Part shown: positions 1 to 64,000 of the stretch, piece by piece
Numbering within the stretch: the first letter of the stretch is position 1
How the letters are laid out: each line of letters opens with the position of its first letter
NCBI GenBank assembly: GCA_001600455.1
Contig: BCKC01000001.1
Location: 5,978,441-6,042,440 of the forward strand
Direction: 5' to 3'
Source: Endocalyx cinctus
Lineage: Eukaryota > Ascomycota > Sordariomycetes > Amphisphaeriales > Apiosporaceae
Length of the DNA stretch: 64,000 nucleotides
Notes under the pieces: model-generated
The model's input: only the letters and a program-made list of their open reading frames with translations
What the model was told of the DNA's origin: nothing
Database searches by the model: none
Made by a program: the position numbers and the translations under genes

Positions 1-939
1 ATTTTGAGGCATCGTCGTCAAGCCCAGCCAAAGGTTAGGCACCAAGTCGGCCGGTAAGCGGGCCTCCGCGTCCCTGCGAATTACCGGTAAATCATCGGAA
101 TAGATCGCGCCTCGCAGTATGACCTCGAATTCGGGCGTTCCCTCGACGGTAGAGTTGGCCAAGGCTAGAAAAGCGACGAGCTCGCCCTCGAGCGGGCCGG
201 CTTTCGGCCTCAGCAAGGAGACTTTTGAGACCTTTTTATGCGAACAAAGAATTTTCTCCAGGTCGGCATTACTTTGTTTTGGCAGAGTTTGGTTCCGGTC
301 CGGTGATGGGGTTTTGGACCTCGCCGGAGATTTTAATGGAATCGTCGGAGGACGGGGCGAGCTAAGACCTACGAATGATGACGATCCGGAGGAGTTAGGC
401 CTTGATAGACCGTAAGATGATAAATCGGACTCATGCCCTTTTTCTACTTGGTCCCACGGTCTCAAACGTTGATCTGACTCGGCAGACACCGTGCGGTCCA
501 CGATATCTTCCTCTTCGAAAAAATTGTTTCCGCTAGTAAACAGTGTCTGGACCTCCTGAACAATTTCATGGACACCTCGGAAATCAATTAACGACTCCTC
601 GAGCGAGGCATTCGAATCACGAATGCCAAGAATATCTGCTACAGGCGTTTCTGGTTGTCTACCGGCTACATCCCTTCTCAACGGTGGTGTTAATTTAAGC
701 GGAGCGGAATAATCCGACGCAGAGTCGACGGAGTTGCTCCTGGCTGTCCTCGGACTTTCAGGTAGCGGTATGGACTCATTTGCAGTTTTCTTAGTCTCTA
801 CGGTATCACCGCCTTCCGGCGAAGAGCCGGGAGGGGTGGGGGGTAACTCATCGGCAGGTATACTAGGAGTGTAGACGATAGTCTCTGTAGTGAAATCTCC
901 CAAGACTGCGTCTATTTCCACTCGCTCTGCCCAAGTCAT
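1..939 (-). CDS. Partial NRPS-type adenylation-domain protein with long disordered N-terminus
   Basis: An open frame of 313 codons runs from the ATG at 939 off the left edge with no stop; an in-frame TAG lies just upstream of that ATG. Residues 1 to about 215 are Ser/Pro/Thr-rich, with SPR, TPP and SPD motifs and no recognisable fold. From about residue 225 the sequence changes to a pattern typical of the C-terminal subdomain of fungal NRPS adenylation domains: V-S-K-V-S-L-L-R-P-K-A-G-P-L, then L-V-A-F-L-A-L, and near the edge LPADLVPNLWLGLTTMPQN, matching the usual LPxxMVPxxW...LPxNxxGK block. The large N-terminal adenylation subdomain is missing before it. This could be a natural fusion, a deleted NRPS, or two genes joined by an unrecognised intron. 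The end of the gene lies outside the window. Gene likely real; product uncertain. Confidence 0.55.
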   Translation of the reverse strand, partial: MTWAERVEIDAVLGDFTTETIVYTPSIPADELPPTPPGSSPEGGDTVETKKTANESIPLPESPRTARSNSVDSASDYSAPLKLTPPLRRDVAGRQPETPVADILGIRDSNASLEESLIDFRGVHEIVQEVQTLFTSGNNFFEEEDIVDRTVSAESDQRLRPWDQVEKGHESDLSSYGLSRPNSSGSSSFVGLSSPRPPTIPLKSPARSKTPSPDRNQTLPKQSNADLEKILCSHKKVSKVSLLRPKAGPLEGELVAFLALANSTVEGTPEFEVILRGAIYSDDLPVIRRDAEARLPADLVPNLWLGLTTMPQN

Positions 940-3667
940 CGAAGACGATGCACTACCTATAAGCTGTTAACTCTCAATGATCTTGACCAAGTTATTTCCG
1001 AAGGTGTTTCTACCTAGAGGCATTTTCGAGTCAGCTTCTTCGCTTCGTCACCAACACTTTTTCCGGGTTAATTCCGCTGCACGACGACATGAAACTTTTT
1101 AAGCGTTGGAAGTGTCTCGTGGTGCAGCTTAAAGACGTGTTGAAAAGAAATTGAAGGGGTTTGTTTCACTTAGGAAATAATATAGAAAAAGAGAGAGGGG
1201 CAAAAAGAATAAAAGAAATTCGGTTTGAATACCAGTAGTAATAAGAGAAACTTACTTGATCCCAAGCTGACCTCGTTCAAAAGGTATGGCATGAGATATG
1301 GATCAAGAGAAGATTGAGAATACGTCGGCCATCTAGATGATGAGAAGATAGGGTTGTTGGAGCAAAGGATCGAGTGCAGAGTGAAATGATGTAGGATTGA
1401 TTGGTCGGTTGGTAGATTGGAAGGATTCAAAATTGTGTGACCAATTCTTGATGATGGGGAGTCCGGATCAGAATGATAAAAGACCAACAGAGAAGAGCGA
1501 GTATTGGTAATTAGAGGTTATATCAAAGCATGTTGGCTATGTAAGTGAAACGTGTGAAGGAACAAAAAAAGTTATTTAGGTTTTCTGGGAGCTGTCTACG
1601 TATGATAAGACATAATGGGAAATAATGACGTTAGTTCAGACAGATTTGGATATGGATTTGAAGGATGGAGGCGGATGTTTATTAAACGCGTTTTCTCGGT
1701 AAGATAGGAAATAGTGTAATACTTGATGTGGTACTCCCGTACATAGTACATTCTGAAGGGGGGGGGGGGGNNNNNNNNNNNNNNNNNNNNNNNNNNNNNN
1801 NNNNNNNNNNNNNNNNNNNNNNNNNNNNNNNNNNNNNNNNNNNNNNNNNNGGGGGGGGGGGGGGGGGGGGGGGGGGATATTCTAGGATAATTGACAGTTT
1901 CAGTGGCTTGGCTTCTATTATGACTAGCTACTTTGGATTATGTGATATGATGTCCATATTCTATTTTCCATACTTAATCATCCATCCTACGGTACAAGCC
2001 TCTAGTGTACGTGTAGGTGTATGGATGTCCACGGGTTGATAATGTCCACCTGGTACAGTATCACGTAGACGTTCTCGCGAAAAAGAGACAAAGAAAAAGA
2101 AAAAAGAAAGAAATAAGCTGGTAAGATTGCTAAAGTTGGTAATTCGAAGTATTCGGATCAACGTTTCGGGGATCCACTCCGGAGTTATACTTAGTTACAG
2201 TAAGGGAAGAAGCGTCTGGATCCACAAAGCACAGAGCTACAGTGCACTAGTCAGCGGCGAAGCTGGCTTAGGTTGGCTGGATGGGTAACTAAAAATAGGG
2301 TAAGGCTGTACAGTATAGAAAACGTTACAGCTTAATTAGTACACAGTAAGCTTTTTAATCGTCCGTATACTAATAATGTAACACTATAACTACTTACCTA
2401 GTATAGGTATGTAGTACTCTATAACTAGTACTCCGTACGCTATAGTGAACCGTATTTTTCGGTAATTACTTTCCTTCACCTTATTTACTTATCTTTGGAT
2501 CTTCATGAGCTGGGGTAACGGGGAAGTAAAAGAAGAAAAGAAAAGAACCTAGAGAAATAAAGAAATCAATCAATCAATATTGAAAGATAATGAACCTATA
2601 TTAAGTATCCCTCATCTCAAAAGTCCTGAAAAGTTTATATACTAACTCCAGGTTCTGATTAATTGATCCGTGTGGGTGTAGTACTGTGTAGTATATGATA
2701 GTGACAATGATGATGATGACTCCAAGACACTACTAACCTACCTACTTGCTCTATCTACATATACTCCTGTACAGTATACATATATGTAGAACGTTACCAA
2801 ATTCTAGATCGTTCGTGTCTACATACTATAAACACTAGCAGCGTAGTGTACGGTATTGTATTTATATGTATGGTATACACGTACGTCAAATCCTTTTGTC
2901 CACTTGAATAGAGGCAGGGTTATCATTCCCACTTCCAGCTATGTTCTACAAGGGTAACGATACCGAACTATTGTATGAATTACTACACCTTTACCACGTA
3001 TTTGCGTACTTACTCTTTCAAGATGTTACCCAACCGAGCCGACTTTCAAATCACAGGTCCATACAAACTCGTACTTGACCCTCCCTCAATATTAAACAGC
3101 TTCCTAGGTGGTATATATTCACATAAGGTGTTTTACCCCTACTTAAGTAACCAAATCTAGACACCTTAAAAGGCCTATTTAGAATATTTCCCATCGCTTT
3201 TCCACACCTCACCAACTGTTCCGATCAACCCTATTGGTCCTCCATTCACCACCCACACGTGGCCACAGTTGCACCACAGCTTGCTTAGTGGGGAAAAAAG
3301 ACAAAAGTTGCTCAGCTGGCTGGTTGAATGGTTCGTCACTTATAAGACGTTATAAGACGTTATTATCACAAGATATAATAAGTATCCCGCTTCCTGGATA
3401 CTTTTCTATCTACCTTTTTTTTTTTTTTTTTTTTTTTTTTTTGCGCTTCCGGGTACACTACAATTAAATCAAGTAAGCTTTTTAAATAAATAAAATTTGA
3501 AGGGTTATATTTTACATGCGTTACGCCATGTATATACACAAATATCAAATATGTATCTACACTACCAAACTACCAGACTAGTTGACTACTGAACTGTATA
3601 CATATCCACTCTGCGGTGGATTAGCCGTAAAAAGGGTCGAAGATATTCCAGTGTTGATTGGCCGCAC
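940..3667. other. Intergenic, AT-rich, contains assembly gap
   Basis: No convincing gene. The short open frames are low-complexity or fall in homopolymers. The stretch holds the poly-G/N gap (1758-1876), a 28-nt poly-T tract at 3415-3442, and many GTAC/TAGGTA-rich motifs such as the one near 2424 (AGTACTCCGTAC). Confidence 0.6.
1758..1876. repeat. Poly-G tract interrupted by an 80-nt N gap
   Basis: Thirteen G residues (1758-1770), then N from 1771 to 1850, then 26 G residues (1851-1876). Both flanks are pure G, so the gap probably sits inside one long G homopolymer that could not be assembled. Its true length is unknown. Confidence 0.95.
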
Positions 3668-4233
3668 TTAACTTCCGGATGTCGATGCTGACGACCGATT
3701 TTGTATATCTTGAGACCGGGCCGTGACAAATCTTGGAGCCAACTCTTCGACATTCTCCATGGCTTTTTTCTCTAGTGCTGCTTCTTTTCTAGCTTGAACA
3801 TCTAGTCTATTTATTTTTATTTTTTCACCCCATCGGAAAAATTACGTCAATAAAATAAATGTTCAAACCACTTTGACCAAGAAAAAAAAAAGAAACCAAC
3901 GAGTGGTCGGGTAGGTAGGTAGGTAGGTAGGTATGGAGGAGGAAGAACTCCTTACTTGTACATAATGTTCAAAACGTCCTTTTGCTGCTTACGTTGGTAG
4001 TCGAACGAGAGCGGCCACGACCGGTGGACCTGCTGCTGGCAGGCCTCCTCCGCCTTCCGAGCCGACTTGCACCAGCCGCACGTCTCCCAGGTCTTCACCA
4101 CGGACGGTCGCCGTACCGTCTCGTCGCAGAGCAGGCCGTTTTCGAACTTCCAGCACGGCGTGAACCCGTTCTTCTCGTCGAACGGCTTGTGGCACTCGTC
4201 GCACTGGCTAAATTCTCTCAATGTCCAGCACAT
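3668..4233 (-). CDS. Small cysteine-rich hypothetical protein (two CxxC pairs)
   Basis: A two-exon model gives 138 aa. Exon 1 is 4233-3956. The intron is 3955-3807 (donor GTAAGG, acceptor AATAG) and contains a GTAG-type microsatellite. Exon 2 is 3806-3668. The splice keeps the frame and replaces an immediate stop after the donor with a lysine/glutamate-rich helical tail. The N-terminal half has CDEC (about residues 11-14), a Cys in the TPCWKF stretch and CGWC, spaced like a zinc-binding knuckle, followed by a charged C-terminus. It resembles small uncharacterised proteins found across filamentous ascomycetes, but I cannot assign a function. No signal peptide or membrane segment is visible. 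The start is the only ATG before the cysteine block. Confidence 0.6.
3911..3933. repeat. GTAG tetranucleotide microsatellite
   Basis: About 5.75 copies of GTAG in tandem, inside the intron of the 3668-4233 gene. Confidence 0.9.
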
Positions 4234-5271
4234 TGTTGTCGTATATATTTAATAGAACCCTTTTGAAGATGCTACAAATTTACTTGGATACTTTTTAAGC
4301 TTCTTCTTTCCAAATTCTCGTCGTGAATATAGTTTATTTTGTTCCTGTCCCTTACTTACCGTCCCATTTCGTAGAATTCGAGAATCAGTGCTGCTAATCT
4401 GAGTATTTATAGACAGGTTCTTGATACACGTCTTTGTATAGCACATCATTGTTTCTCCCTTGAAAATTGACAACGACATTGTTGACGAAAGCGAGTGGCG
4501 ATCCAGTTGTTTGTTCAGATTATTCCTTTGTACTCGCATTTTTGGGCGTTCAACCGTTTCAAAGACTGACACAAAAAAGTCCAGTCTCGGTTCATCAAAG
4601 GAAAAATTTTCATTGTTTAAGTATCCAGATTAGAACAAAGCGGACGTATAAGAGTACAAGAGTTGCATATCTTACATGTAACCAAAACATATAGAAATGC
4701 AGAATGGGGTTCCCTTAATGTAGCTAGATAGCCTTAATGATAAGTTACGATTGAGCTATTTCGAAGCGGGATCAATACACCAATGATGTACTATGATTAT
4801 TATGAACAATTATCCCGTAGGAATCTTCGATTAAGAGACACCGAACCAGCGTAGGTTTAATTCATGTATAGTAAGGTATGTTTATCTATATAGGTAAGTC
4901 AGCATACTTATGCATGATTGAATGTACTGATCGGTGGCCGTTTCAAACTTATCATCGATGACAATCCTCTTTCGATGATACCGTTCTCGACGCAAGTACA
5001 ACCAGCCGCTAATCATGAAGCAACTCTCCTCATTCAAAATAGTATACAGGCTGGGAATATCATGAAACATGCAAGCAACACACTTGGAACATATATATAG
5101 TACAGAAATTCTTCAAGGTCCCATGCCACCATCCTCCCAATTCCCATTCCATATACCCCGCCCTGTCTAAGTTCGATAGGCATACAGTGGATCACCCCAG
5201 TCGTTTCTCATAAACTTCGACGCTCTGGCGAATAGCTGACCTTCCCAAAGTTTGTACGGTAGCAAGAGTCT
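4234..5271. other. Intergenic, no gene seen
   Basis: AT-rich spacer upstream of the small Cys-rich gene and downstream of the SAP gene. Short frames on both strands show no domain or coding bias. It probably holds the promoter of the gene ending at 3668 and the 3' region of the SAP gene. Confidence 0.5.
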
Positions 5272-8200
5272 TTATACGACAACTTCCTCTTCGTCAGGGT
5301 CTTCAATGCTGGTCCGCCGAGTAGCTTCATAAGTACTCTTGATCTTCTCACCATTTTCCCCCGTGATCTCTTCCGGTCCCGCCGGTGTAGCACTAGCTTC
5401 ATCACCATCCTTTCCTTTCTGCTTCTCTTTGTCCTTTTCCTTGGATCCGAACGGCCAGAGGCTAGTGAAAGCAGAGCTCTTTTGATTTTGTGACGGCGGG
5501 TGGACTGGGAGAGGCTTCACAATGACACTGCCCCTTTCCTCATCACCGTCCTTATCGACTTCGGGCATGGCAAAGTCACCGAATTCCTCGTCTTCATCCT
5601 CTCCCTCGTTTACCGGCTGCTCGTCTTTGTCAGAATCAGAGTCATCTCTACCATCCCCGAACTTCTCCTTGCCCCGTCGCAATGCTCCTCGCCACCAGCT
5701 TCCTCGAGATGGGCCTGAGTTCCATGAATCTGTATGATTGTTTCCGTCGAGACCATCGTCGCTATCATCATCTACGTCTTCACCATCATCATCAAATGGG
5801 TTTCGGAGAATCCCAATATTGGCTGGCTCTCCGCTCAGCTCCAACCTATCTTCGTCATCGACGTTCTCTATTTCCGCCGACTGGGCTGGAACTACAGCAG
5901 CATTCTTTTGATGCATGGCAAGGCGTGCGGCGAGCTGTAATCGCGCACGTGATGGTGGAATATTCAAAGGAGGCGGAGGTGGAGGGGGTGGAGGAATAGA
6001 AGGTGGTGCTAATGAGGATGATGAATTAAGCGTATCGGTATATGCTCGAAACTGCGAAATTGTTAGTAAGTGTGCGATCAAACCACAGAAAAAGGGGCAA
6101 ACAAAAAAAACTCACCTCGTTATTAACATCTTCCTCATTATCTTCAGGTTCGTCTTCCTCTTCATCGCTGGAGCTTCCAAAGCCAGATCCGGTCATTAAA
6201 CCAGAGCTGATACTGAAAGGTCCTAGGCTGCTGCCGCTACCGTTATCTTGAAGATCGAGACTACCCCCGGCACCACCGCCAAGACCAGCCTCAGCGAGGG
6301 CATTGGAGCCTCCACCTTGTCCAGAACCGAGTCCCAGACTAGACAGTCCCATGCCCCCCAGCCCGTTACCCGCCATTTGTCGATTGCTCAAAGCAACTTC
6401 TGGCCTAACACCGCCCAGGATCGCATTGTCCCTCTCCCGCGTCTCGGCCAAGGCACCTTCAACATAATTGATCCAGTCTTGGCTCATAACACGCTCCAAG
6501 ACAAGTTCTGACAATAGTTCAGGTGGATTACGTTCTGTAAATTTGACAACTTCTTCAGCAATAAGTGTTAAGTGCCCCATATAACCCATGCGGGTCTTGT
6601 TCTGCGCCTGTGATTGTTCACTGGCCATCTGCCCGTTAATTATGGCATTAGTTATATCTGCCGCCTCGAACAGTGAAATTGCGAGGGTTGGGTTATATCC
6701 ACGATCCATCGGACCGTTGAAAACCTGCTGAACAATATCATAGACAACATTATGAAGGAAATTGTTCCAAGGGTATTTAAAGAAGAAAGACTGGTGATCA
6801 TAGTCAGCATGGAATGAGTAGTTAAAAAGTATTAATTTAAGAAGGAAAAAAAAGACTTACTAGTATGATTGGAACAACACGATGCTCCACGAATTGCATT
6901 TTCAAGAAATCGCCTACGACTGGGTTGAGCTGCTCAGCTGGCGCTTGTTGCGAGCTCTCAGTTTCAACGGGTAAAGAAGCCTTTTCCCCAGTTTGGTTAG
7001 CATCTGTAGTGGAAGGGACTTCAGCATGTGCCGGTGTTGAATCGGTGACAACCGGAGAACCTTCCAATTCTAATACGTCATTTGCTATGGGAGTTTCCGA
7101 TGTTGGCAATAAATGAGATACGTCTTGGTTTAGAAGCTTCGATAGCTCCGAAGCTTCGACTGATGCGGGCATCGCGGATGAAGGCTGATCATGGAGATCT
7201 CTCGACGTAGGCTCCTTATCGTTGTCTGTCGTTGGGATAACCGAATGGTCTTTAACAATGGTGACATCTGCTTGCTCGTCTGCAGCTGTAGATGACTCCG
7301 TAGAAGGGGGAAACTCGGATGGTAGCAGCGTCTTAGTACTATCGGTTGAGTTGGACGCTTCCGTTTCTACATTAGGTTTCGCCACCTTCTTTGGGGAGAG
7401 CGGAGCAACAACCAATTCGGGATTCTCAAATTGCTGATCGTTAATTTTCAAATCATGCGCATTGAGGCGCGGGGAGCTCAAGGGTTCATCGACAAAGTCA
7501 TCATCATCCTTGTGGAGGAAGGACGCCGGTGAGCCTGTGGGTATTTCTTCTTCGGCCTTGACAAATTCGTGAGAGGTATCCTCGGTCATTTCACCTGACG
7601 GGCTAACTTCCTCGAAACCATCATCGTCAGATGCATTCGTAACCTCAAGTCGACGGCCATCATCCGGTGACGCATGTCGAAACCGCATCGTAAGATCTTC
7701 GGATGATTGTGCTTCTTCACCACGGTTTGCAGTTAGCCGTCCCTGGACACGCAGGTTTCGTCGTTCCTCGTCTCTGATAGCGATAACTTGCTCTGATCCA
7801 ACCTCGTTCAAAAGCGACATGTTGCTACAGTGCAGGAGCTCAGCCATCAACTCGCACGTTTTAAAGCGGTCAAAGCCTAGCGGTTCAATCTCGTCACCAA
7901 AGGTAGAATCTAACCGTTGTTTCTGAGCTGGCGCATCAATAATAAGAGACATGAAAGCAGGCACGTTTTCGGCGAAGAGCCGGAGGAGATTTCCTAGGTA
8001 AATCGGATCACGGCTGGACGGCAACGCATTCGTATCAGTCCCAACGTCAGGATCATAATCTGAGTTGTTCTTCCGAATCACCTCGATAACAATGCCAACA
8101 CCGACGGTCAACGGATTGCCACCTCCGAGCATATAATTCATCAATCTTTCAACGCAAGGTTTTGATACGAGCTGACGGGTGAGCTCATTCGGACCAATGC

Positions 8201-9088
8201 AGGCTTGTTCATTTTGCGAAGCATTTGCAGAAACGGTGATGATGGCCTTAATGAAATCTCCCGCAGCAGTTTGTGTCGCCCAGCTGTATTCCGGGCCGAG
8301 GTAGGAAAGTAGTATAGGCATAACATCCTTTGTATAAAGCCACTATTGGAAGTAAATAAAAACATTAGTAACACGAAAACATTGATGATAGTTCGAAAAT
8401 TATAGAAAGAGAGTGTGTATACCTCAACTATACCCTGACCGCTATCCGTTCTCTCCAAGCTGATGATTTTAAGCAGAAGATCCATTATCATGGGACAGTC
8501 GACGTGTCGAAGCATGTTAGGAATAGCGTTATCCAGCGACTTGAGTAAACCTACCATTTCTTCCGTCTTCTTGTCGAAAAGCGATTCGTTCACTTTAGTG
8601 AAATAGCTAGCTTGGAGAGGATCTAAGGGGGCGGGGAGTTTCAAGAAATTCCAGAGATTTCGTAGGAGATGCTGACTTTCCATGAGGGCTTCGTAGATGG
8701 ACCAGTTATCGGAAGAAAGGACTTCTGCAGCAACGTAGGCGTAGCGATTGCGTTTCTTTTCGACCTCTTCTTCTTCATTCTCGTCGTTGGTAGTCCTGGA
8801 AGAAGAGCGTGGGCGCCCGAATGAAAGAGCACGAGCTCTGGATTTCTTCTCATCCTCCTGGGCATCGTCTGGTTGTTCAGTTGGTTCGAGCTTCGGGGCG
8901 ACGACATATTCGAGTAATTTCTCAAGGACCTTCTCTTCTCGCAGATATTCAATCAGTTTAGTATTGTGTTGTTTGAGCTCCTGAATCAAATCGCTCTCGT
9001 CGAGGAGATCTTCTAACTGAAAGTCGGGCTTCTCGAGAATAGTGTCAATAGTGGAGATGTTGGCGTAACCGCCAAATCTCCAAAACAT
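5272..9088 (-). CDS. SIT4 phosphatase-associated protein (SAP155/185/190 family; PP6 regulatory subunit)
   Basis: Four exons, all phase 0, give about 1200 aa: 9088-8423, 8342-6861, 6790-6116 and 6051-5272. Intron 1 has a TACTAAT-type branch point. The N-terminus M-F-W-R-F-G-G-Y-A-N-I-S-T-I-D and the block L-E-D-L-L-D-E-S-D-L-I-Q-E-L typify the SAPS domain. Splicing restores W-L-Y-T-K-D-V-M-P at the exon 1/2 junction and K-Y-P-W-N-N-F-L-H-N-V-V-Y-D at the exon 2/3 junction, both family hallmarks. The middle of exon 2 (roughly residues 415-690) is an acidic, Ser/Thr-rich insert. The C-terminus carries a nine-proline run and acidic patches. SAP proteins bind the PP2A-like phosphatase Sit4/PP6 and direct it in TOR signalling, G1 progression and ER-Golgi traffic; this role is from family knowledge. 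A single filamentous-fungal gene usually replaces the yeast paralogues. Confidence 0.92.
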
Positions 9089-10678
9089 GATGACAGATAA
9101 TAGGCTTGAAGCCCTATGTCACTTTACCGATGGGATATTGTAGATGTGGACTAGGTATGGTGGATAAGAATTTTTTCGGGGACGTAGGATCTAAGGATTG
9201 AGTCGTCGACATACGAGACGTTGTCAATATTTCAAACTTGTCCAGTAGTCATCGGAATAGGGAAATAAGTAAGTCGCCAATGTGTAAAAAGGCCGACAAA
9301 GTTTGTTGTGTAGTTGTATTTGTAGTTGTAGTTGTGATTATGAGTAAGTGCGCTCGAAATGCATGTGTTGATTGATGGTAAAGTTGGTAATCGGTCAAAG
9401 CGGGTATGACCTAGCGCAGCCTCTCCTCCACCTTTAACAATCAAGCGTAATGATTTTCGATAATCGCAATTCACTGTTATCTGTAATTGGCGATAGAGAA
9501 ATTCAAGGAGATTAAAAAAAAGGAGGCTAGGGGTATTCTATATTATCTTCACACATAAAGCATAAACTAGTAAAAAGAACTCAAGACTTGTCTATTAGAC
9601 CTTGTCGATGTTGTTAATGGTTGATGCCAAACGAGTAAGGGTACCTAAGCATCGGTCGGGCATAATACACTACAATATCTTCACTGTATCCATAAACAGA
9701 TATAGTGGGCCTAGGCTGCCTAACAGGGCAAATAGGCGTTAATGAATGTGCAAAACGGAACGGAAAAATGTTTCATATATTCACTTAACGAGACATTTTG
9801 ATATTGAGTATAACTAATTATCCTGTCAGCTTGTGGGAGCCCCATATAGTCGTACATAGTACATCGATTGGTAGTATATATCTGTCTACATATGAATTTT
9901 TGATCTGAATCATAACTTTGGTGAATATATATATACATATAAGAGAATAAACCTAGATCTCGGCCGAGGATATAAAGAGGTATGTAAAAGAAAAAGAGCG
10001 GTGAAGCAAAGAAAGAGAAAAGCAATGAAGGATAGATGCACTTTTCACAAATTGCAGGGCCTTATCTAGCCCACGGTAGCACTCTTTTCTAGCCTACACC
10101 AGCATATGCTGTCTCAACCACATCCTTAAACAGTAGCTTACGGATATCAAGCCACAGTACTATCCCCGAGACATTCGTCTTTGGAGAGCGGCTTTCTACA
10201 GCTTGAGAAACACTTCGCGGAGTTTCCCTCGTTTATATCAACAGCTCTGCTCCTCCATCTTTAAGTCATATGAATGAGATACACCACAAAATCATTGAGG
10301 CTCAAAGTAAATATATATCTATATATAAACGTATATGTATGAGCTTTTTGCTATACCTTGATGAGTATGTACCATCAAGGTGAGAATTTAGCTTACCTGT
10401 GTACCAATATCTTGTCTTACGGTATGGTTGAGACAAAGTAAACAATCGATCCATGATTACAGAATTGTGGTCCGATGTTGGTTGATACTTGCAGAAGGAT
10501 TTACACTGAGGTGTTCAAACTACCACCAACCCCGGAACAAACGGTTATTGAGGAACAATCCTATTTATACAAATAGTTCATTTGACTACTTAGATGCAAT
10601 CAGAATGATAGACAAGACTTATACATTCACTGATTGGTTATTTTATCAATAATCATCTTCCCTTCAAATATAGACCTC
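9089..10678. other. Intergenic, no gene seen
   Basis: AT-rich spacer between the SAP gene start and the GliT-like pseudogene. I see only short, low-complexity open frames, and no RNA gene. Confidence 0.5.
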
Positions 10679-11670
10679 ATGGATGTCGCCATCATTGGAG
10701 GGGGCCCTGCCGGGCTAACGGCGGCTGCTTCTTTAGCTCGTCAGCTTCACATTGCTGTTGTTTTTTGATACCAAATCGTACCGAAATGCAAAAGCATCTC
10801 ACATGCACATTGTCCCAGGATGGGAGTATAAGGACCCTAAGGGATTTCCGTGCCTCCGCAAGGAATGACGTCTTGTCCAATTATTCCACTATTCAATTCG
10901 CTGATATCGGCGTTATCAAAGTGGAAAAGAAAAAATGATTCTCACTTTACTCTTGAAGACGAGAGGGGAAAGACGTGGGACTTCCGGAAGCTGATACTAG
11001 CTATTGGCTCTTCTGACACATATCCCGATATTCCATGCTACGGGCAACTCTGGGCTAAAAGGATGTAAGTTGAATCCCACCGTAATTGAGATTTATAAAC
11101 TACTGAGGAGCAACTTCAGTTTTCATTGCCTATTCTGTAAAGGTTATGAGGATCGAAATGCTTCATCTTCGGGCGTTCTCGTCGTTTCTCCCATCCTGCA
11201 CCCGGCCTTAGCCATCCACCTGGCTGAAAATGCGGCTCAGTTGACTGACAAATTACCCTTTATACCAATGTCAATGATGACTTGACCTCCCAGCTTATCC
11301 CAATCGTGAATTCGAAGTTCAAGGTTGAATCTCGCCAGGTCAAAGATCTCGTCGAGAATGATAGTTCCAATTCCGTCGCCGTCGAATTTACTGATGGCGG
11401 CCGCAAGGAAGAACAGTTCCTTGTCCATAATCCAATTACTAGCGTTCAGGGCTATGAAAGACCCAGCTCGGCATTACCCTAACTCCCATGGATGATATCC
11501 AAGCCGACGCGCCTTTTTACCAGAGAAGCGCTCGAGGCGACTTTGCTGCTGGAGACTGTATTACTCCTTACAAGGTCATTCCGGGAGCCATCTCCAGCGG
11601 ATGCAATGATTCAGTGGGCTGCAGCGCGTAGCTACAAGCTGAGAAGTATGGCCAGCCAGCGATGTTTTGA
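10679..11670 (+). pseudogene. Decayed GliT-like FAD/NAD disulfide oxidoreductase
   Basis: Translation starts with V-A-I-I-G-G-G-P-A-G-L, the FAD-binding GxGxxG motif. It continues across shifting frames through A-I-G-S-S-D-T-Y-P-D-I-P, then H-C-L-F-C-K-G-Y-E-D-R (the redox CxxC of GliT-type enzymes), and ends with F-A-A-G-D-C-I-T-P-Y-K-V-I-P-G-A, the C-terminal flavin motif. An intron with a GTAAGT donor at 11066 and a TTCAG acceptor near 11131 still has correct phase before the CLFC block. The frame breaks in a T-run near 10764-10769, again near 10840, near 10938 in an A-run, near 11250 and near 11466, and a TAG interrupts the C-terminal motif at 11627-11629. With five shifts and a stop it cannot encode the full enzyme. 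Relatives oxidise dithiols, including in epidithiodioxopiperazine self-protection. No metabolite cluster is intact here. Confidence 0.85.
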
Positions 11671-12880
11671 AGCCGGACACGATTAGGAGATCAACTGAGA
11701 TCGCAGCCTCAGAAACATGGAGCAGGCTTTTTTGAGCTTTCACGGTGTTTTCGTGGTTTTAAGTATTTAGTAAATTGCATGTTACCAAACTCGATTGCAT
11801 TTTTAGTTTACTTCACGTCAATAACTACGGATATAGGAGGCTAAAAGGATCACTACGTCCCCTTTTCCATGCCCCACTTCCAAAGGTACCGGATTTTCGA
11901 GAACGACATAAGCCTTAATTGACTACAAGTATGTCTTTTCGGTGAGCTTTCTGCGGTTACTCTTTATAAGACGCCGGTATAAGTGTTGAATGTCGAGAAA
12001 CTATAAAATTAACACGATCTTCGAGAGTGTAGCGGATATCATTGTTAGTTACCTCACTTGTGTGTCTCAAGTAGGTGTGTATAAGAACATCCATGGATAT
12101 GTTGCAACATGAAGAGAGTGAGCAGCACATTCAGGTTCTAAAAACATGTCATGACATACCTAACCCCCTGTCCTATGATAGCAACTCGGTATATATATCC
12201 CTTATAATCAGTATCTTGTGTTATTCTGCCAATGTCTCCATATTACATCTCGCATCTTTTCTTTTCAGTCCACCGAACAATACTATTTCAAAGATACAAT
12301 CAGCGGTACCCTGATTTTCTCTTTATTCTTTCTCTTTCGGCGATGCTATGTAGTAGCAGCTGCCAAGGGAAGGTTCAATATAACGTAAAAAGTCAAGTGC
12401 AATGGGAAAACGACCGCCACTTCCTATTAGTAAGAAGCTAGAGAGAAATAACCTGGAAATGGGAAATGGGAAATTGAAAGGCAGGACAAGTCTGGAAACC
12501 ACTTGAACTGTGGCTTCTCCTCATTTCTTCAAGATCGTCTAATCCATACGAATATTAATAAATGCAGGCAATCGATTAAATTAAACGCTTCAAATCAACT
12601 GTACTGTGTATATATAAGCAGCAGTAATATCGAATGAATCAGGAATATGTGAGTAGATAAAGCTTTCATGCATCTTGATTGGATACTTATCATGTTGTTG
12701 TCTGCTGATCAATTCCCGTGTGCTACTATAGAAACAGGCCTGAAACGCTGATGGCATCGTGCCGAATCTCAGCTCCCAGTTCCCTTCAACACTCTGAGCA
12801 AAGTAACTTCCTAGTATAACCCTTCTGCTCACTAGCCATCGCATATCAATTTTCTCGAGCTGCTTTTTTGAAACCCCAAT
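11671..12880. other. Intergenic, no gene seen
   Basis: Spacer with no supported coding region. It holds the promoter of the DUF2786 gene. A long minus-strand frame overlapping the start of that gene is treated as a shadow. Confidence 0.5.
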
Positions 12881-14338
12881 ATGGATATTGCGAAAAAAGA
12901 CCTTCAACGGACGCTCGAGGATCTTGATGAGTGCGAAAGCTCTCCGCGTAAACGATCCAAACATTCTCGCGCCTCTCCAAATCTCACTCCACTTTCTTAT
13001 AAAGCATCCGTCACGAAACTGGCACAGGTTGAAACTGCCCGTGAAAGCTCTTCTACAGTTAATATTGATGACGCAATAATCACAAAGATCAAGAAATGCC
13101 TTGATCGAGGCAACCATCCGAACACGCCCGAAGCAGAAGCCAAAGCAGCCCTTCATCTAGCGTCGCGACTGATGGGACACCATAACGTATCACAGGCAGA
13201 GCTCCTATCCCACGTACCGCCTGATAAGCAAAGACAATATGCTGGACAAAGCACCGTGTCAATCACCCGTATTGATAAAGACAGCACCAAGTCCGTGGTG
13301 CAACAAGGCTACGTCGGTAATCTTGCCTGGGCCATGACGTATTTCTTCGATTGCAAAATTTACTCAACTGGACTGGCATCTTCAATGGACTGGACCTTCT
13401 ACGGAATTGCAGAGAACACCGTCGCCGCTGCTATGGCATTTGAGATGGCGTATAATCTTATTGCGGAATGGACCAGACCCTACAAGGGCGTTGGCAGCAA
13501 GAATAGCTATCGCATTGGTATTTGTCATGAACTTAAAACCACTGCGAAGAAGGAAAAGGAAAGGGAAAAAATGGAAGCCGAGAAAGCAGAATCCGATGCT
13601 ATCAAGACCAAGGAAAAACAAGAGGAAGCTGAAAGAGCAGCACAATTAGCCCTCTTGACCCCTGACCAGGAGCCTTCGGGAACCGTTTTCTCTCCCGAAC
13701 CAGAGCCAGTAAAGACCGAAGGAGAAAACTACGCACCCAGCAGTTATCATCACTCCCCCGAGGCCGACCATGTGCATGCATTAGCAACCCACTTTGATGA
13801 AAGTGAGGTTGATAATAATGATTTTGAGGGTGATGATGATTATGACGCAGACCTAGCTAACGACGAGATTGGCGCGATTGACGAGGACTTTATTAAACCC
13901 GATTTCGAAATCGGAAACGAAGAGTTTTTGAACATATCTGGAGACCTGGATAAAAACATTGAAAATCTCATCAAGCGTGAACCACCATCATCCGAGATTT
14001 CCTTCAGTGTATCCCAGGTACCATGGTATCCTGCTCGACTACAACCAAATAATCACACTCGCTCATCGTACAAACTCGAGACTTCGCCTCCCCGTAAAAT
14101 TAAGAAGGAAGAGTCGGAAATGGATCTTGAGCTAGCATCCAAATGGACTTCGTGCCGCCAACTTACAACTTTTCGAGAGACAGCAGCCAAAATTGCAGAT
14201 GAATATTTACAAAGCAAAGGTACAAAGGTACAAAGCAAAACCGGAAGACATGTTACAATACGAGATCAACGTGCTTATAAGCAAGGGCAAAAAGACAGCA
14301 AGAAGATCGACGTGTATAGGAAGAGAATTGAAAATTGA
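12881..14338 (+). CDS. DUF2786 domain protein
   Basis: Single-exon gene of 485 aa. Residues about 60-105 contain the DUF2786 pattern: a helical I-I-T-K-I-K-K-C-L-D-R-G, then N-T-P-E-A-E-A-K-A-A-L, then A-S-R-L-M. Residues 125-215 form a globular stretch rich in aromatics (Y-V-G-N-L-A-W-A-M, Y-F-F-D-C-K) typical of the region following DUF2786 in fungal homologues. A long K/E-rich coiled-coil segment (about 220-260) follows, then an acidic disordered region, and a basic C-terminus ending in a K-R-I-E-N tail. The early cluster R-K-R-S-K-H (about residues 23-28) looks like a nuclear localisation signal. The biochemical function of DUF2786 is unknown. Its 3' end converges with the GH20 gene, 430 bp away. 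Confidence 0.85.
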   Translation: MDIAKKDLQRTLEDLDECESSPRKRSKHSRASPNLTPLSYKASVTKLAQVETARESSSTVNIDDAIITKIKKCLDRGNHPNTPEAEAKAALHLASRLMGHHNVSQAELLSHVPPDKQRQYAGQSTVSITRIDKDSTKSVVQQGYVGNLAWAMTYFFDCKIYSTGLASSMDWTFYGIAENTVAAAMAFEMAYNLIAEWTRPYKGVGSKNSYRIGICHELKTTAKKEKEREKMEAEKAESDAIKTKEKQEEAERAAQLALLTPDQEPSGTVFSPEPEPVKTEGENYAPSSYHHSPEADHVHALATHFDESEVDNNDFEGDDDYDADLANDEIGAIDEDFIKPDFEIGNEEFLNISGDLDKNIENLIKREPPSSEISFSVSQVPWYPARLQPNNHTRSSYKLETSPPRKIKKEESEMDLELASKWTSCRQLTTFRETAAKIADEYLQSKGTKVQSKTGRHVTIRDQRAYKQGQKDSKKIDVYRKRIEN

Positions 14339-14769
14339 CCGTGTTCATTGTTGTATTTATAGTGTTACTGCAGATGGCTTGTTCATGTGAACACCGACCT
14401 TGGCGGAGACTATGTACTAGTGGCAAAGGGACATCCTCCATCAAACATTAAGAATTAGGAGGGCTATTTGACAATATTCATTAATGCGTATATTGATAGC
14501 TAGAACGCGTGCCAGATAATTCTGCCATTAATACTATATCTGTAAATGCTTGGCGCTGGAGACTGCGTGCGAGGATGCGCCTCTACGGCAATAGCTACGG
14601 TTTACTAGAAGCCTAAGGTAGTAAAAGGAGAACATGAATCTACTCTAGGAACTGGGGTCAGTATATTTTTTCTAGCTTCGTTTTTTCTAAATATAAATAT
14701 ATATATACTAAAAACCGGTTATTTTATTTGCCCCCTGATACCTTCGATGGTATTACAAGAAAAAGGCTT
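14339..14769. other. Convergent 3' spacer
   Basis: Short AT-rich spacer between the convergent DUF2786 and GH20 genes, with a (TA)-rich stretch near 14693-14706. No gene seen. Confidence 0.6.
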
Positions 14770-17134
14770 TCAAAATAAATGCCATGCTATGAGTCCAGCC
14801 ATCATAACCGTGCTCCCCCATTTCCATGGACATATCCAAGACCCGATACCCTCTTGTGGTACCACCGACGACGTGCCGTTATCGCCGCCGCTATTTGGTA
14901 TCCGGACCTCGTCCCTAAGCACGATCTTCTCCACGTTTCCGGTTAGGTTCTGCAAAGGAGCCACGAAAGCCATCTGACTCCAGCTGAACAAAGTATTTTT
15001 ACCCCCGAACACGAAGACCTCGAACCGTCCCACGAAAGTGCCGTTCACCCACACGCGGCTACCGCCGATCACGTCTCCCGTGATGACCACCGACGCCGGC
15101 GTAGAGACGGTCACGGGCTCGTGAGACGACGTCGTCGCGTTGGCCCATATGCGTCCCGGCTGGCCCGGGTCGTATCCGTCTCCCTCCGCCACCGATCGCA
15201 GCGGGTATTGCCAGCCGTCGGCGTCGAATGTCAACGATCCGGATTCGCTTAGCTCTAGGGTAGTGTCTTCTGAGGCTAGCGTAAATGGTCCCGTAACGGT
15301 GAGGGTTAACGTGTAGTTCATTCCCTTGCTACCGTACCCGAGCGAGATCGGTTCACTCGCTGACTGCGCGGCTGGTCGTGTCCAGTTAATCAACTCTCCT
15401 GCTGCGGATCCGTTTCGCCCTGATATGCGTCGGTCGAGGTTTTGCCCCGGAGCGAGGGCAGAAAGAAATTCTATCGAATCGTCTATTGTGTCTGCGTCCA
15501 CTGTTTGGAAAAGAACTATGAGTTAGTAACCTCTTCTCCCCAAGCAATGAATCTCCAGAGCGAAAAAACATGAACGGAAATAGCCTACCACTAAGTCCCC
15601 TAGCACCGCTCCAAGCCCTCGCAGCGACGAGCGGTATGCCGCGACGCATAGCGTAATAGGCCTCCAGCTGCGTCGTCGCGTCCGGGCCGTTATCGTTCCA
15701 AGCCGCCATGATGGCGCCCTTATTCAGGGGCGCCCCGGGCGGCAGTTGTTCGGTCACGTTGACCGGGTTGAAGAGGGCCGGCTGCCACTGCCAACCCTCT
15801 TTATCAGCGAAGTCGAGTAGGCGAGTCTCGTTGAAGAACTGGGGGTACGGCGCCGGCAGGATCGGCATGTGGTCGTTCTTCAGGCTCATGTACGCCCACC
15901 AGTCCTCCGTGTTGATCATACCGTACCCCTCGGACTGCAGCTCGAGGGGTTCCGACTGCCCGTACTGCCAGTGCTGGACCACGACGTCTTTCGAGATCGT
16001 CAGATTCTCGGACGGCTCCAGGGTGCCCCAGATGCGGATGGACTTGCCGGACGTCTCGTTGACGAACGTAGCCATCTCGTTCACGAAGCGGATGTAGTCG
16101 TCCGCTAACGTCGCGTCGTACTCGTCGGCGCCGATGTGGACTTCTTTCGTCTGGAACCACGGTAGGAACTCCTCCCAGATTTTCTTGATTGTCGGGATGC
16201 TGTCCGGGTGCGTGAGGTTGAGGAGGTCCTTCTTATCCAGCGCTAACTCGGGCTTCCACTTCGTGACGACCAGACAGTGGCCCGGAGCCTCTATCTCGGG
16301 CACGACGGTGATACCCCTTGCGGCGCAGTGAGACTGGAGGTCTTCGAAGTCCGCCCGGCTCAGCGTCTCGTTCGGGCGCTGGATTAGCCCCTGCAGGTCC
16401 TCGCTCTCGGGCCGCAGGCTGAACTGGGCGTAGACCTCGTTCCAAGTATCGTTCCGACCCCGGTTCAGCGGGTAGTTATCGCTTGTGTGATAGTGGAACT
16501 CGGACATCTTGAAGAAGGACGCGTAAGTGCACAGGTCCTTCAGGAAAGCCGGCGAGTACCACTTCCTTCCGGCGTCGAGCAGGAACCCCCTCGTCGCGTA
16601 CGCCGGCGCGTCCTCGATCCTCGCCGCCTCCAAGGAAGTCCAGTTCGCGAGCATCATCCGCTGCAGGAGCGTCCTGGTGCCCCACCAGACGCCGCGGGAA
16701 CCCGACCCGCTCACGACGGCCCGGCCGTTTCCGATTTCCAGGACGTACCCTTCCTCCGTCGGGGTCCCGTTCTCGTACGCCGGCGTCGACGACGGGTCGC
16801 CGTCGTCGTACGCGTCGAGGAAGATCCCCGACGCGTTCGCGGGGACGGACGCCACGCGGCGCAGATCCCATTTTTCTCCCGTCGCGGCCGCTAGGTCCCG
16901 CACGAACACGTCGGCGAACTCGAGCCCGCTCGGCGGGATGAGCGTTAAGCCCTCGGAATCGCGACGGGAGGCGATCGCGTCGGTGATGAATACGGTCCGG
17001 GGCAACTCGCGGAGAGAGAGGCGCGGCGGTGTCGCGGAGCCGTTTGTGGGCGCGGCGTTAGCGGGAGCTGGTGGGAGCGTCTGGAGAGCGGCAGCCCCCG
17101 CAATGAATAGATAAAGGTGAGGAGTATACATCAC
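14770..17134 (-). CDS. Secreted/membrane-anchored GH20 beta-N-acetylhexosaminidase
   Basis: Two exons (17134-15589 and 15500-14770; the 88-nt intron has a GTAGGC donor and an AACAG acceptor) give 758 aa. Residues 1 to about 28 form a signal peptide with an Ala-rich core. A GH20b-type N-terminal domain precedes the catalytic barrel. H-I-G-A-D-E-Y-D at residues 333-340 supplies the catalytic Asp337-Glu338 pair of retaining GH20 enzymes, which use substrate-assisted catalysis on terminal GlcNAc/GalNAc. Earlier barrel landmarks include G-F-L-L-D-A-G-R-K-W-Y-S, E-F-H-Y-H-T-S-D-N and V-V-P-E-I-E-A-P-G-H. Many N-x-S/T sequons fit secretion. The last 20 or so residues are hydrophobic (W-G-S-T-V-M-M-A-G-L-I-A-W-H-L-F), so the enzyme may be held at the membrane or by GPI. 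The gene is notably GC-rich relative to its flanks. Likely role: cell-wall or exogenous chitin/glycan turnover. Confidence 0.92.
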
Positions 17135-18359
17135 AAACTATGCTTGGGGTAATCATGAATCTTGGCCAACATGGAATTGACGAGGTTTTACTTGTTGCCA
17201 ATTCATTTACATAGAGAAAAAAAAATAAGAACGAGGAAGTTGAGTAGTTGTGACGTCCCCCTCGATAATTTATTTTGTGTAATTTTCTTGGCCCGTGTCA
17301 CCGTCTCTTTACTCCCGGATATCTACGCCAAGTATTTAACATTGACTTGAAAGAGTCGATGGTAAACCTTGATCATGGAGAAGATAGCTACGATATGCCA
17401 AGCCGAGAGGCACTAGTTAAATACGCATTTCATAAGCAACGTTACGCCGTGAATACGAAGAGTCAAAATGATTCTAATCCAACTTTTTTTGTTGACCGCT
17501 GACTCGGGGGGAGGCAGGGGATGATGCAGGTAGATAGGGCATATCCGGGGAACCCCGCCCGCAAGCAAATATCACCAATTATCTCAGATAAAGAATACCC
17601 TGATCGGCCATTACTCATATAAATTTGTTCTCATCTACTATAAATCAAACCGGGCTGAGCATTGCCAATATAGATGACAGTATAGTTACACATAACTATT
17701 AGAGCTGTGTTCCTAATCAAGCAAAAACACTTGGATATACAAATACGCCACCGTCGCAACAACACGCCAAATTTGGAGATCACCACCAGCTACGATATAC
17801 TGAACGATGCCAGTGGATACAGGACTTTTCTATGCATCGAATCAAATTAATCGTTGGCCATAGGTTCAAGCAGATCAAAGGATCGAAAGAATAACCATAA
17901 ACATCAGCAATTGTTTCAAATGTCGAGACACTAGATCCCAACCTCCCAATTTGTTATTCTCTACTACACCCATATTATACATTCAACCTCGGACATGTGA
18001 TTAAAACTTGGATCTAGCTTTCCTGTCTTGATGGGAGAATAACGATATAACGACGCCGCGCAGACTAGAGGCAAAAATCTATGCTCTTGAGTATCTGCCC
18101 TATGGCTATAATATCATGTGTTATAGTTGGTCAGAGAAGGTAATTATCGGTGAACAACCAATGGTATCGGCATTGGGTGAGACTAATGGTTGATACTGTA
18201 CGGAATATCCAGGCTATAATTACTTAATCAGCTAAGTCGAAAGGGAGACTTAGAATAGTTTCCGGGGACCATGACTAGTGGAATCCAAAAGCTATAAGAA
18301 TATTCCAAGCGCCAACTGCGCAATGGATGCGAGGTGATACTCAAACCTGGTTTTACCTC

Positions 18360-18410
18360 ATTCTAGAAGGAGATCATTCTTTGTTCCAAGACTTTGACAT
18401 CTTCTAGAAT
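18360..18410. repeat. 10-bp inverted repeat built from two TTCTAGAA palindromes
   Basis: ATTCTAGAAG at 18360-18369 and its reverse complement CTTCTAGAAT at 18401-18410, separated by 31 bp. Each arm holds the TTCnnGAA half of a heat-shock-element-like pattern. Function not shown. Confidence 0.6.
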
Positions 18411-19316
18411 AATGCCATTGGAGCGATATGTTATCCAAATCAGTCGAGTTTTAACAGGTTACCACTAGGCAACCGCATTATATCCCACTTAAGCATGTTA
18501 TACAACATCAAGTGGCTGCATATATACATCCATGTGGATATGGTAGTATATGTTTATACTATAATATCGTTTTGGTTTATTCCTTAGAATTCGATGTCTT
18601 AGGGCTATACCAGCGTAAAAGCTGCCAACTCAGGGCACTAAAGTAGTCTCATGTGACGATTAGAGGAATCATCTTCCCTGCTGATTGCCTGTGTTGGATG
18701 AATTCATTGGAGGTTTTGGCCTGTAGGTTGATAGTATAAATGGAGAGAGCACTATGAGACTACGGAATCTCTTTTCTATGATGCTCTAACACCGTAGTGC
18801 TATTCTTCTGTTGGTCGTTGTGAGGTTGGTGTATTTTCGAGAGAGCATGATCAATTTTTTTCAAAGTTAAAAAAAAAAAAAAAAAAAAAAGATGACATGT
18901 GCAGAGAAATGGAGTTCATGCAGGTTATAAAAGCTTTTGTTCTCTTATCTAAATATTTTGTTCTTTTTGGAGCGGATATACTAGAGGTGAGGTCAACATT
19001 ACTTTGTATTGTTGGCAATGTATTTTATGGTTACCCAAGTACGCATAAATTGTTTATCACAACACTAAATTAGTAGTTCATTTAGAATAGAATGCCAAGT
19101 AAAAAAAGAAGAAAAAAGAAAAGAAGATAATAAAAAAATACTTGGATATGTAGAATAGTGCCTATTCTCATGACAACTGCTCTGCTACGTAAAAGTAAAT
19201 ATGATCATAATGATATCTGCACAGTAATGTAATAGTATAAAAAAAATAAATAGAGGCGTTACTAGGCAGCTGGGCTACCCTAGCCTCTTAAGGGGATATC
19301 CATGAATCCCACTTGT

Positions 19317-19414
19317 GTACCTAATCTAAGGTACCGCTTGTGTAAGTGCGTCACTCCAGTTACGTCCCTTGGTACCTAACCGAATGTACCTAATCAGTTA
19401 ATGTATGTACCTAA
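19317..19414. repeat. Four GTACCTAA motifs in 98 bp
   Basis: Exact copies at 19317-19324, 19372-19379, 19386-19393 and 19407-19414, all in the same orientation, about 0.7 kb upstream of the Stu2 start codon. They could be binding sites or a decayed short repeat. Confidence 0.55.
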
Positions 19415-20117
19415 CTCGGTATGTAAACATCGGTACATTTAATGAATTATCCCCGCTACCACCACATTTTACCTTTCCGCTTCCGAGTGTAATAGGATAG
19501 AAAATAAAACACCATATATACTTAAATCATATATCCCTTAAACATAAACAATTTAATAAACCATACAAAAACGAAAAACTACGAAAATTCAAGTCAAGCG
19601 AAACTAAACCAACCCAAACCAAACATCATAAAATTATCATAACGAAGACGTTGTAACTGTAGGTAACTTCCTATTTCTCTCCTCTGTAAATCTTTAGCAA
19701 ACAAGATCTCTCGTGATATCCTACCAGCCTTGCACTACACCGCGACCTTTGGCAACTGAATTCGAGCGTGTGAAGTATGCTACTTGATCTAGTGGACTTT
19801 TTTGCAATGAGAAGAATATCTACAAGTATTCTCTTGTCGTCGCAATGTAGCATATTTTTGTATTCACCACGGAACATAAACCCAAAATGCCCCTCCACCG
19901 CCCCGGAAAGAATCTATTTCCCAAGCTAATTAAGAAGATTGCAGCTTCGATACTACCAAAGTCGCTACGTACACAGAAGAACTCTGAATCCGACCCGAAC
20001 TTATCCCCCTCGCCGAATTCAAAGCTTTCGGTGCCCGCACCTGCGCAACATTTAATAAACACCGCACAGTTCGATCACAGCTTCGGTATCGACGATAAGT
20101 GTATTACAACAACCGAA

Positions 20118-23031
20118 ATGGGTGACGAAGAACCAGACTACAGCTCCCTCCCTATAACGGATAGATGGGTTCATAAAGTACGTTATTCCCGAGCATACAT
20201 ATATAGATACGCTCTTTTATACCCCCTCCGTCCTTCCTATGGCTCCGGAATTATTTGTGACGCATTTGCGCTGACTGACACTATTTATAGGTATGGAAAG
20301 TTCGTAAGGGGGCCTACGAAGAGGCCGCTAAACAATTTGAGGTCACACCCGACGAACATGATCCTGCTTTTCGACCTTTTAACCAAGACCCCGGTCTTTG
20401 GAAGACCGCCGTGGCAGACTCGAACGTTGCCGCGCAAACGGATGGTATAGCTGCGTACTGCTCATTTCTAAAGTTTGGAGGAAGAGAAGGATGCACACGT
20501 TCAAGAGGACATGTAGTCGGTCCCATCTGCGAGAAAGGCCTCGTATCTACGAGGCCTGCAACGAAAGCCTCGTCGCTCGAGGCGCTGCTTCTCCTGATCG
20601 AAATCGATTCCGCCGCCCCCATTATCGAAGACATGATTCCCGCCTTGTCCGCGAAGCAGCCCAAGGTCATTGCCGCCGCTCTCGCAGCACTTACAAATAT
20701 ATATCACAATTTTGGCTGCAAGATTGTAGACCCAAAACCTGTCTTAAAAGTTCTGCCGAAAGCGTTTGGTCATGCGGACAAGAACGTACGAGCCGAAGCG
20801 ACAAATTTGGCCGTCGAGTTTTATCGGTGGCTTAGAGATGCCATGAAACCCATGTTCTGGGGTGATCTAAAACCTACTCAACAGACGGATCTAGAGGCCC
20901 AGTTCGAAAAGATTAAGGCAGAGCCTGCGCCGAAGCAAGAGCGGCTGCTAAGATCACAGCAAGAAGCTATGGCCCGCGCCCCGCCCCCCGGCGCTGACGG
21001 GGATTATGCAGATGAGGACGATGGCGTCGAAGAACCAGCAGAGGTTGACGCATTTGACTTGGCCGAGCCTCAGGATGTATTGTCCAAGGTACCCGGTAAT
21101 TTCCATGACAACCTTGCTTCGTCAAAGTGGAAGGACCGAAAGGAAGCTCTTGATGCGCTTTTCGCCGTGCTTAACGTTCCTAGGATCAAGGACGGTGACT
21201 TCGGAGAGATCAACCGCGGTCTTGCTAAATCTATGAAAGATGCCAATATTGCCGTCGTTACTACAGCAGCTCAGTGCGTTGAGGTCCTTGCCAAGGGTCT
21301 ACGAAAGGCCTACGGCAAGTACAGACAGACCGTAATGGCCCCGATAATGGAACGTCTGAAGGAGAAAAAAGTCACTGTTTCGGATGCCCTAGGTGCCGCT
21401 TTGGACCAAGTTTTTCTGGCTACGAGTTTGACCGACTGTCTCGAAGATATCCTGGCGTTTCTCGTCCATAAAAACCCGCAAGTTAAAGAGGGAACCATGA
21501 AGTTCCTGGTTCGCTGTCTCCGAACAACTCGTGATGTTCCTAGCAAGCAAGAGGTGACTAGTATCGTCGAAGCGGCTAAGAAATTACTCTCGGAATCCAG
21601 CGAAGGTCTCCGATCTGGAGGTGCCGAAGTTCTGGGAACGGTTATGAAAATCCTCGGTGAGCGCGCTATGAATCCCCACCTCGAGGGCTTGGACGACATT
21701 CGAAAAAACAAAATCAAGGAATTCTTCGATAAAGCAGAAGTCAAGGCCAAAGATAAGCCTAAGCCTAAGCCTAAGCCAGCGCCTGCACCTGCCGCTCGAG
21801 CCGGACCTGGACCCAAAAAGGTCGTGGGAGGTGGTCTCAAGAAGGGACCGGGTGCCGTCAAAAAAGCAGCTCCGGCTCCACCACCTGTTGCAGACCCGAC
21901 ACCGGCCGCTCCTCCACCGTCCAAGCCTGCCGGTAGCAAGCTGGGAATGCCGAGATCTGGGGGTTTATCTGGTCTAAAAGCGCCGCAGAGACGTATCGGT
22001 GGCCCCGGAGTTGCATCTCCACGAAGAGCTCCGGCAGCAGCGCCGCCACCGCCACCTCCCGAGGAAGAAGAAGAGGAAGAGCCCGTAATAGCCTCCCCCC
22101 CCCCTCGGCCACGTATCGGTCTTGGACGAGGAGGTTTAGCTGGTCGATCTCTTGCGAAACCGGCGGCATCGTCGGCGGCTGCGGCTGCGCCGATGCCAGG
22201 TTCTCCCACACCTTCCAGCGGGCTGGCGGCGATGGAGAGAGCTGAATTAGAAGAGCTGCGTGCTACCAACGAGAGACTCCTGAAACAGGTAGATGAGATG
22301 CGGCACGAACGAGGAAGACTTACATCTGAAATACAAGAATTGAAGAATCAAAACGCCAATTTGATCGAAGATCACACGCGAGATGTGTTGAGTATAAAAG
22401 CAAAAGAGACGCAACTTGTAAGAGCAAGGAGCGACGCTGAAACGGCAGAACAAACCAACGAGCGGTTACGACGAGAACTCGAACGTCTCAAACGTGCGTT
22501 AAGTCGAGCCGAAGGTCTTGCGGTGGCCGGGGGTGCTCCGGTCGGAAGTCCCGGTGTGACCAGCCCTACCGGGGAGGATTTGGGAATTTACCGCGACGGA
22601 TCCAACTACTCCAGTGCGCGATCGAATCGGGCAAGCTTCACGAGTACGTTCTCGGAGGAGAAAGAAAACGGGGATATCCCTCATAATTTCCCCCGAAGTA
22701 AACTTAGTCCCGAGATGAGATACGGCAGCGGCTCGAGCGGACGGGGAAGTCCTGCTCGGGGTTACAGAAGCACACCGATCGACGACGGGCACGTTTCAGC
22801 GCAAGGTCACACATCCAGCACAACAGGTTCCGGAGGTGCCAGTAACGGGGTAGAGAGTTGGAAGCGAGCAGCAGAGGTTACAAGTCAGCTCAAAGCAAGA
22901 ATTGAGCAAATGAAGGTAAGTTTTTTTTTTTTTTTTTTTTAACTATTTACTTAAGTATGGTTATTACCGTTATAGGATTCAGCTAATATTTCTCTATTTT
23001 ATAGGCTAAGCAAGGGTTTAACCGACCATGA
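20118..23031 (+). CDS. XMAP215/Dis1-family TOG microtubule polymerase (Stu2/Alp14 homologue)
   Basis: Three exons give 903 aa: 20118-20177, 20291-22915 and a 27-nt terminal exon 23005-23031. The start M-G-D-E-E-P-D-Y-S-S-L-P-I-T-D-R-W-V-H-K matches the family's usual N-terminus, and the first splice gives the hallmark W-V-H-K-V-W-K-V-R-K. TOG1 covers about residues 1-230. TOG2 starts near residue 285, with its S-S-K-W-K-D-R-K-E-A-L motif near 295-305. A basic/proline linker (repeated KP from about residue 500) likely binds the microtubule lattice. A coiled coil runs from about 668 to 755 (M-E-R-A-E-L-E-E-L). The Ser/Gly-rich tail ends in a short basic segment supplied by the last exons. Family role: tubulin-dimer capture and plus-end growth at spindle and kinetochore. 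The second intron begins GTAAG followed directly by about 20 T. Confidence 0.93.
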
Positions 23032-23379
23032 AGGAATTAAAAAGTTTGTTATTTATGTATACGCTTCTAAGTAATTAAGAGGGTTTATAGCTTGGGAGTG
23101 GCATGTCTTGGGTTGTTGTATGTTGTATGCATTTTCATGGTGTCGGATCATACCCCCTTATTTGTGTTTTTGCTACCGTACAAAATACCCATATACCACA
23201 CACAAGCCTCTTCTCTTTAGGTTTTAGCAATAAAAGAATGATGGGGGCACTGTATTAGGTGGATGAGATGATGAATTAAAAATAATACTACTTTTTTTCG
23301 GAGCGAAGTTCATGAAGTAATAAATTTGTATTCAGTCAATGTGCGTGTATGATCGAAATAAATACCTACTCAGTACTCT

Positions 23380-23397
23380 GTACTCTGTACAGAGTAC
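23380..23397. repeat. 18-bp perfect palindrome
   Basis: GTACTCTGTACAGAGTAC reads the same on both strands. A partial direct copy of the left half precedes it. Confidence 0.85.
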
Positions 23398-23712
23398 ACA
23401 CATATAGGTAGGTATAAACATAGCCACAAATGTACGATTGAAATTGAACACCAGCCACAGACTCCTTGTATCTCCGAGATAGTATCTCGGGGTTTGCCTT
23501 ACGATGGATCGGTGGATGTAGCCCTAGAGATTAAATGACGCAGTTGAATACATCATCTTCACGTGACATAACTCTACCCCGGTCTATCCCAAAGATGTAC
23601 CGCGAACTGTACAGACAGTACCAAAGTGCGTACGTACGTGCATGTTTGGGTGGATAAATACCAACTTTAGATTTTTATCAGATCGATTGATTATGTATTT
23701 AAACATTATAGG

Positions 23713-23748
23713 TTGATTCACTTGATTCACTTGATTCACTTGATTCAC
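23713..23748. repeat. Tandem repeat, 4 x TTGATTCAC
   Basis: Four perfect 9-bp units upstream of ISU1. Confidence 0.9.
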
Positions 23749-24072
23749 CTGCAGTGGACCCCAGAAAAAATCAATAATTAGCGTGCTTTAACTGGCACTG
23801 TTTAGTCACCTAGCAAGCCTGCACTCAAATCATCTTCATCCTTTTCATTTTTAATATTTCCGCTATTCGGACTAACCGGCCCTTAAACATTTTCTCCCTC
23901 AGAACCAAAACCCAAACCAAAACCTACCTCCTACCATATTGTCACATAGAAAATAAACCTCCATTTATTCTCTATTACTTTTGCAATAATCATCCTGATA
24001 CTCTTCTTTTCCTTTCCTAATCGTTTACTTTTATTCTTTTTTTTCAAGAGTCTACACATATTCAGAATCACC

Positions 24073-24879
24073 ATGCATTCTCTCAGAAGATCAGTTCTCC
24101 GAGCGTCCACGCTTCGGCCGACGAGTGCGCTCCGAGCTACCGCTGCTTCAACACCATCGCCACTCGCAGCCAACATCGCCAGAACTCCCTCGTCGAAGCG
24201 TCTATATCACGAAAAAGATACGTTATTCATATTTATCAAATCGTCTTTGTCTCGATATTAGAATAACCGATGCTAACTTGCTAGCTTTTACTGATCGACC
24301 ACTACAGCCGACCTCGTAACCCTGGCTCGCTCGACAAGATGGACCCTTCGGTCGGTACGGGACTCGTTGGTGCCCCGGCGTGCGGTGACGTGATGAAGCT
24401 TCAGATTCAGGTCGACAAGGCGACGGGAACCATCACCGACGCCAAGTTCAAGACTTTCGGCTGTGGTTCCGCGATCGCTAGTTCGAGTTACCTGACGACT
24501 CTCGTCAAGGGCATGCGATGTAAGTATACGATTACATCTACCTACTCATCTATCCCGAGAGTAGAAGAGAGAGAGAAAAAAACACTAACCAAGAATGATA
24601 GTGGAGGATGCCGCTAAGATTCGCAATGTCGATATATCAAATGAGCTCTGCCTCCCTCCCGTAAAACGTAAGTGTCCTTTATCTCCGCCTTTTTTTTTTT
24701 TGGTCAACTTTAAATCTAACAAACTGTCTTTTATCATAGTGCACTGCTCTGCGCTTGCCGAGGACGCCATCAAAGCCGCTATCGCCGATTACCACGGCAA
24801 GAACCCCGCAGCCAAGATAACCGATAACCTCGCTGGAAACCTCGCCGGAACTGCTAAGACCTTCGAGAAGGAGGCATAA
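24073..24879 (+). CDS. ISU1: Mitochondrial iron-sulfur cluster scaffold ISU1/IscU
   Basis: Four exons give 192 aa: 24073-24217, 24292-24519, 24602-24667 and 24740-24879. All internal junctions are phase 1. Residues 1-43 are Arg/Ser/Ala-rich without acidic residues, a mitochondrial presequence. The mature protein has the three cluster-ligand cysteines (Cys79 in G-A-P-A-C-G-D, Cys106 in F-G-C-G-S, Cys149 in L-H-C-S) and the Hsp70-binding L-P-P-V-K at 142-146. IscU receives sulfur from Nfs1 and iron to build [2Fe-2S] clusters in the matrix. Intron 1 (24218-24291) has no GT-AG solution that preserves the invariant Y-H-E-K-V-I-D-H-Y-S block. Using ATACGT at the donor and TTTTAC at the acceptor joins G+TG to give Val49 and the exact family sequence. 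An in-frame GT-AG alternative (24222-24307) would replace V-I-D-H-Y-S with D-T. Confidence 0.93.
24218..24291 (+). other. Probable AT-AC intron of ISU1
   Basis: 74 nt, starting ATACGT and ending CTTTTAC, with a consensus branch point GCTAAC at 24272-24277 about 15 nt before the 3' end. The donor equals a GTACGT U2-type site with its first G changed to A. A CTAG just after the branch point is not used in this model because it breaks the frame. The support is protein conservation across the junction; no transcript was seen. Confidence 0.75.
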
Positions 24880-26104
24880 AGTCGTTCTGGGTCAAAAGCG
24901 ATGAATAAAATTTGGACGCGGGCTGTATCGGACAATGACTTCCGGCGAAACAAGATATCCCACCCATAAGTTTCACTCGGAATAGTCATATACCAAAAAG
25001 GAAAAGAATCGTATATGTATGAGAATATACAGGCGAAAGGAGTATTGATGAAATATCTCCACCGACGCTGTTCTTTGTTTCTTTTTGTACGACAACAAAG
25101 TTTTTTTATGGTTTCGATGCGATGGTATACGGATAGCAGAAAAGACGTAACACGGTCGCGGGGGAGTTGAGGCATATGCCAAGATATTATACCGGGAAGG
25201 GGAAAAAAGGGGCAGAAAAAAAGAACAAAAAAAAAAGAAAAGTTTGATGAAGTTATACCTATCTGTACTTCTTTTCGGGTTGGGGCGAGTTGAATAGGCG
25301 AGAAGAAAAGCTGCTGCGGTTTATGGTATTGTCGTTACGTAGTTATCTTTTTTCGTTGCACAACTCCATCTATCTACTTCTGACGTTACAATTCTCACGT
25401 TCTAAACTATGCTGATAAGATTCGTGCGACTTTGAATCTTTCTGACAAGATGTGAGATGTTTAGGGGGTGATTTCCTACTCTAGCTTACCTCCTATTTAT
25501 TGTGTACCATAACCGTCGGATTTTGCTTCGGAGGACACGTCCTTAGGCGATACGGAAACTGGATTTCCTACCCCTTGCTCTTTGATCTTTATGATGTTTT
25601 CCTACGATGCATTACGTTACTGGCGACCTCAATTCTAGCGATATCTATTTCGTATATACCAACATGTGACCACTAATTTAGACGCATAGATACACCAGTA
25701 AATATGCATCCCATCATCTCACAGTTATGATCAAGTGTCAACGTCATGGTAAAAGGGAATACTGTAATAAGGCAAGGCTCGTTTATCATTTACTCATTAA
25801 AACTTAGAGTAGACCAGTCTTTCAATTTAGACCCAGACCTAACCTTTCCTTTCCTCTGCTCTCCACACCCTAATGCACGTGTACCGTATGCTCCACTAGA
25901 TCCCATATATGCACCTATATTGACCGTAAAACTCATTGAAAGATTGAAAACCCCGATGTTCGACTAACCAGACCCTCCTCGCCATCTTGTATATGTAATT
26001 CGACCGTGTGTATTCGAAGCAAAGACGTGCAGTGAATTGGGTCTTCCCACCCAAGCGTATATGTATGTCCTTGTATATGTGTGCGTTTTTTGTCTCGACT
26101 ACCC
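24880..26104. other. Intergenic between ISU1 and AAA ATPase genes
   Basis: 3' regions of the convergent ISU1 and AAA ATPase genes. Short open frames show no coding features. Nothing else recognised. Confidence 0.55.
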
Positions 26105-28402
26105 CTAATCACTAAAATCCTCCTCCCCGGCGGCGGTAAGCCCCATCAGATTCTTCCCCTCCGAGGCCCTACCCGCCGGCGAAAACGAGGACTCGACGGT
26201 ACCCAGGACGTCCCGTCCCTGGGTATCCCTATTAAAGTCCGCCTGAAACTCGGTCACGGTATCGAGCACGTCGCGGACCTGCTCGGGGCCGAAAGGCCGT
26301 TCTTCCGCTAACGCCAGAGCGTAAGCGGTGCGGACCGAGTTCTTGATCTGCCGGCCGTTGACGTCGACGGCGGCGATTGCTTCGAGCGCCTCGGCCGACC
26401 ATCTCTCGGCGTCGTACCCGGGGGTGCGGCGGAGGAAGAGGTCCCATAGTTGTAATCGGGCGCCGACGTCGAGGGGGCGGTATTTTAGCGCGAGGTGGAT
26501 CCGGGATTGGAAGGCGAGGTCGAAGGAGTTGATCCGGTTGGTCGTGAGGAACATGACGCCCGAGAAGTACTCGAGCGTTCGGAGGAAGACTGTTACAAAG
26601 AGGATGAGTTAATTTGTTTTTGCTTTAACTTGGTTGATTTAACGATATACTTGAAAAGGGGGTGGGGTTTGTTTGAAAAAAAAAAAAAAAACGTACTCGA
26701 GACGAGACTATTCCGAGCCAGGTCGTGCGACGACCTCTTCTCCAAGAAGACGTCCGCCTCGTCGATAAGCAGGATCGCCTTCCACGTCGTGACGTGCTTC
26801 AGGACCTTCCGGAGCTTCTTATCGACCGTCTTGACGTCGGCGCCGAGCTCTCCGGACATCATCACGTAAAGCGGGCGTCGGATATCGTCGGCGATACTCT
26901 CGGCCGTGAACGTCTTGCCGATACCGGGCTCGCCGTGAAGGAGGAAGATGCAGCCCCGACCTTTGCCGCGGATCAGGTCGTCGAACCCGTCCCCGCCGGA
27001 ATCCGAGCCCGAGCTCGAGGTATGCTTCGTCGTGAGGGCCCGGATCAGGCGCTTCTGCCGGTCCGGGAGCAGGAGCGCGTCGAAGGCGCCGGCGTCGAAG
27101 TCGATCTCGTCCACGAAATCGACGTAGAACCAGCCCCACCGCTTCTCCGATAGGGAGAAGCCGGGTATGGCGTGGTGGCAGAGCAGGTAGTCGTCCTCTT
27201 CGATGCTGTCCGGCTCTATCGCCCGGACCTCGTGCATCTTGATGTCGGCGTCGGTACGCTCGTCCACGAACGACGCGCAATCGAGCATGATGCGGCCGTC
27301 GAGCTACGAGATGGAAAAGTTAGCCACGTTACGTATTCAACAAAATCAATAGGAGGGCGGGAAATTTGGTCTCTCTTACGTCGAAACTCTCTCGGGGATA
27401 GGTATAACTGGCTCTACCGGTGAGCCCCACGGTACGCAACTTGTCGACCGCCGTGAAACTTCCTTTATACGCCTTGTACTGGATCCCGACGAGTTCGCAG
27501 TATTTGCGTCCGCGGGATACAAGATATTCCCTTAGGCCATCCTGGTTCGAATGGAATTTGAAGGGGTAGCAGTGCAGCGCCCGCACATCTTGGACGCCGT
27601 CGAAAACCTTGATCTCTAGCTGACGATAAGTGTATCCGAATCCGGACCCGTCGTGTATGAACGCCTTAGCGAGGATGAACCACTTCGGAGGGCAGTTCAT
27701 ACCACCCGCGTTGAAGAAGACCTTGACGATCTGGTTCACGCTTCGCGTTACGCCGCCGCCGCTGTAAATAAGGTCACCGGGTTTGAAGAGCATCCAGAGA
27801 TCCTTGAAATCGACGCAGGGGGTCTCGGCCTGCATGTTCGCCTCGAACCGAGCGATGTCCCTGCGAAACTCCCTCTCGGCGAAATCGACGAGGAGGGCGA
27901 CGTGGCGCCTCGCGGCGTCGTCCTCGAGCGCCTCGGCGTACCGCCTCAGCTGGGCGCGGTAGTGAAATAAGCATCCCAGGGCGGCGACTTCGGTCGGCCC
28001 CGTCAAGGTGACGAGGCCGGTGAAGTTCTGGTCCGGGTAGGCGCCGACGACGAGGCGGAGGGCCGTCTGGATGTGGGGGGAGCGGACCTCGAGGTTGACC
28101 TTCTCGATCGGCCCGTTGCGGAGGTAGTACTTGTACAGCCTCAGGGCGAACTTGCCTTCGTCTTGCAGGTCCGCGTCGGCGCTCGCGGCGAGCTCCTTCA
28201 CGGCGCGCTTGCCGTCCATGTCGAAGCGGGCTTCGTACTCTTTCACCTCGCACTTCATCTCTTTGGCTGGGGGAGACATGGCTTGATCCTCAGCTGTTTT
28301 GGGAGTGTCCTTCTTCGAGTTATTCTTGATGGGTTCTTGGCTGGTGCCTGTTTTGGTAGAGGGGATGACGGGCAAGAACTCGAAGTCGTCACTGGAAGAC
28401 AT
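26105..28402 (-). CDS. AAA+ ATPase with fungal N-terminal DUF7025-like domain
   Basis: Three exons (28402-27380, 27303-26697, 26589-26105) give 704 aa. Residues 1-70 are disordered. Residues about 75-400 form the N-terminal region common to fungal members of this family, including the D-F-K-D-L-W-M-L-F-K-P-G-D-L-I-Y segment. The AAA core has Walker A G-E-P-G-I-G-K-T at about 465-472, Walker B A-I-L-L-I-D-E-A-D with D522-E523, a sensor-1 T-T-N-R-I block, and an arginine-finger-like F-Q-S-R-I-H. Such proteins are hexameric ATP-driven remodelers of unknown substrate. No presequence or membrane segment is visible, which argues against a Bcs1-type role. Intron 2 starts GTACG and runs straight into a poly-T tract. 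The gene is strongly GC-rich. Its start lies 470 bp from the divergent TatD gene. Confidence 0.85.
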
Positions 28403-28872
28403 CCTGAACTTGTGTTTATGGCGATACTACGAGATGGTGTATTGAATGAAAGGGCTATGAAGAAGTTCATGAACAATAAGAGATAAGCATGCCCATAGGG
28501 CATTCTTTTATAGGAAGGAAAGCAGGGCAAATACGATCAAGGCAGAAGCAGTGGTTGCCTACTTACACACCCTTTAGTGAATGCTTCGCCCATTAAACGG
28601 AGACGATCATTTACTTATCGGGTATATATTCTGACTTTATGTTCGCTTACACAAATAAATACTGGGCTCGTATGGATAATTATGGAGATAAGCAGTAGGC
28701 AGTGCTTGAGAATCAGTATATTTATGCAATAGTCCGTCGACTTTTATGTACAATTTAGGAAATTTATGACTCTACTGAAAAGTACATTTTACGACTTACT
28801 TACTGCATAGGATTTATACTAAAAGCACACTGCATCTACAACTATGTCAAATGAGGCTGTGAAGTTGACTCA
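28403..28872. promoter_or_regulatory. Divergent promoter region (AAA ATPase / TatD)
   Basis: AT-rich 470-bp spacer between two divergent start codons, so it must carry both promoters. No specific motif identified. Confidence 0.5.
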
Positions 28873-30598
28873 ATGAATGCTCAAAAAAATTTAATAAATT
28901 CTTGTCATTTCCGACATATTTCACGAGTTTATAGTTATTCTTACAAAATCAGATCTTCTGCGTTATTTTGGAATTCACCCCGATCATTTTCCACCACAAA
29001 TCTCAAAATGACTTCTGAGTTAGAAGCCAGCGAATCTGCATCAACCGCCATCAATATGTATAAGCCACGTTATATCGATGTAAGTTTCTCGCACTTTTCT
29101 CCACACATCTCTCCTTACCGATGTGGCAACTTATCCCGTCAATCATTCCCTTATGGAGAGGATTTTGACGGGGGATGATACCCATGATTCCTCCTCGTAT
29201 TTTCTTCAGCGTAGATCACATGAGTCATTCATTCTATTTCTCTACCGTCTTGTCTTTTTATAATTGCGTATTAACCCGCGTCGTACCCTTTGCAGATCGG
29301 TATCAACCTAGCAGACCCGGTTTTCCGTGGTCGATATCGCAGAACTCAACGACATCCCGATGATCTTGGCGCTGTCATATCCAGGGCCAAGGAGGTAGGA
29401 TGCGAGAAATTGATTGTGACTGGCTCTGATCTCGTCAGTTCCAAAGAGGCTCTCGAAATAGCTAAAGAGCATCGTAAGTATATTGATTTCTCTTCCCAAA
29501 GGTTAATATATAGGTACCAGTTTAGGTTGTTGGGAGCCGGGAATTAAAAATATCGCCCGAAGCTAATTCCCCTTGTCACAAAAAGCTGGCATTGTTTATA
29601 CCACGGCTGGCATTCATCCTTGCTCGAGCTCCGTCTTCAGCTCATCTCACGCGCATCATGACGCTGATGGGCATACAACGCCCTGTGACCCGGACCCGTC
29701 CGCGCCTGTATCGGAGGACCCAGAACCGGATGAGGCGAAGACGGCGGAGATCATATCGGAGCTACGGAGGGTGATCGAAGAAGCCAGGAGCGCGGCGGGG
29801 TCGGGTCCCGCCGCGCTGGTCGCCTTTGGCGAGTTTGGTCTCGACTACGATAGGCTGAATTACTGCTCCAAGAAAGTCCAGCTTCACTCGTTCGCGGCGC
29901 AGCTCGACCTAGTTCTTAGCCTCGAGCCGCAATTACCGCTGTTCCTGCACTCGCGGGCGGCGCACGCCGACTTCGTTTCCTTGCTGAAAGCCAAGTTCGG
30001 CGACAAGCTCGAGAAGCTGCAAAAGGGCGGCGTCGTCCACAGCTTCACGGGAACGGTCGAGGAGATGCGCGAGCTGATGGACCTGGGACTGCACATCGGC
30101 ACGAACGGCTGCAGCTTCAAGACGGCCGATAACTGCGCCATGGTCAAGGAGATCCACCTCGACCGTCTCATGCTCGAGACGGACGGGCCCTGGTGCGAGA
30201 TCCGTTCCACCCACGAGGGCTGGAAATACTTGGTCGAGCATTACAAGCAGTTCATGACCAAGGACGCACCCGCCGGCGCCGAGTCTTCTACCACGACGAC
30301 CGCGACGGCAACACCTTCGCAGTCGGGCACCGCGACCCCTTCCGAGTCGTCCGCGACAACAAATTCGGGTCGAAAAAAGCGACCCCCGCCGAAAACGAAA
30401 GACTCGGAAGTACCGGATAGGTTCAAGTCGGTTAAGAAGGAGAAGTGGACCGAGGGTGTCATGGTCAAGAGCCGCAACGAACCGTGCATGATAGAACGCG
30501 TGGGGCTCGTGGTCGCCGGCGTCAAAGCCGTCCCTCTCGAGGAGGTGTGCGAAGCAGCATGGAAGAATACGGTCAAGGTTTTTGGGTTAGAGGACTAG
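28873..30598 (+). CDS. TatD-family metal-dependent DNase (TATDN1-like)
   Basis: Three exons (28873-29079, 29296-29473, 29586-30598) give 465 aa from the first ATG, or 420 aa from the in-frame ATG at 29008. Splicing gives R-Y-I-D-I-G-I-N-L-A-D-P-V-F-R-G, then K-E-H-P-G-I-V-Y-T-T-A-G-I-H-P-C. Metal-site motifs follow: G-E-F-G-L-D-Y, F-L-H-S-R, V-V-H-S-F-T-G-T and L-E-T-D-G-P-W-C. TatD enzymes are 3'-5' exonucleases linked to apoptotic DNA degradation and repair. A low-complexity Thr/Ser/Pro insert of roughly 45 residues separates the core from the final R-N-E-P-C-M-I helix block. The N-terminal extension (residues 1-45) has Arg/Lys/Ser and no acidic residues, so a mitochondrial form from the upstream ATG is plausible beside a cytosolic form from 29008. 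Confidence 0.9.
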
Positions 30599-30915
30599 TA
30601 GATTTAAAATAGAGGTATTGGTAATCGTTGGAATACTCACGGTTGTCAATAGAATATATACCGTAGAAACATAGAGTGTATACTTTATAGAAGAAATCGG
30701 GCTTCCTGGTCATTCACGTGATTCGGACGACTGAAATAATTGGTACATACTGTTTTCTTTTCTTCATACACATACGCAAATCCATGTACAATAAAGCTGA
30801 AATATGTGGAGTCAAGACAAGACTCCAGGGTATATAAAGTTTCCGGGCCCCTTACTCTTTACCCAACGCCGTGCAATGCTATCCCATCATCCGAAAGTAG
30901 AAGCAAACTGTAACC
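30599..30915. other. Convergent 3' spacer (TatD / CHL4)
   Basis: About 315 bp between two stop codons. AT-rich; no feature recognised beyond likely poly(A) regions. Confidence 0.6.
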
Positions 30916-32652
30916 TTATGACAAGCCGGACCCCTTAAAACCTCTTATGCGCCCGCGCCTCACCGCGCCGACGGTAACGCCCTCTTCGCCCGTCATCCAG
31001 CCAGGCATCTTCTCGCCATCTACGACGCCCGCTTCAACGAGCTGTCTTATACCGGCGAAGACGTGCGACCCGTGGAAGGCAAAGCGGAGATTGGGTATCC
31101 AAGCTCTCGAGCCTCCATTTCCGTCTCCTTCTTGTTCTTCCTCCATCTCCCCATCTTCTTCTTGCGAGAGGAGACTTATATCAACTATACTCTTCCGACC
31201 TTTACTGGACCTTCTCCGTTTCCGCGCTTCGTTGTCCGCTTCTTGGTCGTTATCGTCGTCGTCATTCCCAGGAGGTGGTAACGGCGGTTGGTGCGAAGAG
31301 TGAGGGAAAGGATCCTCGATCACGACGTCGAACCTCTCTACGCCCTTCCCGTCGTCGACCTGGGCCGAGTTTCCGAACCGCGCCTTCGCGAGGACCTTAG
31401 CGCGCTTCCGTTCCCTCTCGACCGCCTTCGCCTCCTGATCTACGGGGACGAACGGCTCCCGTCGCGACGACGAATAGGACCTCTTGCGCGAAGCGGCCGA
31501 CGACCTTCCGCCTTTCGCGTCGTCTTGCTCCACCTCCGAAAGCGGCGGCGTCGGCAGGAGCGCCGCGTTGAGCGGGTTATCCTGCCTCAGGACCTCGCCT
31601 TTGGTCTCGGCGTAGATCCCCCACCCGCCCTGCGCGGCGTTCGTGCGCGCGGCCCCGCCCTTGACGGAGAGCATGGCCTCGAGGTTCTTCGTCTGTAGGT
31701 TCGTCGCCCGGAGCCCGTACCGCTCGCGCGGCCGCGACAGCGCTTTCGGTATCCCCTCGACGACGAGCCCGCGCAGGGACTTGGTCTCGCCCGTGGTGGT
31801 CGTGCCGGACCCTTGCGACTTCGAGACGAATATGTGCGGGGACGCGTCCGGAAAGGCGACGTAGATGGTGCGGGAGGCGTCGAAGCTCGTCGTCGACGTC
31901 GTCGCTATCCTCGACGAAGACGACGACGACGAAGCGGAAACGCCGGCGCGGTTGCTCAGCGCCAGGTCGGTGTTGTACGGAGAATCGAGCACGAAGATTC
32001 TCAATATCAAAAGGGGTAAGCCCGAGGGCCGGTCGAAGTTGTAGTGCGCCTTGACGTCCGGCAGGACCTCGCCCTGGAGGTTCCGCAGAAACGTCGACGG
32101 GTGGAAGCGCGGCACGTGCAGCGTCTCCCGGTCGGGCCGGTCCGCCGCGCGCTCGTCCTCGTCCACGTCGTCCTCGTGCCTCGGCGCCTTCAGCCGCTGG
32201 ATCCGGTAGGCCGTCCACTTCATCGTCCCCGGGTGCTCGTACAGGTGCTGCAGGTCCGCCATCGCGAGCTGGTACAGGCTCACGCCCCGCCGCCAGTCGC
32301 CCTCGAGGATCCGGTCCACCACCTCCCGGCGGCTGCCCTTGCGCGTCTGCATGTCCCGGTACAGCTCGCGCAGGTCTTCGAGCGAGCGCGCGGGCGGGTA
32401 GAAGTCGCCTTCGTATTCGTCGTCGTCGTCGTCGTCATCCTCCTCCTCTTCATCGTCGTCTTCGCGCACGCGTCTTCGTCGCAACAGGGGCGGGCATAGA
32501 GACTGGTTCCGTTCGTCCAGCCAATCGAGAACGAGCGATAGGAGGGATCCGCGTGACAGTCGGTTCAGGAATTTGACGGCCGACGCGTTGGTTGGGTCGA
32601 CTCGGAGGGATGACGGGAGGCGGGCTGTCGTGGGTAGCGAGAGTCGTGCCAT
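30916..32652 (-). CDS. CHL4: Kinetochore protein CHL4/Mis15 (CENP-N homologue)
   Basis: Intronless gene of 578 aa. The N-terminal segment (T-A-R-L-P-S-S-L-R-V, then F-L-N-R-L-S-R-G-S-L-L-S-L-V-L-D-W-L), the R-R-E-V-V-D-R-I-L-E-G-D-W-R-R-G block and Y-Q-L-A-M-A-D-L-Q-H-L-Y match the CHL4/CENP-N fold. A Lys/Trp-containing stretch (M-K-W-T-A-Y-R-I-Q-R-L) follows. The family belongs to the inner-kinetochore CCAN, pairs with Iml3/CENP-L and contacts the CENP-A nucleosome. Odd features are a run of Asp/Glu near residues 64-80 and a Ser-rich loop near 240-260, both low complexity. The C-terminal F-H-G-S-H-V-F-A-G-I-R-Q-L-V-E block is the dimerisation region in relatives. Very high GC compared with the flanking spacer. 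Confidence 0.85.
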   Translation of the reverse strand: MARLSLPTTARLPSSLRVDPTNASAVKFLNRLSRGSLLSLVLDWLDERNQSLCPPLLRRRRVREDDDEEEEDDDDDDDEYEGDFYPPARSLEDLRELYRDMQTRKGSRREVVDRILEGDWRRGVSLYQLAMADLQHLYEHPGTMKWTAYRIQRLKAPRHEDDVDEDERAADRPDRETLHVPRFHPSTFLRNLQGEVLPDVKAHYNFDRPSGLPLLILRIFVLDSPYNTDLALSNRAGVSASSSSSSSRIATTSTTSFDASRTIYVAFPDASPHIFVSKSQGSGTTTTGETKSLRGLVVEGIPKALSRPRERYGLRATNLQTKNLEAMLSVKGGAARTNAAQGGWGIYAETKGEVLRQDNPLNAALLPTPPLSEVEQDDAKGGRSSAASRKRSYSSSRREPFVPVDQEAKAVERERKRAKVLAKARFGNSAQVDDGKGVERFDVVIEDPFPHSSHQPPLPPPGNDDDDNDQEADNEARKRRRSSKGRKSIVDISLLSQEEDGEMEEEQEGDGNGGSRAWIPNLRFAFHGSHVFAGIRQLVEAGVVDGEKMPGWMTGEEGVTVGAVRRGRIRGFKGSGLS

Positions 32653-34482
32653 GGGTAAACAAATTACTTTTTTTCTTGTCGATCAATCGAGTTCAAATCG
32701 CTGCATGAGGGGATTGGCAAAAGCCACCCTCGATTTTTTTGCTGGGTAGGATAGTTGGGGTGTTCTTGTAGCCGAAGTACTCGTAAAAGCTTCTTTCAAT
32801 CATTGTTTTCGTATGATGTCCAAATATTCAACGCGTTTAACGCGCCTGCCTCGATAATGATGGATATACCTTTACCGGATTGATTAATGCACTTACTAGG
32901 GATATATGTATCTAAGCATTATGAATGAATCGGTTTATGTATTTCCCACTTAAAGTGGTATTGACTTATTCACGCAAAGTAACTACCGCAAAACACTACG
33001 TTTATATTTTCCATTACCTTTTCAGACTCATAGAATGTCTCGCCAATACCTAGAAAGCTCGTCGACCAGGAAAATAGCCTGTCTGGGGTTAGTTCATGGA
33101 TTATCAAATCCGCGCCAACGACAATAATACCTGGAAGAGATATCAAAAAGCTAGACTACGTGCTGAGAATAAACCCGCAATTATTACGGGCCAGGACTCT
33201 TTTCCGTCTGGGACACGAGTGACGTTATTTGTACTCCTCGGAGAAATAAACTGAGCCATGCGACATTCATCTTAACAGACGACGCGGAGTTCACGGAGTT
33301 CCTGGACGTGTATCACAGATAGTAGATTACTTACCTATGTTCAACAATGTCATACTATAGGGGGTGGTACAGCAGTTATCGAGGTCACGAGGCAATCTCT
33401 GCGTATCAAAGCTTGGAAATATGTCTGAAATATGTGGGGTTTTATTATTTTTTTTCCCATACGCATCAAAACTTTACTTATCGACTGAAATGCGTGCCTC
33501 GAAACAAGCAGCGGTACATGGGAAAGGCAAATTGAATCACTTTTACCCTCCCTCCCCAAAGGTAATGTATCATCTCCGAGGTCTTGGTGCAAATGGACTT
33601 CTAGATTCCTAAAGTGCTAAATCAGCACAACGCATACTACAACGGATATACTATGTAAAGTTTGAGTTTTCGCAATGCCTTGCGAGCTTCCTCTTACGGT
33701 TCTAGCTTCCTACTTGACTTCCTCGCGGCTCACTTCCAATAAATAAGCACACTGGGTGACCGGAATTTCCTATTTGAGTAGTGCTGTATAAATTATCTAG
33801 TATATACATATACGTCGAACCTTTCTCCGTGGGTAGAGCCGAGGAAAGCGCATCTGAAAGTATTGCTATGTATAACATCTGCCGTATGGAATAAATCGGC
33901 GAGCTTTTTCAACTTTGCCAGTAAGGATTCTTAGTGTGAAAATAAGGGTTAGCTAGGTAGCAACCCCTTACACCGTATACATATTACAAACGTCCCCCTT
34001 AAACGATTTAAAGGATGTCATGGTATGGAATAGTGAAAATACTCGTCCTCCGTGGCTTAAGTTACGCGGACAGAGAGAGCTATTGGGGACTATGCATCAC
34101 TAGTCAAAATGTTGCCATTTGTCGAAGTATTATAACGCCGGATAAATACTCTCAGAAACATTTGTAAGCAAAGTAAAAGGAATTTACCGCTACTTCGTAA
34201 AAAAGTCGGGTTAGTGGATATGTCAACAATGCTCAGTAATCACTCGTGAGTGTTTCATAGATTAAAATGAAGCCTGGACACGATTATCACGAACCTGGCG
34301 TTAAGCGCTGATGGACTTCCTCTTCCGATGTGGGACATGCAATATATGTATGTATGTATGTATGTAGCTACATATCATCCGGGTAAGAAAGATGATAGTT
34401 TAAATCGGGATTTGGTTCATTCGTATGAGTAGAGTACATGAGAAACCGTGGCAGGTTTCCTGCATCATGGCAATGCCCACAT

Positions 34483-34510
34483 ATGTTGATATGTCAGCAC
34501 ATATCAACAT
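34483..34510. repeat. Perfect 12-bp inverted repeat with 4-nt loop
   Basis: ATGTTGATATGT, loop CAGC, then ACATATCAACAT. The stem is perfect and could form a cruciform, an RNA hairpin or a dimeric protein site. No T-run follows it. Confidence 0.8.
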
Positions 34511-36151
34511 CCCGAAGTCAACCGATCCGTATGTGTGTTTATCTTATCCCACATAAGTCCTACTTGATCTACTTTTTAAAAAAGGCACTGTCAATTGCTA
34601 GTTCATCGAATCAAAGTTTTCAGATATCATATTTATGACATTATAAGTTTCACAAAATAGGCCTACGAAAAGAGATAATTGTGAAACGATGAAGGGTAAT
34701 AGTTTATATTGAATGAGAACAAATTGGTAGGCGATGTTGTGATACCTCATCTGTGTAGTGTAATACCTACGCTACATGTGCAGATGGATCTGAAATGTAG
34801 CGGTAGTCTGTCTATCTAGCGTAGTAGCGCCGGGTACGAAGAGCGGAATAAAAGAAAAGTTGATTCATCAGCAAAGTTGATTTCTAATAATATAATTTAG
34901 AATGCCAAGGAATTATGGTTTAGAGACATGAATGCAGTTAGATCTAGAAGAGGAAGATATACTAGCAAGTAAGACTAGGGCAGTTATCTTGCTCGGTTGT
35001 ATCGAAAGGGACAAAGGGGTCAAGAAAAACCTAAGAGGAACCATTCAGATTTGATGACGCAAATTAACCCGAAGGGCGTTTGCGGGGCAGAGGGGTAATC
35101 AATTGAGGATCTTGGGTGGCATTGTCACACGTTAATTACCGAGTCTCAATATATGATTGGTTAAAAGGAAATCATCGGACTTATTTAGGTATCTTTAGCT
35201 GCTTAACCACCTATTAAAAAAAGAAAAAGAAATAGGAAAAAGGGAAAAAAAAAATATATATATATATATACTGCCATGTGCTGGAATCTGATAAGTCTTC
35301 AGAGCAAAAAAAAAAAAAAAAAAAAAACCATCTCACTCAAAGCCCGTACCTATGGAGCTAGGCTGCTACGGAGTATTATCGTACAGTAAGATGCCTAACC
35401 TAGTGCATACTCATCATGTGTATGTATATACCAAACCATTCGAGGTCTTTATCTTTTTGAGTTCTATACTATTTATATGATTATTAATTATCCAATTCTT
35501 TCTTTCTTCAAAGGCCGTAATACATGATAAATAAATAAATATATAGCAACTATATTAACATGAAATACTTAAATACTGTTGACTGGACCTAATCATCTAC
35601 ATACTGTAGTACACTAAACCGAGAGTTAATCAAGAGTAGGAAGCGTCATTCTTACGAGTCTGAACCCACTAAAAGACGGGGACTTTCAGCACCACTACAA
35701 GTACGCAGTCAGGCAGTATATACAAAAAGGATCGGTATCCATTTGTTTTTTTTTTCCCCGTTGTTTTCTTGGAATTTGATCACTTTATCAATTTATTTAT
35801 TACCTTATACTTTTTGCCATTGATTTTTACCTTTGGTCCGTTTATTGGATTGGACTCCATTATTATACAATTTTATGACTCGCATTTTTCACAGTCACGC
35901 CAGTCCCAGATTGTATAAACTAAATCAAGCTTTCTACCGCCTCATCACCTGTTTAGCCCTCTTTTTACTTCTTTTTCCTCTTAACAACTAAATATACTAC
36001 ACCAAAATTCAAAACAATTAAATTATTAATCCAGGAACACAAAAGACGCACAAGGGGAGCCACCGCTACTTATCATTGGAAATATTTTATATGAATTGAT
36101 TCAAATTTCGCCGAACACGTCAGTCAAACGTCGATTTTCATTTATCATTGA

Positions 36152-36202
36152 ATGGTCGGGAGAGGAGAACTTTATCAATTTCTGAGGCGCATTCCGAACT
36201 GA
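36152..36202 (+). other. Upstream open reading frame in the bZIP leader
   Basis: A 16-codon frame starting MVGRGELYQF and ending in TGA, 170 nt before the main start codon. It assumes that the leader extends this far upstream. Confidence 0.35.
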
Positions 36203-36372
36203 GCGTGGTGCTATTCGTCAATCAAACGGGTGCAGACAACCCGTGTGGAAATTATTGAAAGAAAAAGAAATCAAAAGATTTAAAAAAATACAATCAAGAA
36301 AAAGAGAACCGATATAAACAACGACGACAACAACAAACTATATTCTTCATCGCTTAGCAGATCCTTTCGAAA

Positions 36373-38028
36373 ATGTCCGGCAGTTACGCTGGCCGAAGAG
36401 GCCCGGCCGTCAACGTGTCACAATTGCTTCAAGATCTGAACAGGGTACCAGACCCTGTACCGCCTCCCGATGATAATCGAAATCTCGAAGATGAATTGGC
36501 TATGTATACGAACACTACGTTCCTGGATTGGGACGGCGGTGATGAACGATCTAATCAAAATACAACTGCGAATTTGGATACTCATTCATCTGCGACATCG
36601 CCAACCGATGCGGTTGGAAATTTAACCAATTTTGATTTCGGTCTTTCAGGTTAGTATTGGTGATATTTCTTATTTTCAATTCTTACTTTGACTATTGTTC
36701 TCATTGTCTTTGAAAATGCATATTGCCCATACTCATCGCAATAATATTTTTGCATGTTTACCTATGATATTTCATTTTCTTATGATTATTCCCTTAACTC
36801 CCCGCACTTTTTATTATTGCGCCATTCAGGGCACTTCTTACTATTCGCATACTACGACCATCTTCAATCACCGATGGTCATGTAGCCTCATCCAAGGAAT
36901 AATGCTCGGACACTACACTTTAAGACCGCATTGCAGTGCATCGCACCCCGTCCTTCTTACCCGTTCCAACCATACAATAACCCCTACCCCACCTTGTGAC
37001 CTTTTCGTTTGTTTATACTCGACATTTTGCAATCTCCCCTTATGGAGACATGATTGGCATTTTCCAGGAGTTGGTTGCATCGGATTACTTTTTTGCTTCT
37101 TGGGTGGCTGTATTTTTACTATTTGGGGGGTAGGAGCTAGTGGTGGTACCCAGTCTTCTCTGCAGTCGACAGACTGGGTTACTATGGCGCAATCCGAGCT
37201 ATGGTGCAATATCCCGTGACCTGGAGCTATCTTAGGAGTACCGGGGGGTAATCATCAAGTACCTTCACTTTCTATTTCTCGACCATCAATCACAAAACGC
37301 GATGGCTTTTGGTTTATATCTTTTATCTGGAGACGAAGTCGTCATTTATGGTGCTCAGCACCTCAACTCCCCCACAACGCCAGCGTACTCCTTAATTTAT
37401 TAATGTTTTTTTTTTTTGTGTTTAAATTGTCCAATATTCTCTTTCCCCATCCACTAGGTTATATGCCTAACATTCCGCCATGACCTCAGGTGATTTTCAT
37501 GGCTTCGATTTTCAAACATATCCGACGCCAGCTGTCTCGACCTACTCGGACACAGTAGGAAACTTACAGCCCATTCAACCTTCTCCCACATTTTCCCCCA
37601 ACGGGGCCCACCAAAACACATATGCTTCGCCACTGCACCCTGGGGGCGAGAAGAGAAATTCCGAAGCCGCCGCGGTACCAACACGTCGACAAATTTCCTT
37701 TGAAGAGCAGTCGCGTCTAGCTGCCGAGGAAGATAAACGGAGGCGTAACACAGCAGCCAGTGCCCGTTTCCGAGTGAAGAAGAAGGCCCGGGAGCAAGCT
37801 CTCGAGAAGCGAGAGAAGGAACTAAGCGATAAAGTCAGCTCACTCGAGACTCGCATTCAGTCTCTAGAGACAGAGAATAAATGGTTAAGAGATCTCGTCA
37901 TGGAAAAGACCGGTGGTGGCGAAACACTTCTCACAAAGCTACTCGACAAACGGACGGAGATTTCACCCTTGGGAATCGCGAAAGAGGACACAGATTCGTC
38001 CAAGGCCGAGACTAAAGAGGCTATATGA
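36373..38028 (+). CDS. bZIP transcription factor, Cys-3/MetR type (sulfur regulation)
   Basis: Two exons (36373-36649 and 37490-38028) separated by an 840-nt intron give 271 aa. The splice joins C-T-T-T-C-A-G to GTGAT and reads F-G-L-S-G-D-F-H-G-F-D-F without a break. The N-terminus is an acidic/Asn-rich activation region. The basic region K-R-R-R-N-T-A-A-S-A-R-F-R-V-K-K-K (about 175-191) and the zipper up to N-K-W-L-R-D-L are very close to Neurospora CYS-3 and Aspergillus MetR, which switch on sulfate uptake and sulfur assimilation when sulfur is limiting. The donor GTTAGT is sound. An acceptor at 37457 would lead to a stop, so the one at 37489 is chosen. An ATG at 37480, inside the intron's last 10 nt, is in frame with exon 2 and could start a 182-aa form if the intron is retained or a second promoter is used. 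Confidence 0.88.
37145..37180. repeat. 9-bp inverted repeat inside the bZIP intron
   Basis: ACCCAGTCT and AGACTGGGT separated by 14 nt. With a second 7-bp stem (GACCATC/GATGGTC near 36857-36880), it suggests a structured intron. Confidence 0.6.
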
Positions 38029-38708
38029 TTTGATGAATTGCCTCGGGTTGAAGGATCACAAAGTTAAGGGATATGCATTACGGAATCGGCGTTGTCGGCG
38101 GGGTTTGCTAGGGTTGAAATACGGGTATATTTCAAGTATATATTGTGATTTCACAGCGATTTGACGTTTTCTTACTTTAACGCCGTTAGTGTCCCTCGGC
38201 GTCTAAAAATATTAGATGGATACTAGGGACTTGCGTTCCGACCAAATAAAATACTTGGTCTTTCAAAAATTTAGTTTTCTACGCTGTCTTCTTGTAGTAT
38301 ACGCTAGTGTATTGATAGTATTGTATGGCTAAAGTCATCTGCAATGTAGCCGAACATATCATATTTATAAGTATATTTATAAGTTACGTCGACCTCTCCG
38401 ATAGCTCACTTTATCCGTCTGATGTTTCGACCTTTCATCCCGTTGATCTGAGCTCATTAAGACGTATTGTGTACGCACTTACCAGAAATAGGTATTGCGC
38501 ATGAGCTCGGTCCAATCATGCGAAATGATCTAGGCTGCAAGATATGATATATACTTCCCTAAGTACTTGAGCCTGTACATTTGTTGTTTTATAACAAGAC
38601 CTTTTTTTTCCCCTTTTGGCTTAACCATGTTGCAAAGATGTATATAGACATGTAAATAAGTAAATATACAAGAGAATTAGGATATAACAACCACCAGTCT
38701 TCCACAAT
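38029..38708. other. Convergent 3' spacer
   Basis: AT-rich 680 bp between the bZIP gene and the next minus-strand gene. It has a 2 x 12-bp direct repeat (ATATTTATAAGT, about 38361-38384). No gene. Confidence 0.55.
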
Positions 38709-39245
38709 TTATTCGGCTTTCTCACCGGTACCGTTCGCCCCATTTTCGCTTCCTTTCTCCTCCTCCTCCTCCTCCTTCTTCTTCCTTAAAGCGGCTAGCC
38801 GCATCTGATTCCGCTTCCCCAGAATCCGCAGGGTGTTCTCCCGCTCGATATCGGCCATCTGCTCCCAATTGGAGATCCGGCTCATGGTCCCGTCCACGTT
38901 GACCACCAAGGGGCCCAGGTGATCGAGCTTCACGCCCGTCCCGTCCACCGAGAGCTTGGTGATCGCGTCCTCCGGGGTGGGTTCCGGGAGGGGCAGGGGG
39001 GATTTATTTTGTGACGATGGGGTTTGGTCTTCTTGATCTTGAGGTTGTGATGATGATGAGGAAGCCATATTTCTGGTGCGGTTTGAAAACGTAAAAGCCC
39101 TTATGTTTCTAGGACTGCTTGGGAATAATGAGGGTGAAGAGGACCGAGTTGTTATTAGTTGCTCTCCGTGTGCTATTATTCGCTGGTGATGATAATGGCG
39201 ATACGAGTTATGTAGTATGCTACGGAGTGAACGATGGGCTCTCAT
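38709..39245 (-). CDS. Conserved small protein, probable mitochondrial presequence
   Basis: Single exon, 178 aa. Residues 1-60 are rich in Arg, His and Ser with almost no acidic residues, as in a mitochondrial targeting sequence. An in-frame Met at residue 60 could start a cytosolic form. The conserved core near 100-155 contains G-P-L-V-V-N-V-D-G-T-M-S-R-I-S-N-W, then E-R-E-N-T-L-R-I-L-G-K-R-N. I recognise this block from uncharacterised eukaryotic proteins but know no established activity. The C-terminus is a Lys/Glu tract ending in G-T-G-E-K-A-E. Its start codon is 550 bp from the divergent polynucleotide kinase gene. Confidence 0.75.
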   Translation of the reverse strand: MRAHRSLRSILHNSYRHYHHQRIIAHGEQLITTRSSSPSLFPSSPRNIRAFTFSNRTRNMASSSSSQPQDQEDQTPSSQNKSPLPLPEPTPEDAITKLSVDGTGVKLDHLGPLVVNVDGTMSRISNWEQMADIERENTLRILGKRNQMRLAALRKKKEEEEEEKGSENGANGTGEKAE

Positions 39246-39797
39246 CTCCTACTACGAAATTACGTTTTCTGTCTTGAATTTCTTTACTCAAGAAAACTTA
39301 TGAGTTGTGAGTGATCACGAGGGAGAAAAAAAGGAAATCAATTAGTTCTTGTTTTCAAATTCCGTCGTCGTGCTTCCTTTTGCTTCGAGAATTCACAGGA
39401 AGACGCAGAACAGCGGGTGGATCCGACGAATCTTCGACGGCGTTCTGAACCCCCAAGTCCCCCAAATATACACGGTATACACTGTATATTTGACACTGCT
39501 CAACGTGCTCCCGTCCACGGGTGTGGCCCGAGTGGACACTAGCTGTAAATCCCGTGATTTCGCGATAGCTGTTGGAGAGCTACTGCCCCACTTGTTTCTC
39601 CTTTTCCGCGTTACCCAATTGTCTATCGCGCCTTCGTAAGTACCTTAAGTATCTTATTCAACTGATATCGACGTTGTTAAACGTAAACGTGAATCGACAC
39701 GTTCACATATATGTTAGAGCCTCTCCGAAATTCGTACTTGTATTTGGCCAAACGCCCAGGGTTATTATTATTATTTCCCGGCTTCAAGCGTGGCATC
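39246..39797. promoter_or_regulatory. Divergent promoter region (small protein / PNKP)
   Basis: 550 bp between divergent start codons. An in-frame upstream ATG at 39711 could extend the PNKP protein by 29 residues; the model starts at 39798, where the Lys/Pro-rich leader begins. Confidence 0.45.
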
Positions 39798-41635
39798 ATG
39801 AGCCCCTCGTCTCCAAATTCGAGAAAACGGCAGGCGACCGAGAAGTCTATATCGCCCCCACCGGTGAAGAAACGGACGGCGCAAAGTAACATATCGAGTC
39901 CGTAGTACCCCACCCCTGTAGACAAAATGATCCCTTATTTTTTTTTTTTTTTTAGGTGCCTATTACTTGCTAACCATATAAGCGATCGCGCTCGGCATTT
40001 CAAACAGAGGGTGCCGTGGCCAGTTTCTTCACTCCGACGTCCCAGAAGCCGAAAGATCGGACAACTTGGACGGAGCGCGCACCTAAAGACGGCGGAAACG
40101 CCGTGGCCACGCTGCTGGTTGGTCGGTACGAGCCAGAATCGGACCAGCAGGATCAGAAGGAGAAGAAGAGGCGCAAGATCGCCGCCTTCGATCTGGACTC
40201 GACCTTGATCGTGCCCGCGTCCGGGAAAAAATTCGGCAACGACCCCGGCGATTGGAAATGGTTTGACCCGTGCGTCCCGGTGCGGTTACGGGAGATGTAC
40301 GAGAAGGAGGAGTAAGTCACTTACCCCCCCTCCTCGCGCTAGTCGGCATCTACGAAATGAATTTTCTGCCGTGCCGCTGCATGCATCACGCTATCTATCT
40401 ATCTACTGTCATCGCTATATATAGATACATATTGACCAAAAAACAAAAAAGCTACCGTATCATAATACTGAGCAACCAAGCCGGCCTGACCTTACACCCG
40501 GACCCGAACGCCAAGGGGCCCAAGAACGGCGGGAAAGCCAAAGTGGCCAACTTCAAGCAGAAGTGCTCCGCCGTACTAGCGCAGCTCGGCATCCCGACGA
40601 CCGTCTACGCCGCGACGGCCCGGGACATATACCGGAAGCCGCGAACGGGTATGTGGGCCGAGGCGTGCGCGGACTACGGTTTATCTTCGACCGACGCAAA
40701 AGAAGGAGGAGGAGGGGATGATGATGCCGTCGTTGATCTAGCGAACAGCGTGTTCGTAGGGGATGCCGGAGGAAGGATTGCTTCCGCCGTTAATAATAAT
40801 AATAACGAGAAGAAGGATTTTAGCTGCTCGGATCGGAATTTTGCTCATAACGTCGGGATCCCTTACGTGACGCCCGAGGAGTTTTTTCTCGGCGAGACGC
40901 CTCGCGAATACGCGCGGGAATTTGACTTGGCGGCTCATCCCTACCCTAAGGAGACTACGACGGAGGAGGTGTTATTCGAGAAGAGTGCGAAGGGAGGCCA
41001 GGAAATAGTGCTGTTCGTCGGTCCGCCCGGCGCGGGGAAGAGTACGTTCTACTGGAAGCATCTGGAGCCGCTGGATTACGAGCGCATCAATCAGGACACG
41101 CTCAAGAGTCGGTCTAAATGCATCAAGAGAGCGTCGGAACTCTTAGGCGAGGGGAAATCGCTGGCTATTGGTAAAAGAAAAACCCCCCTCTTTACTTTTA
41201 CTTTTTCTTATTTTTTTTTTTTTTGCTAACGTGATATATGTCCTATAGATAACACGAACGCCGACGCAGCAGGTAGGAAGGAGTGGACCGAGCTCGCGCA
41301 AAAGCACAAAGTGACCATCCGCTGCGTCTGGTTCAAAACGCCGAAAGCCATCTGTGAACATAACGACGTCGTACGGGCGCTGGGTAAAACGGTAAGCGTC
41401 TTATTCAGCTTCTTTTTCTTCTCCAAAAAAAAAATATCTGACTCTTTTTTTTTTTCTTCTTCTTCAGATGAATCCCGAATCTCGCGCGGCGCTTCCGGCT
41501 CTCGCCTTCAACGGCTACTTCTCGCGCTTTCAGGAGCCCAAGGTCAAAGAGGGATTCCTCGACGTCACAGAAGTGGAGTTTCGATTCCGGGGTTCCAAGG
41601 AGGAGTATGATGTCTGGGGTCGATACTGGAATTAA
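39798..41635 (+). CDS. Polynucleotide kinase 3'-phosphatase (PNKP/Pnk1)
   Basis: Five exons give 473 aa: 39798-39885, 40008-40311, 40452-41170, 41249-41391 and 41468-41635. The N-terminus is basic with no FHA domain, as in yeast enzymes. The HAD phosphatase motif A-F-D-L-D-S-T-L-I places catalytic D91 and D93, and I-I-I-L-S-N-Q-A-G follows. The kinase P-loop G-P-P-G-A-G-K-S-T is at 321-329, with the R-I-N-Q-D lid-side motif after it. The enzyme removes 3'-phosphate and adds 5'-phosphate at DNA breaks, making ends ligatable. The first splice (donor GTAACA, phase 1) forms the K-G-A-V-A-S-F-F-T-P segment. Introns 1 and 3 contain long T tracts. Low-complexity Gly/Asp and Asn runs sit in loops (about 215-255). 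Confidence 0.93.
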
Positions 41636-42714
41636 AATGAGTTTGGGAAGTAGGTGGTTTAGACGAAAGACTACGAATAGATCGTTATCGGCCGGTGGTC
41701 ATATCCATTTTAGAATCATTCTACCATGCATTGCTGCTTAGTCGAAGCTCAGGAGAGCGTCTTTACGGACGAGATAGACTCGGCAGCAGAAACAAGGCAC
41801 CATCGATGCCCTATCACTAGAACAGATAGACTACAAATATCTATAGACGAGTTACACGGTGCACTTATAGGCAAGAGGACTTGTTTATTCAGACGAATAT
41901 TTACGCATTTGAGCAATAAAAAACTATCTGCATCAGAGTTGATCATGTAAGAATACAAATAGTGAAAAAGAAACCTAGATACAGGAAAAGGACAAAGTAG
42001 AAAGAAAAAGCAAAGGGAGAATATATATAAAGGGAACTTAGCAAAAGGGAGAACTTGTCGCTGCTTCTTTCTGCTTCATCGCCTGCTTGATAATCTTGGG
42101 TCTCGGTCTATGCCCTTCTACCTGGTATCTATCGTCGCGACCGCTCTACTTAGGTATCATTGATCCACGCACGTACACCGAACTTCTCTTTTTCCTCGTC
42201 TGTTTCCGACTTCCTCTCGTCAACAACCACTCTTAAAAAAGTTAGATGAATGATGAATGCACCCTTCCCCGTAAAGCATGTTGTGGTGTTTTTTTTTCTC
42301 TCTTTTAATACGCCGTCCTATGCCGAGAAAAAGGAAAGGGAAATCAATGCTGACCACCTCTCGTGTGTCGTTCTCGTTTTCTGAGGTCAAACTAGGATGA
42401 AGAATCACTAGAAAGGCCTCAATAGAGTAAGACTATGCATCCGTCCTCCTGTCATCTCACGTGTGATTTGCTAGTCCTGCATCTTCTTGTGATTCTTTGT
42501 CGTCATAAAGCAAATCAACCCGGGTCTTCATAATCATTACACACTAGCTTCTTCCGAGCGCATGTGTGTATGTCATCGACTCGAAAAAAATAACTCATTT
42601 GTCACCTAATAGGCTTCCGCGCACAATTTTTTTTTCCCGCAATGGTGCCACACATCCCATTCAATTGACTCAATGGGATGTGCTAAAAATGGGCGGTTTA
42701 AAAAAGAAAAAGAC
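41636..42714. other. Convergent intergenic region (PNKP / Kgd4)
   Basis: About 1.1 kb, no supported gene. Short frames around 41726-41950 overlap on both strands without coding features. Confidence 0.55.
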
Positions 42715-43363
42715 TCAACCGAAGAGGGCGGCACCACCACTCTCGATAGCCTCAATCTCAGCGGCGCTAAGAGAAGCCCTTCGGAATCTTGCGGGAAGTT
42801 CGTTGCGGTCGAAGAAAACACCCTTAGGGGCCTCGACGGGGCCAAGCTTGGAGGCGGGTATAATACCGATCGACTTGGACAGGGGACCGTGCTGCTGGGC
42901 CGAGTCGCGGTAGGCGGAGAAGCTAGCGTGCGAGTTGCCGCCGTTACCGCTGATGGGCTTCATCGTGGGGAGAGCACCGGTGGGGGAGGCCGGGTGAGGC
43001 TGAGGGGTATGGTCAACATTCTCTGTCGGGAGGTTATGTTAGCATGCTGGCATGGTGGAACTTTTTCCCTCTCAGGGTATAAAATACGAATCATAAAAAG
43101 ACAGGTGGCAGTGGAGGATGGCCCAGTAAAAAAAATTATGCGATTGCAAAAAAAACAATTATACGTAGTCATAAAATAGTTTTGACAATTGTAACTCGAG
43201 TTCCTACGGTTATATGCATGCCAAGGGAGGGAAAAAAAAAAAGAGGAAGAGCAAAAGAAAGTTTAAGCTTACCAGGAACAGATCGCTTGCCGACAAATCT
43301 GATCAAAGGTGCGCGCTCAGCGCCGTGAGCGACAGCTTGACGAACAGCTCGAGTAGCGAACAT
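42715..43363 (-). CDS. Kgd4/Ymr31-like subunit of 2-oxoglutarate dehydrogenase (MRPS36 family)
   Basis: Two exons (43363-43273 and 43022-42715) with a 250-nt intron give 132 aa. The N-terminus M-F-A-T-R-A-V-R-Q-A-V is an amphipathic mitochondrial presequence. P-L-I-R-F at 19-23 and the C-terminal L-P-A-R-F-R-R-A-S-L-S-A-A-E-I-E-A-I-E-S-G-G are the two conserved ends of the KGD4/MRPS36 family, once listed as a ribosomal protein. The established role is to tether the E3 component (dihydrolipoamide dehydrogenase) to the E1-E2 core of the complex in the matrix. The middle is Pro/Ser-rich, as is usual for the family. The intron is longer than most here and has poly-A and T tracts. Confidence 0.82.
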
Positions 43364-46300
43364 TTTGATTTTTGAGATTGACGAGAAAAAAAGAGGTATA
43401 GGTGTAAGTTGAGAAAGGTGTGAATGTGAAAGGTTGGGTTGAGACAGAGATCAGGGAATTGTCTTATTAAAAAAAAAGCTTGGTAGATTGTGCGGTTCGG
43501 TGCGGTTCGGGTCAGATCGGCAGGCTTTTTCTCTTTTGTTTTTTTTTTTTTTAAAAAAAAAAGCTGGGGGCGTGTAACGTGTAATTATGGAGTGAACGAA
43601 TTTTCAGTGTCACAATTTTTTGAAAATGATTTCGAATGAGCAAAGCCAACGAAGAGAAGAATTTATTAAAAAAAAAAAAAAATGGTATAAAAAATAAATC
43701 CACGAAAAGTGAAAGTCGATATTGAAAGGAGAACCGAGGGAAGTTAAGTGGAAGTTTACTACGAGTAGGCGCAATTCGGAAATCGGGTTTGAGTTCAGAA
43801 GAGGACAAGCTCAGTTACTTTTCATGTGAAAGTTTTTTTTCGTTGCAAAGATAGCGAAGTGTAGTAATTCTTTAGGCAATTGTAGTGTATAATAGTTAGT
43901 TCCTTAAGGTCGGGGTAAAGGACGTTTTAACAACTTTTAGTTACTATTTAGTGAAAGGACGGAAGGGTTAGGAAAGGAAGATGAAAATCAGAAGAGGGGA
44001 AAATAGTAAATAGGGGTCTTGACGCAAGTACTTAAAAGAACTTTAAAATAAGGATGAACGGAAAAGTTAAGAATTGACTTTAGGAATTAACTTGTCAGAT
44101 AAGTTCTTATGTGTCTGAAGGATTATGTAGAAAGATATACTAACCATACTCAACATGTAAAAGACAGAGAGAATCGTTCGATTTTCTCTATTATCAACCA
44201 TTTCCCCCACTTCAAGAATTACCAATACAACATCAACAAACACGGGGGGCTGCGATTTTCGGAGTTTGGAAATAACACCTTTTCCAAGATTTCTTACGTC
44301 CTGTAATCTATTACATAGTAAATAGGTATCTTACCTTACCCTAACTTAAGGTCAAGGGTACGCTATACTACCTAAGTACAGTACAGTAGTATGCTTAAAT
44401 TACATACCCCCCGGATTTCTCATTTCTTAACTTATCACATCATAAATTACACAAACTGTTCCCGTAGGAAGGAGATCTACTATTAAATAACGTCATAACA
44501 AACGCCCAAATTAATATAACTAGAACTTAATGGTATTACGTATATTTCTAACTATATATATACTTATTTCTATATATGCATATATTATTTTCAGTATACC
44601 AACATTCTGGATGTATTATAATATCTGTTGGTTTATGTATAGGTTATTGAACCAAAAGAGTAAGAGGTGGGATAAGACTCCGAGCAGTCCGAATTTAATC
44701 CATCCATTCTTTGGTAATGCACATCCAATGATCCCACACCCCATCTAGCAGAACTAGGTACATACACCTGTCGTTCTCAGCCTCCACATCCGCCATACCA
44801 TTGCATTGCATACTGCATTATCAACGTGACAAGGCCTTGATTCCCTTTCGTTCTAAGCCCGATAGGTCTATACCGTCCTTGCGCGAAATCGCACGGAGTT
44901 TCTTGTGGGGGTGTTTAAAAAAAAAAATAAGAAAAAGAAAAATGAACCGCGGATCTATTTGAGGAGATGCTGATTTGGACAAACCAACCCTGCTTCGTCA
45001 CAATGCCTAGACTTTTTCTACATGTGTACGCGTCCACGAGGACCTCGGCCTGCATGTTATCAATGCAGCTTATGGGTGGTAAAAGCTGGTCATGAATACG
45101 GAGTAAATTCATCTTAATTCTTGTCTAGGCTAAGCGGTGCTTCCTTAGCGAAGTCCGGGGTCCAATGGAGAAGGGGTTGAACTTCTACACTAGAAGCTAG
45201 AAGCTAAAAGCTAGGTTAAAAGGAAGCCTTCGTCTACATCATCACTTTTTCGAGTAGGCTTGCATCCTACCTTAAATATACATACATATATACCTACCGT
45301 ACGCTACAGTATACATGAACATTTTTTATTTATTTATTATGAATCCAACATCGTAAGAGATAAAAAAACCAATGTGGAAACTCCGGCGCCCGAGGCCCGC
45401 ATCTTACTTTGTACAGTAGCATACATAGTGTAGGTGCAGTTGCAGTACCGGGACGACACAGCCAAGGGCATCCTGGAGCCGCCGTGGGGTATCCATACTC
45501 TGCTTCTTTCTTCGCTTCCCATACTTTCTTCTGCAGCTTGTTGCAGTGTATATGTAGCTAAAGGCTTAGTTAACCTCGGTACTTATGTACTTAGGTACCA
45601 AAATACCCAAACTACCAAAAATACGCTGGTCCTTTGGGCTGAAATATTTCTCAACTAAACACCTAAAGATCCTACATATATATACTGTACTATTTCTAAA
45701 AAATAAGCGGACTCGCCAACTCATATTTGTAAAATCCTTTAGAGTTCAAGACACTTTAGATTGTAAGACATAAGACACAGATGACTGTCTGCGACACACC
45801 CAGACACCTTATAATTTGTGGTTTCACAAGAAAAGTTTTCGCTTTGCTGCGGTAGAGAGGGACTTATCCTTTTGGGAAGTCAAGTCAGAAAGGTTCAAAA
45901 AGTCGAATCATAATTGTGCGTACCCCGCGACGCATCGTCTGATGCGGAGTTAAGAAGAGGTTGTCCTGTCTTTACTTGTACGTGGGGCTAGAATAATAAT
46001 AATATTAATAAATAAGCTCTTGAAAGATCTCTTTACCCAATGTTCGGATCCGCCCGAAGCTTGCTTTGTCCCCATTTTAACAAAAAAGGAAAGAAGGGAA
46101 AAAAATAGAAGAAATTTCCAAAACACATAAGTTTTCATAATACATTCGTTATATTATGGAAAAATTATAGATCGTCTCCAGTTTCAAGGAGCGAAATCGG
46201 CGTCAAAGCCAGTCTCATTTCACATCACATTTGTCTACTACAGTATGTATGTATGTACTGTACTATGTAGTGATAAATATGCTAGCCCACGAAAATGTAT

Positions 46301-46947
46301 AATCAAGGTCTAGTTACGTGTATGTATGTGTGAATAGTAGCTAATTCTTGAATTGACTGGCCAAGACCTTTATTATACACGACCCAGATTCAATATAAAC
46401 CTTCTCTATAACTCATTTACTCAATCTACGATATAGATTTTGGAGGAAGGGGAATTGTTATTTTATCAATACTTTTTACTTCACTGCATTTTTAGCACCC
46501 TCTGAGGAGATTCTAGGAAGATGTTCTACATTACTCCTGGGGAGGGCTAGAAATGCAGTGAAATCTCACTCGGTCACTGGTTTATGTATATATCTGGCTC
46601 GTGCACACCAAAACTGTCTAAAAGTGGTATAACGTCTTGGCGGTATTGAAAGGGCGCTTAAGGGATACACACCAAGTTGCAGTTGACCCCCCTGCCAACT
46701 TTTTAGACCGGTCAACTGCAAGCTCCATACCCATCCCATCCCACTTGCGCTAGTGGGACGACAAGAATAAAACGTTAAAACTCAAGGTTACATTTCCAGT
46801 ATATACATATAAGATGTGTCGTACTACATATACATGAACGAGAAGTTTTGAAATGAATACAATAAGAGCAAAAGTGAAAATAAAGTTCACGTCCCATCTC
46901 ACGAAGAGGCGAACGAAGGAGGGGAGAAAGGTCGCTTGGTCCTAAAA
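43364..46947. other. Long AT-rich intergenic region
   Basis: 3.6 kb without a supported gene. It contains a 2 x 10-bp direct repeat TGCGGTTCGG (43491-43510), poly-A/T tracts at 43541-43562 and 43668-43681, and a short (GTAT)n run near 46244-46257. It covers the promoters of Kgd4 and TYW2. Confidence 0.5.
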
Positions 46948-48342
46948 ATGACGAAAGGCGAAGAGGATTCGGTACCGAGAATACGATCCGGGAACCCGCC
47001 TAGGAGGACCGAAAAGAAGAAGAAGAGCAAAGCTTCGGCGCGCAAAAACCCCATCGAAATCGCCGTGGCCGCATGGTTAGCCGCATATCCTCCCGGCGCG
47101 GGGGAGAGGGGGGAAGAAGAAGAAGACCTAAGCGTACGGCTGCTCGCTCGGGCGCCCAAGCGCTGGACCGTCTACGAGCCTATGGCGCTCCTCCCCGCCG
47201 GATCCTTCGCCTCCGCCGCCTGGCGAGAGGTTCTCGGAGGTAACAAGAACAACAACGACGACAACGAGGCGTCGTCATCGTCATCGTTATATCGGGGCAT
47301 CTTATCGGAGATCTCTAAACAGACCTTATCTTCCTCCGCAAAGACGTCGCTCACCCATCTAGCCGTGAACGAGGGGATCCCCCCGCGAAACCTAGGCGAC
47401 GCCTCCGCGTCAGACGGGGACGGGAAGGCGGGGCAGACGACGGAAAATATCCTGCGCAGCCCGAGCGGTCTGAGGATCCTGTACGGAGACTTTGGGCCGT
47501 CGGTCGTCGCGAGAGACGAAAAAGAGGCGGGAGAAGAGGACTTCAAGGACGCTTTCTGGGTCTCGACCAGGCAAAACGGCATCGTGCAGACGTGGGCCCC
47601 GAGGTGGACCATGTTCAGCCGGGGGAACATCAAGGAGAAAGCGCGGGTGTTAGGTTTCGGCGCCGAATCCGCTCGTACCGTCGGCAGTAAGATCGCAGCC
47701 GGGATAAGCGAGGAGAATCGCTGCGCCGTGGACCTGTACGCCGGGATCGGCTACTTCGTCTTCTCGTACGTCAAGCTGGGCCTGCGCGTCCTCTGCTGGG
47801 AGCTTAACCCGTGGAGCGTCGAGGGGCTCAGGAGGGGCGCCCTGGCCAACCGGTGGTCCGTTCGGGTCGTGCGTCCGGGGGAGGATTTCCCGGGAGGCGG
47901 GGAGGAAGAGCCGCAGATTGTCGTGTTTCTAGAAGATAATAGACACGCTGCGAGGCGGATACGAGAGCTACGCCAGAGTCGCACCACGAAAATGAAGATC
48001 CTCCACGTTAACTGTGGCCTGCTCCCCACGAGCGAGCTAGTTTGGAGAGACGCATGGGATATCGTGGGGGGTTTGGAGCAGGAAGAACAAGACGACGTCG
48101 GTGAAAAAGAGCCGAATGATGCGAATGATGCCGCATGGCTTCACTTGCATGAAAACGTGGGAGTGCACGATATCGATACGCGCAAAGCACAAATAGAGGA
48201 TTGGTTCGGCGAGCTTGCATCACAAACTACGGATAAGAAGAGAGGCCTCGTCCGGCATGTTGAGCTAGTCAAAACGTATGCGCCAGATGTCTGGCATTGC
48301 GTGTTTGATTTGTACATTACAAGGTCTAATAGCATAACATGA
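46948..48342 (+). CDS. TYW2: tRNA wybutosine-synthesizing protein 2 (TYW2/Trm12)
   Basis: Intronless gene of 464 aa from the ATG at 46948. The Rossmann core has C-A-V-D-L-Y-A-G-I-G-Y-F at about 260-271 (SAM-binding motif I), then C-W-E-L-N-P-W-S-V-E-G-L (motif II, acidic ribose contact), as in the TRM5/TYW2 class. Upstream, W-A-P-R-W-T-M-F-S-R-G-N matches the family's substrate-site block. TYW2 transfers the 3-amino-3-carboxypropyl group of SAM to the yW-86 intermediate at position 37 of tRNA-Phe. The N-terminal third has Lys/Glu-rich low-complexity segments and an Asn/Asp/Ser insert near residue 95-115. The gene is convergent with the Ssp120-like gene. Confidence 0.88.
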   Translation: MTKGEEDSVPRIRSGNPPRRTEKKKKSKASARKNPIEIAVAAWLAAYPPGAGERGEEEEDLSVRLLARAPKRWTVYEPMALLPAGSFASAAWREVLGGNKNNNDDNEASSSSSLYRGILSEISKQTLSSSAKTSLTHLAVNEGIPPRNLGDASASDGDGKAGQTTENILRSPSGLRILYGDFGPSVVARDEKEAGEEDFKDAFWVSTRQNGIVQTWAPRWTMFSRGNIKEKARVLGFGAESARTVGSKIAAGISEENRCAVDLYAGIGYFVFSYVKLGLRVLCWELNPWSVEGLRRGALANRWSVRVVRPGEDFPGGGEEEPQIVVFLEDNRHAARRIRELRQSRTTKMKILHVNCGLLPTSELVWRDAWDIVGGLEQEEQDDVGEKEPNDANDAAWLHLHENVGVHDIDTRKAQIEDWFGELASQTTDKKRGLVRHVELVKTYAPDVWHCVFDLYITRSNSIT

Positions 48343-48567
48343 AGTAATCTTTTTGTTGTACATGACGGGCATTATTGAATATCCAACCACGCGCGAATAA
48401 TATAATAAGGATCGCTTCGTGTACTCGTTTCCCCTTATCCATCGTCCGACCGTGCCGTATCATATATAATTAAAGCAACCCTCTGGTCAGGCGAAGGAAT
48501 ATACGTATGTAATACCTCAACAAAAAAAGACGAAGAAGAAAAAAAGTTAATATTAACGTATGCCCCC

Positions 48568-49179
48568 TCACCCGGCTCTCCTGAACTTGCTCGGGATATT
48601 TACTTCAACGATAGGCATCCTATCGAGCTCCTCCAGCCTCTCAGCCGCCTCATCCATGAGGTCATGTTTCCTGAAATGTTCGATATCCTCGGGGTGCGTG
48701 AGATCTTCGAGCTGGGTATTCTCGTCGTGGTACTTCTCCCAATGATGGATCTCGTACTCGTACTCGTCGTCGCCGTGATGTCCCGGCCCGGTGCCCAGGT
48801 CCGGCAAGGTCTTCCCGCTGCCGATGAACGACATGAACTCGGCGCGCGAGACGACGCCGTCCCCGTTGAGGTCGAGGAGGTCCAGCAGCTGCCGCCGGAG
48901 CTCGTCCACGCGCGACAGCGGCAGCTGCGCGTTCGACTCGTCCATCACCCCGTACGTCCGCAGCATCTCCTCGGCCTCCCAGGTCCCGTCCCCGTCGTAG
49001 TCGTGCAGCGCGAAGAAGGACGACGGGTCGAAGTCGCTGATGTGGTGCTCCTCCGCCATGTGCTTCGTCATCCAGTTCGCGTCTTCCGCTACCATCGGCT
49101 TCTGCGAGCCCCCGTGGTCGCCGTGTCCGAGAGCTCCTCCGCATACGAGTGCGGTTGCGACGAGTAAAGTGGATCGCAT
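48568..49179 (-). CDS. Secretory-pathway EF-hand protein (Ssp120/nucleobindin-like)
   Basis: Intronless, 203 aa. Residues 1 to about 18 form a signal peptide (L-L-V-A-T-A-L-V-C-G-G-A-L-G). Two canonical EF-hand loops follow: D-Y-D-G-D-G-T-W-E-A-E-E at 60-71 and D-L-N-G-D-G-V-V-S-R-A-E at 103-114, both with acidic residues at positions 1, 3, 5 and 12. The later H-H-W-E-K-Y-H and H-P-E-D-I-E-H-F segments match Ssp120/nucleobindin proteins, calcium-binding proteins of the ER/Golgi. No HDEL-type retention signal is present at the C-terminus. A poly-TTTTG repeat at 49193-49210 lies just upstream of the start. Confidence 0.85.
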   Translation of the reverse strand: MRSTLLVATALVCGGALGHGDHGGSQKPMVAEDANWMTKHMAEEHHISDFDPSSFFALHDYDGDGTWEAEEMLRTYGVMDESNAQLPLSRVDELRRQLLDLLDLNGDGVVSRAEFMSFIGSGKTLPDLGTGPGHHGDDEYEYEIHHWEKYHDENTQLEDLTHPEDIEHFRKHDLMDEAAERLEELDRMPIVEVNIPSKFRRAG

Positions 49180-49791
49180 GGTTGGTTGTGTTTTGTTTTG
49201 TTTTGTTTTGTTTCGTTTATCCGTTCGATTTGGGTGTGGATTTTAAGTATGGCGAAAGCTATAATAAGCGGTAGAATGTGTCAATTGTAAAGATCAGATG
49301 CAAGAAATGGCAATGGGATGCTTACCTCTATATGTATTTCAGACGATATGTCGAGTTTCGAGCAAACACAACGAGCTTATTTCCTTGCTTCCAAGGGTAA
49401 CGCTGAAAAGATGAGAGGTACGGTACAGTTAGATAAGCTAATTTTGTAAGTAACCTAACAGATTCGTCATAGGCCTACTTTTAGCGATAGGGACAGAGGG
49501 GAATTCTACATTAGCGTATGCTGCGCGTACGGTAAGGTAGCAGTCTGTGCTCGCATGGTCTCCACTAAATTTAAGCTACCCGGGAGACCTATAAGATCCA
49601 TTTTCAGGGGTGACAACGGCCTGAAAGCTCTAGAGCTTTGAAACATCAAACTTCATAAATGCAAGTAAATACTTACAGAGCTTGCTATTTTGTTCTTAAT
49701 TACTTTGTATAATTGTTTAAATTATAGCGATGAAATAATATATACGATCTAACTGTGTCACCTATACGGATAAATATTACCATTAGACACC
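49180..49791. promoter_or_regulatory. Divergent promoter region (Ssp120-like / ORC6)
   Basis: About 610 bp between divergent start codons. It contains the TTTTG repeat near 49193-49210. No specific factor site identified. Confidence 0.5.
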
Positions 49792-51000
49792 ATGAGTCGC
49801 ACCCTAGAACCGACTCTGCATGCGCTCATGCCGACACATTCTGCCGCTCTGCCTCAACCGCTTCTCGAGCTCGCATCTTCATTACTAGCCCAGTCACGAC
49901 ATAGCGCCGCCGCTCTGAAAGCCGAGGAAGAAGTCGCCCGATCGTACGCATGTTGCCACATAGCATGTGAACGTCTGAAGATCTCGCTAGACCTTCCTCC
50001 CATCCAGGCCAGGCCTCCCATACCGCCTCGAATATACCAGAGATTATATACCCACCTCGACAACGTCTTGCCTGCGAACTCGATCGGTAGGTCCGGCCGG
50101 GTACGCACGCCGAGTTCGAAGCTGAGAGACGCGAGCGGGGTGTTTGGGAGTAGTCAGAAACAGCAGATACAACATCAACAACAGAGGACGCCGTCGCGTC
50201 CCACGCCAAGTAGAGAACAAGCTCTCGCAAAATTTAGATCGCCTGCTCCCACCGCCGCGCGCACTCCGTCGAAATCGACACCCAATCCGCCGCCGCGAAT
50301 CCCGGCCAAGAGGAAGGCAGGCGGTCCAGTAAGCGCATTGCCGGCTTGGACCAGTCCGGTTATCCAGTTATTGTGCAAGGAACTGGGCGAGGAGAGGGTT
50401 GGGCGGACGGTTCTTGCCGGAATGCAGACCATCGTGGCTCCTCTGGGCAAGAGGTCCAAGGATGAGTGGATCAATGAAAACCTTACCGCCCTACTGGCGG
50501 GCATATATCTATTGGTCTTGTCGCAGCTGTACGCCTTGGAAGAAGATAAAGAGCTGGATAGCACGCGGTACACGCAAAAGAGGAAGGCCATCCTTGATGT
50601 CCTAGAGAATGCCCAGGAACGCGTTGTCCTGAGGGACATGGACGAGGACGAGCTCTGGATCGGGTGGGCCGACATAGGGAAAAAAGACGTCGACTACGCG
50701 GTAGAAAAGATAATAGAAAATGGGTGGCAGGAGAACGAGTGGTTTATCGGTATTTCGCAGACAGCGAAGCCGAAGGAACGCGATGCGGATATGCAAAGCG
50801 TATATGAAGAGGAAGAAGACGATGAAAAAATCAGCAAGTCATTACACGTGCATAAAGCTGATACCATGTTCCAGAGTAAGTGGAACGTGACGGAGCAGAG
50901 GAGGAGGGAATTCCGCGAATGGAGAGAAAATATATTAAGGCGGATTGAGGATGCGGAAAGATCGCGGGCTTCAGAGATGGAGGTGGAAGCAACGGCGTGA
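49792..51000 (+). CDS. ORC6: Origin recognition complex subunit 6
   Basis: Intronless gene of 402 aa. The first about 100 residues form the cyclin-box-like TFIIB fold seen in Orc6: L-P-Q-P-L-L-E-L-A-S-S-L-L-A-Q-S, A-R-S-Y-A-C-C-H-I-A-C-E-R-L, and P-P-R-I-Y-Q-R-L-Y. A basic, Pro/Ser/Thr-rich linker with several S/T-P sites (about 105-180) likely takes CDK phosphorylation. A second cyclin-box-like region starts at W-T-S-P-V-I-Q-L-L-C-K-E-L. The C-terminal segment ends in a basic, Arg/Trp-rich helix (R-R-R-E-F-R-E-W-R), the Orc1-6 binding helix in relatives. ORC marks replication origins and loads MCM. Confidence 0.9.
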   Translation: MSRTLEPTLHALMPTHSAALPQPLLELASSLLAQSRHSAAALKAEEEVARSYACCHIACERLKISLDLPPIQARPPIPPRIYQRLYTHLDNVLPANSIGRSGRVRTPSSKLRDASGVFGSSQKQQIQHQQQRTPSRPTPSREQALAKFRSPAPTAARTPSKSTPNPPPRIPAKRKAGGPVSALPAWTSPVIQLLCKELGEERVGRTVLAGMQTIVAPLGKRSKDEWINENLTALLAGIYLLVLSQLYALEEDKELDSTRYTQKRKAILDVLENAQERVVLRDMDEDELWIGWADIGKKDVDYAVEKIIENGWQENEWFIGISQTAKPKERDADMQSVYEEEEDDEKISKSLHVHKADTMFQSKWNVTEQRRREFREWRENILRRIEDAERSRASEMEVEATA

Positions 51001-51513
51001 CATGCCTCATAAATTTGGGCTTCTTGGCGCGGTCACTTGCTAGTTCAGCAGCCGATGAACTGAAATCGGTTTCAATCATCTCTCATCGAACTTGCATAGG
51101 TCTGCGGCTACCACGTTCTACTAGTTCGCCTGCATGCTCAGGTAAACACGGTTTCTACATACGGGGCAGTTAGGCTTTTCCAGCCTGTTTCCTCATTCAC
51201 CTGATCCAACATAAATACCATAGCTCTTCATCCCCCGCCCCGATGGTGGAGTTTGCTTAATAGCCGAGACGGTGTAAGACCGTCGAGTAAACAGTGGATT
51301 ATCATTAGATCGATATCTCGCTTGACGTATATGTGGTGACCTTCGCGCCATAGACTGGATGAGGTGACGAATAATATCAATCATACAACGAGTACTAGCA
51401 TATACCGTTGCGTAAAAATTATGGTGCTCGAGTGAATCATTATCATATGACCTATGATAAATCTTCGAGATGTCTTGATCGTGAATATTTAAACACACGC
51501 CGAACACATTAAG
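51001..51513. other. Intergenic, no gene seen
   Basis: About 510 bp between ORC6 and the following small frame. Short minus-strand frames have no features. Confidence 0.5.
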
Positions 51514-51696
51514 ATGAGCAGAAACGAGAACCGATTAGTAAAAAGCGCCCTCGGTTTCTTGCTTAAAGTTTCTCCTTTGACGATATATCAATTGATGATC
51601 TACTACATCCCTTACGTCAAGTACCAAATCTTACGGGAGATCGACCGAAGAGCGGGCGCCGTGTTAAAGTTAACTCCGTACGGTCGCTGGTGGTGA
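51514..51696 (+). CDS. Possible small membrane peptide, unknown
   Basis: A 60-codon frame with balanced codon use in an AT-rich spacer. It has a basic start (S-R-N-E-N-R-L-V-K), a hydrophobic stretch (about residues 13-34: A-L-G-F-L-L-K-V-S-P-L-T-I-Y-Q-L-M), and a basic C-terminus ending G-R-W-W. The layout resembles tiny one-pass mitochondrial proteins, but I recognise no family. It may be spurious or a fragment of an older gene. Confidence 0.3.
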   Translation: MSRNENRLVKSALGFLLKVSPLTIYQLMIYYIPYVKYQILREIDRRAGAVLKLTPYGRWW

Positions 51697-51931
51697 CATC
51701 CCTATGACGCCAGGACGTGAACTACACCACGTGCGTGTGGACCTCTAGATTTCTGTACATAATTCATTGAGCTCCGTGATAAATAAACGAATTCGACCTT
51801 GGGAGTCTGTTCAGTGTCAACCTACCTGTGTCTCTTATTAGAACATATTGACCTACGTATTCTTTATCACTAAAGGTTTCCGTCGCTAATACTGAAAACA
51901 TTACCATTACCAATCTTCAACAACAATAAAA

Positions 51932-52828
51932 ATGTCTGTGGGCGGCACTGGAGGATACGTAAGTACCTTCTAATCGATATTCTACTTCTCGTAGGTCGAA
52001 GAAAGACTGACGAAGGATTCTAACAATATCAAGACCGGCACCCGAGTCAACACCGGTAATCAAGGCTCCTCAGCCTCCGAACTCATAAATTCCCTAAAGG
52101 AAGCCCTAAAGCCCGGGGACGTCAAAGCCAGGGAGAAGCGCTCGCGAAGCGTAGGAGGAGGAGGAGGCGGAGGGGGTGACGACAACGATAACGACAACGA
52201 AAACAACAAACGCAAGTTCGAATTCCCTCCGGCGAGCGAGACTCACAGAGACGCGACCGCGGCCGGTAGCGGCGACGAGCCGCCCGAGACCTCGATGCCG
52301 GGCACATTGGAGTCGAAGCAGGCGGAGGGGGCGAAGACGAAGAAGAAATCCCGAACCCGTAGCCTCATGGGTATCTTAAAGGGGGACGTGTCGTCGAACT
52401 TCGAGGAGGTGCAGGCGGCAGAGGAGAGAGAGGAGCAGAAGATGGCGGTAGGGGAGGAGGATACCGGATCTGGGTATTACTATACGGTCGAGAAGGCTAT
52501 GAGGACGGGTGGGCCTTACCTGCAGCAGCCGCAGACGCAGCCGCAGCAGAAGGTTAAGCGCGAGGAGCATAATGATAGCTCGGTACCCCGGGGCGAGACG
52601 AATAGGCAGGTAGGCGGTAGTGGTGACAATGGGAGTGGCAGTGGTAGCAAAGTTGGTGAGAGAATAATGGGAAGGGGTAAAACTCAGACTGGGGAAGAGG
52701 AACTGGGCACTCATTTTTCGGTAAGTTCTAAAAGAATTGTTAAACTACCCAGCCGTTACCCCTGAAAAGGGGGTAACTGTAATATGTTTGAAAAACACTG
52801 TACTGATCATGATGAACAGTCAACTTAA
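51932..52828 (+). CDS. Hypothetical low-complexity protein
   Basis: Preferred model: exon 1 51932-51958, exon 2 51995-52720, exon 3 52820-52828 (about 253 aa). Intron 1 is short (36 nt) but has a GTAAGT donor and a CGTAG acceptor that keep the frame. The frame also has a perfect GTAAGTT donor at 52721 and an acceptor at 52819 after a CTGAT branch-like site. If that intron is not removed, translation continues to a stop at 52765. The protein is hydrophilic: a Gly run (about 70-77), Asp/Asn repeats, K-K-K-S-R-T-R-S (a likely nuclear signal), Q-P-Q-T-Q-P-Q-Q and Gly/Ser repeats. The short S-L-M-G-I-L-K-G-D-V block is the only part that looks conserved. No function assigned. Confidence 0.55.
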
Positions 52829-53798
52829 TACGAGTGTCTTATATCGTTTGAGTCTTGTTCTACTGGGTAATTCTTCTCGATAATGATCATTTCTATTCGT
52901 ATTGACTGGACTTGAGTCTACTCTACCTCTCCATATATAATAGTAAATATGTAATGCTACAATCAATTATCTCAACCCACGTCAAGTACATATGCTTTGC
53001 TTCCCAAACCTACAAGATCGCTGAATCAACCATATTCTATAATGCCAAGTTCCACCTATTGGGTTTTCAAGTGCACAATAAAGATAATATGAAGCAGTAA
53101 AAATATGTAAAACTGACATAAAAGATGATGGTATTATTAGTAACCTAGAATGAAAACTTCAAGTCTAGCTATTAACGACACCATCTCTCACATTCGCTAC
53201 ACTCTTCTTTTCGTACACACGTGCCCAACCTTTGATGGATCTTAGATCTCCTTGAAGCCCATTCACAGTGACTTATATGACGAAAACATATAGGGAGCAA
53301 TATGCATGGCCGATGAGAGGCACCGGATTCAGTATCCTTGTCAAAGACGCAACTGTGGTATACAAAATAATTGGACATTATACTATACTCTTCTCATCAC
53401 AACATAACCCAGAGTCTGTACCTGCTATCTAACCTCTCAGCCTCTCTCATGTTGTGGTCGACTCAAGCTGTCAAGAAGACCAAATCTCGTTGAATGCATT
53501 ACCTCGATAGCTATCCGAGCCGTCGGGATTTTCTTAATTAACATTTGGATAAAGGAATATCAAGTCACGTGTGTTGGCGACAAAAAGCCCTACTAACCAG
53601 AATTTCTGCGACGCGGGGGCCACCTCCTATCTGCCATAGGAAGGGCGCGACTTTCGTTACTTAAAACTATCTTTTCCAGGGACATTAAACTTAGAATTCG
53701 AGAAGTCTAATTACGAAATATCGATAAAGCGGCAGCCAACGTGTTCTAGATACGGAAAGAGAATTGATATCGATCGAGACCGAAGAAAGGAAAAGAGA
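52829..53798. other. Intergenic, no gene seen
   Basis: About 970 bp, AT-rich, with no supported gene. It includes the promoter of the alkyltransferase-like gene. Confidence 0.5.
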
Positions 53799-54367
53799 AT
53801 GGCCAGGTCGGATGAAGCAGCGGCCTTCTTCTTCGCTGTCTACAGAGCTGTTCAGGAAATACCGGAGGGCAAGGTGACAAGCTACGGACATATTGCAAAG
53901 CTTATAGGGACCCGTAGGCTATATCTCTTCCTTCGTGGCTGACACTCTCACTTTTTTACCCTTTGATATGCTAAGTTAACCTCTACTTCAGCTCAGAGAC
54001 CGCGCCAAGTGGGCATCTGCCTCAAGCATCTCTCGCACGATGGCGAGGAGAGATACAATTCCAATAATGTTCCATGGCAGCGAGTGATTAACTCGAAAGG
54101 AATGATATCACCTAGGTCGGCTATGCAAATTTAATCGATTATTTGGCTTTGTTATATGATATTTATTATTTTTAAGCTCGAAACTAATGCTAAACTATCA
54201 GGTCACAACCATCTGGAGCAAGAAATCAAGCAGCGGCACTCGAGGCAGAGGGTGTGACAGTGTCAACAGGAGCACTCGGAGAATTGACTGTTGATTTCGC
54301 CGAGTATGGATGGTTTCCTAATGCCTTGCCTTCTGAAGAAGCAGAGGACTTGGAAGACGATGACTAA
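53799..54367 (+). CDS. Alkyltransferase-like DNA repair protein (ATL)
   Basis: Three exons (53799-53913, 53992-54115, 54202-54367) give 134 aa. The fold starts A-A-F-F-F-A-V-Y-R-A-V-Q-E-I-P-E-G-K-V-T-S-Y-G-H-I-A, the DNA-binding motif of the O6-alkylguanine transferase C-terminal domain. After splicing it reads P-Q-R-P-R-Q-V-G-I-C-L, then N-V-P-W-Q-R-V-I-N-S-K-G. The last block has W where true transferases have the acceptor Cys (P-C-H-R-V), the defining change of ATL proteins. Such proteins bind O6-alkylguanine without repairing it and hand the lesion to nucleotide excision repair. The C-terminus is acidic. It is convergent with the PIP-box phosphatase gene. Confidence 0.92.
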
Positions 54368-54862
54368 CTCGGCCATTCTCTTCACTTGCTAAACCTACCT
54401 GACACTCAAGTACTTAATCTTTATACGATAGGTGATCGTTGATTCAATACTCTTGTATTTTAATTGCATAATCAACCTTCTAACCGCAACGGCCATAGAT
54501 ATGATACCACGTCGATACAAATATTAGACGGTTAGATTGACCAAGGATGGTGTTCAGAAGTCTACGTGTACATGTTATGCATAACACAAGACATGCAAAT
54601 GAACCTGTGTGAAGCGATTATTAGCGTTGATCACACCAACTTGTGCAGTAGAAAATAAATTAGGTTTTAAGTGTCAGATAGCGGTTGGACATAAACGATT
54701 CCACATGAAATTCAGAACAGGTCTGTGAATTATGCTTTCTCATCATAAAAGAGGTTTGGGAAATAGGCAAGAAAAATGGTTGTCAACTTACATGTTATCA
54801 TTAAAGCCACCTATCATGATACAAGAGCGCCAATCATGACAGGTGGCGATGTAGGAAAGATA
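54368..54862. other. Convergent 3' spacer
   Basis: About 495 bp between convergent stop codons. No feature seen. Confidence 0.55.
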
Positions 54863-55847
54863 TCAATCCTTAGGCTCTTCAAGCTTTCGCTTTTTGCTTG
54901 CTGGACCAAAAAAAGAATCCATAGTGCGCTGTCTGGAATCAGACTTGGCACTGCCAATACCGCCACGGGTCTTCTTTAATCCTTCAAGGTGATCGGTATT
55001 GTTTGAAAACTCCACAACAAATCGCCATTGGGTAGAAAGATCGGGACGACGTTGCGAAGAGGCCCCGTCGTCCTGTACATCGTTTAGAGTATTCTCCTGG
55101 GATGACAATTTGCTACCAATGCGGTCGACCCTGCATTGCAATATGCCGGTATTGCTCCAAGAAGCCATGAATTCTGAACCACCAGACTGCATTTGGCTTT
55201 GTGAGGAAGGAAATCGAACGAGGAGCACCTTGAGCAAGACACCCAATATGATCCCATGCGCCACTACAGCGACTACCATATTCTCGGATACGTGTTTGTC
55301 AATCAAAGGTGTCAGATGAACATCGAGGAACCTGTTGATTCGACTTCTCATAGAATCATGCGTTTCGGAGTCCTCTTCTCTCTTAGCGCCGAATTTCTTG
55401 CCCTCGGACGAGCCATAGTCTTTCTCCCGAAGCTCAACAAGTCTAATAGGCTTCACCGCGCAGTGCGGATTCTCGCCATCACTTTGACTAGAAGACGACT
55501 CTTCGAGAGCTTCAGCGACAGCATCGGCGGTGCGATAAGCCCTTTGGAGATCTGAGGTGAAGATATGTTTAATCGGTCCTCGTGCTAGGTTCGTCGCAGG
55601 CGAGGACGCGGAGAAGCCGCGTTTCGCGAGGTGAGTACCTAGTCGCTTGGTCTGGAGTACGCCGTGATTCGTCAAGGGAGAATCTCGAGAACCTGCACTA
55701 GATAGGGAAGAGAGAAAAGATGTCCAGAGTCAGATAAACTGCCTGTTGATGAACAATTCTCTAACCGAATCTTCGGCAAGTCAATACTCACTATAGACCA
55801 GCTACATTATCGACTGATTCACCATGGCGAATTAGAAGAATGTGCAT
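54863..55847 (-). CDS. Phosphoglycerate-mutase-like histidine phosphatase with C-terminal PIP-box
   Basis: Two exons (55847-55792 and 55697-54863) give 296 aa. The first exon holds the catalytic L-I-R-H-G-E-S and the second A-G-S-R-D-S-P-L-T, together the phosphohistidine site; V-V-A-H-G-I-I-L supplies the second histidine, and L-R-E-K-D-Y-G-S-S-E the acid residue. The middle has an acidic/Ser-rich insert. Members range from metabolic mutases to phosphatases; the substrate is not predictable here. The C-terminus reads Q275-R-T-M278-D-S-F281-F282, an exact PCNA-interacting-protein box (Q-x-x-[LIM]-x-x-aromatic-aromatic), followed by K-K-R-K at 287-290, a basic nuclear signal. A 13-codon uORF at 55860-55819 starts just upstream and overlaps the main start out of frame. 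Confidence 0.85.
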
Positions 55848-56214
55848 CGCTTCTCACCATCTTCAATCGTACCGAGAGAAGAAGGTGGAAAAGAAAACTG
55901 AGGTGGGAAGGAAAGTAAAGAAAATTTTTAACTCGAGAAAATAAATTTTTCATTTTGTAGCTGGTTGGTGTGGGGTATGATCGATAAAGTCCGTGCTATC
56001 GCGTATTTAGACAGTACACACACTGTCTATACTTCTTCAAGCTCTACAAAATCTCACATCTCCATCTGTAAGATTATTTTCAATATCGATAAATGAATGT
56101 GTTAAATTAATTGCTGGTAGACTAATATTCAAAGAGCGTATCATTGTAACATGTTATAAATCATCGTGCAAATCCCCTTTCGGATAGTGTTCAATCTTGA
56201 TCCTATAACCCTAT
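55848..56214. other. Intergenic between phosphatase start and THI4 end
   Basis: About 370 bp: the phosphatase promoter, and 3' sequence of THI4. No further feature recognised. Confidence 0.5.
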
Positions 56215-57356
<1,142 letters not shown>

Positions 57357-57627
57357 CTATGTTAATGTTAGTTGCCAAATGCAATTCATATCAGGGGGAG
57401 GAAGGTATCGAGAGCATGATCCTTTCGCTGGTATTATCCAGATCAAGTTGCAGGCCGTATAATCTCAGAACGAGTTTCTCGTCTGACAACACATTGCCGC
57501 TCACTCGCCATCTCTATCATAGCCATTGCACAAAGCATAACAACGATAGTGAGGTTCGTACGCGGAATGAGTGCCAGGCACAGGAAAGCTCGAACACCGG
57601 CTCATGGCTCGCCTCAGATCTTTTTAC
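57357..57627 (-). other. 5'-UTR intron of THI4 containing the riboswitch
   Basis: Donor GTAAAA after CACCAG at 57627, branch CAACTAAC, acceptor AACATAG at 57357, 37 nt before the ATG. The riboswitch lies wholly inside, starting 17 nt after the donor. The same arrangement is known in fungal THI4/NMT1 genes. Confidence 0.7.
57412..57610 (-). promoter_or_regulatory. TPP riboswitch (THI-box), eukaryotic form with long P3
   Basis: Reading the minus strand, the conserved core CTGAGATTATACGG is followed by CTTGATCTGGATAATACCAG and CGAAAGGATCATGC, the invariant pyrimidine-sensing and diphosphate-sensing parts of the TPP aptamer. P1 pairs GAGC(C)ATGA at 57610-57602 with TCATGCTC at 57419-57412. P2 pairs GCCG with CGGC. 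P3 is a long variable extension, usual in fungi, closing with CGAG/CTCG. In the known fungal mechanism, TPP binding alters access to 5' splice sites of the leader intron so that uORF-bearing mRNA is made and the thiamine gene is shut down. Confidence 0.92.
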
Positions 57628-58893
57628 CTGGTGACGTGAGGAAATTATTTGATCATATAGAGTTCAAGGAACTCCTGTTGGATAACCCATCCCAGGCCAT
57701 CATGTCCCCCCTTCATCGGCGAGGATGCCATCTTTTCGAGAGCGTACCGATGAATGACTCCTGCGTGAGTTGAGAAGTTAGTCAAGTTTCTTTTTTCCAA
57801 TGGGAGGAAGTATATGCTAGTGTTAGAGATTGTCACGATGCCTACGTGTGATTCAGATGATTTCAATAATTTCGATTCTTAGTAAGTAATCGAAATACGA
57901 TCGTAATGGATAACAGAAGAGAGAAGAAGGATAGGTCTAGGAAAACTAACCTCCGACCTGGCCCTCCAGCTATCTTCATTCTTATACCCGAGAACGGGAG
58001 CGGGGTAGCTTCGTCATAGTCTCTGACGTCTGCATATTTGTGACGAAAGACGAAATTTAGATAAGATATAGTTTGACGATAGTACACCAACATTAGAACC
58101 ACTTATCCTATAATCACTCACACATGGGCGATCGGCCGTAGAGATTGGAGAAAGTGTCGTTACATTGCCTAAGCGAGGAACTCGAACATACTCTTTCTTC
58201 CGGAGTCGGGCTCTGTAGTAGTATCACCATGACTATTCTGTGTACCAAGTATCTTGGCTGCTCGATATTTTTCCGGTACGATCTCCGAGCCTTCGTACAT
58301 CGTCTAAGTAACACATACCGCGAGCATATCTGACACAGTGTGGAGGATATAGTTCGATAAGTTAAAATGGGTTCCTATCCTCGTCGAATAAAAAATGGAG
58401 CATTACTGGAAAGCGAGAGAATGGATGGTTAGGCGTGAGCCCGTGTGTCAAACGGCGCCGGGTGATAAAACATAATGCATTTCCTGGACTGTTTCCTATC
58501 AGCCAAATACAACTACAACCATGTAGAAGCACATTGACAAATCAAATAGGAGAACTCAGAAAGACCAGGTCGTTATCTATCCAGTCCTCCATACATAACA
58601 ACTCATGCATTTGGTGACACTATGAAGCCCGCAAGTCCTTAGATTATATACTTGTGATATAATGACGAGAAAACGTAACCATGATGAACACATAAGAGCT
58701 ATCTTAGGCACAAGAGAAGAAGGAATGAGGGTGTGATTTGATATCTGTTTATTGTATTAATCAGTGTATCTATAATATAACAACAAACACCCTTTTACTT
58801 AATATTTACATAATATATAAAATATACAGACAGACCAGACCTATGCATTGCGGCAGCGAGCCTAGAGAACCCGTTCTAGTTTTCTTTTCCCAT
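57628..58893. other. THI4 upstream region and intergenic spacer
   Basis: About 1.27 kb upstream of the THI4 leader intron, running to the 3' end of EME1. It should contain the THI4 promoter and leader start. No gene is supported. Confidence 0.5.
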
Positions 58894-61104
58894 CTAAATA
58901 TCCATACTGGTCGGATCTTGACTCGTGAAGATCTTATGCAGACGCTTGCTAATAGCCTGACCGACGACGCGATCGGTGAAGGCGCCGTCGCGGTTCGCGC
59001 TCTTCCGACAATCCTCGACGGCGAAGAGTCCTTCCCTCTCTAAGCCGACGGCGAGCCGCGCCACGGACGGGTACTTGGCCGCGACGCCGTACGCGACGGG
59101 GGCGGTGACGCGGGTGATCTCCTGGAGCATGCGAACGTAGGTATCCTTAGCGTCCTCGCCCGTGCGCACCTGACCGGCGTCCATGCAGAAACCGGCCTCG
59201 GCCGCGGCCTCGTTCCGGATCCGGCGGTACGGGATCGTGCTGATGTTCTGCGTGAAGACCGACACCCAGCTCGCCGACTCTATCGCCGCCGCCGTGTGGT
59301 GGACCAGCACGCCGTGGCGCACCTGCAGCGACAGCAGCGCGTCCTCGACCGCCTCCTCGTCCACGTACACCTGGGGCTGCCGCGCGCTCTGGTTCCGTCG
59401 TCGCGGCTGGCTCGAGGACGGGGCCGCTTGGCTGCTGGGGGGAGGATGATCCGACGGTCCCTGGTTCCGGACGGCCGATGCGAATTGCCGGTTGAGGAAA
59501 TTCTTGTTCTTGCGCGCCCACGCGACGTATCCCTCGATAAGGTATATTATCTTTGTGCGAGGAAACGACGTTTTCATTTTGAGCACGTGAGCTTCCAGAT
59601 CGTGACCTTCTTCTCCTAGTACCAGCTTGACAAACTCGTCCGCCTTTACGAGAACCAACACATGATCTTCATCTTCTATTTTAGAAGGAATCGGCACCCA
59701 ATGGCCCATCTGTTCATCATATCTCGCAACGATTTTCCGACGCCATTTGACCACATTTTCCACGGGCGCCGTGTATGTCTCGTGTTCAACGTCTAGATCT
59801 TTAAGTAGCGCTTCAACCTGTTCCTTAATACCCGTATCCAAGCTGTCTGGAATTTTCACAATCATCTCCGGGACGGAAACTTTCTTATTAGTTCGTATTT
59901 TGTTGACTTCAGCGAGTGCTTTTTCCCTTTCCTTTTCTTTTTGGCGTTGATCTCTCATTATATCTCTCTCGGTTTTCTTTCGCTTTCTTTCAGCTTCCTG
60001 GGCTTCGGCCCTCTGCTTCTTCGCTTTTTCCTTTTCTTCCGCCGTCCTGGCTGTTGCGACCGGTTTTTTAATGACGGCTGCACTTGTTTTTTTGCCTTTC
60101 GACTTCGACGTACTCCTCTGTGGGGAGGAGCTAAAGCTGAAAGAGCGCCTTACGGGTCTAGGTTTCAAGAATTCGACGTCTTTCAGGTCGGGAAGACCTT
60201 CTGAATCCGAGTCGGAGGCTAGAGAATTGGGTGCGTAGCCAGACCGGGCCCCGTTTCTGATCGCCATAGGCGGGCTCGATGTTAAATCGTGGCTAGTGGT
60301 ATTTAACTCCGGCATAGAACTTGATATGGGATCCCACGCGACAGGAGCTCTCGTGGTCTTCGATTTCGTCCTTTGTGGTGAAGCACTCGGGGGATCGCTC
60401 GATAAATCTATACAAATGATATTCGTGGGCTGCTTGTCACGCGAGGATCGATTAGCACTCGCAGACGATTCGCCCGGCATATCTTCCGGCCAATTCCAAC
60501 CCGCGCTCAACGCAGTATTGCTATTTTTTGGTCTCCTGGGCGGACTTTGGAAAGGATCATCTGGGCTCGATCTGATTCTAGCTGGTGGTAGATTAACCGC
60601 CTGCCTTTTCACAGGACTAGCAAAGGGATCATCGTCTTCGTCGAGGCCTCTCTTCTGAGGTCTAGTAGCGTCATCTTCTCTAGGCGAGCTGGTATACTCT
60701 ATAGGGTCTGCAGCTGAATCACATTTTCGTAGTGGAGCTGAATGAAGATGACGTCCTTCAGTGTTCAATACGCCCGACTTGGAACGATTTAGAGAGCTGA
60801 ACCTATCATTATCTCTTCTTCGAGTGGCGTCTGGTGACTGGTGATGTTTCTTGGGAATATCTAGGTCAAGGATATCCGGAAGATCAGAGGAGTCGTGACT
60901 ATTTAGATTAGGGCGACGGGTGTTCCCCATCTCCTTTGATTTCGGATACCTTGTTATTGTTGTGATGACATCAGGGTCGTCATAGTCGAGAGCTCTAGAA
61001 GAAAACTTTTTATTTGGTAATGCGGGTAACTTGCAAGATTTTGGCTCCGCTGGGGAGAGTGCAGTTGGACTTGACGACAGCAAGTCGATTACTTCAGTCG
61101 ACAT
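58894..61104 (-). CDS. EME1: Structure-specific endonuclease subunit EME1/Mms4
   Basis: Intronless gene of 736 aa. The N-terminal half is disordered with many S-P/T-P sites and a Lys/Glu/Arg coiled-coil segment (about 360-405). The C-terminal half has the inactive ERCC4-type nuclease fold, beginning V-P-E-M-I-V-K-I-P-D-S-L, then I-I-Y-L-I-E-G-Y and the S-L-Q-V-R-H-G-V-L-V-H-H-T block. It ends with helix-hairpin-helix-like sequence (I-T-R-V-T-A-P-V-A-Y-G-V-A). EME1 partners Mus81 to cut 3' flaps, stalled forks and nicked Holliday junctions. Two SUMO-interaction-like patches are visible: E-V-I-D-L-L-S-S-S at residues 4-12, and I-I-C-I-D-L-S-S-D near the middle of the N-terminal half. It lies downstream of the THI4 leader, on the same strand. 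Confidence 0.88.
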   Translation of the reverse strand: MSTEVIDLLSSSPTALSPAEPKSCKLPALPNKKFSSRALDYDDPDVITTITRYPKSKEMGNTRRPNLNSHDSSDLPDILDLDIPKKHHQSPDATRRRDNDRFSSLNRSKSGVLNTEGRHLHSAPLRKCDSAADPIEYTSSPREDDATRPQKRGLDEDDDPFASPVKRQAVNLPPARIRSSPDDPFQSPPRRPKNSNTALSAGWNWPEDMPGESSASANRSSRDKQPTNIICIDLSSDPPSASPQRTKSKTTRAPVAWDPISSSMPELNTTSHDLTSSPPMAIRNGARSGYAPNSLASDSDSEGLPDLKDVEFLKPRPVRRSFSFSSSPQRSTSKSKGKKTSAAVIKKPVATARTAEEKEKAKKQRAEAQEAERKRKKTERDIMRDQRQKEKEREKALAEVNKIRTNKKVSVPEMIVKIPDSLDTGIKEQVEALLKDLDVEHETYTAPVENVVKWRRKIVARYDEQMGHWVPIPSKIEDEDHVLVLVKADEFVKLVLGEEGHDLEAHVLKMKTSFPRTKIIYLIEGYVAWARKNKNFLNRQFASAVRNQGPSDHPPPSSQAAPSSSQPRRRNQSARQPQVYVDEEAVEDALLSLQVRHGVLVHHTAAAIESASWVSVFTQNISTIPYRRIRNEAAAEAGFCMDAGQVRTGEDAKDTYVRMLQEITRVTAPVAYGVAAKYPSVARLAVGLEREGLFAVEDCRKSANRDGAFTDRVVGQAISKRLHKIFTSQDPTSMDI

Positions 61105-63110
61105 TTCAAATAGTTGATTTATTCAAGTAGGGTGAGTTGTTTGAGAAAGTTAGCGTGAGTATGAAGCGAATCAGCTCCTACAAGCTCACAAGCCACAGTA
61201 AAAGATAGCGATGGTATTCAGAATCAGCCATTCATCTTGATATAGTCATTATAGCCCGAGATGCATTTGATTATAAGTTTATTTGGAACATTGTTTTGCA
61301 AGGTAGATCATATTAATCAATTTGACTAAGCAACCGCGTTCTAAATGTTCAGTCTAAGCGCGATCTAATCGCGTCACGCTTTATCGAATTTGGGCATTTA
61401 GTCTGTTAACTTAATATTTCAATTTATGGGCTCTTTTACTAGAATATATATCATAATAAAAGATTTATATAATTATACGCTTCAAGAAGCATGCAGACAT
61501 GCCATTGGAATTCCATATAAACGTAGTCGCGTAGACAGAGCTTAGTTATTAGGTAGAATTATATTTTAAAGATCTCATCCTAAAGAGTATTAATTATTCA
61601 TTTTCCCGCTCTCTGTTTAGGACGGGAACCTCTTCTTATATAAAATAGTACTTTTATTTAGGCGACTTGGAGAGTAGTTATAAGCACGTAACTAACATAA
61701 ATTGATGTGATCAGTACCCCTGATAGCGTTTTAAAGTCCCTTTGAAGGTATTAGCCGCCGATAAAGTAAAAACGAGGAATGATATACTGTAATTTGCCTG
61801 CATTAAAACTGTAGTCAAGTCAGCAGTTTTTCTCGGAATAAATCTCAGAAAAAAAAGGAGAGAGGAAGAGCTAATGACCAGTTCAGCCCGACAACGCAGC
61901 ATCATCTCTCATTCTTCCATATGTGGTCTTTAGGAGATTGACGGGGTTACTGGCGATTAAATAAATAAAAAACTCGATCTATACGAACACTGGCTCTCTA
62001 ATAATGTGCGAAAACGAGTCGGCCAGTGGACGAGGAGATCACCCTATGGGTGATTGTCAAGATTCCTGTTGCAATATCAGGGTTTATTCCCTATGTAGTC
62101 AGTGGCCAGCCACTAAAGAGAGTCACTGGGCGGTTAGCGAGCACTGTGTTCAACAAGATATTTTGTCGAAAGAGATGAATCAGATACTATGATTTCTAGA
62201 GGCATCTATTTTTGGATAATGATTTCTCCTTGCATCATAGCCAGTGTACTCTCATCTATTTTCTCCCACTCCTACCATGCTTGAACCATATCGTCAAAAT
62301 CTTGCTCTGCAGCTAACTCTGCTTGAAGGGCCATTTCTCTCCATTTATTCCCCTGGATTTCTTTGACCATCGCTGTGACTATTACGATATCCACGGCTAC
62401 AATCAGCAAAGCTCTTTTCACACTTGATGCTAGCTTGGAGAAAAAAAAAAAAAAAAAAAACTTTACTTACCCCATATATTCTTATCATCAACTGTTGTAT
62501 ACAACCAGGTGCCGTAGCTTCTCGTGCTCTGATCCCGCACGGCACCAGATTTAACGTCTAGCAGTCTCATGTGTGAGTTCTTCGCCACGGCAGACTGGAG
62601 CTTTCTCAATATGTAGGCGGCGCTATTCTCGGCTGTGCGCTGCTCCGTAGTTGCTAGTCAGAGTTCGATGCCCCCAGGGTTTGGGCTAAATCATGTACCC
62701 AAGTACGCAACAGAATCCGGGGAAAGTAGGACGGTGTCTGCCTAGCAGGGAAGAGATGAAATGAGGTGAATAGCTGGAGTATAGCAGAAGTAGGGAGATT
62801 CCAGAAAAAGTCCAGAACGTCGACACGGTAACTTATTTATGTACCATCTTAGAATGCCTATGGTTATTCAGCTTAAGAATTCACACCCTGACAAGAGTTT
62901 CTACGCGCACGCCGAAGTATGACACGGTATCGTAGTTGTGCAGTGGGTTGCTATGTGCTTAATGAGTAGCTCTGTCAGATTCCTAGTCCTAAACCTGTGC
63001 TCGCCTTTCCAATTGCGTCTCTTAGTGAATCTATGTGCATCAAGCTAGAGGCAGCTGAAACAGGGATGCCGCTCAAATTACCATCCTTCTCGCCTGTTCG
63101 ACTTATATCC
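61105..63110. other. AT-rich intergenic region
   Basis: About 2 kb with no supported gene. It includes a poly-A tract near 62441-62460 and the EME1 promoter next to 61105. Composition changes to GC-rich after about 63.13 kb. Confidence 0.5.
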
Positions 63111-64000
63111 TTATGCGGCTAACAGATTCTCCGCGTCTTCATTGCCGAAAGCTTTAGGGGTGATGCGTGAACGAGCCCCGCCTTGGTCTTCTTGCCATCG
63201 CCCTACCATAAGGCAGAACTCTGGCGGGAGGCCTAAGAATCGCCCCACACCGGCGTCGGCGACGGGCCCGGACTACCAGTTTCCGGTAGCGGACGGCTCC
63301 TTCGGATTTACAAGCGCTAAGTGGGCGTGCAAGGCCTTCCCGGAGCGGACGCACGCGTTATACGACGGCGCATACCTTCTTTCTAACACGGTAGTGTACC
63401 GTAAAATACCGTCGAAGTAACGCCAATAATTATTTATCTTCAGTAAATAATTTAGCAACGAGTATTGCCCTTACTATATCAACCAACCGCCGGGACTTCA
63501 TCTATCCTTGTACCCTCCATATCCTTAATATCGGGCGGTAGCAGCGCCAAGACCTCCACCAGCGGGAGTATCGACCTTAGTCCACCACTACCTCGCGTGC
63601 AGCTGATCATATTTCCACAAGCCCTCCATGTCGTTCACGCGGGTGTTGGCGATCTGGGCGTAGTCTAGGCGAAAGACCGCCTATTGGCACGTCTGCATCC
63701 ACCGACCCTCCACAATCATCCGGCACGGCCCCGACGTGACGGGCGCGAAGGCCCAGCTCAACCGGATATACACCGTGTCAGCCTACGCCGGGAAGTACGA
63801 AATCGCGCCGCGAATACGGCAGGAGCGGCGGAGCTCCGGACGTAGTATCGGCGTGGACGGCGTGCGCCGATTTGGTCGCGCGCGCGTTGTTTACCTGAAC
63901 GACGGGATGCGCGAGGAAGAGGTGGGATAGATACCTGCACGTGGTAGACGACAAAATCCTCCCGCTTGCCCAGCTTCAGGATATCGGCTTTGAAGGAAGA
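63111..64000 (-). pseudogene. Possible degraded coding region at right edge
   Basis: Two GC-rich blocks (about 63130-63420 and 63540-64000) contrast with the AT-rich spacer to their left. On the minus strand one frame gives protein-like segments (for example D-M-E-G-L-W-K-Y-D-Q-L-H-A and H-A-H-L-A-L-V-N-P-K-E-P) but is cut by about eight stops. At the very edge an open segment ends at a GTGCAG|GTATCT donor-like site. I recognise no family. It could be a decayed gene or transposon, or GC-rich noncoding DNA; the gene to the right is unseen. Confidence 0.25.

What the first reader, a model, noticed from the sequence alone, without database searches (positions are those of the whole stretch)
24218..24291. 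Probable AT-AC intron in the ISU1 gene
IscU proteins share an almost invariant Y-x-E-K-V-I-D-H-Y-x-x-P-R-N block. The DNA encodes all of it, but only if a 74-nt intron starting ATACGT and ending TTTTAC is removed; G+TG then forms the expected Val. A CTAAC branch point lies 15 nt before the end. No GT-AG pair keeps the block; the one in-frame GT-AG option (24222-24307, weak GTTATT donor) deletes V-I-D-H-Y-S. AT-AC introns are very rare in ascomycetes, and the ATACGT donor with a U2-like branch suggests U2-type splicing rather than U12. Automatic annotation would probably choose the deleting GT-AG model.
Basis: partly seen in the sequence, partly recalled or inferred. Interest (0 to 1): 0.75.

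Follow-up and report, generated by a model that had tools for sequence, protein, structure and literature searches.

The report
Conserved AT-AC intron in fungal ISU1
A fungal gene for building iron-sulfur clusters is interrupted by an intron with the rare ends AT and AC, and traces of the same odd ends in distantly related fungi suggest that it is old and often mis-annotated.

Summary
Window 24218-24291 is a 74-nt intron, ATACGT...CTAAC...TTTTAC, in the only ISU1/IscU gene detected in this genome. Of 3069 in-frame, stop-free junctions examined, one restores YHEKVIDHYS, and it is this one. Introns 2 and 3 of the gene are GTAAGT...CTAAC...TAG. No U11, U12, U4atac or U6atac reached its Rfam cut-off, so the major spliceosome most likely removes it.

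Relatives support it. Deposited gene models that misread this junction reveal its bases: 36 of 267 fetched proteins continue YH[ED]K with Asp (intron starts A, then T or C), 0 with Gly, which GT would give. Fifteen models that enter exon 2 early read Leu where AG would give Val. They span Sordariomycetes, Dothideomycetes, Eurotiomycetes, Lecanoromycetes, Xylonomycetes and Xylobotryomycetes. Control: misread intron 3 shows G at +1 in 33 of 35. In 31 ORFs from other lineages the junction is unbroken.

Most likely one old U2-type AT-AC intron, locked because both ends must change together. No DNA or RNA reads of relatives were available.

The parts
24073..24217 (+). ISU1 exon 1: start codon, presequence, ends ...RLYHEK + first base G of the Val codon
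24218..24291 (+). Intron 1, AT-AC, 74 nt, phase 1
   Evidence: the 1 of 3069 in-frame stop-free junctions that gives EKVIDHYS
24218..24223 (+). 5' splice site ATACGT: A at +1, then the U2-type pattern R-N-G-T at +3 to +6
   Evidence: A at +1 inferred in 36 misread models of relatives
24273..24277 (+). Branch-site motif CTAAC, adenosine 24276
   Evidence: introns 2 and 3 also hold CTAAC
24290..24291 (+). 3' splice site AC (TTTTAC|TG)
   Evidence: C or T at -1 inferred in 15 misread models
24292..24519 (+). ISU1 exon 2, begins TG ATC GAC CAC TAC
24520..24601 (+). Intron 2, GTAAGT...CTAAC...TAG, canonical
24602..24667 (+). ISU1 exon 3
24668..24739 (+). Intron 3, GTAAGT...CTAAC...TAG, canonical
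24740..24879 (+). ISU1 exon 4 with stop codon TAA 24877-24879
   Evidence: whole protein passes TIGR01999, 202.2 bits against 192.4
24222..24307 (+). Rival GT-AG intron GTTATT...CTACAG, which would delete VIDHYS and give YHEKDTRPRN (not favoured)
   Evidence: its protein falls below the IscU cut-off, 185.5 against 192.4 bits

Best explanation
24218-24291 is a genuine nuclear intron with AT-AC ends in the gene for the mitochondrial iron-sulfur scaffold Isu1 (IscU). The major spliceosome removes it: U1 and then U6 recognise the donor, whose +3 to +6 bases are ordinary, U2 recognises CTAAC, and in the second step the A at +1 is matched by the C at -1 in place of the usual G-G contact. The intron is an old feature shared with ISU1 of many filamentous ascomycetes. 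It persists because changing one end alone would block splicing, while loss of the whole intron is tolerated. Shown here: the junction and the protein it restores, the U2-like signals, no minor-spliceosome RNA above cut-off, and A at +1 and C or T at -1 read from misannotated relatives. Inferred: splicing in this species, the A-C contact, common descent and the lock-in.
For: Only 1 of 3069 open junctions restores the block. One NifU_N gene was found in the genome. IscU equivalog cut-off passed only by the AT-AC protein; Pfam NifU_N 174.1 against 155.5 bits. Same CTAAC and similar branch distance as introns 2 and 3: 15, 13 and 20 nt. U2 (2 loci) and U6 (1 locus) over Rfam cut-off; U11 and U4atac no match up to E 10, U12 and U6atac only below cut-off. 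Relatives: 36 of 267 proteins read Asp after YH[ED]K, 0 read Gly; 15 of 15 read-ins to exon 2 give Leu; +3+4 is AA 19, AT 10, GA 7, that is, variable where U2 donors vary. Control at canonical intron 3: 33 of 35 give Arg or Cys, G at +1. Near-identical pairs with and without the misreading, e.g. 204 of 205 and 195 of 196 aligned residues identical.
Against: No RNA reads of this species and no DNA of relatives were available; the relatives' bases are inferred from protein models. A GT-AG version of this intron would be annotated correctly and so would not be seen by this test. The inference fixes +1 as A, +2 only as T or C, -1 only as C or T, and does not fix -2. (15 of the 36) used a query built to find such models; the other 21 came from searches not aimed at them. 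Phyllosticta P0180 (YHEKDDQ), if read straight through, would have C or T at +5 instead of G. The three U1 candidates are below their Rfam cut-off, and the snRNA searches scored only the best first-look candidates, so absence is not proof.
Confidence: 0.92

Rival explanations
1. The cell splices GT-AG 24222-24307 and makes a shorter IscU, YHEKDTRPRN, without VIDHYS.
For: It is in frame and both ends are canonical. Twelve of 267 public proteins follow the same pattern.
Against: It deletes a block that 224 of the 239 fetched proteins holding the neighbouring [ILV][DE]HY..PRN motif keep with Val. The product falls below the IscU cut-off (185.5 against 192.4). Close relatives of such models have the full block: P0012 against P0004 166 of 176 identical, P0008 against P0002 156 of 172. 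No second ISU gene was found.
Confidence: 0.03
2. The intron is of the minor, U12-dependent type.
For: AT-AC ends are typical of that class in other organisms.
Against: Donor matches U12 ATATCCTT at 4 of 8; the best U12-like branch site in the searched part matches 6 of 9 and is not the CTAAC. No minor snRNA above cut-off. Minor introns were not found in Ascomycota (PMC10639083 passages; PMC2846911 passages). +4 and +5 vary in relatives as in U2 donors.
Confidence: 0.01
3. In addition to being spliced, the AT-AC intron is removed slowly and its retention regulates ISU1, for example with iron supply.
For: Retention gives an early stop. Protein cluster P0125 (13 member sequences, 5 contigs, longest 1154 nt) starts just after the junction although introns 2 and 3 are absent from it, as an intron-1-retained message would.
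Against: P0125 may reflect a start-codon choice or a cut contig. No expression data. The junction is unbroken in 31 ORFs from other lineages, so the intron is dispensable.
Confidence: 0.1
4. A sequencing or assembly error, or a decayed gene copy, makes a normal GT-AG intron look like AT-AC.
For: Not checked against reads.
Against: Two separate bases would have to be wrong, one at each end, in just the pair known to work together; the same +1 A and -1 C/T appear in unrelated assemblies; the reading frame is intact and it is the only copy found.
Confidence: 0.01

Closest known systems
U2-dependent AT-AC introns of animals (human SCN4A intron 21 and sodium-channel genes; PMC2831892, passages)
   Same: AT-AC ends with G at +5 and major-spliceosome signals; the same lock-in argument has been made for them.
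   Different: Those are animal introns. This one is in a filamentous ascomycete, in an iron-sulfur scaffold gene, and recurs in several fungal classes.
AT-AC splicing in budding yeast (SUT635 protointron; mutant introns; PMC6726248, passages)
   Same: Shows that a major spliceosome without a minor one can use AT-AC; reported as the most efficient pair after GT-AG.
   Different: In yeast it is a non-conserved protointron or an engineered intron; the paper states that no standard yeast intron normally uses AT-AC.
AT-AC junctions in fungal RNA-seq (Trichoderma longibrachiatum PMC4324775, Fusarium graminearum PMC3577648; passages)
   Same: AT-AC junctions in Hypocreales supported by reads.
   Different: The genes are not named in the passages I saw and the supplements could not be opened, so ISU1 may or may not be among them.
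U12-type AT-AC introns
   Same: Terminal dinucleotides.
   Different: Donor, branch site and snRNAs do not fit.

Membership tests
U2-type AT-AC intron | AT and AC terminal dinucleotides | tested here: met
   1 of 3069 junctions restores the protein, with these ends
U2-type AT-AC intron | U2-like donor with G at +5 | tested here: met
   ATACGT; 6 of 6 against RTRNGT, +1 allowed as A or G
U2-type AT-AC intron | Fungal U2-type branch site at normal distance | tested here: met
   CTAAC, 15 nt; introns 2 and 3 have CTAAC at 13 and 20 nt
U2-type AT-AC intron | Spliced in vivo at these ends | not testable with these tools
   No RNA reads; short-contig proteins of relatives with the full block (P0004, P0142, P0177, P0218) fit it
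U2-type AT-AC intron | Splicing depends on U1, U2 and U6 | not testable with these tools
   U2 and U6 genes over cut-off, U1 candidates below
U12-type intron | Donor RTATCCTT | tested here: not met
   4 of 8
U12-type intron | Branch site TTCCTTRAY | tested here: not met
   best 6 of 9, not at the CTAAC
U12-type intron | U11, U12, U4atac and U6atac genes in the genome | tested here: not met
   none over cut-off; best U12 20.1 of 53 bits, U6atac 19.1 of 33; U11 and U4atac no match up to E 10; the controls run were prokaryotes only
IscU/Isu1 scaffold | IscU equivalog score and YHxKVxDHYxxPRN block | tested here: met
   TIGR01999 202.2 bits against 192.4; block restored by the AT-AC junction

The most novel reading that the evidence does not exclude
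One AT-AC intron in ISU1 was present in the common ancestor of leotiomyceta and has stayed AT-AC ever since under the major spliceosome alone. It has been lost several times but not converted to GT-AG, because its two ends are locked to each other. A bolder form, which I hold at about 0.15, is that it is the fossil of a U12-type intron whose +5 became G when ascomycetes lost the minor spliceosome.
Probability: 0.6. Interest if true: 0.7.

Novelty: new member of a known kind. Interest (0 to 1): 0.55.

Why it matters
It offers a natural, many-species test of the rule that the first and last intron nucleotides must match: relatives should show AT-AC or no intron, and not AT-AG or GT-AC. It also exposes a repeated annotation error. 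Among the 267 proteins fetched, 12 lack the VIDHYS-type block in the predicted way and others carry intron-derived insertions or lost N-termini, beside the N-terminal Tyr that is essential in human ISCU2 (PMC8617193, abstract and passages). Gene callers that allow AT-AC at this codon would mend these models.

Tried and rejected
Other junctions: in the range no GT-AG, GC-AG or other AT-AC junction keeps the block. U12 reading: rejected on donor, branch site and snRNAs. DNA of relatives: one scan each of genome contigs and viral contigs kept 80 loci each, best identities 73% and 70%; the genome contigs titles I saw name bacteria; I recognised no fungal ISU1 and read none of these loci further. 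Tree: 262 ISU proteins, 142 columns, FastTree; 132 of 240 inner branches open; nearest rows to the window by path are P0002, P0115 and P0008, highest identity 89% over 129 columns to P0008. The label 'misread model' needs 24 changes (shuffled mean 34.4), but it marks annotation errors, not evolution, so I do not use it. Set aside before the counts: P0001, P0123, P0124, P0126, P0158 (double-domain or YS-type proteins).

Literature: ten full-text searches showed no report of this intron; 'at-ac' with 'splice' and 'isu1' gave 0 papers. Subscription papers, preprints and supplements were not searchable, and the gene list of the Fusarium graminearum AT-AC junctions was not visible, so an earlier report cannot be excluded. 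The passages shown of PMC11719821 do not concern this intron.

Full report
What is in the sequence. The gene runs from ATG 24073 to the TAA at 24877-24879 in four exons and encodes a 192-residue IscU/Isu1-type protein. The best PDB match is 5t0v, 'Iron sulfur cluster assembly protein 1, mitochondrial', E 2.4e-60 (that this is the yeast protein is recalled). The whole-genome search found one NifU_N match in 44.76 Mb. Intron 1 is 24218-24291: AAAAAG|ATACGT ... GCTAACTTGCTAGCTTTTAC|TGATC. Of 3069 in-frame, stop-free junctions with any dinucleotides, one gives EKVIDHYS, and its ends are AT-AC. Introns 2 and 3 are GTAAGT...CTAAC...TAG.

Which protein is real. The AT-AC protein scores 174.1 bits against Pfam NifU_N and 202.2 against the NCBIfam IscU equivalog (cut-off 192.4). 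The GT-AG protein scores 155.5 and 185.5, the latter below the cut-off. Besides 24222-24307, four other GT donors are in frame with the acceptor at 24307; none keeps the block.

Which spliceosome. The donor fits RTRNGT at 6 of 6 positions (+1 allowed as A or G) and the U12 donor ATATCCTT at 4 of 8. The branch adenosine lies 15 nt from the end, against 13 and 20 nt in introns 2 and 3. U2 (two loci, 164.1 and 150 bits) and U6 (64.7 bits) are over their Rfam cut-offs. Three U1 candidates score 47.4, 42.1 and 37 bits against a cut-off of 69.5; all three carry ATACTTACC or its complement at one end, the usual U1 5' end by recall. U11 and U4atac gave no match up to E 10; U12 gave one match (20.1 of 53 bits) and U6atac eleven (best 19.1 of 33), below cut-off, as also happened in the prokaryote controls. 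Surveys found no convincing minor introns in Ascomycota (PMC10639083 passages; PMC2846911 passages). AT-AC works in yeast without a minor spliceosome (PMC6726248, abstract and passages).

Rarity. Annotated fungal AT-AC introns are 0.019% (PMC7072748 passages) and 0.03% in SnowyOwl models (PMC4084796 passages); in Trichoderma longibrachiatum RNA-seq they are 69 of 14305 junctions, 0.5% (PMC4324775 passages). AT-AC is also among the non-canonical junctions of Fusarium graminearum (PMC3577648 passages).

Evidence from relatives: the 5' end. Three protein searches scored 7995, 7996 and 7998 candidates and listed 120 each; together 267 different proteins. A gene model that misses this intron translates part of it. 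Because the intron splits a codon after G, the first misread residue reports bases +1 and +2: GT or GC would give Gly; AT or AC gives Asp. Of 267 proteins, 36 read YH[ED]K-Asp and 0 read YHxK-Gly. Twenty-one of the 36 are among the 168 proteins, which were not aimed at them; 15 are among the 99 added, whose query I built to find them. The second residue gives +3+4: AA in 19, AT in 10, GA in 7; the window has AC. So the donor varies where U2 donors vary and is constant at +1. One exception to a fully U2-like donor: Phyllosticta P0180 (YHEKDDQ) would have C or T at +5 if read straight through; a model splice at +5 would also explain it.

Evidence from relatives: the 3' end. Of 267 proteins, 239 hold the motif [ILV][DE]HY, one or two residues, PRN. 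The residue before it is Val in 224 and Leu in 15. The 15 enter exon 2 from inside the intron. AG|TN would read GTN, Val; Leu means C or T at -1. The residue before Leu is Ala (8), Ser (5), Pro (1) or Leu (1), which allows A at -2 but does not prove it.

Control. Intron 3, canonical in the window, is misread too. Of 262 proteins (five set aside), 38 fail the pattern LPPVK[LI]HC; two are natural Met variants and one lacks LPPVK. Of the 35 left, 22 read Arg and 11 Cys after LPPVK, that is, G at +1; one reads Pro and one His, both in gene models with further changes there. The residue test thus reports G at +1 where GT is expected. At the three junctions the patterns fail in 43, 3 and 38 of 262.

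Paired comparisons. I aligned ten pairs of misread and full models. Phyllosticta paracitricarpa P0180 and P. citricarpa P0207 are identical at 204 of 205 aligned residues; Neocucurbitaria P0235 and P0218 (1295-nt contig) at 195 of 196; Bipolaris P0186 and P0177 (942 nt) at 187 of 195; Venturia P0130 and P0142 (930 nt) at 180 of 193; Metarhizium P0012 and P0004 (1166 nt) at 166 of 176. The second member of each of these five has KV[IL]DHY. Metarhizium acridum P0022 reads into intron 3 (LPPVKRTY), so that group has intron 3; P0004 has LPPVKLHC, which fits a spliced, transcript-derived contig. That the short contigs are transcripts is inferred.

How far it reaches. Models with A at +1 come from Purpureocillium, Ophiocordyceps, Hirsutella, Metarhizium, Pochonia and Claviceps (Hypocreales); Venturia, Bipolaris, Cucurbitaria, Neocucurbitaria, Lophiostoma, Botryosphaeria, Phyllosticta, Aureobasidium and Dothideomycetes sp. 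NU459; Arthroderma and [Emmonsia]; Cirrosporium; Xylona; and Xylographa. I looked up nine of these names: they fall in Sordariomycetes, Dothideomycetes, Eurotiomycetes, Xylobotryomycetes, Xylonomycetes and Lecanoromycetes, all leotiomyceta; the placing of the others is recalled. Against universality: 31 ORFs that run into intron 3 pass K|V without a break, so, if they are unspliced DNA, they lack intron 1. Their nearest proteins in a hand-picked set of 27 named ones are Hyaloscypha, Stipitochalara, Botrytis, Xylariales, Daldinia, Microdochium, Cercospora, Phaeomoniella and others, at 73-100% identity. The intron is patchy: A at +1 wherever this test could read it, absent elsewhere. Common descent with several losses is the simplest account; the ISU tree is too short to test it.

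Mechanism. AT-AC is reported as the most efficient pair after GT-AG in a yeast intron (PMC6726248), and an AT-AC U2-type intron may be trapped because both ends must change together (PMC2831892 passages). That predicts loss but no single-end change. The misread models agree, within the limit that a GT-AG version would be annotated correctly and not be seen. In the window an AG at 24283-24284 lies 8 nt past the branch adenosine and would shift the frame; its avoidance fits the need for C at the end, or simple closeness to the branch.

A lead on age. Human ISCU1 has LSTQ where ISCU2 has Y35HKK (PMC8617193 passages). If this marks the end of an alternative first exon, the human gene too breaks just before the Val codon. 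I did not test that.

Verdict. The finding is right, and larger than stated: a U2-type AT-AC intron in the only ISU1 gene detected, recurring in several classes of filamentous ascomycetes and misread in many deposited models. The kind is known. This conserved instance was not seen in the ten literature searches made, which could not reach supplements or subscription papers.

Noticed in passing
L011 1470-1550 (G000 contig C1, about 2248907-2248987): The U6 snRNA gene seems to carry an mRNA-type intron directly before its ACAGAGA box: GTAAGT at 1479 ... CTAAC ... CAG at 1541 (63 nt), with GTTCGATTC, like a polymerase III B box (recalled), inside it. Read by eye only.
   Followed up: partly
G000:C2:249638-249791, C8:2372129-2372260, C6:2402755-2402915: Three diverged U1 candidates, all below the Rfam cut-off, with the U1-like ATACTTACC end.
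   Followed up: no
window 20291-22942 (+): Open frame of a Stu2/XMAP215-type protein (TOG domains, Stu2 C-terminal segment) directly upstream of ISU1.
   Followed up: no
window 30916-32682 (-): Open frame of a CENP-N/Chl4-type kinetochore protein, 385.7 bits to PF05238.
   Followed up: no
window 15386-17137 (-), 29567-30598 (+), 58894-61122 (-): Open frames with GH20 hexosaminidase, TatD DNase and ERCC4 domains.
   Followed up: no
protein P0125 (no locus held): Cluster of 13 short-contig sequences whose frame starts just after the intron-1 junction although introns 2 and 3 are absent; possibly intron-1-retained messages.
   Followed up: no
protein P0001 (Lamprigera yunnana, no locus held): A 312-residue protein with two IscU-like domains, the first diverged, the second intact.
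   Followed up: no
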